From assembly GCA_017473435.1 (NCBI GenBank), contig JAFULG010000002.1, forward strand, positions 1-42,663: a DNA stretch of 42,663 nt, read 5' to 3'. The notes beneath the pieces are model-generated. The model did no database searches, was not told where the DNA came from, and saw only the letters and a program-made list of their open reading frames with translations. This DNA is from Clostridia bacterium. Lineage in GTDB: Bacteria > Bacillota > Clostridia > Oscillospirales > Acutalibacteraceae. Positions 1 through 42,663 of the stretch are shown piece after piece. The first letter of the stretch is position 1. Each line of letters begins with the position of its first letter. The position numbers were made by a program, and so were the translations under genes.

Positions 1-75
1 CATCGAATCTCGGGTTCCTTTTCTTATCTCGTTGTTTAATTTTCAAGGTCCAATTCGCTGCCGTTTTTCAGACAG
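1..75 (-). other. Pre-rRNA leader with boxA-like antitermination sequence
   Basis: Read on the minus strand this stretch contains GGACCTTGAAAATTAAACAA, the boxA-like string found in Firmicutes in 16S leaders and 16S-23S spacers. It lies just downstream of two perfect-spacing promoters that point off the left edge. The 16S gene itself is not in the window, so the rRNA operon is inferred from the leader and the promoters. Confidence 0.7.
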
Positions 76-82
76 CTCAAAG

Positions 83-111
83 AGTATATCACACACTCTT
101 CTCTTTGTCAA
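83..111 (-). promoter_or_regulatory. rRNA operon promoter P2
   Basis: On the minus strand TTGACA (106-111) and TATACT (83-88) are separated by exactly 17 bases. It is the downstream member of a tandem pair feeding the boxA-like leader. Confidence 0.75.
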
Positions 112-213
112 GACTTTTTCAAAACTTTTTTAGTTTTTTTCAAGCCTCTCTTTTCGCCTTCCTACAAGTTGTCTCTGAGCTATCCTCTCGTTCCCCTCGC
201 GGAATGCTTGCAT

Positions 214-242
214 ATATTATCACTATTTTCCGTCTTTGTCAA
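214..242 (-). promoter_or_regulatory. rRNA operon promoter P1
   Basis: On the minus strand TTGACA (237-242) and TAATAT (214-219) have a 17-base spacer, 131 bp upstream of P2. Tandem consensus promoters are usual for Firmicutes rRNA operons. The rest of 1-540 shows only GC-rich hairpins and a terminator. The short open frames there look non-coding. Confidence 0.7.
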
Positions 243-398
243 CAGTTTTCACCAAACTTTTTTGTGCTTTTTCACTAATCGACCCTTCTTTTGTATACGT
301 ATCCGGGTGTGTTTGTGTTTATCTGCTAAAAAGACACTATATGTTGGGGTATGCTTGCTTTTTCGGCATTTTTGTCTAGATGTGGCGGGTAGCAAATT

Positions 399-465
399 GT
401 AGCGCCGCCCCATCGGGCGGCTCGGTAACTGTGTCATCTTTTAGTCGCCCATTGGGCGACGCTAC
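399..465. repeat. Double GC-rich hairpin bracketed by GTAGCG/CGCTAC
   Basis: Two perfect 7-bp stems lie in tandem: GCCGCCC/GGGCGGC (404-421) and GTCGCCC/GGGCGAC (444-460). The outer edges GTAGCG (399-404) and CGCTAC (460-465) pair with each other, so the unit can fold as a closed two-hairpin branch. Neither stem has a U-tract that would make it a simple terminator. The function is unknown. Confidence 0.5.
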
Positions 466-494
466 TTTGTCATCATAAATTAAGCAATCAGATA

Positions 495-527
495 AAACAA
501 AAGTGCGAGGATTATTCCCTGCACTTA
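495..527 (-). terminator. Intrinsic terminator after the 194-aa membrane protein
   Basis: On the minus strand AAGTGC pairs with GCACTT and inner AGG with CCT, followed by TTTGTTTTAT. It sits 17 bp beyond the stop of the gene at 544-1128. Confidence 0.65.
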
Positions 528-543
528 AAACAATTCTTTTAAA

Positions 544-1128
544 TCAATACATAGCATTGACTGAAAAATAAACCTTATTCATTCCGTCGTAAACATCATA
601 CTTAATAGCATAAGAAATATCAGTTGCACCGCAAGTTATTCTTGCCAAAAATTTATTTTCGCTTTCATAAGAACAAGTAAATCTTTCATTAGCAGCTTTA
701 TCATTAATAAGATCGCTGCAAAGTTTTTCAAATACAACCTTTTCGTCATTCTCATCAGAACACTCAATATCAAAGTCATATCGGTGAATCCTGGATTTGT
801 GGAACACATCAGTTATCACAAATGCACGTCTTGTAGTCTCAACGGTCATCAAACGATTCTCACAGGAGGCATTATAGGTTTCAATAACCTTACCGGTTTC
901 CTCGATATAGTGACTATCTTTAACCTGCAACCCAAAGCATCCTTCAACATCTGACCTTGTACTATCCCATGTAAGCCCCGGTGCAAGAAAACACACCGTC
1001 TCCTCTTTCATTTCCGAAGGCATATGAAACATAGCCGAAATAATAATTGATTGGATATTGAATATAACAATAGGAGCCATAATCAAAACAGCAATTACAA
1101 TCCAAATAATTTTAACTGCTTTTTTCAC
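544..1128 (-). CDS. Membrane-anchored protein of unknown function, tandem paralogue 1
   Basis: A 194-aa protein that I do not recognise as a named family. The start is GTG (1128-1126), preceded by AAAGGAG at good distance. Residues about 5-35 form one hydrophobic segment after MKKAVK, so the protein is probably anchored by its N-terminus, with a soluble domain outside the cell. The next gene upstream (1162-1764) is clearly a paralogue: both begin MKKAVKI and share a membrane segment, a 'MP..-KE..V.FL.P.LTW.ST..DV..CFG' region at about 36-66, and matching later blocks. The spacing between the genes is 33 bp and no promoter lies between them, so they are probably co-transcribed. A terminator follows. 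Function is unknown. Confidence 0.75.
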   Translation of the reverse strand: MKKAVKIIWIVIAVLIMAPIVIFNIQSIIISAMFHMPSEMKEETVCFLAPGLTWDSTRSDVEGCFGLQVKDSHYIEETGKVIETYNASCENRLMTVETTRRAFVITDVFHKSRIHRYDFDIECSDENDEKVVFEKLCSDLINDKAANERFTCSYESENKFLARITCGATDISYAIKYDVYDGMNKVYFSVNAMY

Positions 1129-1161
1129 AATAACATCTCCTTTCCATATGCATCCCTAAAA

Positions 1162-1764
1162 TCACAAATCAAACACCGAACTCATTTTAAACACAACCTC
1201 GTCCGCACTGCCCTCGATATACTCTATCTGATATTCAGCATCGTCACCACTCCAGAATGGACCGTAGTATCTGACAGCCATCAAAACATTATCTTCTTTA
1301 TTGCAATGAAAACGATCGTCAGAAGCCCTGCTTTCAATAAGCTGTCCGCAAAGCCTATCAAACACCGCCTTTTCATCTTGTACATCATTGCACTTAATAT
1401 TAAATGTATATTCAAACACTCTTTTTCTTCTGAAAAGCGTAAAAGGCGAAAAGCATCTTCTTGTTGCCTTAACTTCCATCGGATGATTTTCAAACATCGC
1501 ACTAAAAGTATCTGTCTTGATTCTGCCAAAAACAATATCAAAAACATCACCCTTTTTACTAACGCTTTCCGTAGGCTCACCAAAACAATTTCTCACATCA
1601 GCTATAGTGCTGTTCCAGGTAAGCTCAGGCGTTAAAAAGCTCACGCTATCTTCTTTCGCATCATCAGGCATCGAATATATAAAACATATAGCTACATTAG
1701 GTATATTTACTAATATAAATAAGACTATTGTAATAACCGAAACAATCTTAACTGCCTTTTTCAT
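1162..1764 (-). CDS. Membrane-anchored protein of unknown function, tandem paralogue 2
   Basis: A 200-aa protein starting at ATG (1764) with AAGGCGG upstream. The first about 30 residues (MKKAVKIVSVITIVLFILVN) are a lysine-led hydrophobic anchor or uncleaved signal. The region LTWNSTIADVRNCFGEP (around residues 49-65) resembles the short 'DV..xFGEP' segment seen in small secreted proteins of Clostridia, but I cannot assign a family. It is the first gene of a two-gene unit with its diverged copy at 544-1128, and a consensus promoter lies upstream. The pair probably arose by tandem duplication, and the soluble halves have diverged more than the anchor and the LTW block. Confidence 0.75.
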   Translation of the reverse strand: MKKAVKIVSVITIVLFILVNIPNVAICFIYSMPDDAKEDSVSFLTPELTWNSTIADVRNCFGEPTESVSKKGDVFDIVFGRIKTDTFSAMFENHPMEVKATRRCFSPFTLFRRKRVFEYTFNIKCNDVQDEKAVFDRLCGQLIESRASDDRFHCNKEDNVLMAVRYYGPFWSGDDAEYQIEYIEGSADEVVFKMSSVFDL

Positions 1765-1788
1765 ACTGACACCGCCTTTCCTGACTCA

Positions 1789-1817
1789 ATTATATCAACG
1801 AGCAGCTCAATATACAA
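1789..1817 (-). promoter_or_regulatory. Promoter of the tandem-paralogue unit
   Basis: On the minus strand TTGTAT (1812-1817), 17-base spacer, TATAAT (1789-1794), about 25 bp before the ATG of the 200-aa gene. Confidence 0.65.
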
Positions 1818-1857
1818 TAAAAGTGTTATAAATGTAATAAATTCGTAATTGATTTGT

Positions 1858-1896
1858 TGCAAAAAGACCTTACAGCTTTTTCACTGTAAGGTCTTT
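1858..1896 (-). terminator. Intrinsic terminator (AAAGACCTTACAG stem)
   Basis: A perfect 13-bp stem (1863-1875 with 1884-1896) followed on the minus strand by TTTTTG. The same stem sequence recurs at 2753-2789, so the two terminators are copies of each other. Confidence 0.8.
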
Positions 1897-1926
1897 ACTT
1901 ATTATATATGCTGTTTCATTTTTATG

Positions 1927-1989
1927 TGTAAGGGGTTTCACCCCTTACAATCCCTGACAAGCTTTTGTAAAAGCTTGTCCAAAACTTTA
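1927..1989 (-). repeat. Two-hairpin 3'-UTR repeat, family B, copy 1
   Basis: Minus-strand order: AAAGTTTTGG, stem ACAAGCTTTT/AAAAGCTTGT, then stem GTAAGGGG/CCCCTTAC with loop TGAAA. It begins a few bases after the stop of the gene at 1995-2678. Other copies are at 29063-29120 and 36624-36682. The second stem differs in sequence between copies but stays paired. Confidence 0.7.
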
Positions 1990-1994
1990 CTTTT

Positions 1995-2678
1995 TCAATC
2001 ACAATAAATCTGATACGCTGAATAACTTACCCTTCTCGCTTCATCGTTGAAGACCGCAGAAAAGACCGTAAAGAATGCAGGTATCTCCGTTGAGTTCCAA
2101 CTTGCAGAAAAAATTATCTCTCCACCTTCACCTTGAGTCACTTCACCGTTTTTGGTGAGAGTATCCTTTTTGAGCTGCTCATACTCCGCCTCAGGCAGAC
2201 TCCAGCTTGCTTCAAACCTTCCGCTTCTGACACTATTATAATAGTATTTATATGTAACATCCTCCGCTTTCTCGGGAATCTCCTTCGGCATCAACTTTTC
2301 AAGCGTCTCATAATTCTCTTCAAACTTACCGTCAAGAACAAGATAATCGTCCGGGTTTATCGTTTCGGAATATAGCGGATATATGCCGGGTTCTATAGAG
2401 TTAAAGAAATAAGTTGTCACAAGCGTATAACAAAAACTCATCAACAAGCCCATAATCAAAAACACCGAAGTAAAAACACGGAGCTTCTTTCTTTTCTCCG
2501 TTGAAGCTAGAGAAAAAACAAGACCCCAAAACGAAACAGTCATAAATACAGGCACAAGCCACCCATAATTATACAAATCAAGAGTAGGAAACTTAAGCTG
2601 TGACCTCATAAAGAAGAACAAGCCGTATACCAAGGCTATCCACATTACCGATAGCACTATATTAGTTTTTCGTTTCAT
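1995..2678 (-). CDS. Multi-pass membrane protein of unknown function
   Basis: A 227-aa protein. The start is the ATG at 2678 (MKRKTN), seven bases after GGGGGAG. The longer reading frame upstream overlaps the promoter at 2713-2741 and is rejected. Three hydrophobic stretches lie in the N-terminal half: about 6-26, 41-62 and 70-95. They are followed by a charged, probably extracellular domain of about 130 residues with no recognised motif. It is a single gene with its own promoter, then a B-type repeat and a terminator downstream. The family is not recognised. Confidence 0.75.
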   Translation of the reverse strand: MKRKTNIVLSVMWIALVYGLFFFMRSQLKFPTLDLYNYGWLVPVFMTVSFWGLVFSLASTEKRKKLRVFTSVFLIMGLLMSFCYTLVTTYFFNSIEPGIYPLYSETINPDDYLVLDGKFEENYETLEKLMPKEIPEKAEDVTYKYYYNSVRSGRFEASWSLPEAEYEQLKKDTLTKNGEVTQGEGGEIIFSASWNSTEIPAFFTVFSAVFNDEARRVSYSAYQIYCD

Positions 2679-2712
2679 AGTTTGCTCCCCCTGTTTCTTG
2701 TTTGTTAATTCG

Positions 2713-2741
2713 ATTATACTACCTCTCTCCTGAAAAATCAA
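2713..2741 (-). promoter_or_regulatory. Promoter of the 227-aa membrane protein
   Basis: On the minus strand TTGATT (2736-2741), 17-base spacer, TATAAT (2713-2718). It decides the start codon, because the longer frame would have to be translated from upstream of this promoter. Confidence 0.7.
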
Positions 2742-2752
2742 GTGTAAATTCA

Positions 2753-2789
2753 AAAGACCTTACAGCTCATTCAAAACTGTAAGGTCTTT
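2753..2789 (-). terminator. Intrinsic terminator of the SCP2/transketolase operon
   Basis: A 13-bp perfect stem AAAGACCTTACAG with its complement, the same stem as at 1863-1896. It lies about 100 bp beyond the last gene of the operon, after an A-type repeat. Confidence 0.7.
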
Positions 2790-2804
2790 ATTTGTTTGTT
2801 CTAT

Positions 2805-2855
2805 GACCTCGCCGGTCGGGCGTTCTTTCTTGTAAGAAAGAACCAAAGAACTTTT
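2805..2855 (-). repeat. Two-hairpin 3'-UTR repeat, family A, copy 1
   Basis: Minus-strand order: AAGTTCTTTGG, stem GTTCTTTCTT/AAGAAAGAAC, then GACC-GGCGA-GGTC. It lies downstream of the stop at 2891 in the same orientation as the gene. Five such copies are in the window, and both stems covary between them. Confidence 0.75.
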
Positions 2856-2890
2856 CGTTTTTTTATACTATATATAATAGTATAGGATTT

Positions 2891-3694
2891 TTATTTTGCA
2901 AGAGCACCAATCTCAAGCATAAATCCACCAATCTGTGCACCGAACTCAGGACCGCCATCCATAACAAGGCGACCTGCCTTTGTAGCCTCAAGCATATCAT
3001 CAATGCTCATAAGGATACCGAGTGCGCTGTCAAGGTTGTTGAAGCGAAGTGTAAAGAAAGGCATTGCTCTCTTGTATTCACCACGACCTGCTCTTGACTT
3101 ACCGGCCTTGATTCTGATGAAGGCTGAAACCTGAGGATAGTTGTCAACTGCAAAAGCATAAACACGGTCGGGGCTCTTTGTTGTCCAATCCTTGATTTCG
3201 GGATGTCCCATCTTGTTAAGCTGGCTGATACCGCTTGAAAGAAGATAGAAGTAGCACTTTACAAGAAGTTCCTTTGTCTCTTCATCCTTCGGGGGCTCTG
3301 TAGCACCGAGAAGGTCAGCCATCTTAAGAAGTACCATTACGAAGGAAACAAGTGTTCCTGCATATTTAAGACCCTTAATCTTGGGAATACCGCCGAGTGA
3401 AATGTTACCCTTGAAGAAATCGTTGAGTGCTTCAACGCTCTTGAATTCAAGCTCAATGTGGGGATCCTCTGTAAGGCAGGTGTGAACAAGCCATTCACCG
3501 CTGTTTACAACAAAGTGCATACCAACCTTGCCGCCCTCTACATCGGGATCAAGGCAGCTTACCTGGATAACTGCATGAGCATTTTCAAACTTCTTCTTAA
3601 GGGAGGGAACATCGTTTGCAATAACCTTTACAAGCGGCAAAGCTGCATTGAGAAAGATTTTGTTTGAATATAAGGCTTCTTTAGTATGAGCCAT
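2891..3694 (-). CDS. SCP2-like lipid-binding protein, last gene of the transketolase/aminotransferase operon
   Basis: A 267-aa soluble protein with no signal peptide or clear membrane segment. Two halves look alike in outline. The middle (VEALNDFFKGNISLGG, then a hydrophobic helix LVSFVMVLLKMADLLG) and the C-terminus (LDSALGILMSIDDMLEATKAG followed by RLVMDGGPEFG) each resemble the terminal 'ligand-lid' part of sterol carrier protein 2 domains. The family call rests on pattern memory only. It resembles the first gene of the same operon (6985-7743), for example in the block just before a conserved LLGATE / LRATEED segment. It starts 24 bp after the transketolase C-subunit stop, with GGAGG upstream. 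SCP2 domains bind lipids or other hydrophobic ligands, so a hydrophobic substrate for this operon is inferred. Confidence 0.6.
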   Translation of the reverse strand: MAHTKEALYSNKIFLNAALPLVKVIANDVPSLKKKFENAHAVIQVSCLDPDVEGGKVGMHFVVNSGEWLVHTCLTEDPHIELEFKSVEALNDFFKGNISLGGIPKIKGLKYAGTLVSFVMVLLKMADLLGATEPPKDEETKELLVKCYFYLLSSGISQLNKMGHPEIKDWTTKSPDRVYAFAVDNYPQVSAFIRIKAGKSRAGRGEYKRAMPFFTLRFNNLDSALGILMSIDDMLEATKAGRLVMDGGPEFGAQIGGFMLEIGALAK

Positions 3695-3718
3695 ATCGTT
3701 TGCCTCCTTGTAATAATA

Positions 3719-4726
3719 TTAGAACTCGTCGTCCCAGTTATCGTCTTCTTCAAAGTCTGCGTTCATTGTTTCACGAACAGCAGCGATGATACCGTTAGCG
3801 TCGATACCTGCGTCGGACATAATATCCTCGTGAAGACCGATCATAGCAAAGCCCTTATGACCGAGCATCTTGAATGCACAGCCCTTACCGTACTGAGCCA
3901 TAACCTCTGCAACAGCTGAGCCTAAACCGCCTGTAACAAGGTGGTCTTCAACTGTAACAATTCTTCTTGTATCGGAAATAGCCTTCTGAATAGCCTCAAC
4001 GTCGATGGGGCTGATTGTATGCATATTAAGAACGCGAACTGAAAGTCCGTCTGAATTCTTGAGGAACTTTGCAGCCTCACGAGCCTGGAATACGCATGAG
4101 CCGCAAGCGATAACTGTGATATCTGTACCCTCGTGAACCTCAACAGCCTTACCAACCTCAAAGCCGTAATCCTGGTTCTCATAAAGAACACGGTCAAAGC
4201 CACGGTTGATACGGATGTAATAGGGACCAAAGTTTTCGTAAGCTGCGTTAACAGCGTTAGCTGTTTCAAAGCCGTCAGCGGGAACGATAACTGTAAGGTT
4301 GGGCATTGCTCTTGTGATTGCAAGGTCAGTAATAGCATGGTGAGTTGAACCTGCCTGACCGAAGGATGTACCTGAATGTGTAGCAATAATCTTTGCGTTT
4401 ACATTCTGATAGCAGATGTCTGTGTGAAGCTGGTCGCAAGCACGCATTGATGTGAAAGCAGAGAAGCCTGAAAGGAAGGGAATCATACCTGCTCTTGCCA
4501 TACCTGCAGCAACACCGAACATATCCTGTTCAGCGATACCAACGTTGATAACTCTTTCGGGGCAAACCTTAAGAACGTCGCCGAGCTTTGTTGATTTTGC
4601 AAGGTCAGCTGTAATAGCAACAACCTTGGGGTCCTTTAAAATAATGTCAGCAAGTGCCTTACCGTAAATTTCAGCTGTGGAAAGTGAGGTCTGGTCAACT
4701 GCTGTATAAACAAATCCGCCTGCCAT
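3719..4726 (-). CDS. Transketolase, C-terminal subunit (pyrimidine-binding and C domains)
   Basis: A 335-aa protein. The ATG at 4726 (MAGGF) lies two bases after the stop of the N subunit, with GGAGGG in the end of that gene. It carries the transketolase pyrimidine domain: the catalytic glutamate is E66 in NVGIAEQDM, followed by FLSGFSAF, a Q-H-rich THSGTSFGQAGSTHH segment and PNLTVIVPAD. The C-terminal domain includes ITVIACGS and VEDHLVTGGLG. The last dozen residues are strongly acidic (DFEEDDNWDDEF). Split transketolases of this kind occur in archaea, in apiose and sulfoquinovose routes, and in the Rif15A/B kanosamine pathway, so sequence alone does not fix the substrate. It pairs with the gene at 4729-5607 to form one ThDP enzyme. 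The neighbours suggest an unusual acceptor. Confidence 0.9.
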   Translation of the reverse strand: MAGGFVYTAVDQTSLSTAEIYGKALADIILKDPKVVAITADLAKSTKLGDVLKVCPERVINVGIAEQDMFGVAAGMARAGMIPFLSGFSAFTSMRACDQLHTDICYQNVNAKIIATHSGTSFGQAGSTHHAITDLAITRAMPNLTVIVPADGFETANAVNAAYENFGPYYIRINRGFDRVLYENQDYGFEVGKAVEVHEGTDITVIACGSCVFQAREAAKFLKNSDGLSVRVLNMHTISPIDVEAIQKAISDTRRIVTVEDHLVTGGLGSAVAEVMAQYGKGCAFKMLGHKGFAMIGLHEDIMSDAGIDANGIIAAVRETMNADFEEDDNWDDEF

Positions 4727-4728
4727 AA

Positions 4729-5607
4729 TTATTTGCCCTCCTTTTCTGCACGTGCACAACGAGCCTTATAATCTTCGTCAAGCTCTTTATTGAACTTCTC
4801 GAAGAGAGCGTCGTCGATAGCACCGTAGTGCCATGTGTAGTCGCCTTCGATTGACTTGATACCTGCGCCCTTCTTTGTATCCATAAGAATACATGTGGGA
4901 GCACACTTTTCCTTTGAACGCTCGATAGCTACATCGATAGCATTGCAAAGCTCGCCGATATTGTTACCGTCAACAACAATTGTGTTGAAGCCGAAGGCTG
5001 TCATCTTGTCCGCAAGAGGCTCAAGCTTCTTGATGTCTTCGGTGTTACCGTCGATCATGTTGTGGTTTCTGTCAATGAATACGATGCAGTTTGAAAGCTG
5101 ATAGTGGTTGATTGTCATAAAGCCTTCCCAGCATGAGCCTTCACCGAGCTCACCGTCACCGGTAACTACATATGTAAGGAAGTCCTTACCCTGAAGTCTT
5201 GCTGCAAGTGCTGTACCTGCTGCGATTGAGGGGCCGTGACCGAGTGAGCCTGTTGATGCGTCAACACCTACAACCTTGTTTGAGTCAAGGTGCATACCCA
5301 TCTTTGAGCCTGAAAGGTTAAATGACTTAAGCATTTCAACGTCGTTGAAGCCCTTATCGCAGAGCACGGGAGCATAAGCGATAGCTGCGTGACCCTTTGA
5401 AAGGATGAAGCGGTCTCTGTCTTCCCACTTGGGATCCTCAACCTTGATGTTAAGGTACTTGTGATAGAGAACGGTAAGAAGATCCATAACGCTCATACCG
5501 CCGCCGAAATGTCCGCTGCCTGCCCAAACAGTTGTCTGAACTGTAAGCTTACGAAGCTCGAAAGCCTTCTTTTCAAGGGCAAGCCATTCCTGTTTTGAAA
5601 GTGGCAT
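4729..5607 (-). CDS. Transketolase, N-terminal (ThDP-binding) subunit
   Basis: A 292-aa protein. The ATG at 5607 (MPLSKQ) follows GGAGG by seven bases, and the longer frame lacks support. Visible transketolase motifs are G30-SGHFGGGMS, FILSKGHAA near 67-75, STGSLGHG at 118-125, and the ThDP/Mg motif G150-D-G ... N181 (GDGELGEG to DRNHNMIDG). The C-terminus is charged. The next gene starts two bases after this stop, so translation of the two subunits is coupled. In the pentose phosphate pathway the enzyme moves two-carbon ketol units. Here an SCP2-like pair and an aminotransferase replace the usual sugar-catabolism neighbours, which hints at a biosynthetic role. Confidence 0.9.
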   Translation of the reverse strand: MPLSKQEWLALEKKAFELRKLTVQTTVWAGSGHFGGGMSVMDLLTVLYHKYLNIKVEDPKWEDRDRFILSKGHAAIAYAPVLCDKGFNDVEMLKSFNLSGSKMGMHLDSNKVVGVDASTGSLGHGPSIAAGTALAARLQGKDFLTYVVTGDGELGEGSCWEGFMTINHYQLSNCIVFIDRNHNMIDGNTEDIKKLEPLADKMTAFGFNTIVVDGNNIGELCNAIDVAIERSKEKCAPTCILMDTKKGAGIKSIEGDYTWHYGAIDDALFEKFNKELDEDYKARCARAEKEGK

Positions 5608-5646
5608 AATGTTTTCCTCCAATTTATTATAATATTTTCTCTCCAT

Positions 5647-5672
5647 AAGGCAACGCCCGTAAGCGTCGCCTT
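5647..5672 (-). other. Intra-operon hairpin between aminotransferase and transketolase
   Basis: AAGGCAACGC (5647-5656) pairs with GCGTCGCCTT (5663-5672) with one G-U pair and a 6-base loop. It lies in the only long gap (99 bp) of the operon, and no U-tract follows. It may set RNA stability or the ratio of expression of the two halves. Confidence 0.5.
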
Positions 5673-5706
5673 TGATGGGGGGATTTTACAGTTTAATCCG
5701 TCGCTT

Positions 5707-6972
5707 TTATCTGAAAAGCTCGGGGTGATTCTTTGCAACGATGCCGAAAGCTTCTTCTGCAACGTCAATTGTGTGCTTGATGTCCTTGTCGGAAAGAGCA
5801 GCATTGATGAAGTGGTTATGGTGAGAAGCAAGGAAGATACCTCTTGCAACCATTTCAGCAATCCATTCCTGATGGAGAAGCATGCTGTCGTCGTTAGCAA
5901 TTCTTAAGTAGAAGAGAGCTGCGGGACCTGAAGCGATGAGGTTGAAGCCGTGCTCTGCGCCGGCCTTAACAAGACCGTTACAAAGCTTTTCGCCCTTTTC
6001 CTTAAACATCTTGGGAACGTCAAGTTCCTTCATCTTGTTGATGTTTGTAATACAAGCTGCAAAGGGAACAGCTGAAAGCCAGTATGAGCCTGTATAAGCA
6101 AGTGAGCTCATTGCATTCTTAAGGAAGTCCTTACCGCAGATAGCTGACATATTGTAGCCGTTTGCAAGAGCCTTACAGAAGCAGATAAGGTCAGCCTCAA
6201 AGCCGAAGTAATGGTCAGAGCCGGCAAGGTCAAGACGGAAGCCTGCACGAACGTCGTCAATAATAAGAACGATATCGTTCTTTGTGCAGATTTCTCTTAC
6301 CTTCTGCCAGAAGCCTTTTTCGGGGAATGCGTTGTCATGGAAGTTACCGTGATCATAAGGCTGAGCGATTATACATGCAATCTGGTTCTTGTTCTCTTCG
6401 ATTGTCTTTTCAAGAAGAGGAATATCGTTCCAGGGAAGCATAATGTTATTAGCAACATCCTCAGGAAGAACACCGGGATAGTCAATTTTCTGACACCAGG
6501 GTGAAACGCCGTGATAGTAGCCATGGAACATGATAACCTTCTTGCGGTGTGTATATGCTCTTGCGCACATGATAGCGCCCTGTGTTGCGTCGTTACCGTT
6601 CTTTGCAAAGAAAGCCCAGTCAGCTGTGTTAACTGTGTCAACAAGAAGCTCTGCGCATTCAAGCATTACCTTACCGGGCTGTGTTGTGCAGTTACCAAGC
6701 GCGATCTGCTTCATAGCAGCAGCATCAACATCGGGATCGCAGTAACCGAGTACGTTGGGGCCGTATGCGCACATATAGTCAATATATTTGTTACCGTCAA
6801 CGTCCCATACATATGTACCCTTTGCCTTTTCAGCAAACATAGGCCATTTTGCAACAGGGATGAACTGACCCTCTGCAGGGCCGAGGTGACCGTAAATACC
6901 TGAAGGTATTACCTTTGTTGCTCTGTTGAAGAGCTCTGTGCTTTTATCGTGTTTGTATACGGGAAAACTCAT
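5707..6972 (-). CDS. Class III PLP aminotransferase, glutamate-1-semialdehyde aminomutase-like
   Basis: A 421-aa protein of the usual length for the family. It follows the glutamate-1-semialdehyde 2,1-aminomutase fold: STELFNRATKVIPSGIYGH at the N-terminus, DVDGNKYIDYMCAYGP, the FHGYYHG segment (about 149-155), the PLP-ring aspartate in IIDDVRAGFR (D239), and the Schiff-base lysine K267 in LICFCKALANGY. The usual NSGTEA phosphate-binding segment is altered to KNGNDATQGA (124-133), so it is not a textbook GSAM. No other tetrapyrrole gene is nearby. It lies 12 bp after the first SCP2-like gene and upstream of the split transketolase. A role in aminating a ketose or ketol made by the transketolase is inferred. 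A weak alternative is a stray heme-pathway enzyme. Confidence 0.85.
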   Translation of the reverse strand: MSFPVYKHDKSTELFNRATKVIPSGIYGHLGPAEGQFIPVAKWPMFAEKAKGTYVWDVDGNKYIDYMCAYGPNVLGYCDPDVDAAAMKQIALGNCTTQPGKVMLECAELLVDTVNTADWAFFAKNGNDATQGAIMCARAYTHRKKVIMFHGYYHGVSPWCQKIDYPGVLPEDVANNIMLPWNDIPLLEKTIEENKNQIACIIAQPYDHGNFHDNAFPEKGFWQKVREICTKNDIVLIIDDVRAGFRLDLAGSDHYFGFEADLICFCKALANGYNMSAICGKDFLKNAMSSLAYTGSYWLSAVPFAACITNINKMKELDVPKMFKEKGEKLCNGLVKAGAEHGFNLIASGPAALFYLRIANDDSMLLHQEWIAEMVARGIFLASHHNHFINAALSDKDIKHTIDVAEEAFGIVAKNHPELFR

Positions 6973-6984
6973 TGTAATACCTCC

Positions 6985-7743
6985 TTATGCAAGATAGAGT
7001 GCAACTCTGTCAAGAATTCTGTTAACGTTGTCGATCATATTGATCTGACCGTGCATTGCGATTGTACCTTCACCGATACAAGCGATGGAGTTAACCTTAC
7101 CGTCAAAGAGATCTCTTGCAAGACGGATGTTGTCAAATTCCATCTGTGAGCGATATGCTTCGGGCTTCTGCTTGATTGTTACCATGTGGTGATCCTTAAC
7201 GCGGATTGTAGCACCAACGCAATCCTTAATTGAAACATCGATGATACCGTCAGGAATGAATGAAGCACTGAATTTACCGATTTCGTCATTGTTACCGATC
7301 TGAGAAAGAGCAACAGTGATTACATAGAACATAAGCTTTGTGCTGATTTCAAAGAACTTATCATCCTTAAGATCTTCCTCTGTAGCACGGAGATACTTTG
7401 AAAGTAAATCAGTAAGAGGGATGAACTTTTTGAGAAGGAACATAATCTTTGAAAAGCCCTTTGAAGGAAGAGCTGAACCTGTTCCGTCAACCATAGCATT
7501 GAACTTCTCGGGAGTTGAGAAGGGGAGAAGAACATCACAGTTCTGTGTGCCCTGTTCCATTCTGCATCTGCCGTTTTTGAAGAAGAGAGTAGCGCTGGGG
7601 CCGCCCTTTACTTCAAGACCGATAGAAACAGGCTTTTTGGTCTTTACGAGCTCACTTGCTTTTTCATCAAGCTCACAAAGGTTTTCGATTGCACCGAGAA
7701 CAGCATACATATTTATGTATGCCAGGGTTTTTGCATCTGTCAT
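6985..7743 (-). CDS. SCP2-like lipid-binding protein, first gene of the transketolase/aminotransferase operon
   Basis: A 252-aa cytosolic protein. The start is the ATG at 7743 (MTDAKT) with AGGAGG seven bases upstream. The C-terminal 40 residues, LARDLFDGKVNSIACIGEG followed by TIAMHGQINMI, match the typical end of SCP2/sterol-carrier domains, where a 'G.l...G...l.G' turn precedes the last helix. The N-terminal half has a second, weaker copy (FSTPEKFNAMVDGTGSALPS and a hydrophobic helix). It is the promoter-proximal gene. The operator dyad at 7765-7790 lies in its leader. With the paralogue at 2891-3694 it brackets the operon. The ligand is unknown. Confidence 0.65.
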   Translation of the reverse strand: MTDAKTLAYINMYAVLGAIENLCELDEKASELVKTKKPVSIGLEVKGGPSATLFFKNGRCRMEQGTQNCDVLLPFSTPEKFNAMVDGTGSALPSKGFSKIMFLLKKFIPLTDLLSKYLRATEEDLKDDKFFEISTKLMFYVITVALSQIGNNDEIGKFSASFIPDGIIDVSIKDCVGATIRVKDHHMVTIKQKPEAYRSQMEFDNIRLARDLFDGKVNSIACIGEGTIAMHGQINMIDNVNRILDRVALYLA

Positions 7744-7764
7744 AAAATAGCCTCCTTTGGTTAG

Positions 7765-7790
7765 ATACAACGGTAATTATACCATTGTAT
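7765..7790 (-). promoter_or_regulatory. Palindromic operator in the leader of the SCP2/transketolase operon
   Basis: A 26-bp dyad with half-sites ATACAACGGTA and TACCATTGTAT around a 4-base AT centre, with one internal mismatch. It lies between the promoter at 7806-7834 and the ribosome site, where a repressor would block transcription. No regulator gene is adjacent. Confidence 0.55.
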
Positions 7791-7805
7791 GATTTAGACA
7801 AAGTT

Positions 7806-7834
7806 ATTTTAACAAATATTCCTCATTCTGTCAA
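7806..7834 (-). promoter_or_regulatory. Promoter of the SCP2/aminotransferase/transketolase operon
   Basis: On the minus strand TTGACA (7829-7834), 17-base spacer, TAAAAT (7806-7811), 62 bp before the first ATG. Confidence 0.75.
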
Positions 7835-7907
7835 TTCTCTATGTGCATTTATAACATTTTTTTTAAATTTATTTTCAAAAAAATGGCAAATCTATATTGA
7901 AACAAGT

Positions 7908-7945
7908 AAAAAACGCCGCCCTGATGATAAAAACCTCAAGGCGGC
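7908..7945 (-). terminator. Intrinsic terminator of the 8-10 kb operon
   Basis: On the minus strand GCCGCC (complement of 7940-7945) pairs with GGCGGC (complement of 7915-7920), with an inner loop, followed by GTTTTTTAC. It lies 17 bp after the stop at 7962. Confidence 0.75.
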
Positions 7946-7961
7946 TTACTGATTTTTAATT

Positions 7962-8486
7962 TTACATTGAGCAGGCGAGCACTATTGTTGAAATAACAGC
8001 AACGATAAATGTTACTCCGTACCTTTCAAGATAAGCACCGACATAGAGCATTGCAACAGCAGGTGCATAAAGAATTTTCTGAAGGATATTTCCGTGCTTA
8101 TAGACCTTTTCCGTCATATTCAATGCGTCCTCAATAAGGCTGTAGCTGTTAACGTAAAGCGAAACAGCGAACCAATATGAAACCGCCGTAGTTGCAATAA
8201 GCAGGGGATTGGTAGTTTCGTAAACAAAAAGGAAAATTATGGGCAATACTGCAAGGAAGAAAGCTCCGAGAGCATTAAAGAATGCGGGCACAAAGCAGAT
8301 AGCAAAAGCAGACGAAGCCGTAGGCATAAGCTCATGGTCAATATGACTGCACATTTCATCTTTTCTTAAGTATCTGTTATCCTCAACCGGTACCTTGCAT
8401 ATGCGGCAGACAATCTGCTCCCAGAAGCATCTTACATAAGCGCCGGGAAAGGTGAGATATTTTGTAATATAGTAAAAAGCCGTCAT
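7962..8486 (-). CDS. Multi-pass membrane protein of unknown function
   Basis: A 174-aa protein. The ATG at 8486 overlaps the TGA stop of the preceding gene by four bases (ATGA), so translation is coupled. A short cytosolic N-terminus carries two cysteines (IVCRICKVPVED). It is followed by about four hydrophobic segments: residues 60-88, 92-112, 134-150 and 155-172. The sequence matches no named family I know. The partner at 8483-9928 has a zinc ribbon and a single membrane span, so the two probably act together at the membrane. Confidence 0.75.
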   Translation of the reverse strand: MTAFYYITKYLTFPGAYVRCFWEQIVCRICKVPVEDNRYLRKDEMCSHIDHELMPTASSAFAICFVPAFFNALGAFFLAVLPIIFLFVYETTNPLLIATTAVSYWFAVSLYVNSYSLIEDALNMTEKVYKHGNILQKILYAPAVAMLYVGAYLERYGVTFIVAVISTIVLACSM

Positions 8487-9928
8487 GCGATGTCACCTCT
8501 CATATCTGCAATAGCCTCCTCAAGGGAAACCGTTCCGTTTTTATATCCTTCAACGAGCTCACTCACTTCAAAACCGGAGCTTCCGAGGGTCTGGACCATA
8601 TTGTTGTAAATATCTGTATTGCCGCAATAAAGGGCGCAGAGAGCATAGAGATTGCAGTTTGAAACATTGTAATAGTTTGTGCTCATATACTCTGTCATTG
8701 TATCAAGAGCGAGGGCTCCTTCTCCCTTGATAAGATAGCCGATTACAAGGGCAGGGTAGTATGATGTATCACCGCTGTATGCCTTGCTTGCAGCTGTTTC
8801 GCAAAGCTTGATAATTGCATCACCGTCGGGAACCTCAAGGTAACGGTAATAAAGAGCCATTGAGGCATATGCCTTCATATCCTCACTGTTGTTTTTACAC
8901 ATTTTTTCAAAGTATTCCTTTGCAAGCTCCTCGTTGCCCATTTTACCTGCAACCTCACAGATTGAGGGAAGATAAATCCAGTTGGCAAAACCGTTCTTAT
9001 CGTTTTCCTCAATACCCCTGAGCACCTCAAGCTGCTTTTCAAGCTCAGCACCTGAAAGTCTTAAAAGCTCATACTTATAATACTCGATGATAACTTCGCT
9101 GTATCTGATGCCTTTTTCTTCGTCGACATAGTTTTCCTTTGCCTTGTCAAGCTCCGCAATAAGCTTATCGCAATCAAATTCCTTACCTGAAAAAGCATCC
9201 TCAACAATAGTCTGAACTGCATCTCTTGTCGCAAGGAAGGTATCAACAAATTCCACAGCACGCTTGTACTTTTTATTCCAGGGGAGCTTAAGCTGATTCT
9301 CTGTATAATACTTTTCAACAGTTTCCTTTGCGTTATTCACATATCCCGTACGGATAAAACCGTCAATAAGAAGATCAACTGCCTTTTGAGAATCAACATC
9401 CTTACCTGAAACAAAGCTGTAAAGGCTCTGTACCGTTGACATCATTTTACCCTCTCCTGCAGCAGCCTGTGCTTCAAGAACAACTACTGCATTTTCCATG
9501 CTGTCCAAACCGAAAAACACGGAAAGACCGAAAACAACAATCATAAGAAGCATTGAAATAACGCCACTTATTCTCAACGGATAGCGCTTCATAAGCTCAC
9601 GGCAGCTTTCACAGTAGGGATAATCCTCACCGTAGCTGAGACTGACAGGCTGTTCTGCACAACACTCACAAAGAGGAAGCTCTGCCTTTTCCTCCGGATG
9701 CTCTTCATCCGCATCTTCAATTTCTTCAAGCTCCTGAATAAGCTCACCTTCCGCCTGCTCCTCACCGGCATTGTCAAGTGCCTCCTGGAACATATCGCGG
9801 ATTCCCTCAAGCTCCTTTACAAGAGCATCCTCTTCGCTTTCCGCTGAAATTTCCTCAGTAATCTCTTCAGATACATCAGCAAATTCCTCATCGGGAGTTT
9901 CAAGCTCTCTCTTTTCAAATTCGTCCAA
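8483..9928 (-). CDS. Acidic zinc-ribbon, single-span protein with a helical-repeat C-terminal domain
   Basis: A 481-aa protein starting at a TTG codon (9928), seven bases after GAGGAGG. Residues 1-85 are strongly acidic and probably disordered. A CECC...CESC zinc-ribbon-like motif (about 88-111) follows, then one membrane segment (about 121-142, ISMLLMIVVFGLSVFFGL). The remaining about 330 residues are predicted mostly helical with TPR-like spacing (for example NEELAKEYFEKMCKNNSED then MKAYASMALYYRYLEVPDG). The zinc ribbon would be cytosolic and the repeat domain outside, or the reverse. Function is unknown. It is the first gene of a two-gene operon with its own promoter. Confidence 0.75.
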   Translation of the reverse strand: MDEFEKRELETPDEEFADVSEEITEEISAESEEDALVKELEGIRDMFQEALDNAGEEQAEGELIQELEEIEDADEEHPEEKAELPLCECCAEQPVSLSYGEDYPYCESCRELMKRYPLRISGVISMLLMIVVFGLSVFFGLDSMENAVVVLEAQAAAGEGKMMSTVQSLYSFVSGKDVDSQKAVDLLIDGFIRTGYVNNAKETVEKYYTENQLKLPWNKKYKRAVEFVDTFLATRDAVQTIVEDAFSGKEFDCDKLIAELDKAKENYVDEEKGIRYSEVIIEYYKYELLRLSGAELEKQLEVLRGIEENDKNGFANWIYLPSICEVAGKMGNEELAKEYFEKMCKNNSEDMKAYASMALYYRYLEVPDGDAIIKLCETAASKAYSGDTSYYPALVIGYLIKGEGALALDTMTEYMSTNYYNVSNCNLYALCALYCGNTDIYNNMVQTLGSSGFEVSELVEGYKNGTVSLEEAIADMRGDIA

Positions 9929-9981
9929 AATATTACCTCCTCAATTTGTAGGTTGAAAGTAAACACTTATATGTAAATGCT

Positions 9982-10010
9982 ATTTTATCATTGTTTTTTG
10001 TAAAAATCAA
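9982..10010 (-). promoter_or_regulatory. Promoter of the zinc-ribbon/membrane protein operon
   Basis: On the minus strand TTGATT (10005-10010), 17-base spacer, TAAAAT (9982-9987). It is divergent from the queH promoter. Confidence 0.7.
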
Positions 10011-10064
10011 CCGTAAAACATAACAGATAATAAAAACAAAAATTTAAACTTACTTAAAATATCA

Positions 10065-10093
10065 TTGAGAAAATCCATAGAATATGCTAAAAT
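10065..10093 (+). promoter_or_regulatory. queH promoter
   Basis: TTGAGA (10065-10070), 17-base spacer, TAAAAT (10088-10093), 29 bp before the ATG at 10123. Confidence 0.65.
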
Positions 10094-10122
10094 AGCTGTA
10101 ACGAAGAAAGGTGACGGTTAAA

Positions 10123-10749
10123 ATGGAAAATCTTCAAAAAGAACTGGAAAAAATTATAGAACAAAATAAAAAAGAGGGGACAAAGCCCTCTTTGCTTCTT
10201 CATGCCTGCTGCGCACCCTGCAGCAGCTACTGCATTGAATATCTGCACAAATATTTTGATATTACCCTTTTCTTCTATAATCCCAACATTTTTCCCGCCG
10301 AAGAATACGCTCACCGCGTAAACGAGCTGAAAAGGCTGGTAACTGAAATGGGACTTTCAATTCACGTCCTCGAAGCAGAGAACGACACCGAAAGCTTTTA
10401 TGCCCTGGCAAAAGGCAGAGAGAACATACGAGAGGGCGGCGCAAGGTGCTTTGACTGTTACCGTTTAAGACTGAAAAAAACCGCTCAGCTGGCAAGGGAA
10501 AAAGGCTTTGATTATTTCACAACCACGCTTTCAATAAGTCCTCTGAAAAACTCAAAGAAGCTTCGCGAAATCGGCCTTGAGTTAGAAGGGGAGTACGGAG
10601 TTAAAAACCTTCCCTCGGATTTCAAGAAAAAGGAAGGCTACAAAAGAAGCATTGAGCTTTCAAAAAAGTACAACCTTTACAGACAGAACTACTGCGGATG
10701 TGAGTATTCGGTGAGAGTTCCGGAGCAGACAGGCAACAGCAAGAAATAA
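10123..10749 (+). CDS. queH: Epoxyqueuosine reductase QueH
   Basis: A 208-aa protein of the DUF208/QueH family, which carries out the last step of queuosine tRNA modification (epoxyqueuosine to queuosine). It is the alternative to QueG. Metal and iron-sulfur cysteines are visible in LHACCAPCSSYC (about 26-37), GGARCFDCYRLRL and NYCGCEYS near the end. The ATG at 10123 is chosen over GTG at 10111 because AAAGGTG sits at the right distance upstream of the ATG, and the GTG is part of that ribosome site. It is a single gene with its own promoter, and a strong 20-bp terminator lies downstream. No preQ1 synthesis genes are nearby, as often seen for this enzyme. Confidence 0.9.
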   Translation: MENLQKELEKIIEQNKKEGTKPSLLLHACCAPCSSYCIEYLHKYFDITLFFYNPNIFPAEEYAHRVNELKRLVTEMGLSIHVLEAENDTESFYALAKGRENIREGGARCFDCYRLRLKKTAQLAREKGFDYFTTTLSISPLKNSKKLREIGLELEGEYGVKNLPSDFKKKEGYKRSIELSKKYNLYRQNYCGCEYSVRVPEQTGNSKK

Positions 10750-10846
10750 TCTATAAAAAGCTCATACCTGAACCCGGGAACAATCATATTAAAATTCCGG
10801 AAAACCCTTTAAAGAATATAAAAACTGAATATTTCCCCGAAAGCCT

Positions 10847-10890
10847 AAAAGAAGGCTGTAAAAAACTTCCGTTTTTTACAGCCTTCTTTT
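10847..10890. terminator. Bidirectional terminator between queH and rubrerythrin
   Basis: A perfect 20-bp stem (10847-10866 with 10871-10890) with loop TTCC and T-runs on both strands. It serves queH on the plus strand and the rubrerythrin gene on the minus strand. Confidence 0.85.
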
Positions 10891-10931
10891 TACTGCTTTA
10901 TTATTTTACGTATCCGTCAGGGTACTGTAAC

Positions 10932-11465
10932 TTAATAGTTCTCTTTTCTTACCTCGAAATAGCTCTGAGGATGTGCGCAAACGGGACAGATTTCGGGAGC
11001 CTTTTTGCCCATTACAAGGTGTCCGCAGTTGCGGCATTCCCACATGGTTTCCTCGCTTTTTTCAAATACTGCCTTCATCTCAACGTTGTTGAGAAGTGCA
11101 CGGTATCTTTCCTCGTGGCTCTTTTCAATTTCTGCTACCATTCTGAACTTTGCAGCAAGGTCATGGAATCCTTCTTCCTCAGCGTCCTTTGCAAAGCCTG
11201 CATACATATCTGTCCATTCGTAGTTTTCACCTGCGGCAGCTGCTGCAAGGTTAGCAGCTGTGTCACCAAGCTCACCGAGAGCCTTGAACCACATTTTTGC
11301 GTGTTCCTTTTCGTTGTTTGCGGTTGCTTCAAAAATTGCGGCAATCTGCTGATAGCCTTCCTTCTTAGCTACGGAAGCAAAGTAGGTGTACTTGTTTCTT
11401 GCCTGGGATTCACCTGCGAAAGCCTCCATAAGATTTTTTTCGGTTTTTGTGCCTTTAAGATTCAT
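10932..11465 (-). CDS. rbr: Rubrerythrin
   Basis: A 177-aa cytosolic non-heme iron protein. The ATG at 11465 ([13 protein letters not shown]) follows AGGAGG, and the longer frame runs through the promoter. The N-terminal ferritin-like four-helix domain carries the di-iron ligand segments [17 protein letters not shown] and [10 protein letters not shown]. The C-terminal rubredoxin-like domain has two Cys-x-x-Cys pairs: CRNC and CPVC. Rubrerythrins reduce hydrogen peroxide in anaerobes. It is a monocistronic unit with a consensus promoter and a shared terminator. The gene strongly supports an anaerobic host. Confidence 0.95.
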
Positions 11466-11499
11466 AGTTGTTTCCTCCTTGAATATTTTTATTGTAAAA

Positions 11500-11528
11500 A
11501 TAATATCATCCGTATAAAGTTTTGTCAA
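11500..11528 (-). promoter_or_regulatory. Rubrerythrin promoter
   Basis: On the minus strand TTGACA (11523-11528), 17-base spacer, TATTAT (11500-11505), 35 bp before the ATG. No clear PerR box was recognised. Confidence 0.75.
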
Positions 11529-11582
11529 TTTAATTTTGATTTATTCCAAAAGATTTTATGTGCGGAAAATGATGATAAATTC

Positions 11583-11611
11583 TTGAACAAAAGTTAATAA
11601 TATGATATCAT
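11583..11611 (+). promoter_or_regulatory. Promoter of the ABC-F ATPase
   Basis: TTGAAC (11583-11588), 17-base spacer, TATCAT (11606-11611), followed by AGAGAGG and the ATG at 11649. Confidence 0.65.
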
Positions 11612-11648
11612 AAATGAGTATACGAAAAAAAGAGAGGTTTATTGTTAA

Positions 11649-13250
11649 ATGATCAGTACAAACAATGTTACTCTGCAGTACGGCGGCAGAGAGCTTTTTA
11701 AAAGCGTTTCAATCAACTTCACAAAGGGTAACTGCTACGGCCTTATCGGTGCAAACGGAGCAGGTAAAAGTACATTTCTGAAAATTCTTTCAGGTGAAAT
11801 TGAGCCTAATAAGGGATATGTTACTATTACTCCCGGTGAAAGACTTTCCGTTCTGAAACAGGATCACTATGCCTATGACGAATATGACGTAATAAGAACA
11901 GTGCTTATGGGCAACCCGAAGCTCGTTGAAATTATGGACGCCAAGGAGGAACTTTACTCCAAAGAGGAGTTCACCGAAGAGGACGGTATACGTATAAGTG
12001 AACTTGAAGAGGAGTTTGCCGAGATGGACGGCTGGAGCGCAGAAAGTGACGCTGAAATTCTCCTTAACGCTCTCGGTATCCACAATGAGTTTCACTATAC
12101 CCTTATGAAGGAATTAAGCGGTGACCAGAAGGTTAAGGTGCTTCTTGCACAGGCTCTTTTCGGCAACCCTGATATTCTCCTTCTTGACGAGCCTACCAAC
12201 CACCTTGATGTTGCAGCTATCAACTGGCTTGAAGAGTTCCTTATGAACTTTGAAAATACGGTTATCGTTGTCAGCCACGACAGACACTTCCTGAATAAGG
12301 TGTGCACACATATTGCTGACTGTGACTTCGGTAAAATTACAATGTATGTAGGTAACTACGACTTCTGGTACGAATATACCCAGATGGCACAAAGACAGCT
12401 TCGTGAGCAGAACAAAAAGACCGAGGCAAAGATGAAGGAGCTGCAGGAGTTTATTGCACGCTTCAGCGCAAACGCGTCTAAATCCAAGCAGGCTACAAGC
12501 CGTAAAAAGCTTCTTGACAATCTTGTACTTGAGGATATGCCTGTATCTTCAAGACGCTTTCCCTTTGTTGAGTTCAAGCCTGACAGAGATATCGGTAACG
12601 ATATGCTTATGGTTGAGGGACTTTCAAAAACCGTAGGCGACAGAAAGGTACTCGACAATGTTTCATTCACAATAAGGCCTAACGAAAAGGTTGCTTTTGT
12701 AGGCACCGACGCCGTGGCAAAAACCACCCTGTTTAAAATCCTCATGGGCGAGCTTGAGCCTGATGAGGGCACCTTCAAATGGGGCGTTACAACCTCACAG
12801 GCTTATTTCCCTGCCGACAACTCCGCATTCTTTGACGATGTAGAGGACAGCCTTATTGACTGGGTGAGAAGCTATTCTGACCTTCAGTTTGAAACCGACG
12901 TAAGAGGCTGGCTGGGCAGAATGATGTTCTCCGGTGAGGAGGCAACCAAAAAGGCAAAGGTGCTTTCCGGCGGAGAGAGAGTACGCTGTATGCTTTGCAA
13001 AATGATGCTTTCCGGAGCAAATGTGCTCATCCTTGACGAGCCCACAAACCACCTTGACCTTGAATCAATTACGGCACTTAACAATGCACTTATAAAGTTT
13101 AAGGGTGCACTTCTCTTCACCTCACACGACCATCAGTTTGTGCAGTCGATTGCCGACAGAATTATCGAAATCCGTCCCGACGGACTTTATGACCGCAAGG
13201 AGACCTATGACGAATTCCTTGAAAACAACGAGTTGCTTATCACTAAATAA
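11649..13250 (+). CDS. ABC-F family ATPase (YkpA/YbiT-like)
   Basis: A 533-aa soluble protein with two ABC domains and no membrane span. Domain 1: Walker A GANGAGKST (about 37-45), signature ELSGDQKVK, Walker B LLLDEPTNHLD. A linker of about 80 residues with the R/K-rich coil QLREQNKKTEAKMKELQEF follows. Domain 2: signature LSGGERVR and Walker B LILDEPTNHLD, but its Walker A reads GTDAVAKTT, with alanine in place of the glycine before lysine. Related YkpA-type proteins may share such a change, which I cannot check here. ABC-F proteins act on ribosomes. This one is more likely a housekeeping translation factor than an antibiotic-resistance protein, because the linker lacks the long ARE-type arm. 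It is co-transcribed with the phosphatase homologue 12 bp downstream. Confidence 0.85.
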   Translation: MISTNNVTLQYGGRELFKSVSINFTKGNCYGLIGANGAGKSTFLKILSGEIEPNKGYVTITPGERLSVLKQDHYAYDEYDVIRTVLMGNPKLVEIMDAKEELYSKEEFTEEDGIRISELEEEFAEMDGWSAESDAEILLNALGIHNEFHYTLMKELSGDQKVKVLLAQALFGNPDILLLDEPTNHLDVAAINWLEEFLMNFENTVIVVSHDRHFLNKVCTHIADCDFGKITMYVGNYDFWYEYTQMAQRQLREQNKKTEAKMKELQEFIARFSANASKSKQATSRKKLLDNLVLEDMPVSSRRFPFVEFKPDRDIGNDMLMVEGLSKTVGDRKVLDNVSFTIRPNEKVAFVGTDAVAKTTLFKILMGELEPDEGTFKWGVTTSQAYFPADNSAFFDDVEDSLIDWVRSYSDLQFETDVRGWLGRMMFSGEEATKKAKVLSGGERVRCMLCKMMLSGANVLILDEPTNHLDLESITALNNALIKFKGALLFTSHDHQFVQSIADRIIEIRPDGLYDRKETYDEFLENNELLITK

Positions 13251-13262
13251 AGAGGTGCTTTT

Positions 13263-13958
13263 ATGATATATGTAATGGGCGATATCCGTGGATGCAAGGA
13301 TAAATACGATGATATGCTTGAACAGATAAAGCCTCAGGAGCTTGATGCTGTTTTTGTTCTGGGTAATGTTATTGACCATGGTGATGACGGTATTGCAATA
13401 CTTATGGATATGATGTACCGTGCAAATATTTATCCTATCCTAGGCGAAAGAGAATATTATGCAAAAAAGTTCCTTCCCGTTATAGCTGAAAAGGGTGATG
13501 CTGAAAAGGCACTTGCTTCACTTGAGGGCGAGAATAAGGAGCAGCTTGCAAAATGGCTGACAATGAAAAGCGAAAAAACGATTACGGATTTTCTTGCTCT
13601 TTCAGATGATGATAAAGAGGCTCTGCTTGACTATCTTGAGGAATTTGCCGCTTTTGAGGAAATTAAGAGCAAGGGCAAGCGTTTTATTCTTACTCATGCA
13701 GGCATAAGCAATCACGATGAAAGAGATCTTTATGAGCACGAAACAGAGGACTTTGTTTTTACTGAGACAGATTACGGTAAAATATATTTTGACGATGCTT
13801 TTCTTGTAACCGGGCATACGCCTACAGTTGCCATTGACAAAAAGCTTTTCGGCAAGCCTTATGCTAAAAAGAAGCATCTTGCAATTGACGGCGGTTGCGG
13901 TCTCGGCGGTAAGCTTATTGCAATTTGTCTTGATACATTAAAGGTGTATTACAGTTAA
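13263..13958 (+). CDS. PPP-family metallophosphatase homologue with altered metal ligands
   Basis: A 231-aa protein. The layout is that of bacterial PPP (PrpE/ApaH-like) phosphatases, but the metal-binding motifs have changed: GDIHG is GDIRG (7-11), GDxxDRG is GNVIDHG, and GNHE is GERE. The later motifs THAGIS and VTGHTP remain. Loss of the His in motif 1, the bridging Asp in motif 2 and the Asn/His in motif 3 should weaken or abolish two-metal catalysis. It starts 12 bp after the ABC-F stop with AGAGG upstream, so the two genes form one operon. It may be a regulatory or substrate-binding pseudo-phosphatase. An A-type repeat follows the stop. Confidence 0.75.
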   Translation: MIYVMGDIRGCKDKYDDMLEQIKPQELDAVFVLGNVIDHGDDGIAILMDMMYRANIYPILGEREYYAKKFLPVIAEKGDAEKALASLEGENKEQLAKWLTMKSEKTITDFLALSDDDKEALLDYLEEFAAFEEIKSKGKRFILTHAGISNHDERDLYEHETEDFVFTETDYGKIYFDDAFLVTGHTPTVAIDKKLFGKPYAKKKHLAIDGGCGLGGKLIAICLDTLKVYYS

Positions 13959-13973
13959 AGTGAAGAAAAATTA

Positions 13974-14027
13974 AAGGTCTTTTGGTTACTTTTCTTTCAA
14001 GAAAAGTAACGCCCGACCGGCGAGGTC
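13974..14027 (+). repeat. Two-hairpin 3'-UTR repeat, family A, copy 2
   Basis: AAGGTCTTTTGG, stem GTTACTTTTCTT/AAGAAAAGTAAC, then GACC-GGCGA-GGTC. It begins 16 bp after the stop at 13958 in gene orientation. The first stem differs from copies 1, 3 and 5 but every change is compensated. Confidence 0.75.
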
Positions 14028-14054
14028 ATCAAATAATTTTCAGAAAAAATCAAA

Positions 14055-14306
14055 GGGGCTGTAAAAAAGATGCAGAATGAACAAACTGAGCTAGAAATAA
14101 AGCTTTTGCTTTATTTTTAGGTTACCCGAAGGCGTACAGAGGTACGCCGAGAGGCGAAGTTTGTTTATAGCATAAAATACAAAAAACAGCGTTTTTTGTG
14201 ACTTTCATCATTTTTATATGTTTTAAAGGGTTTCTTGGCGTTTGTGATCACCGAGAAACCCTTTATCTGTCTTGTTTTATGCGGTCTGCGCTTTTTTTAC
14301 AGCCCC
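14055..14306 (-). repeat. Large structured palindromic element C, copy 1
   Basis: 252 bp bounded by perfect 14-bp inverted repeats, GGGGCTGTAAAAAA (14055-14068) and TTTTTTACAGCCCC (14293-14306). Inside are AAAGGGTTTCTTGG with its near-complement (14225-14264), ACAAAAAAC/GTTTTTTGT, GGCGTAC/GTACGCC, and AAATAAAGC/GCTTTATTT. A further AACAAACT/AGTTTGTT pairing encloses the last two hairpins. No coding frame is convincing. The gap 13959-14381 holds this element between two A repeats. Read on the minus strand it lies in the 3' region of the PAP2 gene, and its first about 100 nt match copy 2 at 25079-25209. Confidence 0.65.
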
Positions 14307-14327
14307 TTGTTATATTATTATGTTTTT

Positions 14328-14376
14328 CGCTCGCCGCGGGGCATTCTTTCTTGTAAGAAAGAATCAAAGAACTTTA
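14328..14376 (-). repeat. Two-hairpin 3'-UTR repeat, family A, copy 3
   Basis: Minus-strand AAGTTCTTTG, stem ATTCTTTCTT/AAGAAAGAAT (an A-T pair where copies 1 and 5 have G-C), then CGC-GGCGA-GCG. It begins six bases after the PAP2 stop, in the gene's orientation. Confidence 0.75.
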
Positions 14377-14381
14377 CTTTT

Positions 14382-15494
14382 TTATGCCTTTTTCTTGAAA
14401 AGCTTGCCTAAAACAGCGCTGAAAATCTTATCGAAAAGAGGGAATACAAGCTTGACAATACCTGCTGCAATAAGCGCATAAACAAGCGCTACAACTGCGC
14501 CTGCGATAACGTCTGTGCAGTAGTGTACCTCAACATAAATACGGCTGAAGCCCATAAGAGCTGCAAAGAAGGTCATGGGAATACCGATTTTTCTGTTGTA
14601 GATAAGAATTGCAAAGGCTGCCGCAAAGGCGGATGATGTGTGACCTGAGGGGAAGGAGAAGCTTGAGGGTGCGTGTACAAGATTGGGGAAGAAGTATTTT
14701 GCACTCTCGCCGCCCCAGAGTGAATATGCCTCAGGGTCAATGATGAAGAGGTTGAAGGGTCTGGGTCTTGCAAGGAAATCCTTGAGGATGATGTTGTTGC
14801 AAAGGAGCATTACAACAAGAGCAATAAGAATCGCAAAGCCTACCTTGCGGTACTTTTTGAAGAAAAGGAATACAATACCCATGGCAATGAAGATGATGCC
14901 TTCGTCACCGAGGGTTGTGATTGTGACCATAAGAGCAGTCATAAACCTGCCCTGAAGTCCCTGTGCCCACTCGAAAACAGCAAGGTCAAAGCCGAGAAAC
15001 TTATCGAAAAATGCTTTGAATCTGTAAACCTGTTCAACGCGAAGCTTATATTCAACGCCTACAGGTGCATTTGCCTCGTCAGCTGCAACAACCTTTACAT
15101 TGTATGTACCGTTGATGTCAGCACAGGCAAATTTCTTCCACTTGGGAAGGTTGCCTTCCTCGTCGGGAGCGGCAGTGGTTGAGCGGAGGAGCTTGCCGTC
15201 TGTGTCGTAGATTTCTACAACCCAGCCGCCTTTGATTGCTTCTGCATCAGCGTCTGTTTCAATTGCAAAGGTTACATAACCGGTGTCGCCCTCGTTTGCA
15301 TAGCTGAAGCTGTCCTGAGGGTCGTCAGCCTCAAGAATACCGCTGTAGCTCTGACCGAGCTGAAGCACAGCATCAAGGTTTGCATTTCCTGCGGTTGCGA
15401 CAGTAACAGGATCGTTTGTTGCTCCTGCACCGAAGGTGAATACGATTGAAAGCATCATAATGAGTGCAAGAAAAACAGATATCTTTCTTTTCAT
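14382..15494 (-). CDS. Membrane PAP2 phosphatase with an N-terminal extracellular beta domain
   Basis: A 370-aa protein. A signal peptide (residues 1-25, MKRKISVFLALIMMLSIVFT) precedes about 130 residues of beta-rich sequence with a pre-peptidase C-terminal-like look (SYSGILEADDPQDSFSYAN; GTYNVKVVA). The PAP2 domain follows: about five membrane spans and the three phosphatase motifs KDFLARPRP, SFPSGHTSSA and SRIYVEVHYCTDVIAG. PAP2 enzymes dephosphorylate lipid phosphates such as undecaprenyl or phosphatidylglycerol phosphate. Secreted extension plus membrane PAP2 is an uncommon fusion. It lies 60 bp downstream of the YfcE-like gene on the same strand and is probably co-transcribed. Confidence 0.85.
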   Translation of the reverse strand: MKRKISVFLALIMMLSIVFTFGAGATNDPVTVATAGNANLDAVLQLGQSYSGILEADDPQDSFSYANEGDTGYVTFAIETDADAEAIKGGWVVEIYDTDGKLLRSTTAAPDEEGNLPKWKKFACADINGTYNVKVVAADEANAPVGVEYKLRVEQVYRFKAFFDKFLGFDLAVFEWAQGLQGRFMTALMVTITTLGDEGIIFIAMGIVFLFFKKYRKVGFAILIALVVMLLCNNIILKDFLARPRPFNLFIIDPEAYSLWGGESAKYFFPNLVHAPSSFSFPSGHTSSAFAAAFAILIYNRKIGIPMTFFAALMGFSRIYVEVHYCTDVIAGAVVALVYALIAAGIVKLVFPLFDKIFSAVLGKLFKKKA

Positions 15495-15554
15495 AAAATA
15501 ATCCTACTTTCTGTAATATTTATTTAAGCCGAATGGCATTATTACCGTTATTGA

Positions 15555-16022
15555 TTACCAACACTTTTTGTTCTCAACCTCAAACTTACCATTTTCTATA
15601 TTGATAACACAATACTTTCCGTCACACAGGGCTCCGGGGTTGACAGCGGTTACTCCGCTTGTTGCTTCCGTTACTGTTTTTGAAACGTGGGTGTGACCGT
15701 AAAGTGCAAGCTGAGCCTTAACGGCAGATGCCTGCTTATATAAATAGAAAAGCGTAGTTCTCACATCGAGCTTATCACCGTGAGCGGCAAAAACCGTAAC
15801 ACCGTCAAAGTATTTATATGCTTCGGTGTTAACGGTATAAGACCAGTCGTTATTCCCTCTTACACAGGTAAAACGCTTGTCGGGATAAAATTCCCTGACC
15901 CATTCAACATCGCTCATTCCGTCACCGAGAAAAATAACATCTTTACAGTCAGGCTCTTTTGAAAGCATACGGTCTACGAGTTCCTTTCTTCCGTGGGAAT
16001 CGGAAAACACCAACACCTTCAT
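15555..16022 (-). CDS. YfcE/MJ0936-type metallophosphoesterase
   Basis: A 155-aa cytosolic protein with a complete calcineurin-like set of metal motifs: FSDSHG (6-11), LGDGMSD (about 32-38), RGNNDW (about 55-60), AAHGD (about 79-83) and YGHTHV (about 108-113). The family acts on phosphodiesters and the natural substrate is often unknown. The start is the ATG at 16022. A nearby upstream ATG is out of frame. It is the first gene of a unit with the PAP2 gene. A divergent gene begins at 16095, and the promoter sits against that start codon. Confidence 0.85.
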   Translation of the reverse strand: MKVLVFSDSHGRKELVDRMLSKEPDCKDVIFLGDGMSDVEWVREFYPDKRFTCVRGNNDWSYTVNTEAYKYFDGVTVFAAHGDKLDVRTTLFYLYKQASAVKAQLALYGHTHVSKTVTEATSGVTAVNPGALCDGKYCVINIENGKFEVENKKCW

Positions 16023-16066
16023 TCATAAAAACCTGCCCTTCGTCATATTTATTCAATATACAAATT

Positions 16067-16095
16067 ATATTAACACAAGTCAGGTGGTTTTTCAA
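16067..16095 (-). promoter_or_regulatory. Promoter of the YfcE-like gene
   Basis: On the minus strand TTGAAA (16090-16095), 17-base spacer, TAATAT (16067-16072). The -35 overlaps the start codon of the divergent gene by one base. Confidence 0.6.
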
Positions 16096-16346
16096 TGCAA
16101 AATGAAACAAAACTTTCCGCGGAAATGATAAATTCCCTTTTCAGTATGCTTAAAAAAGGAAAAGGGAACGGAGAGAGTGTAAAAAACATACTCAATCAGA
16201 GCCTTAACGAAAGCCAGAAAAAAGCTGTAAATCAGATTATGTCTGATCCGCAGAAGCTCAAGGAGCTGCTTGCAAGTCCGCAGGCAAAGGAGCTGATGGC
16301 GAAGCTGAACGGTATGCAGGGAGAAAATAAAAATGGACCCGCCTGA
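16095..16346 (+). CDS. Small helical protein of unknown function
   Basis: An 83-aa protein starting at the ATG at 16095 with CAGGTGG eight to nine bases upstream. It is charged and helical (LSAEMINSLFSMLKKGKGN; LASPQAKELMAKLNGMQG), with no signal peptide or cysteine. The stop overlaps the start of the next gene by 14 bp, and a third tiny frame follows, so these three genes form a tight unit. The pattern resembles small clustered proteins seen in Clostridia, but I cannot name a family. Confidence 0.65.
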   Translation: MQNETKLSAEMINSLFSMLKKGKGNGESVKNILNQSLNESQKKAVNQIMSDPQKLKELLASPQAKELMAKLNGMQGENKNGPA

Positions 16347-16707
16347 TTTTAATTTCGATAATATCGGTGATATCCTCGGCAGTCTGTCTCAAGAGGATAT
16401 TGAAAAGCTGAGCGAGATTGCAGGTCAGTTTATGGGCGATGAAAAGACCGATAATACACAAGGATACTGTGACTGCAGTGGTGACGGTAATGTATTTGGC
16501 GGCTTTAATATTGACCCGGATATGCTTTTTCGCCTGATGAACATTATGCAGAAGCTGCAAAGCCGCAATAATGATCCCCGGTGCAATCTTATTCAGGCTC
16601 TGAAGCCCTTGCTTTCACCTGAGAGGAGACGAAAGGCAGATACCGCAATAGAAATACTGAGGCTTATGAGTATATTCTCGCTTAAAGATCTTTTCGGCAC
16701 GGAGTGA
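16333..16707 (+). CDS. Small protein of unknown function, second of a three-gene unit
   Basis: A 124-aa protein whose ATG at 16333 lies inside the end of the previous gene (14-bp overlap) with GGGAG upstream. The N-terminal half is acidic (IGDILGSLSQEDIEKLSEI). A YCDCSGDG segment follows, and the C-terminal half is basic and helical (LIQALKPLLSPERRRKADT, then a hydrophobic IEILRLMSIFSLKDLFG). It has no membrane segment of normal length and no known motif. The ORF 16713-16814 starts five bases later. Function is unknown. Confidence 0.6.
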   Translation: MDPPDFNFDNIGDILGSLSQEDIEKLSEIAGQFMGDEKTDNTQGYCDCSGDGNVFGGFNIDPDMLFRLMNIMQKLQSRNNDPRCNLIQALKPLLSPERRRKADTAIEILRLMSIFSLKDLFGTE

Positions 16708-16712
16708 ATACA

Positions 16713-16814
16713 ATGGACAGAGATACTGCTCTTATACTTGCTCTTGTTTTTCTTCTCGGGCAGGATACGGGAGATAAGGCGCTTATGCTGGCTCTTTTAT
16801 ACATCCTGTATTGA
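16713..16814 (+). CDS. 33-residue hydrophobic microprotein
   Basis: ATG to TGA, encoding MDRDTALILALVFLLGQD then TGDKALMLALLYILY. Two short leucine-rich helices are separated by a charged QDTGDK turn. It begins five bases after the 124-aa gene stop, with GGAGTG overlapping that stop. The regular amphipathic pattern and tight spacing favour a real gene over chance. Its stop overlaps the -35 of the next promoter. Confidence 0.5.
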   Translation: MDRDTALILALVFLLGQDTGDKALMLALLYILY

Positions 16815-16839
16815 CAATTTGTCAGCTTTAATCTATGAT
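16811..16839 (+). promoter_or_regulatory. Promoter of the TSCPD protein
   Basis: TTGACA (16811-16816), 17-base spacer, TATGAT (16834-16839). The gene may also be read from the upstream unit. Confidence 0.6.
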
Positions 16840-16874
16840 AATAGACAGACAAAATCTGAAAGGAATGAAAAACT

Positions 16875-17120
16875 ATGGAATACACTTTTATCCCAAAGGG
16901 CGTTTGCTCCAGAAAAATCAGCTTTGAAATAAACGACGGCATTGTGTCAAATGTACGTTTTGCAGGCGGTTGTGCAGGCAACACCCAAGGGCTTGCAGCT
17001 CTTATAGAAGGAATGAAGGCAGAGGATGTTGTGGCAAGACTTTCAGGCATCCGTTGCGGCTTCAAGCGCACCTCCTGCCCCGACCAGATGGCAGAAGCTA
17101 TTAAGGAAGCGATTAAATAA
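16875..17120 (+). CDS. TSCPD-domain protein (TIGR03905 type)
   Basis: An 81-aa cytosolic protein. GVCSRKISFEI (about 9-19), the GGCAGNTQGL segment (31-40), GIRCGFKRTSCPDQMAEAI and the eponymous TSCPD motif near the C-terminus identify the small TIGR03905 family. Four conserved cysteines could bind a metal or redox centre. The biochemical role of the family is not established. AAAGGAATG precedes the ATG. No partner gene is evident in the neighbourhood beyond the unknown small ORFs upstream. Confidence 0.85.
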   Translation: MEYTFIPKGVCSRKISFEINDGIVSNVRFAGGCAGNTQGLAALIEGMKAEDVVARLSGIRCGFKRTSCPDQMAEAIKEAIK

Positions 17121-17255
17121 TGACTGCAGACCTTAAATGCATGAAAAATCAGTTTGTGTAACGCATGAGAAATACTCCGTCAAAAATTATGAATCATGAT
17201 GCGGCATCCGCACCTTCTTTAATCAGCAAACAACAAAACCTCATAAAAAGAGCAG

Positions 17256-17291
17256 AGGGTTTCCCGGAGATTAAAAACACCGGGAAACCCT
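17256..17291. terminator. Shared hairpin between the TSCPD gene and GH43
   Basis: A 12-bp perfect stem AGGGTTTCCCGG/CCGGGAAACCCT. The stem resembles those of elements at 14225-14264 and 25120-25159, with compensated changes. The rest of the 17121-17376 gap shows a small TGCGGCATCCGCA hairpin and no gene. Confidence 0.55.
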
Positions 17292-17376
17292 TTAATTTAT
17301 GTGAATAACAAAATTATATTTTTTCGCTTTAGGTTGTAAACAAGCTTAATCCCTATAGATGCTTTTACTGTGTTAA

Positions 17377-18288
17377 TCACCCTGCCCAATATCCGAGGAG
17401 CCTCTCATACTCTTCATCTGTTATAGCCATAACCGAGCCGTGACGGGGTGAAAAATCCATTTCGTAATCATCTCTTGCAACGGGGAGATAATCACGGAAA
17501 TTCTCCGTCTGCTGCATAAAGAAGCGTCCCTTACCGTATTCGTCCATTATAAGAAGCCATGTATCCGTACCGTTGATACGGTAAATCTGACTTCCCTCAA
17601 CGCCGCTGGGAGCAAGAGAAACCACAACAGGCTTATCCTCATAAGGTCCGTTAAGACTTTTACTTGTAACATAAGCAATGGTCTGATCCTCGTCATGCTT
17701 GAAGAAGAGATAATAAAGACCATCAGCTTCATTATATGCAATATCACCGTCTATAGTCTGAATGTCACGGCAATAAAGAGGCTTCGGCTCGGTGATAAGG
17801 GTTTTCATATCCCTTGTGTAGGCATAGTACAAACCGGCCGTATTGTGTTCCTTGGTGGAATGAGCCCAATAAAGCATATACGCCTTTTCCTTTTCGTCCC
17901 ACATTGCCTGAGGCGCCCAGGCTCTTGTTGTGTTTTTATATTTTTCGCCAAGGTCACAAATATCAATAATTGTCTCATCGGTCCAGTTTATGAGATCGTC
18001 TGAACACCATGTAACAAGGGCGTGATTGGATTCCCAACCCTCCTCGCATTTCATATCCGTGCCCACTATATAAACTCTTCCGTCAACACCTCTGAAAGCA
18101 TAAGGATCGCGTACACATTTTTTTCCTTTGGTCTGTGTAATAACCGCCTCATTGTTGTTAAGAGGTCTGAAATCGTATCCGTTTTCACTCACAGCGAAGT
18201 GAAGCCTTTCCTCTCCCTCACCGTTGCCGACAAAATATACAAAGAGATATTTACCGTACTTACTTTTTACTTTAACTGCGTTTTCCAT
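17377..18288 (-). CDS. Glycoside hydrolase family 43-like protein
   Basis: A 303-aa protein without a signal peptide, so it is intracellular. The five-bladed beta-propeller pattern of GH43 is visible: RDPYAFR near residue 60 (catalytic base Asp region), RAWAPQAMWDEKEKAYMLYW (about 122-141), TIDGDIAYNEADGLYYLFF with the second acidic residue, and GVEGSQIYRI with the likely acid Glu (around 230). Family members act on xylose- or arabinose-containing oligosaccharides, but the substrate is not decided by sequence. It follows murE by 74 bp on the same strand, separated by a palindromic repeat. AAAAGGTG precedes the ATG. No sugar transporter is adjacent. Confidence 0.75.
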   Translation of the reverse strand: MENAVKVKSKYGKYLFVYFVGNGEGEERLHFAVSENGYDFRPLNNNEAVITQTKGKKCVRDPYAFRGVDGRVYIVGTDMKCEEGWESNHALVTWCSDDLINWTDETIIDICDLGEKYKNTTRAWAPQAMWDEKEKAYMLYWAHSTKEHNTAGLYYAYTRDMKTLITEPKPLYCRDIQTIDGDIAYNEADGLYYLFFKHDEDQTIAYVTSKSLNGPYEDKPVVVSLAPSGVEGSQIYRINGTDTWLLIMDEYGKGRFFMQQTENFRDYLPVARDDYEMDFSPRHGSVMAITDEEYERLLGYWAG

Positions 18289-18316
18289 AATTCACCTTTT
18301 GCAAAAGTTATATTTT

Positions 18317-18362
18317 CTCCCCTGAAAGGGTAGGTGGCAGACCGAAAGGTCTGACGGAGGGG
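18317..18362 (-). repeat. Palindromic spacer repeat after murE
   Basis: Read on the minus strand it starts at the murE stop: CCCCTCCGTC, hairpin AGACC-TTTC-GGTCT, then CCCTTTCAGGGG. Outer and inner stems are present. This type of CCCCTCCGTC spacer is common after genes in many genomes. It is a single copy here. Confidence 0.5.
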
Positions 18363-19829
18363 TTAGTCCTCGGCCCTCTTCTTCATCGCCTTGTAAACCT
18401 CGTCCTTTTCAACAAAGGGAACATTTTCGCCCTTGATCTTCATTGTTTCCTCGTGACCCTTACCTGCAAGAATGATAATATCACCCTTCTGTGCATTCAT
18501 CACGGCATATTCAATAGCCTCGGCACGGTCAGGAATAATCACATATTCGCCGTTCTGAGCCTTGCAGTAAGCTGCAATTTCCTCGCAGATACTCTGCGGA
18601 TCCTCAAAGTTCGGGTCATCACTTGTGATAATTGAAAGGTCTGAGAGCTTACCCGATACACTTCCGAGTTCCTCTCTTCGGCACTCCGTACGTCCGCCCA
18701 CAGAACCGAAAAGAGTAACTATTCTGTTATGTTCATAAGCCCTAGCTGTTTCTATTATACTCTTAAGGCTGACTCCGTTATGAGCATAGTCTATGATAAC
18801 GGTAAAATCACCGTCAACTTCAAGCATTTCCCCTCTGCCTTTTACAAAAACACCTTCAAGCCCTTTAGCCTTTGCATCGTCACCTATGCCGAAAAAGTCA
18901 GCAACCGCAAGAGCTACAAGAGCATTTGAAGCATTCACATCACCGGGGAGAGATATTCTGTAAGGCTTTAATTCACCCTTATGCTCGCAGGTAAAGCTCA
19001 TACCCAGCTTGTTATCGAACTTTATTTTTTCACTTGACACAAGTCTGTAATCACAGTCCTCAGCCTCGCCGTAGGTTACATACTCACCTGCACAGTTTTC
19101 CGCAACAACTGATGTAAACGGGTCGTCTGCATTAAGCACGGAAAAATCACAAAGGGGGAAAAGCCGGGTTTTCCAATAAGCGTATTCCTCATAGCTTTCA
19201 TGCTCGTTTGTACCGATATGATCAGGATAAAGATTGGTAAACACGCCCAGAGCAAAGCTTGTTCCGTCTGTACGGTGAGCCTTGAGACCGAGTGAAGATA
19301 CCTCAATAGCTACTGCCTTGCAACCGCCGTCCGCCATCTGTCGGAACATTTTCTGAAGCTCATAGCTTTCGGGGGTTGTATTCACCGTAGGAAGCACTGT
19401 ATCACCGAATCTTGCACCTACAGTACCAATAATGCCCGTCATCATTCCGCCTGCTTCAAGCACACTTTTAACTATATGCGCAACTGTGGTTTTACCCTTT
19501 GTGCCTGTTATTCCTATAACCGCCATTTCCTTTGAAGGGTGGCGGAAAAAGTTACAGCTCATTTTTGCAAGGGCAGCTCTTGTATCCTTTACGGTAATTA
19601 CAATGGCATCCGCTCCCACATTGATTTCATCGCTGCACACAAATACACGGCTGCCCTTTTCGTAAGCGCTCGTTGCATATTTATGACCGTCAGCAAAAGC
19701 ACCCTTAAGACAGACAAAGACAATGCCTTCTCCGGCTTTTCTTGAGTCGTAGGCAATATCTGCAATATCAACATCGCAAAAAGAAGCACAGCTGTATTCT
19801 ATACCGTTTAAAATTTCCCTAATTTTCAT
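18363..19829 (-). CDS. murE: MurE-like UDP-MurNAc-tripeptide ligase
   Basis: A 488-aa Mur ligase. Nucleotide site: GITGTKGKTT (about 109-118). The carbamylated-lysine region and central domain follow (TTPESYELQKMF; EVSSLGLKAHR). The segment after TNL differs from standard MurE (TNLYPDHIGTNEHESYEEYA instead of the usual SRDHLDYHGT). The C-terminal amino-acid motif reads DDPN (SDDPNFEDPQ), not the DNPR of meso-diaminopimelate enzymes. The gene may therefore be a second, divergent MurE copy or have another acceptor specificity. GAGGAG in the end of the upstream gene serves its ATG, and the two genes are six bases apart. The symbol refers to the family. Confidence 0.8.
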   Translation of the reverse strand: MKIREILNGIEYSCASFCDVDIADIAYDSRKAGEGIVFVCLKGAFADGHKYATSAYEKGSRVFVCSDEINVGADAIVITVKDTRAALAKMSCNFFRHPSKEMAVIGITGTKGKTTVAHIVKSVLEAGGMMTGIIGTVGARFGDTVLPTVNTTPESYELQKMFRQMADGGCKAVAIEVSSLGLKAHRTDGTSFALGVFTNLYPDHIGTNEHESYEEYAYWKTRLFPLCDFSVLNADDPFTSVVAENCAGEYVTYGEAEDCDYRLVSSEKIKFDNKLGMSFTCEHKGELKPYRISLPGDVNASNALVALAVADFFGIGDDAKAKGLEGVFVKGRGEMLEVDGDFTVIIDYAHNGVSLKSIIETARAYEHNRIVTLFGSVGGRTECRREELGSVSGKLSDLSIITSDDPNFEDPQSICEEIAAYCKAQNGEYVIIPDRAEAIEYAVMNAQKGDIIILAGKGHEETMKIKGENVPFVEKDEVYKAMKKRAED

Positions 19830-19835
19830 TTGATT

Positions 19836-20564
19836 TTACTCCTCTTCCTGTTCCTTAAGACGTTCAAGAGCTTTTGCTTTTTTTACTTCTTCTCTTTCTC
19901 TTTTATAAGCGGCCCGTCGTTCTTCCTTGCCCTCACCGAAAAAGCCTACCTTCCTGAATGCCTCAATAAACATTGCCGCAAGACAGCCTCCCGAGCCGAG
20001 CATCAGGTCTACCATTGTATCGGTAAGACCGTGGGAGTACGGCTTCTGCCCGTGCTGCATAACAAAGCCGTAAAGCCTGTCCATTGTAAATTCATAATAT
20101 TCCCAGCCTACAAGCAGCATCACGCCGCATCCCATTGCAAAAAGAGCCTGAACGGAAACCTTGATGGGATGCTTTTCTCCCTGCATGATATCCGAAAGGA
20201 CAAAAGCGCCCGTGGTTGCAAGATAGCCTGCAAAAATATGCTCGGGTATATCTATGCCTTCAAAATTGGTTCTCGTATTAAGAGTTGTACCAACAACACA
20301 GGCAAGGCAGATAAAAACATTAAGCATTGTCTGTAAGTAATAGGGCATTTTTCTTATGAATGATTTTCCGCCGAACAGCTGAAACATATCCCAGAGATGC
20401 GTGAAAATAATTGCAAATGTCGCCTGAATAAACTCTGAAGTATAGCCGTGAAGCATTCCCCACACACCCCAGATAAACAGCGCTAATCTGCACGCCCACC
20501 ATATATACTGAGTGGATCTTGGCAGAAGGGGGATTTTTCTGAGTCTTGATTTTCTATTATTCAT
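19836..20564 (-). CDS. DUF2238/YjdF-like membrane protein
   Basis: A 242-aa protein with five to six hydrophobic segments between residues 22 and 205. The C-terminal KEERRAAYKREREEVKKAKA tail is highly charged and cytosolic. The block WEYYEFTMDRLYG then GLTDTMVDLMLGSGGCLAA matches the conserved acidic-residue motif of the DUF2238 (YjdF) family, whose function is unknown. It is the first gene of an operon with murE. The upstream promoter has an extended -10 (TGTTATAAT). Confidence 0.7.
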   Translation of the reverse strand: MNNRKSRLRKIPLLPRSTQYIWWACRLALFIWGVWGMLHGYTSEFIQATFAIIFTHLWDMFQLFGGKSFIRKMPYYLQTMLNVFICLACVVGTTLNTRTNFEGIDIPEHIFAGYLATTGAFVLSDIMQGEKHPIKVSVQALFAMGCGVMLLVGWEYYEFTMDRLYGFVMQHGQKPYSHGLTDTMVDLMLGSGGCLAAMFIEAFRKVGFFGEGKEERRAAYKREREEVKKAKALERLKEQEEE

Positions 20565-20609
20565 TTATTAAGCTTATCCTTTCAAGGTTGGTGCTGATAT
20601 AATCAGTTT

Positions 20610-20615
20610 ATTATA
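20610..20615 (-). promoter_or_regulatory. Extended -10 promoter for the DUF2238-like gene and murE
   Basis: On the minus strand TGTTATAAT, with the weak -35-like TGGAAA 17 bases upstream. The -10 is overlapped by an AAAGCC-GAAA-GGCT hairpin. A 46-bp leader runs to the start codon. Confidence 0.5.
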
Positions 20616-20710
20616 ACACAGCCTTTCGGCTTTTTCCATATATAGCTCTGAATTTTTTAAAAAAGAAAGGATGAGCTTTCGAAAAAAATTTACAAATTAT
20701 ACATTTGATA

Positions 20711-20739
20711 TTGCACAAAAGAGAAAAATGTAATATAAT
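20711..20739 (+). promoter_or_regulatory. Promoter of the anchored Thr/Ala-linker protein
   Basis: TTGCAC (20711-20716), 17-base spacer, TATAAT (20734-20739). AGAAAGGAA precedes the ATG at 20782. Confidence 0.75.
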
Positions 20740-20781
20740 GTTTGTGTATATCAACAAGAAAAAAGAAAGGAATTAAAAAAC

Positions 20782-21672
20782 ATGGATAAAATCAAGGAAT
20801 TCTGGGAAAGCTTTGACGAAACAACCAGAAAAGCCCTCTGCATTGTTCTTCCTGTAATTATGCTTTTCAGCTCAGGATACTTTGTAGGCTCTCTTACAAG
20901 CAACAGAGTCGGCGCTCCCGCAGCTGAAGGACAGCAAAGCGTTCAGGTTGACGCAACAGACGCACCGGAACAGACAACTGCAGTACCCGTGGAAGCAACA
21001 ACTGCTGCTCCCTCAGAAGCAACTACTGCTGCCACACAGCAAAGTGCAGCTCCCTCAACAGGAGCTTACACAACTCCCGAGGAAATCGTTGCCCTTTTCA
21101 ACGAATCAGCCGGAAAAATCAAGACAACAGCAAAAAGAGCCACAAGAAACTATCAGGATATGAAAATCAACAAGCTTGAAGTTCCCGGTGCTCTTCAGTC
21201 TCTCGCAGACAGTGCTGTTGCAAAATACGTTAAGCCCAATATGACCCCTGAGGTTTATGAGGGCACTGAGGCTGTTAAGGAAAAGTATCCTGTAAGCGGT
21301 ACAGACTTTGCAAGTAAGCTCAAGGTTGAATATGTTGATACAATCACATGCACAGATAACGGAACAGAATATGTTATCGACATCAAAATGAAGGATCAGA
21401 TGAACCCTGTTTACCGTTCAGGTGAAGGTGTAGGTTCAATCTTCTGGACAATGAACATTGACGACATTGCAAACAATGTTCCCGGTCTTCAGAAGGCAGA
21501 GCTTTCATATTACAACTGTACAGCAACTGCAAAAATCGATAAGGCTACAGGTAATATGATCTACTCGAGGTTCATTTATAACTTCGATATGATTCTTGAA
21601 GTAAAGATGCTTGCTACCCTGAACGCTAACGCATCACTTACTGTTGATGAAGAATATACTATTGAGTATTAA
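20782..21672 (+). CDS. Membrane-anchored extracellular protein of unknown function
   Basis: A 296-aa protein. Residues 1-18 are charged cytosolic, 19-37 form a membrane span (ALCIVLPVIMLFSSGYFVG), and 45-95 are a low-complexity Thr/Ala/Gln/Pro spacer typical of surface proteins (TTAAPSEATTAATQQSAAPS). The soluble domain after residue 96 (TTPEEIVALFNESAGKIKTTA) shows no named motif. Internal similarities to periplasmic folding domains cannot be judged by eye. It is a single gene between its own promoter and a strong terminator. Confidence 0.75.
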   Translation: MDKIKEFWESFDETTRKALCIVLPVIMLFSSGYFVGSLTSNRVGAPAAEGQQSVQVDATDAPEQTTAVPVEATTAAPSEATTAATQQSAAPSTGAYTTPEEIVALFNESAGKIKTTAKRATRNYQDMKINKLEVPGALQSLADSAVAKYVKPNMTPEVYEGTEAVKEKYPVSGTDFASKLKVEYVDTITCTDNGTEYVIDIKMKDQMNPVYRSGEGVGSIFWTMNIDDIANNVPGLQKAELSYYNCTATAKIDKATGNMIYSRFIYNFDMILEVKMLATLNANASLTVDEEYTIEY

Positions 21673-21677
21673 TATGG

Positions 21678-21707
21678 TAAAACCTCCCCGATTCCGGGGA
21701 GGTTTTA
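21678..21707 (+). terminator. Intrinsic terminator
   Basis: A perfect 13-bp stem TAAAACCTCCCCG/CGGGGAGGTTTTA with a 4-base loop, five bases after the stop at 21672. Confidence 0.85.
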
Positions 21708-21849
21708 TGTTATAAAGGTGATTTTTATTACACTGTGAATTTAACAACCGTGAAGATCAAAATAAGAGATATATTGACTGATCCAACCAACATAAGGAAC
21801 TGAAATATTCCACGCATAACAGATAAGAACAAACTCAAGTGCATTTTAA

Positions 21850-21881
21850 TAGCAGCAAGCACACTGCAAGACTTGCTGCTA
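21850..21881 (-). terminator. Hairpin downstream of the 88-aa protein
   Basis: A 10-bp perfect stem TAGCAGCAAG/CTTGCTGCTA. On the minus strand there is only a short T/A stretch after it, so it is a weak terminator or a processing signal. The rest of 21708-21935 shows nothing else that I can support. Confidence 0.45.
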
Positions 21882-21935
21882 AAAAAACCGACCGCTTGAT
21901 ATGTTCCACGTTGCTCAGTTATTATTACCCCGTCT

Positions 21936-22202
21936 TCACCTCAACAGCAAGCTTAACCCTATCCCCACTGCAATGCCTGCAATAAGGCAAAGGGACAGCT
22001 TAAACACCTCATTTAAACGGCTCTTAGGCATTTTTGTCGGCGGAGGAGCAGCAGCGCCCTTGGTTACAAGACCTGCTCTTTCGCGGATTTTACCCTCGCT
22101 CATACCGGCATATTCCGGTTTTACGAAAAACAGTATCTTTTCAAAACAATCATTGCCTGTATCCTTCACCTCAACAACCTGACGGTTAATTCCCTTTATC
22201 AT
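21936..22202 (-). CDS. Small C-terminally membrane-anchored protein
   Basis: An 88-aa protein with AGGAGG seven bases before the ATG at 22202. The first 60 residues are soluble and basic, including INRQVVEVKDTGNDCFEKI and a proline-rich GAAAPPPTKMPKSR. The last 20 (LSLCLIAGIAVGIGLSLLLR) form a tail anchor. No family is recognised. A close homologue search would decide whether the IRERAGLVT region is a conserved motif. It is divergent from glgP across the DnaA-box-like region. Confidence 0.65.
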   Translation of the reverse strand: MIKGINRQVVEVKDTGNDCFEKILFFVKPEYAGMSEGKIRERAGLVTKGAAAPPPTKMPKSRLNEVFKLSLCLIAGIAVGIGLSLLLR

Positions 22203-22342
22203 AATTTACCTCCTATGTTTCGTCTTCTTTATTTTGGTTAATTTGTACATGTTATATACCTTGGAAAAATCTCCGTCATTTATCAATTTTACAGAAGTTT
22301 GCAACCAAATTTTGTACTCTTTGTATAGTCGGATTTTCAACG

Positions 22343-22399
22343 TTTTCCACATTGTTTTCCGCAATAAAATGTTGATAACTATGTGGAAAACGTGGATAA
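22343..22399. promoter_or_regulatory. Cluster of DnaA-box-like sites
   Basis: Four sites one mismatch from TTATNCACA: TTTTCCACA at 22343-22351 (+), TTATCAACA at 22370-22378 (-), TTTTCCACA at 22382-22390 (-) and TTATCCACG at 22391-22399 (-). A fifth weaker one, ATTTCCACA, lies near 22530 (-). The 466-bp AT-rich gap 22203-22668 holds these, the glgP promoter, and no gene. Confidence 0.45.
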
Positions 22400-22585
22400 C
22401 CCCCTAAAAATCTACATTTTTAAGGATGTAAAAAGGTTGAAAAACCTATTTTGGGGCTGTTGAAAACCTTTTATTAAATAATCGCGTATTTTTGCTGATG
22501 AGTAAAAATATACTTATCAGACAGCATTTTTGTGGAAATCTTTAACAATTTATTCCCTATTATTTAAAAAAATGTTTCCTTAGTG

Positions 22586-22614
22586 TTGATTTTTGCTCAA
22601 TTTTAGTATAAAAT
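22586..22614 (+). promoter_or_regulatory. glgP promoter
   Basis: TTGATT (22586-22591), 17-base spacer, TAAAAT (22609-22614), 55 bp before the ATG. Confidence 0.65.
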
Positions 22615-22668
22615 AACCATATCAAAACAAAAATACAGCCTTTTTTATAGTAAAATTTGGAGGTTTAT

Positions 22669-25074
22669 ATGAATTATTCCCTTTCTAAGAAACAAGTAAA
22701 GGAGCTTATCACAGGAAAGCTCTCTCATTATTTCGGTGTTTCTGCCGAAGAAGCTACTAACGAGCAGTACTACAAAGCTGTCGCCCTGATTGTAAAAGAT
22801 CTCATGCACGAAGGTGTACGCGAATTCCGAAAGGATGCTGAAAAGGCAGACTCAAAGAAAATTTACTATCTGAGTATGGAATTCCTTATGGGTCGCTCTC
22901 TTAAGAACAACCTTTATAACCTTAACCTTACAAGCACCTTTGCTGCTGCGCTCAAGGATATGGGCATCAAGCTCGAAAAGCTTTATGATTGCGAGCCTGA
23001 CGCAGGTCTCGGTAACGGCGGTCTCGGAAGACTTGCAGCCTGCTACCTTGACGGTCTTGCAACACAGGGCTTCTACGGCATGGGCTACAGTATTCTTTAT
23101 GAAGCAGGTATCTTCAAGCAGAAGCTTGTTGACGGCTGGCAGACAGAGCTTCCCGACTTCTGGCTTCCCGGTGGCGAGGTATGGCTCCGTCCCAAAGAGA
23201 AGGATACCGTAGAGGTTCACTTCGGCGGTGAGGTTATCGACAATTGGGATAACCACTACCATAGTGTAGAATACAGAAACACACAGACTATCAGAGCTGT
23301 TCCCTATGATATGTATGTAAGCGGTAAGGATGGCAGAGGCATCTCAATCCTCCGACTCTGGAAGAGTGTGGCTCCCGCCCTTGATATGCACCTTTTTGAT
23401 CAGGGTCAGTATATGAAGGCTATGGAACAGCAGGCAATGGCAGAGGTTATCAGCAAGATTCTCTACCCCTCTGACAATCACTATGAAGGTAAGAGCCTTC
23501 GTCTTAAGCAGCAGTACTTCCTTGTTTCTGCTTCTGTTCAGGATATCGTAGCACGTCATCTCCGCCACGAGACTTCAATGGAAAATTTTGCAGAAAAGAA
23601 TGCAATTCACATCAACGATACACATCCCACTCTTTCAATTCCTGAGCTTATGCGTATTCTTCTTGACGAGTGCGGCTACGGTTGGGATGATGCTTGGGCT
23701 ATTGTAACAAAGGCTGCAGCTTATACCAATCACACCGTTATGAAGGAAGCACTTGAATGCTGGCCTGAGGATCTTTTCAGAAGTCTTCTTCCCAGAATCT
23801 ATCAGATCGTAAAAGAAATAGACAACCGCTACCGTGCTCATATCTGGGAGCAGACCCACGATGCAGGTAAGGTTGAAGCAATGGCTGTTATTTCAGGCGG
23901 TGTAGTAAGAATGGCTAACCTTTGTGTTGCTACCTGCCACAGCGTTAACGGCGTTTCAGCTCTTCACTCACAGATTCTCAAGGACACCGTTTTCAACGAT
24001 TACTATAAGCTTACTCCCGACAAGTTCAAGAATGTAACAAACGGTATTGCTCACAGACGCTGGCTCTGTCAGGCAAACCCCGAGCTTACATCTTATATCA
24101 CTGAACTTATCGGCGACGGATTTATTTATAATGGTGATGAGCTTGCAAAGCTTCGCAAGTTTGCCGATGACAAAAAGGTGCTTAAAAAAATCGGTCAGAT
24201 AAAATACAACAACAAGAAGGCCTTTGCTGACTACGTTAAAAAGACAACGGGCATTGAGCTTGATCCCGATTCAATCTTCGACGTTCAGGTTAAGCGTCTT
24301 CACGAATACAAGCGCCAGCACCTCAACGCTCTTCAGATTATTGCAAGATACCTTGAAATCAAGGATAATCCCGACGGTGACTATGTTCCCCACACCTACA
24401 TTTTCGGTGCAAAAGCTGCTTCGGGCTATTTCCTTGCAAAGAAAATTATCCAGATGATCTGCGCTCTTGCCGACGTTATCAATAACGATCCCGATATGAG
24501 AGGCAGACTCAAGGTTGTTTACCTTGAGGATTACAACGTTACTATGGCTGAAAAGCTTATGCCTGCCGCTGACATCAGCGAACAGATTTCACTTGCAGGT
24601 ACAGAGGCAAGCGGTACAGGTAACATGAAGCTTATGATTAACGGTGCTCTCACTCTCGGTACACTTGACGGTGCAAACGTTGAAATCAACGAAGCTGTTA
24701 CCGATGAGAATATGTTCCTCTTCGGTATGACAACTCCTGAGGTTAACGAGCTCAAGAGAAACGGCTATCAGCCTATAAACTACTTCAACAATAATGCAGA
24801 GCTTCGCAGAGTAATAGAGTTCATCCAGGCAGGCATCGGCGGAAAGCAGTTCCCCGAAATCGGCAACACAATCATCCACCACGATCCCTACATGGTTCTT
24901 GCAGACTTTGCTGACTACAGAGCTACTCAGAAGAAGATTGACGAAGTATGGCGCGACAGAGATAAATGGAACAGAATGTCTCTTCTCAACACAGCAGGCG
25001 CAGGCCGTTTTGCAACAGACAGAGCAATCCTCGACTATGCCAGAGATATCTGGCACACAGAACCGGTAAGATAA
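22669..25074 (+). CDS. glgP: Glycogen/maltodextrin phosphorylase
   Basis: An 801-aa cytosolic PLP enzyme that releases glucose-1-phosphate from alpha-1,4-glucans. The ATG at 22669 (MNYSLSKK) follows TTGGAGG; the longer frame begins in that site. GT35 features are visible along the length: LSMEFLMGRSLKNNL (about 66-80), the glycine-rich DAGLGNGGLGRLAACYLDG segment (about 110-130), ndIHINDTHPTLSIPELMR, VQVKRLHEYKRQHLN, and the PLP lysine K654 in EASGTGNMKLMING. The length is normal. It is a single gene with its own promoter. No other glg gene is near, so it is probably used in storage-glucan or starch-derived dextrin breakdown. Confidence 0.95.
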   Translation: MNYSLSKKQVKELITGKLSHYFGVSAEEATNEQYYKAVALIVKDLMHEGVREFRKDAEKADSKKIYYLSMEFLMGRSLKNNLYNLNLTSTFAAALKDMGIKLEKLYDCEPDAGLGNGGLGRLAACYLDGLATQGFYGMGYSILYEAGIFKQKLVDGWQTELPDFWLPGGEVWLRPKEKDTVEVHFGGEVIDNWDNHYHSVEYRNTQTIRAVPYDMYVSGKDGRGISILRLWKSVAPALDMHLFDQGQYMKAMEQQAMAEVISKILYPSDNHYEGKSLRLKQQYFLVSASVQDIVARHLRHETSMENFAEKNAIHINDTHPTLSIPELMRILLDECGYGWDDAWAIVTKAAAYTNHTVMKEALECWPEDLFRSLLPRIYQIVKEIDNRYRAHIWEQTHDAGKVEAMAVISGGVVRMANLCVATCHSVNGVSALHSQILKDTVFNDYYKLTPDKFKNVTNGIAHRRWLCQANPELTSYITELIGDGFIYNGDELAKLRKFADDKKVLKKIGQIKYNNKKAFADYVKKTTGIELDPDSIFDVQVKRLHEYKRQHLNALQIIARYLEIKDNPDGDYVPHTYIFGAKAASGYFLAKKIIQMICALADVINNDPDMRGRLKVVYLEDYNVTMAEKLMPAADISEQISLAGTEASGTGNMKLMINGALTLGTLDGANVEINEAVTDENMFLFGMTTPEVNELKRNGYQPINYFNNNAELRRVIEFIQAGIGGKQFPEIGNTIIHHDPYMVLADFADYRATQKKIDEVWRDRDKWNRMSLLNTAGAGRFATDRAILDYARDIWHTEPVR

Positions 25075-25078
25075 GAAA

Positions 25079-25209
25079 GGGCTGCAAAACAAGCGCAGAC
25101 TGCATAAAACAAAACAACCAAAGGGTTTCTCGGTACTTAAACGCACCAAGAAACCCTTTAAACATTATAAATCAGACAAAAAACTGAGTTTATTTTCTGC
25201 TTGTTCCCT
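25079..25209 (+). repeat. Structured element C, copy 2 (diverged), after glgP
   Basis: It begins five bases after the glgP stop with GGGCTGCAAAACAAGCGCAG and contains ACTGCATAAAACAAAACA, then the hairpin AAAGGGTTTCTCGG/CCAAGAAACCCTT (25120-25159). Both blocks are nearly identical to the minus-strand start of element C copy 1. The tail differs but restores a closing stem (ACAAGC..AGA with TCTGCTTGT). The gap 25075-25438 holds only this, a terminator and a promoter. Confidence 0.6.
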
Positions 25210-25243
25210 CTTCCCGGATGAATTTGTCAAAGCAGGGAATAAT

Positions 25244-25293
25244 TAAACCTCACAAACGTAAAACCGTGATAAGTTTTACGTTTGTGAGGTTTA
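25244..25293. terminator. 21-bp perfect hairpin
   Basis: Two exact 21-base arms (25244-25264 and 25273-25293) with loop CGTGATAA. Both arms are TA-rich at the ends with GTTTTACG/CGTAAAAC inside. A T-rich tail follows on the plus strand. A stem this long and perfect exceeds normal terminator needs. Confidence 0.7.
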
Positions 25294-25377
25294 TGTTTTC
25301 TCAAGAAGGGCACCTCTCGCCGACGCCCTCAGTTTTACCGTATTTATTATATCATACTTAAAATATAAATACAAGTC

Positions 25378-25407
25378 TTGTAATTTCCGACTATAATATA
25401 GTATAAT
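25378..25407 (+). promoter_or_regulatory. Promoter of the ABC exporter operon
   Basis: TTGTAA (25378-25383), 18-base spacer, TATAAT (25402-25407), with AAAAAGGAG before the start of the first gene. Confidence 0.6.
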
Positions 25408-25438
25408 CCTTTTCAGAAATAAAAAAGGAGCGTGTTCT

Positions 25439-27256
25439 ATGGCACGAGTGTATCAGAAGGATCACAAGCGTGTTCCGCTTTTCAAAAATGTTGTTTTCGG
25501 ACTTAAGCTCGGTTGGGATGCAGACAAACGTCTTTTAATCGGATATCTTATAAATATGATTGCCGACCAGGTTTTTGCGCTTTATGTGCAGAACATTCTT
25601 TTTCTGCAGATGCTTCTTGGTATAATCGATTCAAAAGGCAGCTTTGAGCAATACGTTAAAACCTTGCTGGTTTTTCTTGTGTTATCTGTTGCTCTTAAGG
25701 CTGTTAACTGGTACTCGCACTACCTGAGAATGGTTGCGGTTAAAAATGTGCTGAAAAAGGTCAACAACAAAATTTTTGCAAAGGCAGTTTCACTTGATAT
25801 CGCCTGCTATGAGGATCCTGCTTTTTACGATAAATATCAGCGTGCAACGGATGTACTTGCCTGGAGTCTTTTTGACAGCGCAAGCGCGGCTGTTGCTGCT
25901 ATTATAGCTTCAATAATATCCCTTGCTCTTGTTATCGGCACCGTTACTTCAATTGATCCGAGATATCTTGTGTTGCTGCTTCCTTCTGCACTGGTATTTG
26001 TTGTTGAGGTATATAAAAGCAAGGTTGTTTATAAGCGAGACAAGGAAATGACCACAAATAACCGTATCAAGGCATATATACAGCGTACGGTTTTTCTCAA
26101 GGATTTTTCCAAGGATATGCGTACGTCAAACATTTTTTCCGTGCTTATGGTTCGCTTTAAAAATGCCATTGATTCCAATGTGGAAATTCTCCGCAAATAC
26201 GGAGTAAAGCTTTTTCTTTACAGCGCTGTAAGTACCCTTTTCGGTGAGTTTATTCCCGTTATCGGAACTTATGCACTTGCGGCTTATCAGTTTGTTTTTA
26301 CAAAAACTCTCACCGTTTCTGCCTTTTCCGTTGTGCTGGCTTCAATCAACTCCGTCAAGGAGTCCACAATGAGAATTGCGCAGAACTTTGAGGTGATGAG
26401 CCGTTTTGCTTATTATTTTCAGAATATGCGTGAATTTCTCGATTTTGAAAGCAAGGTCGCTGACGGCTCGGTAAAGTGCGAGAGCTTTGAAAGCCTTGAA
26501 TTTAAGAATGTATATTTTCAGTATCCGTCAGCTAAAAAGCCAACCCTTGAAAATGTCAGCTTCAGAATCAGTAAAGGTGAGACTATTGCTCTTGTAGGTG
26601 TCAACGGCGCGGGCAAATCGACCCTTGTCAAGCTGCTTTTACGTTTTTACGATGTTACTGAAGGTGAAATTCTTCTCAACGGCAGAAACATTAAGGATTA
26701 TGAGCTTGCTTCGCTTCGTGGTATTTTCGGAGCGGTTTTCCAGGATTACAGAAACTTCGCCCTTACGGTCAACGAAAACCTTATGTGTCACGAATGTGAC
26801 GAGGATGAAAAGAAAAAGGCTGAAATTGCCCTTAAGCACAGCGGTGTGTGGGAAAAAATCAGCTCTCTGCCCGAAAAGGGTGACACGGTACTTACCCGTG
26901 AGTTTGAAAAGGACGGTATAGGTCTTTCCGGCGGCGAAAATCAGAAGCTTTCTGTTGCCCGGCTTTTCGCAAAGGACTTCTCCTTTGCCGTACTTGATGA
27001 GCCTTCCTCAGCTCTTGACCCTATTGCAGAATACAGAATGTACGAAAGTCTTATAAGCGTTACAAAGGGCAAGACCGTTCTTTACATATCCCACCGTCTT
27101 TCAAGTGCCGTGCTATCTGACCGAATAATTGTTCTTGACGGCGGCAGAATTTGTGAAGAAGGCAGCCACGACGAGCTTATTAAGAAGGACGGGGTCTACA
27201 AGGAAATGTTCACCCTTCAGGCTTCGAGCTATAATAAAGAGAAGGAGGGAGAATAA
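25439..27256 (+). CDS. ABC exporter half-transporter, subunit 1
   Basis: A 605-aa type IV ABC exporter subunit with six predicted membrane spans in about residues 30-320. The extracytosolic substrate side is unremarkable. A coupling block ACYEDPAFYDKYQRA (about 120-134) is typical of Clostridia peptide/lipid exporters. The ABC domain has Walker A GVNGAGKST (about 387-395), signature LSGGENQ (about 499), Walker B FAVLDEPSSALD with the catalytic Glu present, and an H-loop in ISHRLSSA. Its TAA stop overlaps the ATG of the partner by one base, so the two form a heterodimer. No precursor-peptide, immunity or regulatory gene is adjacent, so the cargo is unknown. Confidence 0.85.
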   Translation: MARVYQKDHKRVPLFKNVVFGLKLGWDADKRLLIGYLINMIADQVFALYVQNILFLQMLLGIIDSKGSFEQYVKTLLVFLVLSVALKAVNWYSHYLRMVAVKNVLKKVNNKIFAKAVSLDIACYEDPAFYDKYQRATDVLAWSLFDSASAAVAAIIASIISLALVIGTVTSIDPRYLVLLLPSALVFVVEVYKSKVVYKRDKEMTTNNRIKAYIQRTVFLKDFSKDMRTSNIFSVLMVRFKNAIDSNVEILRKYGVKLFLYSAVSTLFGEFIPVIGTYALAAYQFVFTKTLTVSAFSVVLASINSVKESTMRIAQNFEVMSRFAYYFQNMREFLDFESKVADGSVKCESFESLEFKNVYFQYPSAKKPTLENVSFRISKGETIALVGVNGAGKSTLVKLLLRFYDVTEGEILLNGRNIKDYELASLRGIFGAVFQDYRNFALTVNENLMCHECDEDEKKKAEIALKHSGVWEKISSLPEKGDTVLTREFEKDGIGLSGGENQKLSVARLFAKDFSFAVLDEPSSALDPIAEYRMYESLISVTKGKTVLYISHRLSSAVLSDRIIVLDGGRICEEGSHDELIKKDGVYKEMFTLQASSYNKEKEGE

Positions 27257-29055
27257 TGAAAGAAAAAAAGTTAAAAAACCGGCACTCAATGTTTTCAAAC
27301 ATCTTCTTTTTTGTAAAGCTTCTTTTTGAAATCTCTCCCGGACTTGTTATAGGTGAATTTGTGTGGGGTATACTTATGCACGTTCCCCCGAGGCTTATCG
27401 GTGTTATCGGTGTAAAGTATATTATCGACACCGTTGAGTCGGGCGAAAACCTTGAACGTATTTTTGTTGCTGTCGGCATAATAGCCCTTATCGTTATTCT
27501 GAGTAATGCCTTTACCTGGGTTTTCAGAGAGTTTTTCTGGAACATGGAAAGGGAAAGAGTTTACTACGGCCTTAACAAAAAGCTTTATGCAAAGGCACGT
27601 CAGCTTGACGAGGAAAGCTACGACAACCCGGATTTTTATAACAACTTTATTCTTACAATCGAATCCTCGTCGGATAACATACAGAACCTTTTAGGTCTTG
27701 TAAGAAACTATGTCGGCAACATTATTCTTCTTTTTTCCATAGGCTCGGTGCTTCTTACAATAGACCCTGTATGCCTTGTGATTATACTTTTCTTTATAGG
27801 TGTATTTTCTCCTATCAGCAAGAAAATAGGTAATCTGCAGATGGAAAGAAGAATTGACAACACTAAATATCACCGCAGAAGCGACTATTTTCAGCGTATC
27901 TTCTACCTTCAGGATTACTGTAAGGAGGTAAGAATGAATGACATTTCTCCGCTGCTTATCGAGCGCTATAACGATGCGGCTGAGGATGTTGTGAAAAATC
28001 AGAGAAGGTATTTTAAAAAGATTGACAGCCTTTATATGATTCAGGAAAGCGGAATTCAGATTTTCGGCTTTATGTTTGTTCTTCCCTTGTATCTCGGATA
28101 CTGTGTACTTGTGAAAAACAGTCTTTCTGCAGGTGAGTTTGTTGCCGCCTTTAACGGTGCATTTTCGATAGCTTCATCGATTAACTTTCTTACTGTGTGG
28201 GCGGTTGCGATATTCTCGGAAAGAGGAAAGATGATTGAAAAATACCGCGAATTTTTAAAGGCTGATTTTAAAATACGCGACGGTGAAAAAAATGCAGAAA
28301 AGGGAAGTCCAAAGGAAATAAAAATCGAAAACCTTTCCTTTACCTATGAGGGGAACAGTGAGCCGACACTGAAGAACATCAGCCTTACAATAAAGCCCTA
28401 TGAAAAAATTGCTCTTGTAGGCTATAACGGCGCGGGTAAAACCACTCTCACAAATCTTATTCTGCGTCTTTACGATCCAACCGAAGGCAGGATAGTTGTT
28501 GACGGTGAGGATATAAGAAATGTAACGGTAGATTCTCACCGTGACCGCTTTGCAGCGGTATTCCAGGATTTTCAGCTTTTCTCCTGCAATGTGGGCGAAA
28601 ACGTTGCTCTTGACAAGAATTATGACAGGGCGAGGGTTGAAGCGGCACTCGATAACAGCGGCTTCGGCAAAAAGCTTAAAAGCGGAACGGAAACGGAGCT
28701 TCTCAGAGAGTTTGACGATGAGGGTGTAATGCTTTCCGGCGGTGAAAGTCAGAAGGTTGCCATTGCCCGTGCATTTTACAAGGATTGCCCTTATGTTATC
28801 CTTGATGAGCCTTCGGCAAATCTTGATCCTGTTGCGGAGTATAATCTTAACAGGGCGATGACTGAGGCGTCGGATAACAAGACGGTTATATTTATTTCTC
28901 ACAGGCTTTCGACTACTGTTCATGCTGACAGAATTTACGTTATGGAAAAGGGCAGGATTATTGAAAGCGGAAGCCATGAGGAGCTTATGGAGCAGAACGG
29001 GACTTATGCTTATATGTTCAATCTTCAGGCGGAGAAGTATAAAGATAAGATGTAA
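27256..29055 (+). CDS. ABC exporter half-transporter, subunit 2
   Basis: A 599-aa partner of the subunit encoded just upstream (one-base TAATG overlap). The same domain order is seen: six membrane spans, the block SYDNPDFYNNFILT (about 118-131), then Walker A GYNGAGKTT (about 389-397), signature LSGGESQ (about 493), Walker B YVILDEPSANLD and FISHRLSTTV. Both subunits keep the Walker B glutamate, unlike the degenerate-site heterodimers such as BmrCD. The internal GEGGA-type ribosome site lies in the end of gene 1. After the stop lie a B repeat and a terminator. Confidence 0.85.
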   Translation: MKEKKLKNRHSMFSNIFFFVKLLFEISPGLVIGEFVWGILMHVPPRLIGVIGVKYIIDTVESGENLERIFVAVGIIALIVILSNAFTWVFREFFWNMERERVYYGLNKKLYAKARQLDEESYDNPDFYNNFILTIESSSDNIQNLLGLVRNYVGNIILLFSIGSVLLTIDPVCLVIILFFIGVFSPISKKIGNLQMERRIDNTKYHRRSDYFQRIFYLQDYCKEVRMNDISPLLIERYNDAAEDVVKNQRRYFKKIDSLYMIQESGIQIFGFMFVLPLYLGYCVLVKNSLSAGEFVAAFNGAFSIASSINFLTVWAVAIFSERGKMIEKYREFLKADFKIRDGEKNAEKGSPKEIKIENLSFTYEGNSEPTLKNISLTIKPYEKIALVGYNGAGKTTLTNLILRLYDPTEGRIVVDGEDIRNVTVDSHRDRFAAVFQDFQLFSCNVGENVALDKNYDRARVEAALDNSGFGKKLKSGTETELLREFDDEGVMLSGGESQKVAIARAFYKDCPYVILDEPSANLDPVAEYNLNRAMTEASDNKTVIFISHRLSTTVHADRIYVMEKGRIIESGSHEELMEQNGTYAYMFNLQAEKYKDKM

Positions 29056-29062
29056 AAACAAT

Positions 29063-29120
29063 AAAAGTTTTGGTCAAGCTTTTTCAAAAGCTTGTGGGGA
29101 GCGGGGCAAAGCCCCTTGCC
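29063..29120 (+). repeat. Two-hairpin 3'-UTR repeat, family B, copy 2
   Basis: AAAAGTTTTGG, stem TCAAGCTTTT/AAAAGCTTG(T), then GGGGC-AAA-GCCCC. It begins seven bases after the exporter stop, in gene orientation. The sequence is nearly the same as copies 1 and 3 outside the second stem. Confidence 0.7.
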
Positions 29121-29137
29121 TTAAACATAAAACAACA

Positions 29138-29168
29138 AAAGCAGGTGCTCATTGCACCTGCTTTGTGT
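29138..29168 (+). terminator. Intrinsic terminator of the ABC exporter operon
   Basis: An 11-bp stem AAAGCAGGTGC/GCACCTGCTTT, followed by TGTGTTTTG. Confidence 0.7.
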
Positions 29169-29183
29169 TTTGTATTGTAATGT

Positions 29184-29236
29184 CGCTCGCCGCGTGGCGT
29201 TACTTTTCTTGAAAGAAAAGTAACCAAAAGAACTTT
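29184..29236 (-). repeat. Two-hairpin 3'-UTR repeat, family A, copy 4
   Basis: Minus-strand AAAGTTCTTTTGG, stem GTTACTTTTCTT/AAGAAAAGTAAC as in copy 2, then CGC-GGCGA-GCG as in copies 3 and 5. It follows the beta-galactosidase stop in gene orientation. Confidence 0.75.
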
Positions 29237-29249
29237 CGTTTTTCTACTC

Positions 29250-31505
29250 TTACTTCTTCGGAGCTTTAATCTTATTAAGCTTTGCGTTAATTGCAAGAAG
29301 CTCTTCCTTGGTGATTCTTATCTCCATTGCACCGATAAGGTTAGCAATACGAAGGGGAGTGAAAGCACCTGCCATCTGTAAAAGCTCCTTGGAGGGCTTC
29401 ATGCCGCCGGGCATTCCTCCGCCGCCCTCCTTCTTGTCACCGTCACCCTTCTTTGTTGCCTTGAACTTTTTAAGAAGGAGCATAACAAGTGAAACAGTTG
29501 CAAGCTTACCCTTGAAGGTGCTGCAGATTGTGGAGAACTTGTCGTTGATGCTGAGATATCCCTCAGGCTCAGTGATGTCAAACCAGTTGAGGATTGCACC
29601 CTTCTCTCTGAAGATGTATTCCTCGTTCATTGTTTCAACCTTGCGGATAGTGCCCTCATCCTTGCAGTCACCTGCTACGGCTGTGAGCACAGCTTCACCC
29701 TCATTGGGTACATCAAAGTAGAAGAAGTGATCTGCGGCTGACTTCTTGCCAAGGCTCTTACCGTTTGCAAAAAGCTCAACCTCGGGAAGGTTTGAATATA
29801 CAGTAACCTTGGTTACTGCCTCTACACGGTCAATGTATCTCTTGCCGCAAAGATGTACAAAGGGCTCATCGGAAAGCCAGGCCTTGTAAGCGTAGAAGGA
29901 GTCCTTCTTGTACTTTCTGTCCATAGTAACAAGTCCCTTGTGGTTCTGACCGTTTTCGCCGCCTTCCTGACGTGCGTCTGCACCAAAGTCAAACATATTC
30001 CATACATGAGTTGACCAGATGAACTCTCTTGTAAAGAGCTGCTTGATAAGCTCCTCATGGTAATATGCCTGATATTCCTCGGTGTAGTCACCCTGTGCAG
30101 GCTTTGAGGTGTGCCAGTTGAGTGCTTCGCAGCCGTATTCGCTGCATCCGATGGGTGTGTCGGGATGGTTCTTGTGGAATTTATCGAACCAGGGTCCGTT
30201 CATAGATGCCTCGCCACCGTACCAACCGAAGTAGTGGTTATAGGAAATTACGTCGGGGATTTTAACGTATTCGCTGTCGGGGTCGCACATTGTAAGGCAG
30301 GCAATTGTTGTAAGCCTTGTCTTATCCATTTTGTGGCAAAGGTCGTTAAGAATCTTATGGTTTTCGATAAGATCAGGGTCGGCAGCGCCGTGCATTGTGA
30401 TTTCGTTTGAAAGACCCCATACAACGATTGAAGCGTGGTTGTAGTTCTGTGTAATAAGTTCTTTCATCTGTGAAATAGTGTTTTCACGTCCTGTTGCCAT
30501 ATGCTGTGAAATGTAAGGAATTTCTGCCCAGATTACCATTCCCTTCTCGTCGCAAAGATCATAGAAGTACTGGTCGTGCTGATAGTGGGCAAGGCGGATT
30601 GTGTTAGCACCTACCTCACAGATAAGCTCCATATCCTCCTTGTGATGCTCGGGAAGAAGAGCGTTACCGATACCCCAGCGGTCCTGATGGCGAGAAACGC
30701 CGTGAAGGGGATATTTTTCACCGTTGAGGAAGAATCCTTCTTTCGGGTCTATTTTAAAGGTACGGCAGCCAAAGCGTGTGCTTATTTCGTCGAGTATTGT
30801 ATCGCCGTCAAGAAGCTCAACCTTTGCTGTGTAAAGGTAAGGATCCTTTCTGCCGTGCCAGAGATGAACACCCTTGATGTCGAAGTCCTCATCGTCATCG
30901 TCGGTTGTTTTGGTAGCTACAACCTTGCCTTCTGCATCAAGCACAGTGTAGCGGAAAAGCTGGCCGTCCTTTTTGTTTGTTGTGTAAACATCAATTTCAA
31001 TTTCGGCATCCTTGCCCTTGATTTCAGGAGTAATTTTAAGTCCGGGAGTACCGAAGTAGTCAAGATCAAAATGGCTTTCGGGTACACAGATAAGATTAAC
31101 GTCTCTGTAAAGACCACCGTAGAAGGTGAAGTCTGCCATCTGGGGATAAACTCTGTCATTGGGAGCATTGTCAACATCAATTTCAATTAATGTTTCATCT
31201 TTGATATGCTTTGTAAGGTTAACTCTCCAGGTGCTGTAACCGCCATCGTGGTGAGCAAGCTTTTCTCCGTTGACAAAAACATCGGCTGAGGAGTTTGCAC
31301 CGCGGATTTCCAGGTAATAGCAGTCACTTGCAGGAAGGTCTGCCTTATTAAGAGTTTTTGTATAACGGCAGGTGCCTCTGAAATAGTCTGCACCGCCGTC
31401 CTGACCGTCAACGGCATTCCATGAGTGGGGGAGGTCGACGCTTACTGCATCCTCGGAAGGCTTTTTGAAAAGCCAGTCCTTATTGAGATTAAGAATTGTT
31501 CTCAT
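29250..31505 (-). CDS. GH2 beta-galactosidase-like enzyme with a C-terminal extension
   Basis: A 751-aa cytosolic protein with no signal peptide. GH2 layout: sugar-binding jelly roll (1-170), immunoglobulin-like domain, then the TIM barrel with acid/base E368 in WGLSNEITMHG and nucleophile E456 in IGCSEYGCEAL. The barrel contains HDQYFYDLCDEKGMVIWAEI (about 310-329). After the barrel come a beta-sandwich, a glycine/lysine-rich linker (DKKEGGGGMPGG, about 690-701) and a helical tail of about 50 residues with GAFTPLRIANLIGAMEI. The tail is found in Firmicutes LacZ-type enzymes as I recall, with unknown role. AGGAG precedes the ATG. It probably cleaves galactosides or related beta-glycosides. 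No transporter is adjacent. Confidence 0.9.
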   Translation of the reverse strand: MRTILNLNKDWLFKKPSEDAVSVDLPHSWNAVDGQDGGADYFRGTCRYTKTLNKADLPASDCYYLEIRGANSSADVFVNGEKLAHHDGGYSTWRVNLTKHIKDETLIEIDVDNAPNDRVYPQMADFTFYGGLYRDVNLICVPESHFDLDYFGTPGLKITPEIKGKDAEIEIDVYTTNKKDGQLFRYTVLDAEGKVVATKTTDDDDEDFDIKGVHLWHGRKDPYLYTAKVELLDGDTILDEISTRFGCRTFKIDPKEGFFLNGEKYPLHGVSRHQDRWGIGNALLPEHHKEDMELICEVGANTIRLAHYQHDQYFYDLCDEKGMVIWAEIPYISQHMATGRENTISQMKELITQNYNHASIVVWGLSNEITMHGAADPDLIENHKILNDLCHKMDKTRLTTIACLTMCDPDSEYVKIPDVISYNHYFGWYGGEASMNGPWFDKFHKNHPDTPIGCSEYGCEALNWHTSKPAQGDYTEEYQAYYHEELIKQLFTREFIWSTHVWNMFDFGADARQEGGENGQNHKGLVTMDRKYKKDSFYAYKAWLSDEPFVHLCGKRYIDRVEAVTKVTVYSNLPEVELFANGKSLGKKSAADHFFYFDVPNEGEAVLTAVAGDCKDEGTIRKVETMNEEYIFREKGAILNWFDITEPEGYLSINDKFSTICSTFKGKLATVSLVMLLLKKFKATKKGDGDKKEGGGGMPGGMKPSKELLQMAGAFTPLRIANLIGAMEIRITKEELLAINAKLNKIKAPKK

Positions 31506-31539
31506 ATTTTGATTCTCCTTTGATTTTTATATCTTTATA

Positions 31540-31568
31540 ATTATATTATATAATTATTTTAATGTCAA
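31540..31568 (-). promoter_or_regulatory. Beta-galactosidase promoter, overlapping the HAD gene stop
   Basis: On the minus strand a perfect TTGACA (31563-31568), 17-base spacer, TATAAT (31540-31545). The -35 overlaps the stop codon of the upstream HAD gene (31565-31567), so no gap is wasted between the two genes. Confidence 0.85.
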
Positions 31569-32212
31569 TTAACTATAAAATCGAAGATGTCGTCACAGCT
31601 GTTCATTATTATTCTGCAGCCCTCTGCTTCAAGCTCCTGCTTGTTACGGAAGCCCCAGGTTACACCTATACATTCAACCTTTGCATTGCGGGCGGTCTGT
31701 ACGTCAACCTCGCTGTCGCCGATGTAAATGCACTCCTCTGCCGTGACTCCCATTTTGTCAAGGGCCTTGTATACATTTACGGGAGATGGTTTGCGCTCGG
31801 ATTCAACACTCACTCCGATAGCTTCATCAATAAGCCCGGGGAAATAATCCTGACAAAGCTCATACACCGCCTGGTGGAACTTGTTTGAAACAACGGCGGT
31901 TTTTATGCCCTTTTCACGGAGCTTTTCTATAAGGGGTATAACGCCCTCATAGGGTGCGGTCATATCCTGCATATGGACAAGGTAGTATTCGCGAAAGGCG
32001 TCTAGGCACTTCTTATTTGTCTCTTCATCGGTGCCGTCAGGGGTTGCTCTTTCCATAAGCTTTACAACTCCGTTACCGATAAATCGTCTTACTTCATCGA
32101 GGCTTCTTTCAGGAAAGGAGAAGACGCGAAGGGCGTGATTAACGGCGGCATGAAGGTCGCCCAGAGTATCAAGAAGAGTACCGTCAAGATCAAAAATTAC
32201 TGCTTTGTATAT
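31565..32212 (-). CDS. HAD-superfamily phosphoglycolate-phosphatase-like hydrolase
   Basis: About 215 aa. HAD motifs are in order: FDLDGTLLDT (motif I), VVSNK (motif II), KPSP (motif III lysine) and IGDSEVDVQTA (motif IV). The cap domain suits the Gph/PGMB class. The start is unusual. The only frame opening upstream is a TTG at 32272, which is also the -35 of the promoter at 32244-32272. Downstream of it no ATG, GTG or TTG exists before the conserved YKAVIFDLDGT. The likely start is ATA (32212-32210), giving (M)YKAVIF, nine bases after AAAGGA. A CTG at 32221 is the alternative. The start could reflect a mutated ATG. Confidence 0.8.
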   Translation of the reverse strand: MYKAVIFDLDGTLLDTLGDLHAAVNHALRVFSFPERSLDEVRRFIGNGVVKLMERATPDGTDEETNKKCLDAFREYYLVHMQDMTAPYEGVIPLIEKLREKGIKTAVVSNKFHQAVYELCQDYFPGLIDEAIGVSVESERKPSPVNVYKALDKMGVTAEECIYIGDSEVDVQTARNAKVECIGVTWGFRNKQELEAEGCRIIMNSCDDIFDFIVN

Positions 32213-32243
32213 GGTTATCAGTCCTTTTGTTTTATTTTTATAT

Positions 32244-32272
32244 ATGATACAGAGAATTTGTGAAGAAATCAA
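32244..32272 (-). promoter_or_regulatory. Promoter of the HAD phosphatase
   Basis: On the minus strand TTGATT (32267-32272), 17-base spacer, TATCAT (32244-32249). Its position excludes the longer upstream reading frame. Confidence 0.65.
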
Positions 32273-32351
32273 GTATATGACAGGCCGAGTGTCGGAATGT
32301 ATGAGTTGATAATCAATGCTTCAACAGTACAACTTAATCTTTGCGTAAACA

Positions 32352-32382
32352 ATAAACGGACGTCAGATAGACATCCGTTTAT
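32352..32382 (-). terminator. Terminator of the LCP-like gene
   Basis: ATAAACGGA-C-GTC pairs with GAC-A-TCCGTTTAT around a 5-base loop, with one C-A mismatch. On the minus strand TTGTTT follows. Confidence 0.6.
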
Positions 32383-32447
32383 ACTGCTTTCTATTAGATT
32401 TGACTCCTGAAGGATATAATCCTACCATTAAACCTTGACTGTTTATT

Positions 32448-33374
32448 TTACTCCTCAACCACATAACCGTTGAACTCTGCCAGGCTGTTATAGGCCTCAA
32501 GCTTAAGCATCAGCTCATGGGATAGCTTCATCGCAGCAAGCTTGTTTTCCGAAAAGTCAAGAGCGGAAATATTGGTTTCAAAAAAGCCGATTACACTACC
32601 GAAATTGTCCTGAGCCTTCTGCGAGTTTTCACAATCAAAGAGAGTTGATGCGAAAAGCGAAAAAATCTCTCTCAGATTTTCATTGAACTTTTGTGTATCG
32701 TTACAAAGATAAACAAAATATTTTAGCAGCATATCGGGGGTCATTACCTGCTTGCCCTTATCAATAATGTAACTAAGTCCTGCAAGGGTATAGGAAATGC
32801 TCTCCTCAACATCGATTTCAAGGTCGCCCATATACCTGATAAGATTCGTGAATGCCTTTTCATCACCGACAAGGTATCTGTCAATTTCAATACCAGTATA
32901 CTGACTTGCGGCAAGGACAAGCTGACTCACACCGCCGTTTTTATAATGGTAATCCATACTGCCTTCAATTTCATTGACCTTGCATACCGATTGCTTATCA
33001 AGGTAGAAAATTTTTGCTTTACCTGTTCCGCTGTCAAGAGACAACACAAAAAGCAGATGAAGATTTTTCTGCTCATCGTCAAGTCCGAAAAGTATACTGG
33101 CCTGAAGCTCTTTTTTTGACGGCTCAGTGGTTTCAATAATCTGAGCTGCTGTTGACACCTCTTCAAAAACATCGGTAGTAACTTCCTCCGGTTTCTGGGC
33201 TACCTCCAACACTATCATAGCAATTGAAAGGGTAGAAAGCATGGCAACAACTGAAATGAAAGCTTTGATTATAAAGGGCTTTCCCGGCTCCGATATATTA
33301 TTTATTCTTTCTGCAGCATCTCTAAAAAATCTTTTTATATTCTCAAAGAGCTCACTTTCAAAAAACTCTTTCAT
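32448..33374 (-). CDS. Membrane protein with a degenerate LytR-CpsA-Psr (LCP) domain
   Basis: A 308-aa protein. The ATG at 33374 follows GGAGG, and the longer TTG start belongs to that site. Residues about 38-58 form the single membrane span. An acidic spacer leads to a domain with the LCP outline: LHLLFVLSLDSGTGKAKIFYLDKQS, GGVSQLVLAASQYTGIEIDRYLVGDEKAF, LIRYMGDLEIDVEE and a late L.YIIDKGKQVMTPDMLLKYF. LCP enzymes attach wall polymers to peptidoglycan, and the catalytic 'PRD' arginine and aspartates are not seen at their usual places (KIFYLDKQS replaces the R-D-T step). It is therefore probably not an active ligase. The gene has a leader with a terminator-like hairpin. Confidence 0.6.
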   Translation of the reverse strand: MKEFFESELFENIKRFFRDAAERINNISEPGKPFIIKAFISVVAMLSTLSIAMIVLEVAQKPEEVTTDVFEEVSTAAQIIETTEPSKKELQASILFGLDDEQKNLHLLFVLSLDSGTGKAKIFYLDKQSVCKVNEIEGSMDYHYKNGGVSQLVLAASQYTGIEIDRYLVGDEKAFTNLIRYMGDLEIDVEESISYTLAGLSYIIDKGKQVMTPDMLLKYFVYLCNDTQKFNENLREIFSLFASTLFDCENSQKAQDNFGSVIGFFETNISALDFSENKLAAMKLSHELMLKLEAYNSLAEFNGYVVEE

Positions 33375-33426
33375 AACATCCTCCAAAAACAGTATTAAAC
33401 CGTCTTTATTTTTACAAAAATAAAAA

Positions 33427-33444
33427 AATCAGCTTTTGCTGATT
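33427..33444 (-). terminator. Leader hairpin with U-tract (possible attenuator) of the LCP-like gene
   Basis: On the minus strand AATCAGC-AAAA-GCTGATT, followed directly by a T-run (TTTTTATTTTT). It lies after the promoter at 33466-33494 and before the ATG. Confidence 0.55.
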
Positions 33445-33465
33445 ACTATCATTTTATGATAATTT

Positions 33466-33494
33466 ATTTTATCATATTTATGTCTTTTAGTCAA
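33466..33494 (-). promoter_or_regulatory. Promoter of the LCP-like gene
   Basis: On the minus strand TTGACT (33489-33494), 17-base spacer, TAAAAT (33466-33471). Confidence 0.65.
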
Positions 33495-33584
33495 TTAGAA
33501 AAAGTGAACAAAAATAAAAGCTCAGCTGCATAAAGCTGAAGACTCTTTATGCAGCATAAGAAAGTCTTGCTGCTTATATAACAG

Positions 33585-33614
33585 TTAACGGCGGTCATAT
33601 ACGACCGCCGTTAA
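33585..33614 (-). terminator. Hairpin after the membrane-anchored phosphoesterase
   Basis: A perfect 12-bp stem TTAACGGCGGTC/GACCGCCGTTAA with a 6-base loop. It is 10 bases after the stop at 33625, with weak T residues. Confidence 0.6.
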
Positions 33615-33624
33615 TATAGCTTTT

Positions 33625-34587
33625 TTATTTAATGTCAAAAGTATATGTATAACCTTCAAGGTTTACACCGCGTGCAAAATCTCTTGCGGTGAATACTACG
33701 CTGTCATCATAAAGCTCAACATACACACCAAGTCCGTTCTGAAGGTACTTGCCGTAGTCATTTTCCTTACCGTAAGCGGGAAGGTTAATTGAGTATACGC
33801 CATTTTCAGCGTCGAAAATTTCAAGTGACTTTTCGTAAACACCGTCGTGAAGGTGACCGTTAAGATAGAATACATTCTTATGCTTCATAAGAACTTCCTT
33901 AACAGCTTCTGAATCAGGGCCAAGGCCGCCGTTCTTCCATACTTCGGGAAGACCGTGGGTATTTTCAAGAGGCTGATGGCATACCACGAATGCAGGCTTG
34001 CCGTCTGCATCTTCAAGCTCGCTGTCAATAAAGTCGAGCTGTTCCTGTGAAATACCTGCCTTTTCAAACTTCCAGGTATCAGAGCCCATAACGATGAACT
34101 TATATCCCTTTACTTCGTAGGAATAATATGGTTTATCAATTTCTATACCGAGATATTCACTTGTCTTATCCATAAGAAGCTTTGTCTGGCTTTCATATGC
34201 AAGACGGATATCGTGGTTACCGGTAGCAAGCATAACCGCCTTCTTGCCAATTTCGCTGTTATCGATAGCTTCCCATGTTACCTCATAAGAAGGAGCGTCA
34301 CCCATTTCGGAAACGTCACCTGCGATAAGAAGTGCATCAAAGGGTGTTTCTGCGTTGTCGATATCTGCAAGACCGTTAGCAAAAAGATGAGGCTGGAAGG
34401 CTGTGTCTCTGAGATGTGTATCAGAGAAAGCAACGAAAGCCATGTTACAGTTATCAGGATCAACAAGCTTGATGGGATTTTCTGTTGAAAGCTGAATTGT
34501 GCCGCCAAAAAGGCTTGTGAATGAGAAAATAATGGTAAGTATGTTGCTGATTACAGCAATAACTGAACCGAGAAGTGAAGAAACCAT
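33625..34587 (-). CDS. Membrane-anchored calcineurin-like phosphoesterase
   Basis: A 320-aa protein. The N-terminus (about 4-30, LLGSVIAVISNILTIIFSFT) is a membrane anchor or signal. The full calcineurin-like set follows: FSDTHLR, IAGDVSEMGD, TGNHD, CHQPLENTHG and NGHLHDG, so catalysis is expected, unlike the phosphatase homologue at 13263. Related proteins hydrolyse cyclic nucleotides or other phosphodiesters outside the membrane, and the substrate is not decided. AAAGGAG precedes the ATG at 34587. The gene has a consensus promoter. Confidence 0.85.
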   Translation of the reverse strand: MVSSLLGSVIAVISNILTIIFSFTSLFGGTIQLSTENPIKLVDPDNCNMAFVAFSDTHLRDTAFQPHLFANGLADIDNAETPFDALLIAGDVSEMGDAPSYEVTWEAIDNSEIGKKAVMLATGNHDIRLAYESQTKLLMDKTSEYLGIEIDKPYYSYEVKGYKFIVMGSDTWKFEKAGISQEQLDFIDSELEDADGKPAFVVCHQPLENTHGLPEVWKNGGLGPDSEAVKEVLMKHKNVFYLNGHLHDGVYEKSLEIFDAENGVYSINLPAYGKENDYGKYLQNGLGVYVELYDDSVVFTARDFARGVNLEGYTYTFDIK

Positions 34588-34619
34588 AACTAATTCTCCT
34601 TTTATTTATTTGTAGTGTA

Positions 34620-34648
34620 ATAATAAAACAAAGAAAAGAAAAAGTCAA
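34620..34648 (-). promoter_or_regulatory. Promoter of the anchored phosphoesterase
   Basis: On the minus strand TTGACT (34643-34648), 17-base spacer, TATTAT (34620-34625). Confidence 0.7.
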
Positions 34649-34714
34649 CATTCTTAATGAATATTTGCGTAATATTTGCAAATACTGTTAAAAAATAAAA
34701 AAGGTGATGCTTTT

Positions 34715-35143
34715 ATGGAAGATACTATAAACCTTCTTAAAGAATGTGACGCAGGCACAAAAACTGCGGTAAACTCAATCAAAGAAGTTCTTGACAACGT
34801 AGAAAGTGAGAATCTTTTACAGCTTCTGACTGACTCGCTTTCCGAACATGAGGATATAGGAAACGAAATTGCTGAAAGCTTGCGTGAGCTCGGTGGCCAC
34901 GGAAAAGATCCCAATCCGATGGCAAGGGTTATGTCCTGGATGAAGATTAATTTCAAAATGCTTGAAAAGGGAGACGACAAAACTATTGCCGCCCTTATGC
35001 TTGACGGATGCAATATGGGTGTAAAGCAGCTTAGCACTTATCTTAATCAGTATGAAAATGCCGACGATAACTCAAAGAGACTTACAAAAAGGCTTATAAA
35101 CCGAGAGGAGAAGCTTGCCGGAGAGCTTAAAAATTATCTTTAA
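34715..35143 (+). CDS. DUF2383-like four-helix (ferritin-like) protein
   Basis: A 142-aa all-helical cytosolic protein. The ATG at 34715 (MEDTINLL) has AAGGTG upstream; the longer frame lacks a ribosome site. The middle block ESLRELGGHGKDPNPMARVMS followed by WMKINFKMLEKGDDKTIAALM resembles the conserved core of the PA2169/DUF2383 family, small helical bundles whose role may be stress-related. No clear di-iron ligand pattern can be claimed. It stands alone, divergent from the phosphoesterase, and lies just before a tRNA gene. Confidence 0.55.
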   Translation: MEDTINLLKECDAGTKTAVNSIKEVLDNVESENLLQLLTDSLSEHEDIGNEIAESLRELGGHGKDPNPMARVMSWMKINFKMLEKGDDKTIAALMLDGCNMGVKQLSTYLNQYENADDNSKRLTKRLINREEKLAGELKNYL

Positions 35144-35161
35144 TAAAAACACAGAAAGGTA

Positions 35162-35190
35162 TTGATTTTACCCGGCTTTTGAGGTATAAT
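35162..35190 (+). promoter_or_regulatory. tRNA-Thr promoter
   Basis: TTGATT (35162-35167), 17-base spacer, TATAAT (35185-35190), 12 bp before the tRNA. Confidence 0.75.
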
Positions 35191-35202
35191 CGGATGTACC
35201 TT

Positions 35203-35278
<76 letters not shown>

Positions 35279-35312
35279 AAAAAGCGGCTGTAAATTCTTA
35301 CAGCCGCTTTTT
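35279..35312 (+). terminator. tRNA-Thr terminator
   Basis: AAAAAGCGGCTGTAA pairs with TTACAGCCGCTTTTT, with a T-run at the 3' arm. It sits directly after the CCA. Confidence 0.85.
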
Positions 35313-35361
35313 TATATTAAATTTATTTTACATATTTTTATGGTAGAAGAAAAACAACCGA

Positions 35362-36582
35362 CTATCTCTCAGTTGATATTCTCTTTTTAAATTCCTTAAC
35401 CGTCAGCATAAAAGGTACAGCCGAAAGAACGATAAAAATTATACCGTAAAGATAAATATTTCCGTTGGGAATATACTCTGTCTTTCCGCTTAATTCGTTG
35501 ATAAATGTTTCACCCGTCTGTCTTACAACAGCCTCACCTGCAAGGGAGCCGCCGATCATCGGGAAAAGCACGAAGAAGAGTATCCATATACCCTCAAACT
35601 GACCCTTGCTTGTCTGGGGGAAAAGCTGCTTTGACCATACCTTTGTTGTCTGTAAAATTGTGATATAGCCTGCACCTACAAAGAAAATACCAACCCATAT
35701 GCGAAGATTGAAAATGTTTGCTGTGTCGATCATATCGGGAGTGATGGGTGCAAGGATTGCAAGACCGATTACATTGAGAATAATTGCAACGACAGTAACA
35801 AGGTGGTGCTTGTTTTTGTTGATGAGCATTGAAGCAGGAATTGCAAGTGTCATTGAAAGCACAAGGGGAACAGCCTCAATAATACCCATCTGATCGGCAG
35901 TATAGCCGAGGTAGTAAATGATGTAGTTTCCGATATAGGCAAAGTAAACATTAAAGCCGATAAAGAAAATCATAACACCTACGGAAACAAGAAGAAGCTC
36001 CTTTTGCTTGATAAAATCCTTAAAGTTAAAAACGGAAAGGAACTGCTTTAAGAAAGAGCCGTTTTTGTAGGGCTCAACATCGTCAGCCTCTGTAAGGAAA
36101 AGCATTGATGCAAAGCCGAAGATTATAACGGCAACACCCATAACTACAAACAGACGCATTTAGTTGTTGTTTTCACCTACGATAAGTCCGCCGACAGCCG
36201 TACCGAGAATTGTGCCGAGGACGGGTTGAGTTGCAAGTGCAGCACCGTTCTGTCCGCGGTTCTTGTCCGTGAGGATATCCGTTGTCCAGGTGTTGAAGCC
36301 CGCGTCGTTACCCATTGAACCGAAAAATCTCATAACCGTATCGGCAACAACAACGGAAACGGCGGCAAGCATATACATATCCTTGCTGATAAACTTCGTA
36401 AGACCGAAGCCGATTGTGAAAATACCCCAGAGAATATAGCCGATTGCGATAAACTTACGGCGCTTACCTGTTCTGTCAGCCCATGTGCCGAAGAAAAAGG
36501 TTGCAAAGGTGGTTGCAAGGGCACTGCAGATAAGCATACCCGTTACGATTGAGGGGTCCTTTGCAATTATTTTATGGTGAGT
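35362..36582 (-). pseudogene. Broken MFS transporter (sugar/oligosaccharide type)
   Basis: Two frames in the same phase are separated by an in-frame TAA (36160-36162): ...GLIVGENNN* MRLFVVMGVAV.... Together they give about 390 residues with the MFS pattern, including the FGTWADRTGKRRKF loop-2 signature, an RFFGSMGNDAGFNTW segment and 10 or more membrane spans. The coding sequence is also cut at the N-terminus. In-frame homology (KIIAKDPSIVTGM) continues to a stop near 36583, and the first one or two spans are missing. No promoter or ribosome site precedes it. A B repeat lies 40 bp beyond the cut. The gene should be inactive unless the stop is read through. Confidence 0.8.
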
Positions 36583-36623
36583 TTATCATAGCACAGGTGA
36601 GGGAAATTTACAAGGGGATTTTT

Positions 36624-36682
36624 GAGGGGGCTTTGCCCCCTCACCCCCTGCAAGCTTTTGTAAAAGCTTGACCAAAACTTTT
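36624..36682 (-). repeat. Two-hairpin 3'-UTR repeat, family B, copy 3
   Basis: Minus-strand AAAAGTTTTGG, stem CAAGCTTTT/AAAAGCTTG, then GAGGGGGC-AAA-GCCCCCTC. No complete minus-strand gene ends just before it, unlike copy 1. It stands between the broken transporter and the glyS promoter, which suggests a deletion of the gene it once followed. Confidence 0.65.
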
Positions 36683-36711
36683 CCTGTTTTTTGTTTTCTG
36701 TTTTCTTTTAC

Positions 36712-36740
36712 TTGACTTTATTTCCCTTTTGTATTATTAT
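36712..36740 (+). promoter_or_regulatory. glyS promoter
   Basis: TTGACT (36712-36717), 17-base spacer, TATTAT (36735-36740). It leaves a leader of about 95 nt. Confidence 0.7.
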
Positions 36741-36747
36741 ATTACGA

Positions 36748-36838
36748 ACAGTTTAAGGCTTTTGCCTTATCCTTAAAATTACCTTCTTACCACGCCGAAG
36801 CCATCGGTGAAAGGGAGAAGACCGAAAGGAAGTATTTT
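36748..36838 (+). promoter_or_regulatory. Structured glyS leader without a T-box
   Basis: The leader can form AAGGC-TTTT-GCCTT (36762-36775) and CTTCT...AGAAG enclosing CCGA/TCGG. The T-box sequence AGGGTGGNACCGCG is absent, and there is no intrinsic terminator. Regulation, if any, would act on translation at AAAGGAAG before the ATG. Confidence 0.35.
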
Positions 36839-36840
36839 AT

Positions 36841-38226
36841 ATGCTTAAGAACACAGAAAAATCAATGGAAAAGCTCGTTGCACTCTGTAAGGGCAGAGGC
36901 TTCGTTTATGCAGGCAGTGAAATTTACGGCGGCCTTGCAAACACCTGGGACTACGGCCCTCTCGGTGTAGAGCTTAAGAACAACATCAAAAAAGCATGGC
37001 TTAAAAAGTTCGTTCAGGAGAATCCCTACAACGTAGGCCTTGATTCAGCAATCCTCATGAACCCTCAGACATGGGTTGCTTCAGGTCACCTCGGCGGCTT
37101 CTCCGACCCTCTCATGGACTGTAAGGAATGTAAAACCCGTCACAGAGCCGATAACCTTATCGAAAACTTCGACGGTACAAACGTTGCAGGCTGGTCCAAC
37201 GATGAGATGAAAAACTACATAGATGAAAAGAATATTCCTTGCCCCGACTGCGGAGCTCACAACTTCACTGATATCCGTCAGTTCAACCTTATGTTCAAGA
37301 CCTTCCAGGGCGTTACCGAGGACAGCAAGAATGAGCTTTATCTCCGTCCCGAAACCGCACAGGGTATTTTCGTAAACTTTGCAAACATTCAGAGAACAAC
37401 AAGAAGAAAGGTTCCCTTCGGTGTTGCACAGATCGGTAAATCCTTCCGTAACGAAATCACACCGGGTAACTTCATTTTCCGTGTGCGTGAGTTCGAGCAG
37501 ATGGAGCTTGAATTCTTCTGTAAGCCCGGCACAGACCTTGAATGGTTTGACTACTGGAGAGCATACTGCCGTGACTGGCTCTATTCACTCAACATCAAGG
37601 AAGAAAACCTCCGCCTCCGTGACCACGATAAGGATGAGCTTTGCTTCTACTCAAAGGCAACAACTGACTTTGAGTACCTCTTTCCCTTCGGCTGGGGCGA
37701 GCTCTGGGGCGTTGCCGACAGAACAGACTACGACCTTACACAGCACATCAACACATCAGGTAAGGCACTTGACTACTTCGATCCCACCACAAACGAAAGA
37801 TATATCCCCTATGTTATCGAGCCCTCTCTCGGCGTAGAAAGACTTTTCCTTGCCGTTATGACCGAGGCTTACGACGAAGAGGTTGTTGACGCAGAGAAGA
37901 ACGACTCAAGAATTGTGCTTCACTTCCACCCCGCACTTGCTCCCATCAAGGCAGCAGTTCTTCCCCTTTCAAAGAAGCTTAACGCTGAGGCTGAGGAAGT
38001 TTATCAAAAGCTTTCGAAGAAGTTTATGACCGAGTTTGACGATGCAGGCTCAATCGGTAAGAGATACCGCCGTCAGGACGAAATCGGTACACCCTTCTGT
38101 ATTACCTATGACTTTGAGTCAGCAGAGGACGGCTGTGTAACAGTCCGTGACCGTGAGACAATGCAGCAGGAGAGAGTTAAGATTGACGAGCTTGTTGCTT
38201 ATATTGAGGCAAAGTTAGAGTTCTAA
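36841..38226 (+). CDS. glyS: Glycyl-tRNA synthetase, single-chain (alpha2) type
   Basis: A 461-aa class II aminoacyl-tRNA synthetase that charges tRNA-Gly. It is the homodimeric eukaryote/archaea-like form used by many Firmicutes, and not the alpha/beta GlyQS type. Motifs are visible: [21 protein letters not shown] (about 22-42), a zinc-like DCKECKTRH ... CPDCGAH insertion, [21 protein letters not shown], the motif 2 segment [20 protein letters not shown], and motif 3 in [12 protein letters not shown]. The C-terminal anticodon domain contains VLPLSKKL. The length is normal. AAAGGAAG precedes the ATG, and the gene has its own promoter. An A repeat and a terminator follow the stop. Confidence 0.95.
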
Positions 38227-38232
38227 AAAATC

Positions 38233-38280
38233 AAAGTTCTTTGGTTCTTTCTTACAAGAAAGAACGCCCCGCGGCGAGCG
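38233..38280 (+). repeat. Two-hairpin 3'-UTR repeat, family A, copy 5
   Basis: AAAGTTCTTTGG, stem GTTCTTTCTT/AAGAAAGAAC, then CGC-GGCGA-GCG. It begins seven bases after the glyS stop in gene orientation. Confidence 0.75.
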
Positions 38281-38289
38281 AGAGATAAT

Positions 38290-38315
38290 AAGACCACCGG
38301 AAAATCGGTGGTCTT
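38290..38315. terminator. Bidirectional terminator between glyS and the HAAS protein
   Basis: A 10-bp stem AAGACCACCG/CGGTGGTCTT with loop GAAAAT and T-runs on the plus strand. Confidence 0.75.
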
Positions 38316-38327
38316 TCTTTTATTGTG

Positions 38328-39986
38328 TCATAAATAGGATTCGGCGTTAATACGATGTAAACGATAATAATATGGCAGATATTTGTCCTGCGGAATATGT
38401 ATAGTTTCACCTTTAAGTATTGTTTTGATAAAATCAGCAGATGTCTTATAATTAAAAGAGGAAAACCAACGCATTCTTACTGTAGCACAACAAATGCTCG
38501 GGGTACTCTCTTCAGGATTGGCAACACCTATCTGTGTTGCATAATACACTCGCTGACCCTTTTCTTCTCTATAATCAAAGCCTTTAGGAAAAACAGTGGG
38601 ATATCCGTCTTCAAGATCCTTGAGCCTGTAGGTGAAAAACGGCTCAGCGTTGTATTTTTTTCCCTTTTCTTCAGTAACAATACCAATATATGAGCCATTA
38701 TATTCATCCTCAAGATTAAGAGGGAAAACACCTTTTCCCCAAGGCATATAGTAAAAGCCCTTGCGGTAAAAGCTTTTTACACTGTCCGCATACTGGCTTT
38801 CAATATAGCAAAGCAACCTTACATTGTAATTACCTTTGTATTCTTTATCGGGAATAAAAAACCAATAGTACCAAACGGTACTGTCTGCACCAAAAGTCGA
38901 AGTTGCTCCGCCCATGGAACCCCCGTCAGCTCCCCATGTCACAAACGCCGCATCCTTATACTGCAGAATCTCGCTATCGGGCAAATCTTCAACAATCTGC
39001 TGCTTAACATCCCAGTCAAGCAGCTTTTGTCTCACCTTGTCCGCCTCGGCCTGCTCGGCTTCGGAAACATCGTGAATTACAAGCTCCGTTTTGACAGGAT
39101 TCTGAGTTGCTGACGCGTAGTTGAAAACAAGCACCGTTGCAACGCATATTGCAAGAACACAGGTGTAAACGGTAAAGTGCCTTTTATCAGCGGGTAAAAT
39201 GCCGTACTCTCCGTCGGCATCCCAAAGGATTTTACGCATACGGAGGAGTTGAACAAAGCTGTAAAAATACATAAAAATCATAAAGAACGGCAGTATATAT
39301 GCATCAAAATTAACCTCCTCACCCTCGGAAAGAGCTACAAGGAAGCTGTTTAAAAAGCAAAGCATCAGATGATAAACACCGCAGAAATAAAGGTGAGGCT
39401 TTTTCTTGTCTTCGGTAAGGTAGGGCTGACAGAAATTATGGAGTCCCGTGAAAAGATAAAACCAGAAAAATCCCTGAAGAACAAATATGGTGGCAACAAA
39501 TCCGCATTCAAAGTGAACGGGAAGTATTCTGCCGAGCCTCATGCAGTAAATGGCAAGCCTTGCAATGACAGAAAAGTTAAAAAAGTGAAAGGCTTTTTCT
39601 GTTCTGCCGTTCAGTTTTCTTATCCTTAAAAGGGCAGAAAATATAATGGGTATACCCAAAATAAAGAGTATTTCTTTGACGGGTCCCTTAAGAAAAAAGT
39701 TCATACATATGTATCCGCCGATAAGCGAAAAAAAGGCTGAACTCATTGCATTAAGCGGAGAATATGAATGCACAGCCGAAAGGCGGTAGGAGAGGGCCTC
39801 GCTGTCCCCCATTTTATCAATGGCGTTTTGTTTTGCTTCTTCCTCGGTCATACCTACGGCAAGGTTACGCTCGTAGTTGTCCTCAAGGTGGTTTGTCAGC
39901 TCTTCCATAATATCCTCACGCATGGGACGTGATTTTATACCCTTGCAGATATTGTTTACATATTCGGAAAAGTCAGGCTGTGACAT
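38328..39986 (-). CDS. HAAS/DUF1700-type membrane protein with an extracellular domain
   Basis: A 552-aa protein. The ATG at 39986 (MSQPDFSEYV) overlaps the end of padR by 14 bp, with GGGAGG upstream inside padR. Residues 1-80 match the HAAS (DUF1700) pattern: REDIMEELTNHLEDNYERNL and MTEEEAKQNAIDKMGDSEAL. Five to six membrane spans follow (about 90-290), and a last span near 297-316 leads to about 240 residues outside the cell. That domain has no named motif. HAAS proteins next to a PadR regulator are a recurrent pair in Firmicutes, in which the PadR repressor controls the membrane partner. A function in sensing envelope stress is inferred. Confidence 0.75.
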   Translation of the reverse strand: MSQPDFSEYVNNICKGIKSRPMREDIMEELTNHLEDNYERNLAVGMTEEEAKQNAIDKMGDSEALSYRLSAVHSYSPLNAMSSAFFSLIGGYICMNFFLKGPVKEILFILGIPIIFSALLRIRKLNGRTEKAFHFFNFSVIARLAIYCMRLGRILPVHFECGFVATIFVLQGFFWFYLFTGLHNFCQPYLTEDKKKPHLYFCGVYHLMLCFLNSFLVALSEGEEVNFDAYILPFFMIFMYFYSFVQLLRMRKILWDADGEYGILPADKRHFTVYTCVLAICVATVLVFNYASATQNPVKTELVIHDVSEAEQAEADKVRQKLLDWDVKQQIVEDLPDSEILQYKDAAFVTWGADGGSMGGATSTFGADSTVWYYWFFIPDKEYKGNYNVRLLCYIESQYADSVKSFYRKGFYYMPWGKGVFPLNLEDEYNGSYIGIVTEEKGKKYNAEPFFTYRLKDLEDGYPTVFPKGFDYREEKGQRVYYATQIGVANPEESTPSICCATVRMRWFSSFNYKTSADFIKTILKGETIHIPQDKYLPYYYRLHRINAESYL

Positions 39987-40320
39987 GAGCTGCACCTCCC
40001 AACACTTTGGAAACGGCTGTGGAATACTCCTTCCATTCTTTGTTCTGCTTGGCGAGCTCCTTCAGGCCCTTTTCTGTGATTCTGTAATATTTCCTTCTCC
40101 TTACGGTTTCACTTGCTTCACTCCAGTAGCTTTCAAGCATACCGTTTTTTTCAAGGGAGTGGAGTATGGGATAAAGTGTGCCCTCATTCATCTGAAAAAC
40201 ATCGTCGGACAAATTTGCAACGGTGCGGATAATCTGATAGCCGTAAAGATTTTCTTTGGAAAGCACGCTTAAAACGAGCATGGCGGTGCTTCCCTTGGCT
40301 AATTCCTTGCTTATGTTCAC
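39973..40320 (-). CDS. PadR-family transcriptional regulator
   Basis: A 115-aa DNA-binding protein. The start is GTG at 40320 after AAAGGAGGCG. The winged-helix core is clear: KENLYGYQIIRTVA, NEGTLYPILHSLEKNGMLES and the wing RRKYYRITEKGLKELA. It is the shorter PadR type with a C-terminal dimerisation helix. It overlaps the HAAS gene and should autoregulate through the tandem 15-bp repeats at 40357-40386 in its leader. The ligand is unknown. Confidence 0.85.
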   Translation of the reverse strand: MNISKELAKGSTAMLVLSVLSKENLYGYQIIRTVANLSDDVFQMNEGTLYPILHSLEKNGMLESYWSEASETVRRRKYYRITEKGLKELAKQNKEWKEYSTAVSKVLGGAAHVTA

Positions 40321-40356
40321 GAAAAAACGCCTCCTTTAAAATTATATTTATGTCAC

Positions 40357-40386
40357 CCTCGACTATCTATGCCTCGAGTATCTATG
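40357..40386 (-). promoter_or_regulatory. Tandem 15-bp direct repeats, likely PadR operator
   Basis: Minus-strand CATAGATACTCGAGG and CATAGATAGTCGAGG, directly adjacent with one mismatch. They lie immediately downstream of the -10 of the padR promoter, where bound repressor would block initiation. Confidence 0.65.
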
Positions 40387-40389
40387 TAT

Positions 40390-40418
40390 AATATAACATT
40401 TAAGCAGATGTTTGTCAA
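40390..40418 (-). promoter_or_regulatory. padR-HAAS promoter
   Basis: On the minus strand TTGACA (40413-40418), 17-base spacer, TATATT (40390-40395). Confidence 0.75.
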
Positions 40419-40481
40419 GGGGAAATTTTCTACTTCCTTAAAAAGGTGAAGAAAGATCGCGAAGCAGTAGGAGAGTCCCCC

Positions 40482-40510
40482 TTGACAACTCACCTTCACC
40501 GTGCTATAAT
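40482..40510 (+). promoter_or_regulatory. Promoter of the thiamine operon
   Basis: TTGACA (40482-40487), 17-base spacer, TATAAT (40505-40510), just upstream of the TPP riboswitch. The 410-bp gap 40321-40730 is filled by divergent promoters, the operator, the riboswitch and its terminator. Confidence 0.85.
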
Positions 40511-40527
40511 CCGAATGACATATGAAT

Positions 40528-40605
40528 ATTACTGGGGGTGCTGAATTTTCGGCTGAGATTATACCCATAACCTGATTCGGATAATACCGACGTAGGCTAA
40601 GTAAT
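40528..40605 (+). ncRNA. TPP riboswitch (THI box)
   Basis: The conserved parts occur in order: GGGGGTGCTGA, GGCTGAGA, TACCC, ACCTGAT, GGATAATACC and CGTAGGCTAAGTAATG. Stem P1 is ATTACT (40528-40533) with AGTAAT (40600-40605). With the terminator after it, thiamine pyrophosphate should switch transcription off. Confidence 0.95.
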
Positions 40606-40613
40606 GAGCTTTT

Positions 40614-40646
40614 TCCACCCGTAGTGTTTTAAGGGGTGGATTTTTT
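40614..40646 (+). terminator. Riboswitch-controlled terminator
   Basis: TCCACCC (40614-40620) pairs with GGGTGGA (40634-40640), followed by TTTTTTC. It lies nine bases after the aptamer, about 85 bp before the first gene. Confidence 0.85.
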
Positions 40647-40730
40647 CTTTTTAAGGCGCCAGTAAAAGAAAAAAACTCACAATCTCCAAGGTATGTTGAT
40701 ATGTTGAAATTATCATAAGGAGTGTTTTTT

Positions 40731-41030
40731 ATGAACGCAAGTGTTGCGATTCAGGTTTTACCCGATGTGCACGACGACGAGGAGCTTATCAGAATTGTTG
40801 ACGAGGTAATTGCATATATAGCCTCTACAGGCTATAACTATTATGTGGGTCCCTTTGAAACAACTATTGAAGGCGACAGCTACGACGACCTGATGGAGAT
40901 TGTAAAAAACTGCCAGAAGGTTGCGATAAACGCTGGTTGTAAGGCTGTTTCATCCTATGTGAAAATCTGCTTCAAGCCGGAAGGCGGTGTGCTTACCATT
41001 GATAAAAAAGTTACAAAGCATCATAAATGA
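40731..41030 (+). CDS. Thiamine-binding small protein, MTH1187/YkoF-like
   Basis: A 99-aa soluble protein. The ATG at 40731 (MNASVAIQVLP) follows AAGGAG; the frame begins earlier without a ribosome site. SVAIQVLP, DEVIAYIASTGYNYYVGPFETTIEG and a late YVKICFK give the ferredoxin-like fold of the MTH1187 (Thiamine_BP) family, here in a single copy and not the double YkoF form. It binds thiamine or its hydroxymethylpyrimidine moiety. It is the first gene after a TPP riboswitch, and the next frame overlaps its end by 32 bp. Confidence 0.85.
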   Translation: MNASVAIQVLPDVHDDEELIRIVDEVIAYIASTGYNYYVGPFETTIEGDSYDDLMEIVKNCQKVAINAGCKAVSSYVKICFKPEGGVLTIDKKVTKHHK

Positions 41031-42663
41031 GTCTGCCCCTATAATCTCTGTCGTAGCCGTTATTCTCCTGTGGCTCGTGATTAGCGAGTGGGAGCTTGTG
41101 CCTGCTTATATGCTGCCTTCTCCTGCCGAGGTTGTACAGGTGTTTTTCACCGATACTGCGGTACTTCTCAAGCACACCATTATAACGGTACAGGAGGCAC
41201 TGTACGGTCTTCTGATAGGTACGGCTCTCGGCTTTGTGATTGCCGTTGTGATGGACAGGTTTGATTTTCTCTATAAGTCGTTCTATCCTCTTATCGTAAT
41301 AAGTCAGACTATTCCTACAATTGCAATTGCACCGTTGCTTGTTCTCTGGATGGGCTTTTCTATGGCTCCGAAAATCACACTTGTTGTACTGACAACCTTT
41401 TTCCCGATTACGGTATCTCTGCTTGACGGCTTTAAAAGTGCCGATAAGGACGAGATTAACCTTATCCGCTCAATGGGCGGCAACAGATTTCAGGTTTTCC
41501 GTCATGTAAAGCTCCCCTCGGCAGCAGAGCAGTTTTTTTCAGGGCTTAAGGTTTCCGCATCCTACAGCGTTGTCGGTGCAGTTATTTCCGAATGGCTCGG
41601 CGGCTTTGAGGGTCTCGGCGTTTATATGACAAGGGTAAAAAAGGCCTATGCCTTTGACAAAATGTTTGCGGTTATTATTCTTATTTCCGCCCTTTCCCTT
41701 GTGCTGATGGCGGTGATAAATCTTCTTCGTAACAGCGTTCTGCACTATAAAAAAGAAAAGCTCTCCTTGAAAGAAAGAAGTGTTAAAATGAAAAAGATTG
41801 TTTGTATTTTATTGGCAGTAATTTTAGTTATAGGCGGCTTTGCTCTTTATAACAGCAGAGAAAACAAAGGCGATGAGCTTACAGAAATCACCCTTTGCCT
41901 TGACTGGACACCCAACACAAACCATACGGGCTTTTTTGTAGCCGATAAGCTCGGATATTACGAGGATGCAGGTATTAAAATTCAGATTGTACAACCTCCC
42001 GAGAACGGCGCAGAGCTTATGACCGCCTCCGGACAGGCACAGTTTGGCATTTCCTTCCAGGATACCCTTGCCGATTTATTCTCCTCGGAAAATCCTCCCG
42101 AAATTACAAGTGTTGCAGCAATAATTCAGCACAATACCTCGGGTATAATCACCCGAAAGGGCGAGGGTGCAACCTCTCCTAAGGGGCTTGAGGGAATGCG
42201 CTACAGCACCTGGGACTGGTCCATTGAGCAGGCTACAATCAAATATCTTATGGAAAAGGACGGCGGAGACTACAGTAAGCTTCAGCTAATCCCCAACGCC
42301 GTAACTAATGAGGCAGAGGCACTGAAAAACAAGGACACCGACGCAATATGGATTTACTATGCCTGGGCAGGTGTTGCCTGTGAAAGGGCAGACCTTGAAT
42401 TTGACTATTTTGCCCTTACGGATATTGACAAGGTGTTTGACTATTATACTCCCGTGATTGTTGCAAACAACGCATTTCTTGAGGAAAGCCCCGAAATTGC
42501 AAGGGCATTTATGCAGGCTACAAAAAAAGGCTATGAATATGCTGTTGAAAATCCTGTTCATGCCGCACAGCTTCTTGTTGAGGGTGACACAACGGGCTCT
42601 CTCGACGGATCAATTGATTTTGTTGCCGCAAGTCAGCAATGGATAAGTGAAAAGTACATTGAC
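40999..42663 (+). CDS. Fused ABC permease and THI5/NMT1-type substrate-binding protein for a thiamine precursor (runs off the window)
   Basis: One reading frame stays open from TTG 40999 to the window edge, at least 555 codons, without a stop. The likely start TTG (MIKKLQSIINESAP) lies inside the previous gene, with GGAAGGCGGTG upstream. Residues 1-263 form a six-span SsuC/ThiX-type permease, ending near IINLLRNSV. Residue 264 onwards begins MKKIVCILLAVILVIGGFALY, a second membrane or signal segment, then the THI5 pattern LDWTPNTNHTGFFVADKLGYY. The joint (LKERSVKMKK) has no stop codon, and I read every codon across it. Substrate: probably HMP or a related thiamine pyrimidine, given the riboswitch. 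The ATPase gene should lie beyond the window. A frameshift or internal restart at 41788 is possible but the ribosome site there is weak. Confidence 0.8.
   Translation, partial: MIKKLQSIINESAPIISVVAVILLWLVISEWELVPAYMLPSPAEVVQVFFTDTAVLLKHTIITVQEALYGLLIGTALGFVIAVVMDRFDFLYKSFYPLIVISQTIPTIAIAPLLVLWMGFSMAPKITLVVLTTFFPITVSLLDGFKSADKDEINLIRSMGGNRFQVFRHVKLPSAAEQFFSGLKVSASYSVVGAVISEWLGGFEGLGVYMTRVKKAYAFDKMFAVIILISALSLVLMAVINLLRNSVLHYKKEKLSLKERSVKMKKIVCILLAVILVIGGFALYNSRENKGDELTEITLCLDWTPNTNHTGFFVADKLGYYEDAGIKIQIVQPPENGAELMTASGQAQFGISFQDTLADLFSSENPPEITSVAAIIQHNTSGIITRKGEGATSPKGLEGMRYSTWDWSIEQATIKYLMEKDGGDYSKLQLIPNAVTNEAEALKNKDTDAIWIYYAWAGVACERADLEFDYFALTDIDKVFDYYTPVIVANNAFLEESPEIARAFMQATKKGYEYAVENPVHAAQLLVEGDTTGSLDGSIDFVAASQQWISEKYID

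Follow-up and report, generated by a model that had tools for sequence, protein, structure and literature searches.

What reaction sequence would call for a class III aminotransferase, a split transketolase and two SCP2-like proteins in one operon? Such a gene set lies in a 42,663-nt stretch of DNA (the window) from contig JAFULG010000002.1 of a Clostridia bacterium (Acutalibacteraceae; assembly GCA_017473435.1). The first-pass annotation of this DNA knew of no described pathway with these genes, and we likewise found none in the accessible portion of the open-licence literature. From the analysis given below, there is about an even chance that an inducible regulon for the breakdown of long-chain 2-amino-1,3-diols has this operon as its first half; sphingoid bases (sphinganine/sphingosine) would be the likeliest of these substrates.

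Organization and conservation of the operon

Five open reading frames on the minus strand span positions 2891 to 7743 in the order S1-AT1-TN-TC-S2, with intergenic gaps of 12, 99, 2 and 24 bp. S1 (6985 to 7743; 252 amino acids) is an SCP2-like protein with tandem SCP2-like halves and is the partner of the aminotransferase AT1 (5707 to 6972; 421 amino acids), a class III pyridoxal phosphate (PLP) enzyme of the FumI type. TN (4729 to 5607; 292 amino acids) is the ThDP-binding N-terminal half and TC (3719 to 4726; 335 amino acids) the C-terminal half of a split transketolase, whose partner S2 (2891 to 3694; 267 amino acids) is related to S1 and is SCP2-like through it. No RNA family was found between positions 2500 and 8200.

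The five-gene operon with this order and spacing, as first described, was borne out by the open reading frames and by the relatives. All five genes were present in the same order in 75 of the 80 loci retrieved with AT1 (in one of them, L059, S2 was covered to 79%), and the block genes that were present kept their order in 80 of 80. These loci are the best 80 of 569 relatives and are skewed to close kin; many of their record titles name a herbivore gut. Four of the incomplete loci (L037, L039, L048 and L049) stop at a contig end, and L013 contains S1-AT1 only, despite about 7 kb of further sequence. Block genes were counted by tblastn, because antisense open reading frames hid some genes from a simple ORF caller. 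The gene order is conserved far beyond chance. The block can also be split: in genome G305, S1-AT1 stands alone (L100), and TN-TC-S2 travel together in G305 and G558, so that each enzyme retains its own SCP2-like partner wherever the block is split. The distribution is patchy, with the block marker S2 found in 45 of 200 genomes drawn from the family, 3 of 147 of the order and 5 of 398 of the phylum.

The aminotransferase is related to FumI

AT1 matched the class III aminotransferase model with 144.6 bits. It had been labelled GSAM-type in the first-pass annotation, but it stayed under the hemL equivalog cut-off (215.8 versus 527.3 bits), and its nearest solved relative is FumI (6hbs; 291 bits versus 172 bits for the best GSAM), with an identity of 37.0%. 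FumI, the aminopentol aminotransferase of Sphingopyxis sp. MTA144 (6hbs/6hbv), is also a class III enzyme and has the motifs DYMCAYGPN, DDVRAGFR and TGSxWxSAVPxAA in common with AT1; DDVRAGFR is matched at 8 of 8 positions and DYMCAYGPN(V/L)LGY at 12 of 13. Lys267, in the motif FCKALANG, is invariant in 35 of 35 members of the AT1 family and is likely the catalytic residue. The substrate of FumI is hydrolysed fumonisin B1, a C20 2-amino-3,5,10,14,15-pentol whose 2-amino group the enzyme moves onto pyruvate (PMC2933618). By analogy, AT1 is predicted to deaminate long-chain 2-amino-3-ols. Unlike AT1, FumI is not known to be accompanied by transketolase or SCP2 genes. The scores of the block families, and also those of the second module described below, are all lower than the NCBIfam equivalog cut-offs, and therefore no model names an enzyme specificity.

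The split transketolase has lost three charged residues of its active site

TN matched Transketolase_N (PF00456) with 135 bits and TC matched Transket_pyr (PF02779) with 134 bits and Transketolase_C (PF02780) with 87.5 bits, all of them over the cut-off. The nearest solved relatives, 6yak for TN (203 bits) and 6yaj for TC (242 bits), come from the transketolase of Carboxydothermus hydrogenoformans, which is split into two chains in the same way. The catalytic histidines are kept, in four columns of 95 of 95 TN sequences and at the equivalent of H461 in 94 of 94 TC sequences (redundant sets; the E. coli numbers of these and the following columns come from motif matching to 6yaj/6yak). However, the equivalents of R91, D469 and R358, all kept by the C. 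hydrogenoformans enzyme, are lost in the block. R91 is replaced by Asn, and GSLGQG by GSLGHG, in 95 of 95 block sequences, whereas the Arg and the Gln are retained by 3 of 3 other transketolases of the loci and by 6yak. D469 is replaced by Ala in 93 sequences and by Ser in 1, with loss of the charge in 94 of 94, and R358 is lost in 92 of 94; both residues are intact in a housekeeping copy (L120), in L223, in 6yaj and in 4kxu. A separate, canonical split transketolase is encoded elsewhere in the genome of the window, on C58.

In the E. coli transketolase a salt bridge connects D469 with R91 (PMC5073344), the D469T variant has been termed "propanal-accepting" (PMC10787763), and replacement of the GEDG Asp makes the site accessible to non-polar aldehydes (PMC5073344, PMC10787763). 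The block transketolase is similar to the engineered E. coli enzymes (D469T, S385Y/D469T/R520Q) in its altered Asp of GEDG, but here the loss is natural, complete in 94 sequences and accompanied by the loss of the R91 partner. Laboratory transketolase-transaminase cascades give 2-amino-1,3-diols; the block enzyme probably works in the reverse direction. To enable pyruvate as the donor, H100L was introduced into the E. coli transketolase (PMC10787763). The equivalent of H100 is kept in the block transketolase, and therefore a hydroxymethyl ketol is expected as the donor. By the CIP rules, natural transketolase donors are 3S, whereas a ketol derived from sphinganine would be 3R. Thus, if sphingoid bases are the substrate, the stereochemistry of the transketolase must have changed.

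S1 and S2 are related to each other

The terminal proteins had both been described as SCP2-like. S1 of the window reached 15.5 bits against PF02036 (Pfam cut-off, 21.3), S2 of the window gave no match, and no match was obtained in a PF02036 profile search of the window's own genome. At the family level, 22 of 35 S1 sequences matched PF02036 at E ≤ 1 (best, 3.8e-5), as did 4 of 34 S2 sequences (best, 0.0089). In hhalign comparisons the two halves of S1 matched each other with 91.4%. With a small SCP2 profile of generic type they gave 70.8 and 79.9%, as against 0.1 to 1.5% in six unrelated comparisons. The halves of S2 matched the SCP2 profile with 5.8 and 0.4% only, but S1 and S2 are homologous by profile (95.4%; E 1.8e-8), and their C-terminal halves matched with 87.5%. 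The assignment is thus supported for S1 at the family level, whereas S2 of the window is connected to it by its relationship to S1 and not by a direct match. On these grounds S1 and S2 may be lipid carriers.

A second module co-occurs with the block

A second module consists of a class III aminotransferase (AT2), a FucA-like aldolase (ALD), an FGGY kinase (KIN) and a TetR regulator. Among the same 200 genomes of the family, S2 was present in 45, ALD in 46 and KIN in 49; S2 occurred together with ALD in 42, with KIN in 43 and with both in 42. Block and second module were thus found together in 42 of the 45 block-positive genomes (Fisher values over the 200 genomes ignore kinship). In 11 loci AT2-ALD and TetR-KIN stand back to back, and TetR genes adjoin the block in six (L103, L104, L109, L113, L114 and L115). 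In L142, PF00596 was matched with 197 bits next to an FGGY_N/C match, and the ALD of this locus is nearest to L-fuculose-phosphate aldolase; the TetR of the window's genome is nearest to FadR. No S1- or S2-like gene was found in the loci of the second module. GPH-type sugar symporters were seen near the kinase in L213 and, by reading of the sequence, also in L142 and L216.

In the L-fucose/L-rhamnose route, a kinase is followed by a class II aldolase that yields dihydroxyacetone phosphate (DHAP) and an aldehyde. The second module is similar, with an FGGY kinase and a FucA-like aldolase side by side and one TetR; the two modules add two aminotransferases, the modified transketolase and the SCP2-like proteins, but have no isomerase among their genes. 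From kinase and aldolase, which represent the logic of ketose breakdown, we infer an inducible pathway for the deamination and cleavage of amino-diols and amino-triols.

Ceramidase-like genes (PF04734) were found in 27 of 45 block genomes and in 13 of 155 others, uncorrected for kinship and genome size. Only G575 gave matches of 55 bits or more (212 and 83 bits), and 18 of the 45 block genomes had none. The block has no conserved neighbours: the commonest cluster apart from aminotransferases was ALD, in 15 of 99 loci (neighbours partly annotated), and a row of aminotransferases lies near the block in 20 loci. The conserved partners gave no sign of a tetrapyrrole or ordinary pentose phosphate role; the first-pass annotation had named a role of this sort as telling against its own idea.

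Promoter, dyad and operator motif

A promoter-like site and a dyad are indeed present upstream of S1, as had been claimed. The promoter-like site on the minus strand, TTGACA-17-TAAAAT (7806 to 7834; -35 hexamer at 7829 to 7834, -10 hexamer at 7806 to 7811), is a match to the consensus only; it is sigma-70-like, scores 11 of 12, has TG ahead of the second hexamer and is the best of 12 promoter-like matches in the region, as compared to a mean of 7.8 in shuffled sequences. Between it and the start codon of S1 lies a 24-bp imperfect dyad, TACAACGGTAATTATACCATTGTA (7766 to 7789), which ends 22 nt upstream of the start codon. In the relatives, operators of the form TGAGYG-CRCTCA are located 17 to 25 nt upstream of the start codon in 12 of 14 cases. 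Since the dyad of the window does not match this motif, a role as operator is suggested by its place and not by its letters.

The TGAGYG-CRCTCA motif was found upstream of AT2 in 7 of 30, of S1 in 14 of 96 and of TetR in 7 of 17 cases, and upstream of 0 of 811 control genes (redundant sequence set). In six loci it lies in the intergenic region common to AT2-ALD and TetR-KIN. In the window's genome it was present upstream of AT2-ALD only and was missing upstream of the block and of TetR-KIN. A scan of eight block genomes gave 24 exact sites, 4 of which are at the pathway by letters and place; two of the other 20 were inspected as candidates for additional regulon members (L139 and L143), and no pathway gene was there. 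Block and second module are probably under one switch. This TetR is a candidate for the protein that binds the operator, and its ligand, too, is a matter of prediction. With a second module that co-occurs and an operator common to both in relatives, the description as one operon turned out to be too narrow, and the block is better seen as one half of a regulon. A description of such a two-module regulon was not found in the part of the open-licence literature available.

A proposed pathway and its alternatives

How could the two modules work together? Substrate and direction are predictions from the sequences. In the branch encoded in the window, S1 would present a sphingoid base to AT1. With an oxo-acid (for FumI, pyruvate) as the acceptor of the C2 amine, AT1 would leave R-CHOH-CO-CH2OH, a ketol that S2 would hand on. 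The modified split transketolase would then cut the C2-C3 bond of the ketol, so that a sugar phosphate receives the two-carbon unit and a fatty aldehyde is freed. In the branch encoded elsewhere in the genome, AT2 would deaminate 2-amino-1,3,4-triols of the phytosphingosine type to a ketose, from which the FGGY kinase would form the ketose 1-phosphate, to be split by the FucA-like aldolase into DHAP and a fatty aldehyde. The FadR-like TetR repressor would govern both branches. Sphingoid bases would then be treated like sugars in an anaerobic route, by transamination followed by transketolase (1,3-diols) or by kinase and aldolase (1,3,4-triols), with SCP2-like carriers in the first branch; we hold this full scheme tentatively, at somewhat under an even chance.

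The inducible sphingoid-base metabolism of Pseudomonas aeruginosa (sphBCD/SphR), another bacterial system, is induced by sphingosine (PMC11893366). It differs in using a predicted PLP aldolase together with a periplasmic oxidoreductase and a cytochrome c, with no transketolase, kinase or SCP2 protein, and in having the activator SphR where the regulon described here has a TetR. If the proposed scheme is true, neither a sphingosine-1-phosphate lyase, of which there is no PLP-dependent example among the five genes of the block, nor oxygen would be needed, and in the Clostridia of herbivore guts C2 and C3 units would enter sugar phosphate metabolism. Sphingolipid backbones from plant food and from the mucosa of the host would then be open to use by gut Clostridia, and microbial sugar metabolism would be linked to signalling and antimicrobial lipids. 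The block would also be a natural counterpart, with ready-made enzymes, of the transketolase-transaminase pair by which amino-diols are made in the laboratory. Even with another amino-polyol as the substrate, the two-module regulon would be a well-defined pathway.

Such a substrate, a water-soluble amino-polyol or amino-alditol (a 2-amino-1,3-diol with a sugar-like tail) for whose breakdown S1 and S2 would be scaffolds rather than lipid carriers, is unlikely but worth keeping in mind: the kinase, aldolase and transketolase families act mostly on sugars, sugar symporters are near the kinase in some loci, the second module lacks S1/S2-like genes and the direct SCP2 match of S2 is weak. However, the kinship of AT1 to FumI, the lost charges of the transketolase, the SCP2-like nature of S1, the FadR-like TetR and the association with ceramidase-like genes all speak against it. 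The first-pass annotation had favoured the opposite direction, a synthesis of sphingoid-like amino-diols without serine palmitoyltransferase, in which the transketolase adds a two-carbon ketol to a fatty aldehyde and AT1 aminates the product. Its chemistry, that is, a ketol bond handled by transketolase, ketone and amine interchanged at C2 and lipid carriage by SCP2 proteins, agrees with the FumI kinship, the charge loss and the paired SCP2-like partners. The direction is not supported. Both reactions are reversible in principle, the same enzymes would serve, and the laboratory transketolase-transaminase pairs count in favour of synthesis, but FumI is catabolic, the block is tied to kinase, FucA-like aldolase, AT2, TetR and ceramidase-like genes, its spread is patchy (45/200, 3/147 and 5/398), and no biosynthetic partner is conserved beside it in 99 loci (a scattered acyl reductase being possible). 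We therefore regard synthesis as improbable.

Still further down stands a biosynthesis by Rif15A/B-like amino-sugar chemistry, for instance of a precursor for a surface glycan or a secondary metabolite. The Rif15 arrangement is a split transketolase plus an aminotransferase, and the weak SCP2 assignment of S2 would suit it, but apart from aminotransferases no neighbour cluster is near more than 15 of the 99 loci, and that one is ALD; the genes that go with the block across genomes are KIN and ALD. We give this reading very little weight. A housekeeping pair of pentose phosphate transketolase and tetrapyrrole GSAM would account for the family membership of both enzymes at the superfamily level. 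This is scarcely credible and was rejected because a canonical split transketolase is present elsewhere in the genome and AT1, nearer to FumI, misses the hemL cut-off; the loss of the R91/R358/D469 contacts and the restriction of the marker to 45 of 200 family genomes also contradict it.

Candidate accessory genes

The proposed catabolic pathway would release fatty aldehyde, but no aldehyde-handling gene is conserved with the block. An aldehyde dehydrogenase gene adjoins it in 1 of 99 loci (L105), and this candidate fatty-aldehyde dehydrogenase was rejected, its best model being benzaldehyde dehydrogenase with 457 against a cut-off of 550. A candidate alanine dehydrogenase for the recycling of pyruvate in L107 was rejected as PntA-like (343 bits versus 190.5 for alanine dehydrogenase). 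An EEP gene after the kinase was considered as a sphingomyelinase, a reading that found no support, its best PDB match, TDP2, being not significant (E 0.028). This EEP gene was present in 5 of the 200 genomes, all five of them block-positive.

Block architecture and distribution

The block S1-AT1-TN-TC-S2 (window 2891-7743, minus strand) encodes two SCP2-like proteins (S1, S2), an aminotransferase (AT1) and the halves of a split transketolase (TK), and the order, strand and spacing of the five open reading frames are as the first-pass annotation described them. It had also proposed a single promoter and a dyad; indeed, one strong promoter-like site precedes the operon (7834-7806), and a 24-bp dyad, read from the sequence, lies between promoter and start codon (7766-7789). 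A search with AT1 retrieved 80 loci (L numbers) from the GTDB contig set; 75 of them have the complete block, and the order of whatever block genes are present was constant in all 80. Four of the remaining five loci stop at a contig end. The fifth, L013, has S1-AT1 alone around 10001-11260, with TN-TC-S2 absent from the next 7 kb, and is a relative whose transketolase half was lost or moved. Many source titles of the loci name herbivore guts (goat, sheep, deer, buffalo, cattle, horse, yak). Downstream of the block in the window, 544-1128 and 1162-1764 encode two small proteins, similar and in tandem, that have a hydrophobic stretch at the N terminus (MKKAVKI...).

The AT1-TN gap, which ranged from 17 to 573 bp among the loci with start codons as called in this analysis, is a loose joint of the operon. 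The 99-bp gap of the window (5608-5706) contains an inverted repeat, GGCAACGC...GCGTCGCC, and a promoter-like site (5653-5626). Because of these elements and the variable length, the TK half may be controlled separately. In some genomes (G numbers) the block is split or reordered: G305 carries TN-TC-S2 (L099) and S1-AT1 (L100) in two places, G558 has TN-TC-S2 at L102 with S1-AT1 absent from that place, and in G697 (L108) the order is TN-TC-S2-S1-AT1. Thus, each enzyme retains its own SCP2-like partner, S1 with AT1 and S2 with TN-TC. NAD(P) transhydrogenase-like genes with AlaDh_PNT domains adjoin the block or a split half in three genomes (L100 4914-7841, L102 3824-7419, L107 13494-14654); the L107 gene is PntA-like, and we read the neighbours in L100 and L102 as PntB-like.

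A profile search with S2 as the block marker gave matches in 45 genomes out of 200 from the family of the window's genome; across the order the figure was 3 of 147 and across the phylum 5 of 398, with the window's own genome included each time. The block is an accessory trait, not a housekeeping one.

Aminotransferase, SCP2-like proteins and transketolase

AT1 is a class III aminotransferase. It had been labelled GSAM-type, but its closest solved structure is the aminopentol aminotransferase FumI (6hbs) at 291 bits, clearly above the 172 bits of the best GSAM. AT1 and FumI are identical at 148 of 400 positions (37.0%) and have in common the motifs DDVRAGFR (8/8), DYMCAYGPNxLGY (12/13) and TGSxWxSAVPxAA (10/13). 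FumI is described as acting on hydrolysed fumonisin B1, a C20 2-amino-3-ol whose 2-amino group it passes to pyruvate (PMC2933618). The two FumI enzymes first reported are given as 65% identical to each other, and three later ones as 62 to 74% identical to those two (PMC9858248). At 37%, AT1 is therefore a cousin of FumI, with a substrate that is not readable from identity.

The SCP2-like assignment held for S1, but for S2 only by way of S1. Window S1 matched Pfam SCP2 with 15.5 bits (cut-off, 21.3) and window S2 gave no Pfam SCP2 match; in their families, PF02036 was matched by 22 of 35 S1 members at E ≤ 1 (best, 3.8e-5) and by 4 of 34 S2 members (best, 0.0089). The S1 and S2 profiles are homologous (95.4%, E 1.8e-8). 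With hhalign, the halves of S1 scored 91.4% against each other and 70.8 and 79.9% against a small seven-protein SCP2 alignment, whereas the S2 halves matched that alignment poorly (5.8 and 0.4%) and did not match each other (0.3%); the C half of S2 matched that of S1 (87.5%). As controls, the SCP2 alignment was compared with four unrelated profiles, and two further unrelated pairs were aligned; the scores were 0.1 to 1.5%. On these half-by-half matches S1 is fairly called tandem SCP2-like, and S2 appears SCP2-like through S1 only.

For TN and TC, the nearest solved relative is the split TK of C. hydrogenoformans (6yak and 6yaj). The catalytic histidines are retained (four columns in 95/95 TN; H461, in E. 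coli numbering as below, in 94/94 TC), as are S385 and R520 in 94/94 TC. The R91 equivalent is Asn in 95/95 TN, the D469 column (Asp of GEDG) is Ala in 93 of 94 TC and Ser in one, and the R358 column (Arg of ATR) keeps its Arg in two of 94, the other 92 having A (86), S (2), T (2) or G (2); the Q of GSLGQG is replaced by His in 95/95 TN. All three charged residues are present in the second split TK of the window's own genome (L120), in another split TK (L223) and in the solved enzymes, and a full-length TK in L100 retains R91. Since D469 is reported to form a salt bridge with R91 in E. coli TK (PMC5073344), the block TK has lost both partners together. A D469T variant of E. coli TK is described as propanal-accepting, and H100L as a replacement put into TK to enable pyruvate as donor (PMC10787763). 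The H100 column is retained in the block TK, and therefore the two-carbon unit that it handles should keep its hydroxyl. The window's genome has three TC-like places: the block, a canonical split TK (contig C58) and a region in a 615-residue frame (C86), which was taken for DXS.

A co-occurring second module

The single operon that had been proposed was confirmed, but the system is larger. In 15 loci, a class II aldolase gene (ALD), oppositely oriented, is the second gene upstream of the block, with a further class III aminotransferase (AT2) between them. In 11 loci (L142, L205-L212, L215, L216), TetR and an FGGY kinase gene (KIN) lie back to back with AT2-ALD; L213, L214 and L217 have AT2-ALD and KIN and no recognised TetR. 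L109 has TetR-ALD-AT2 diverging from the block itself; a TetR gene follows S2 in L103, L104, L113, L114 and L115. The window's genome carries AT2-ALD on C18 (L204) and TetR-KIN on C69 (L138).

In NCBIfam, L-fuculose-phosphate aldolase is the top-scoring model for ALD of L142, a double aldolase II protein (150.6 bits; cut-off, 264). KIN resembles XylB (303 to 304 bits; cut-off, 380). TetR of the window's genome is nearest to Bacillus-type FadR (49.7 bits; cut-off, 200), and that of L142 to ScbR, with FadR fourth. Because all are below cut-off, these matches suggest kinships, not names.

Co-occurrence was counted for S2, ALD (threshold, 1e-60) and KIN (1e-120) in the same 200 family genomes. S2 was present in 45, ALD in 46 and KIN in 49; 42 had S2 and ALD, 43 S2 and KIN, and 42 all three (Fisher p about 1e-34 without a correction for kinship). 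The exceptions, S2 without ALD or KIN (G621, G665), S2 and KIN without ALD (G595), ALD and KIN without S2 (G582, G693, G705), ALD only (G544) and KIN only (G572, G625, G716), suggest two separable branches. In G544, an ALD-like double aldolase gene lies near a canonical split TK (L223 2046-5849). One ALD gene carries an in-frame TAG (G660:C82:7349-8557).

We looked within 250 bp upstream of genes for the palindrome TGAGYG-N2/6-CRCTCA, allowing one mismatch in 12. It preceded AT2 in 7 of 30 cases, S1 in 14 of 96 (the same 14 in a 160-bp scan) and TetR in 7 of 17; AT2 and TetR have a common intergenic region in six of the motif-bearing loci. None of 811 control genes had it upstream, and one of 424 further pathway genes did. 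In the window's genome, the motif stands before AT2-ALD as GGTGAGTGACAACTCACC and is absent before the block and before TetR-KIN. The block's dyad has the same place as the relatives' operator and a different sequence, and is a candidate operator. Eight block genomes contained 24 exact sites (0 to 7 per genome) and three of the pattern read backwards; four of the 24 are pathway-linked by letters and place (the block of L006, L016 and G540; AT2/TetR of G656), and no pathway gene was seen at the two others examined (L139, L143).

Proposed function

We give about even odds to catabolism of amino-diol lipids, by a mechanism in which every part would have a use. AT1 would convert a 2-amino-1,3-diol to R-CHOH-CO-CH2OH, from which the modified TK would take off the C1-C2 unit as ketol donor, releasing R-CHO. 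In the second branch, AT2 would convert a 2-amino-1,3,4-triol to a ketose, KIN would phosphorylate it at C1, and ALD would split the ketose phosphate into DHAP and R-CHO. FucA-type aldolases cleave the (3R,4R) configuration, which keto-phytosphingosine would have; normal TK donors are 3S and the sphinganine ketol would be 3R, so that a changed TK site would be needed. The first-pass annotation had TK and aminotransferase making a sphingoid-like 2-amino-1,3-diol without serine palmitoyltransferase, with SCP2 carrying lipid. That interpretation is partly supported, but besides the system being more than one operon, its direction is probably reversed, because a kinase before an aldolase is the order of breakdown and FumI is a breakdown enzyme. 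Substrate, direction and a carrier role of S1 and S2 are proposed by inference. Among the weakest points of the catabolic mechanism are that no SCP2-like gene was found in the module-2 loci and that no aldehyde-handling gene is conserved, an ALDH adjoining the block in one locus of 99 (L105). Searches of the open-licence PMC literature, with hits judged by listing and subscription papers and preprints outside their scope, gave no description of the pathway. The proposed route differs from that of P. aeruginosa sphBCD, which is described as periplasmic and oxidative (PMC11893366).

Of the 200 genomes, 40 matched the neutral ceramidase family (PF04734), 27 of them above cut-off; none of 14 control genomes did. 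Matches occurred in 27 of 45 block genomes versus 13 of 155 others (above cut-off, 20 versus 7; by genus, 20/30 versus 9/105), and part of this association may reflect lifestyle or genome size. The only strong match, a 967-residue protein of G575 (212 + 83 bits; L248), appears secreted by the look of its N terminus; that of the window's genome is weak (33.9 bits, 611 residues; L249). An EEP-family gene directly follows KIN in five genomes of three genera, all block-positive.

A small protein with a Cx5R(S) motif resembling low-molecular-weight phosphatases follows KIN in three genomes, at L208 (6108-6575), L209 (8257-8727) and L215 (6227-6706); NCBIfam gave no name for that of L208. In one genome (L214 5017-10470), the kinase is followed by genes that we read from the sequence as old-yellow-enzyme-like, SDR-like and FAD-reductase-like, and in the window's genome a gene that we read as a GH3-like glycosidase stands immediately upstream of TetR-KIN (L138 2546-5053). 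A different GH3-like cluster occurs near the block in 7 of 99 loci.
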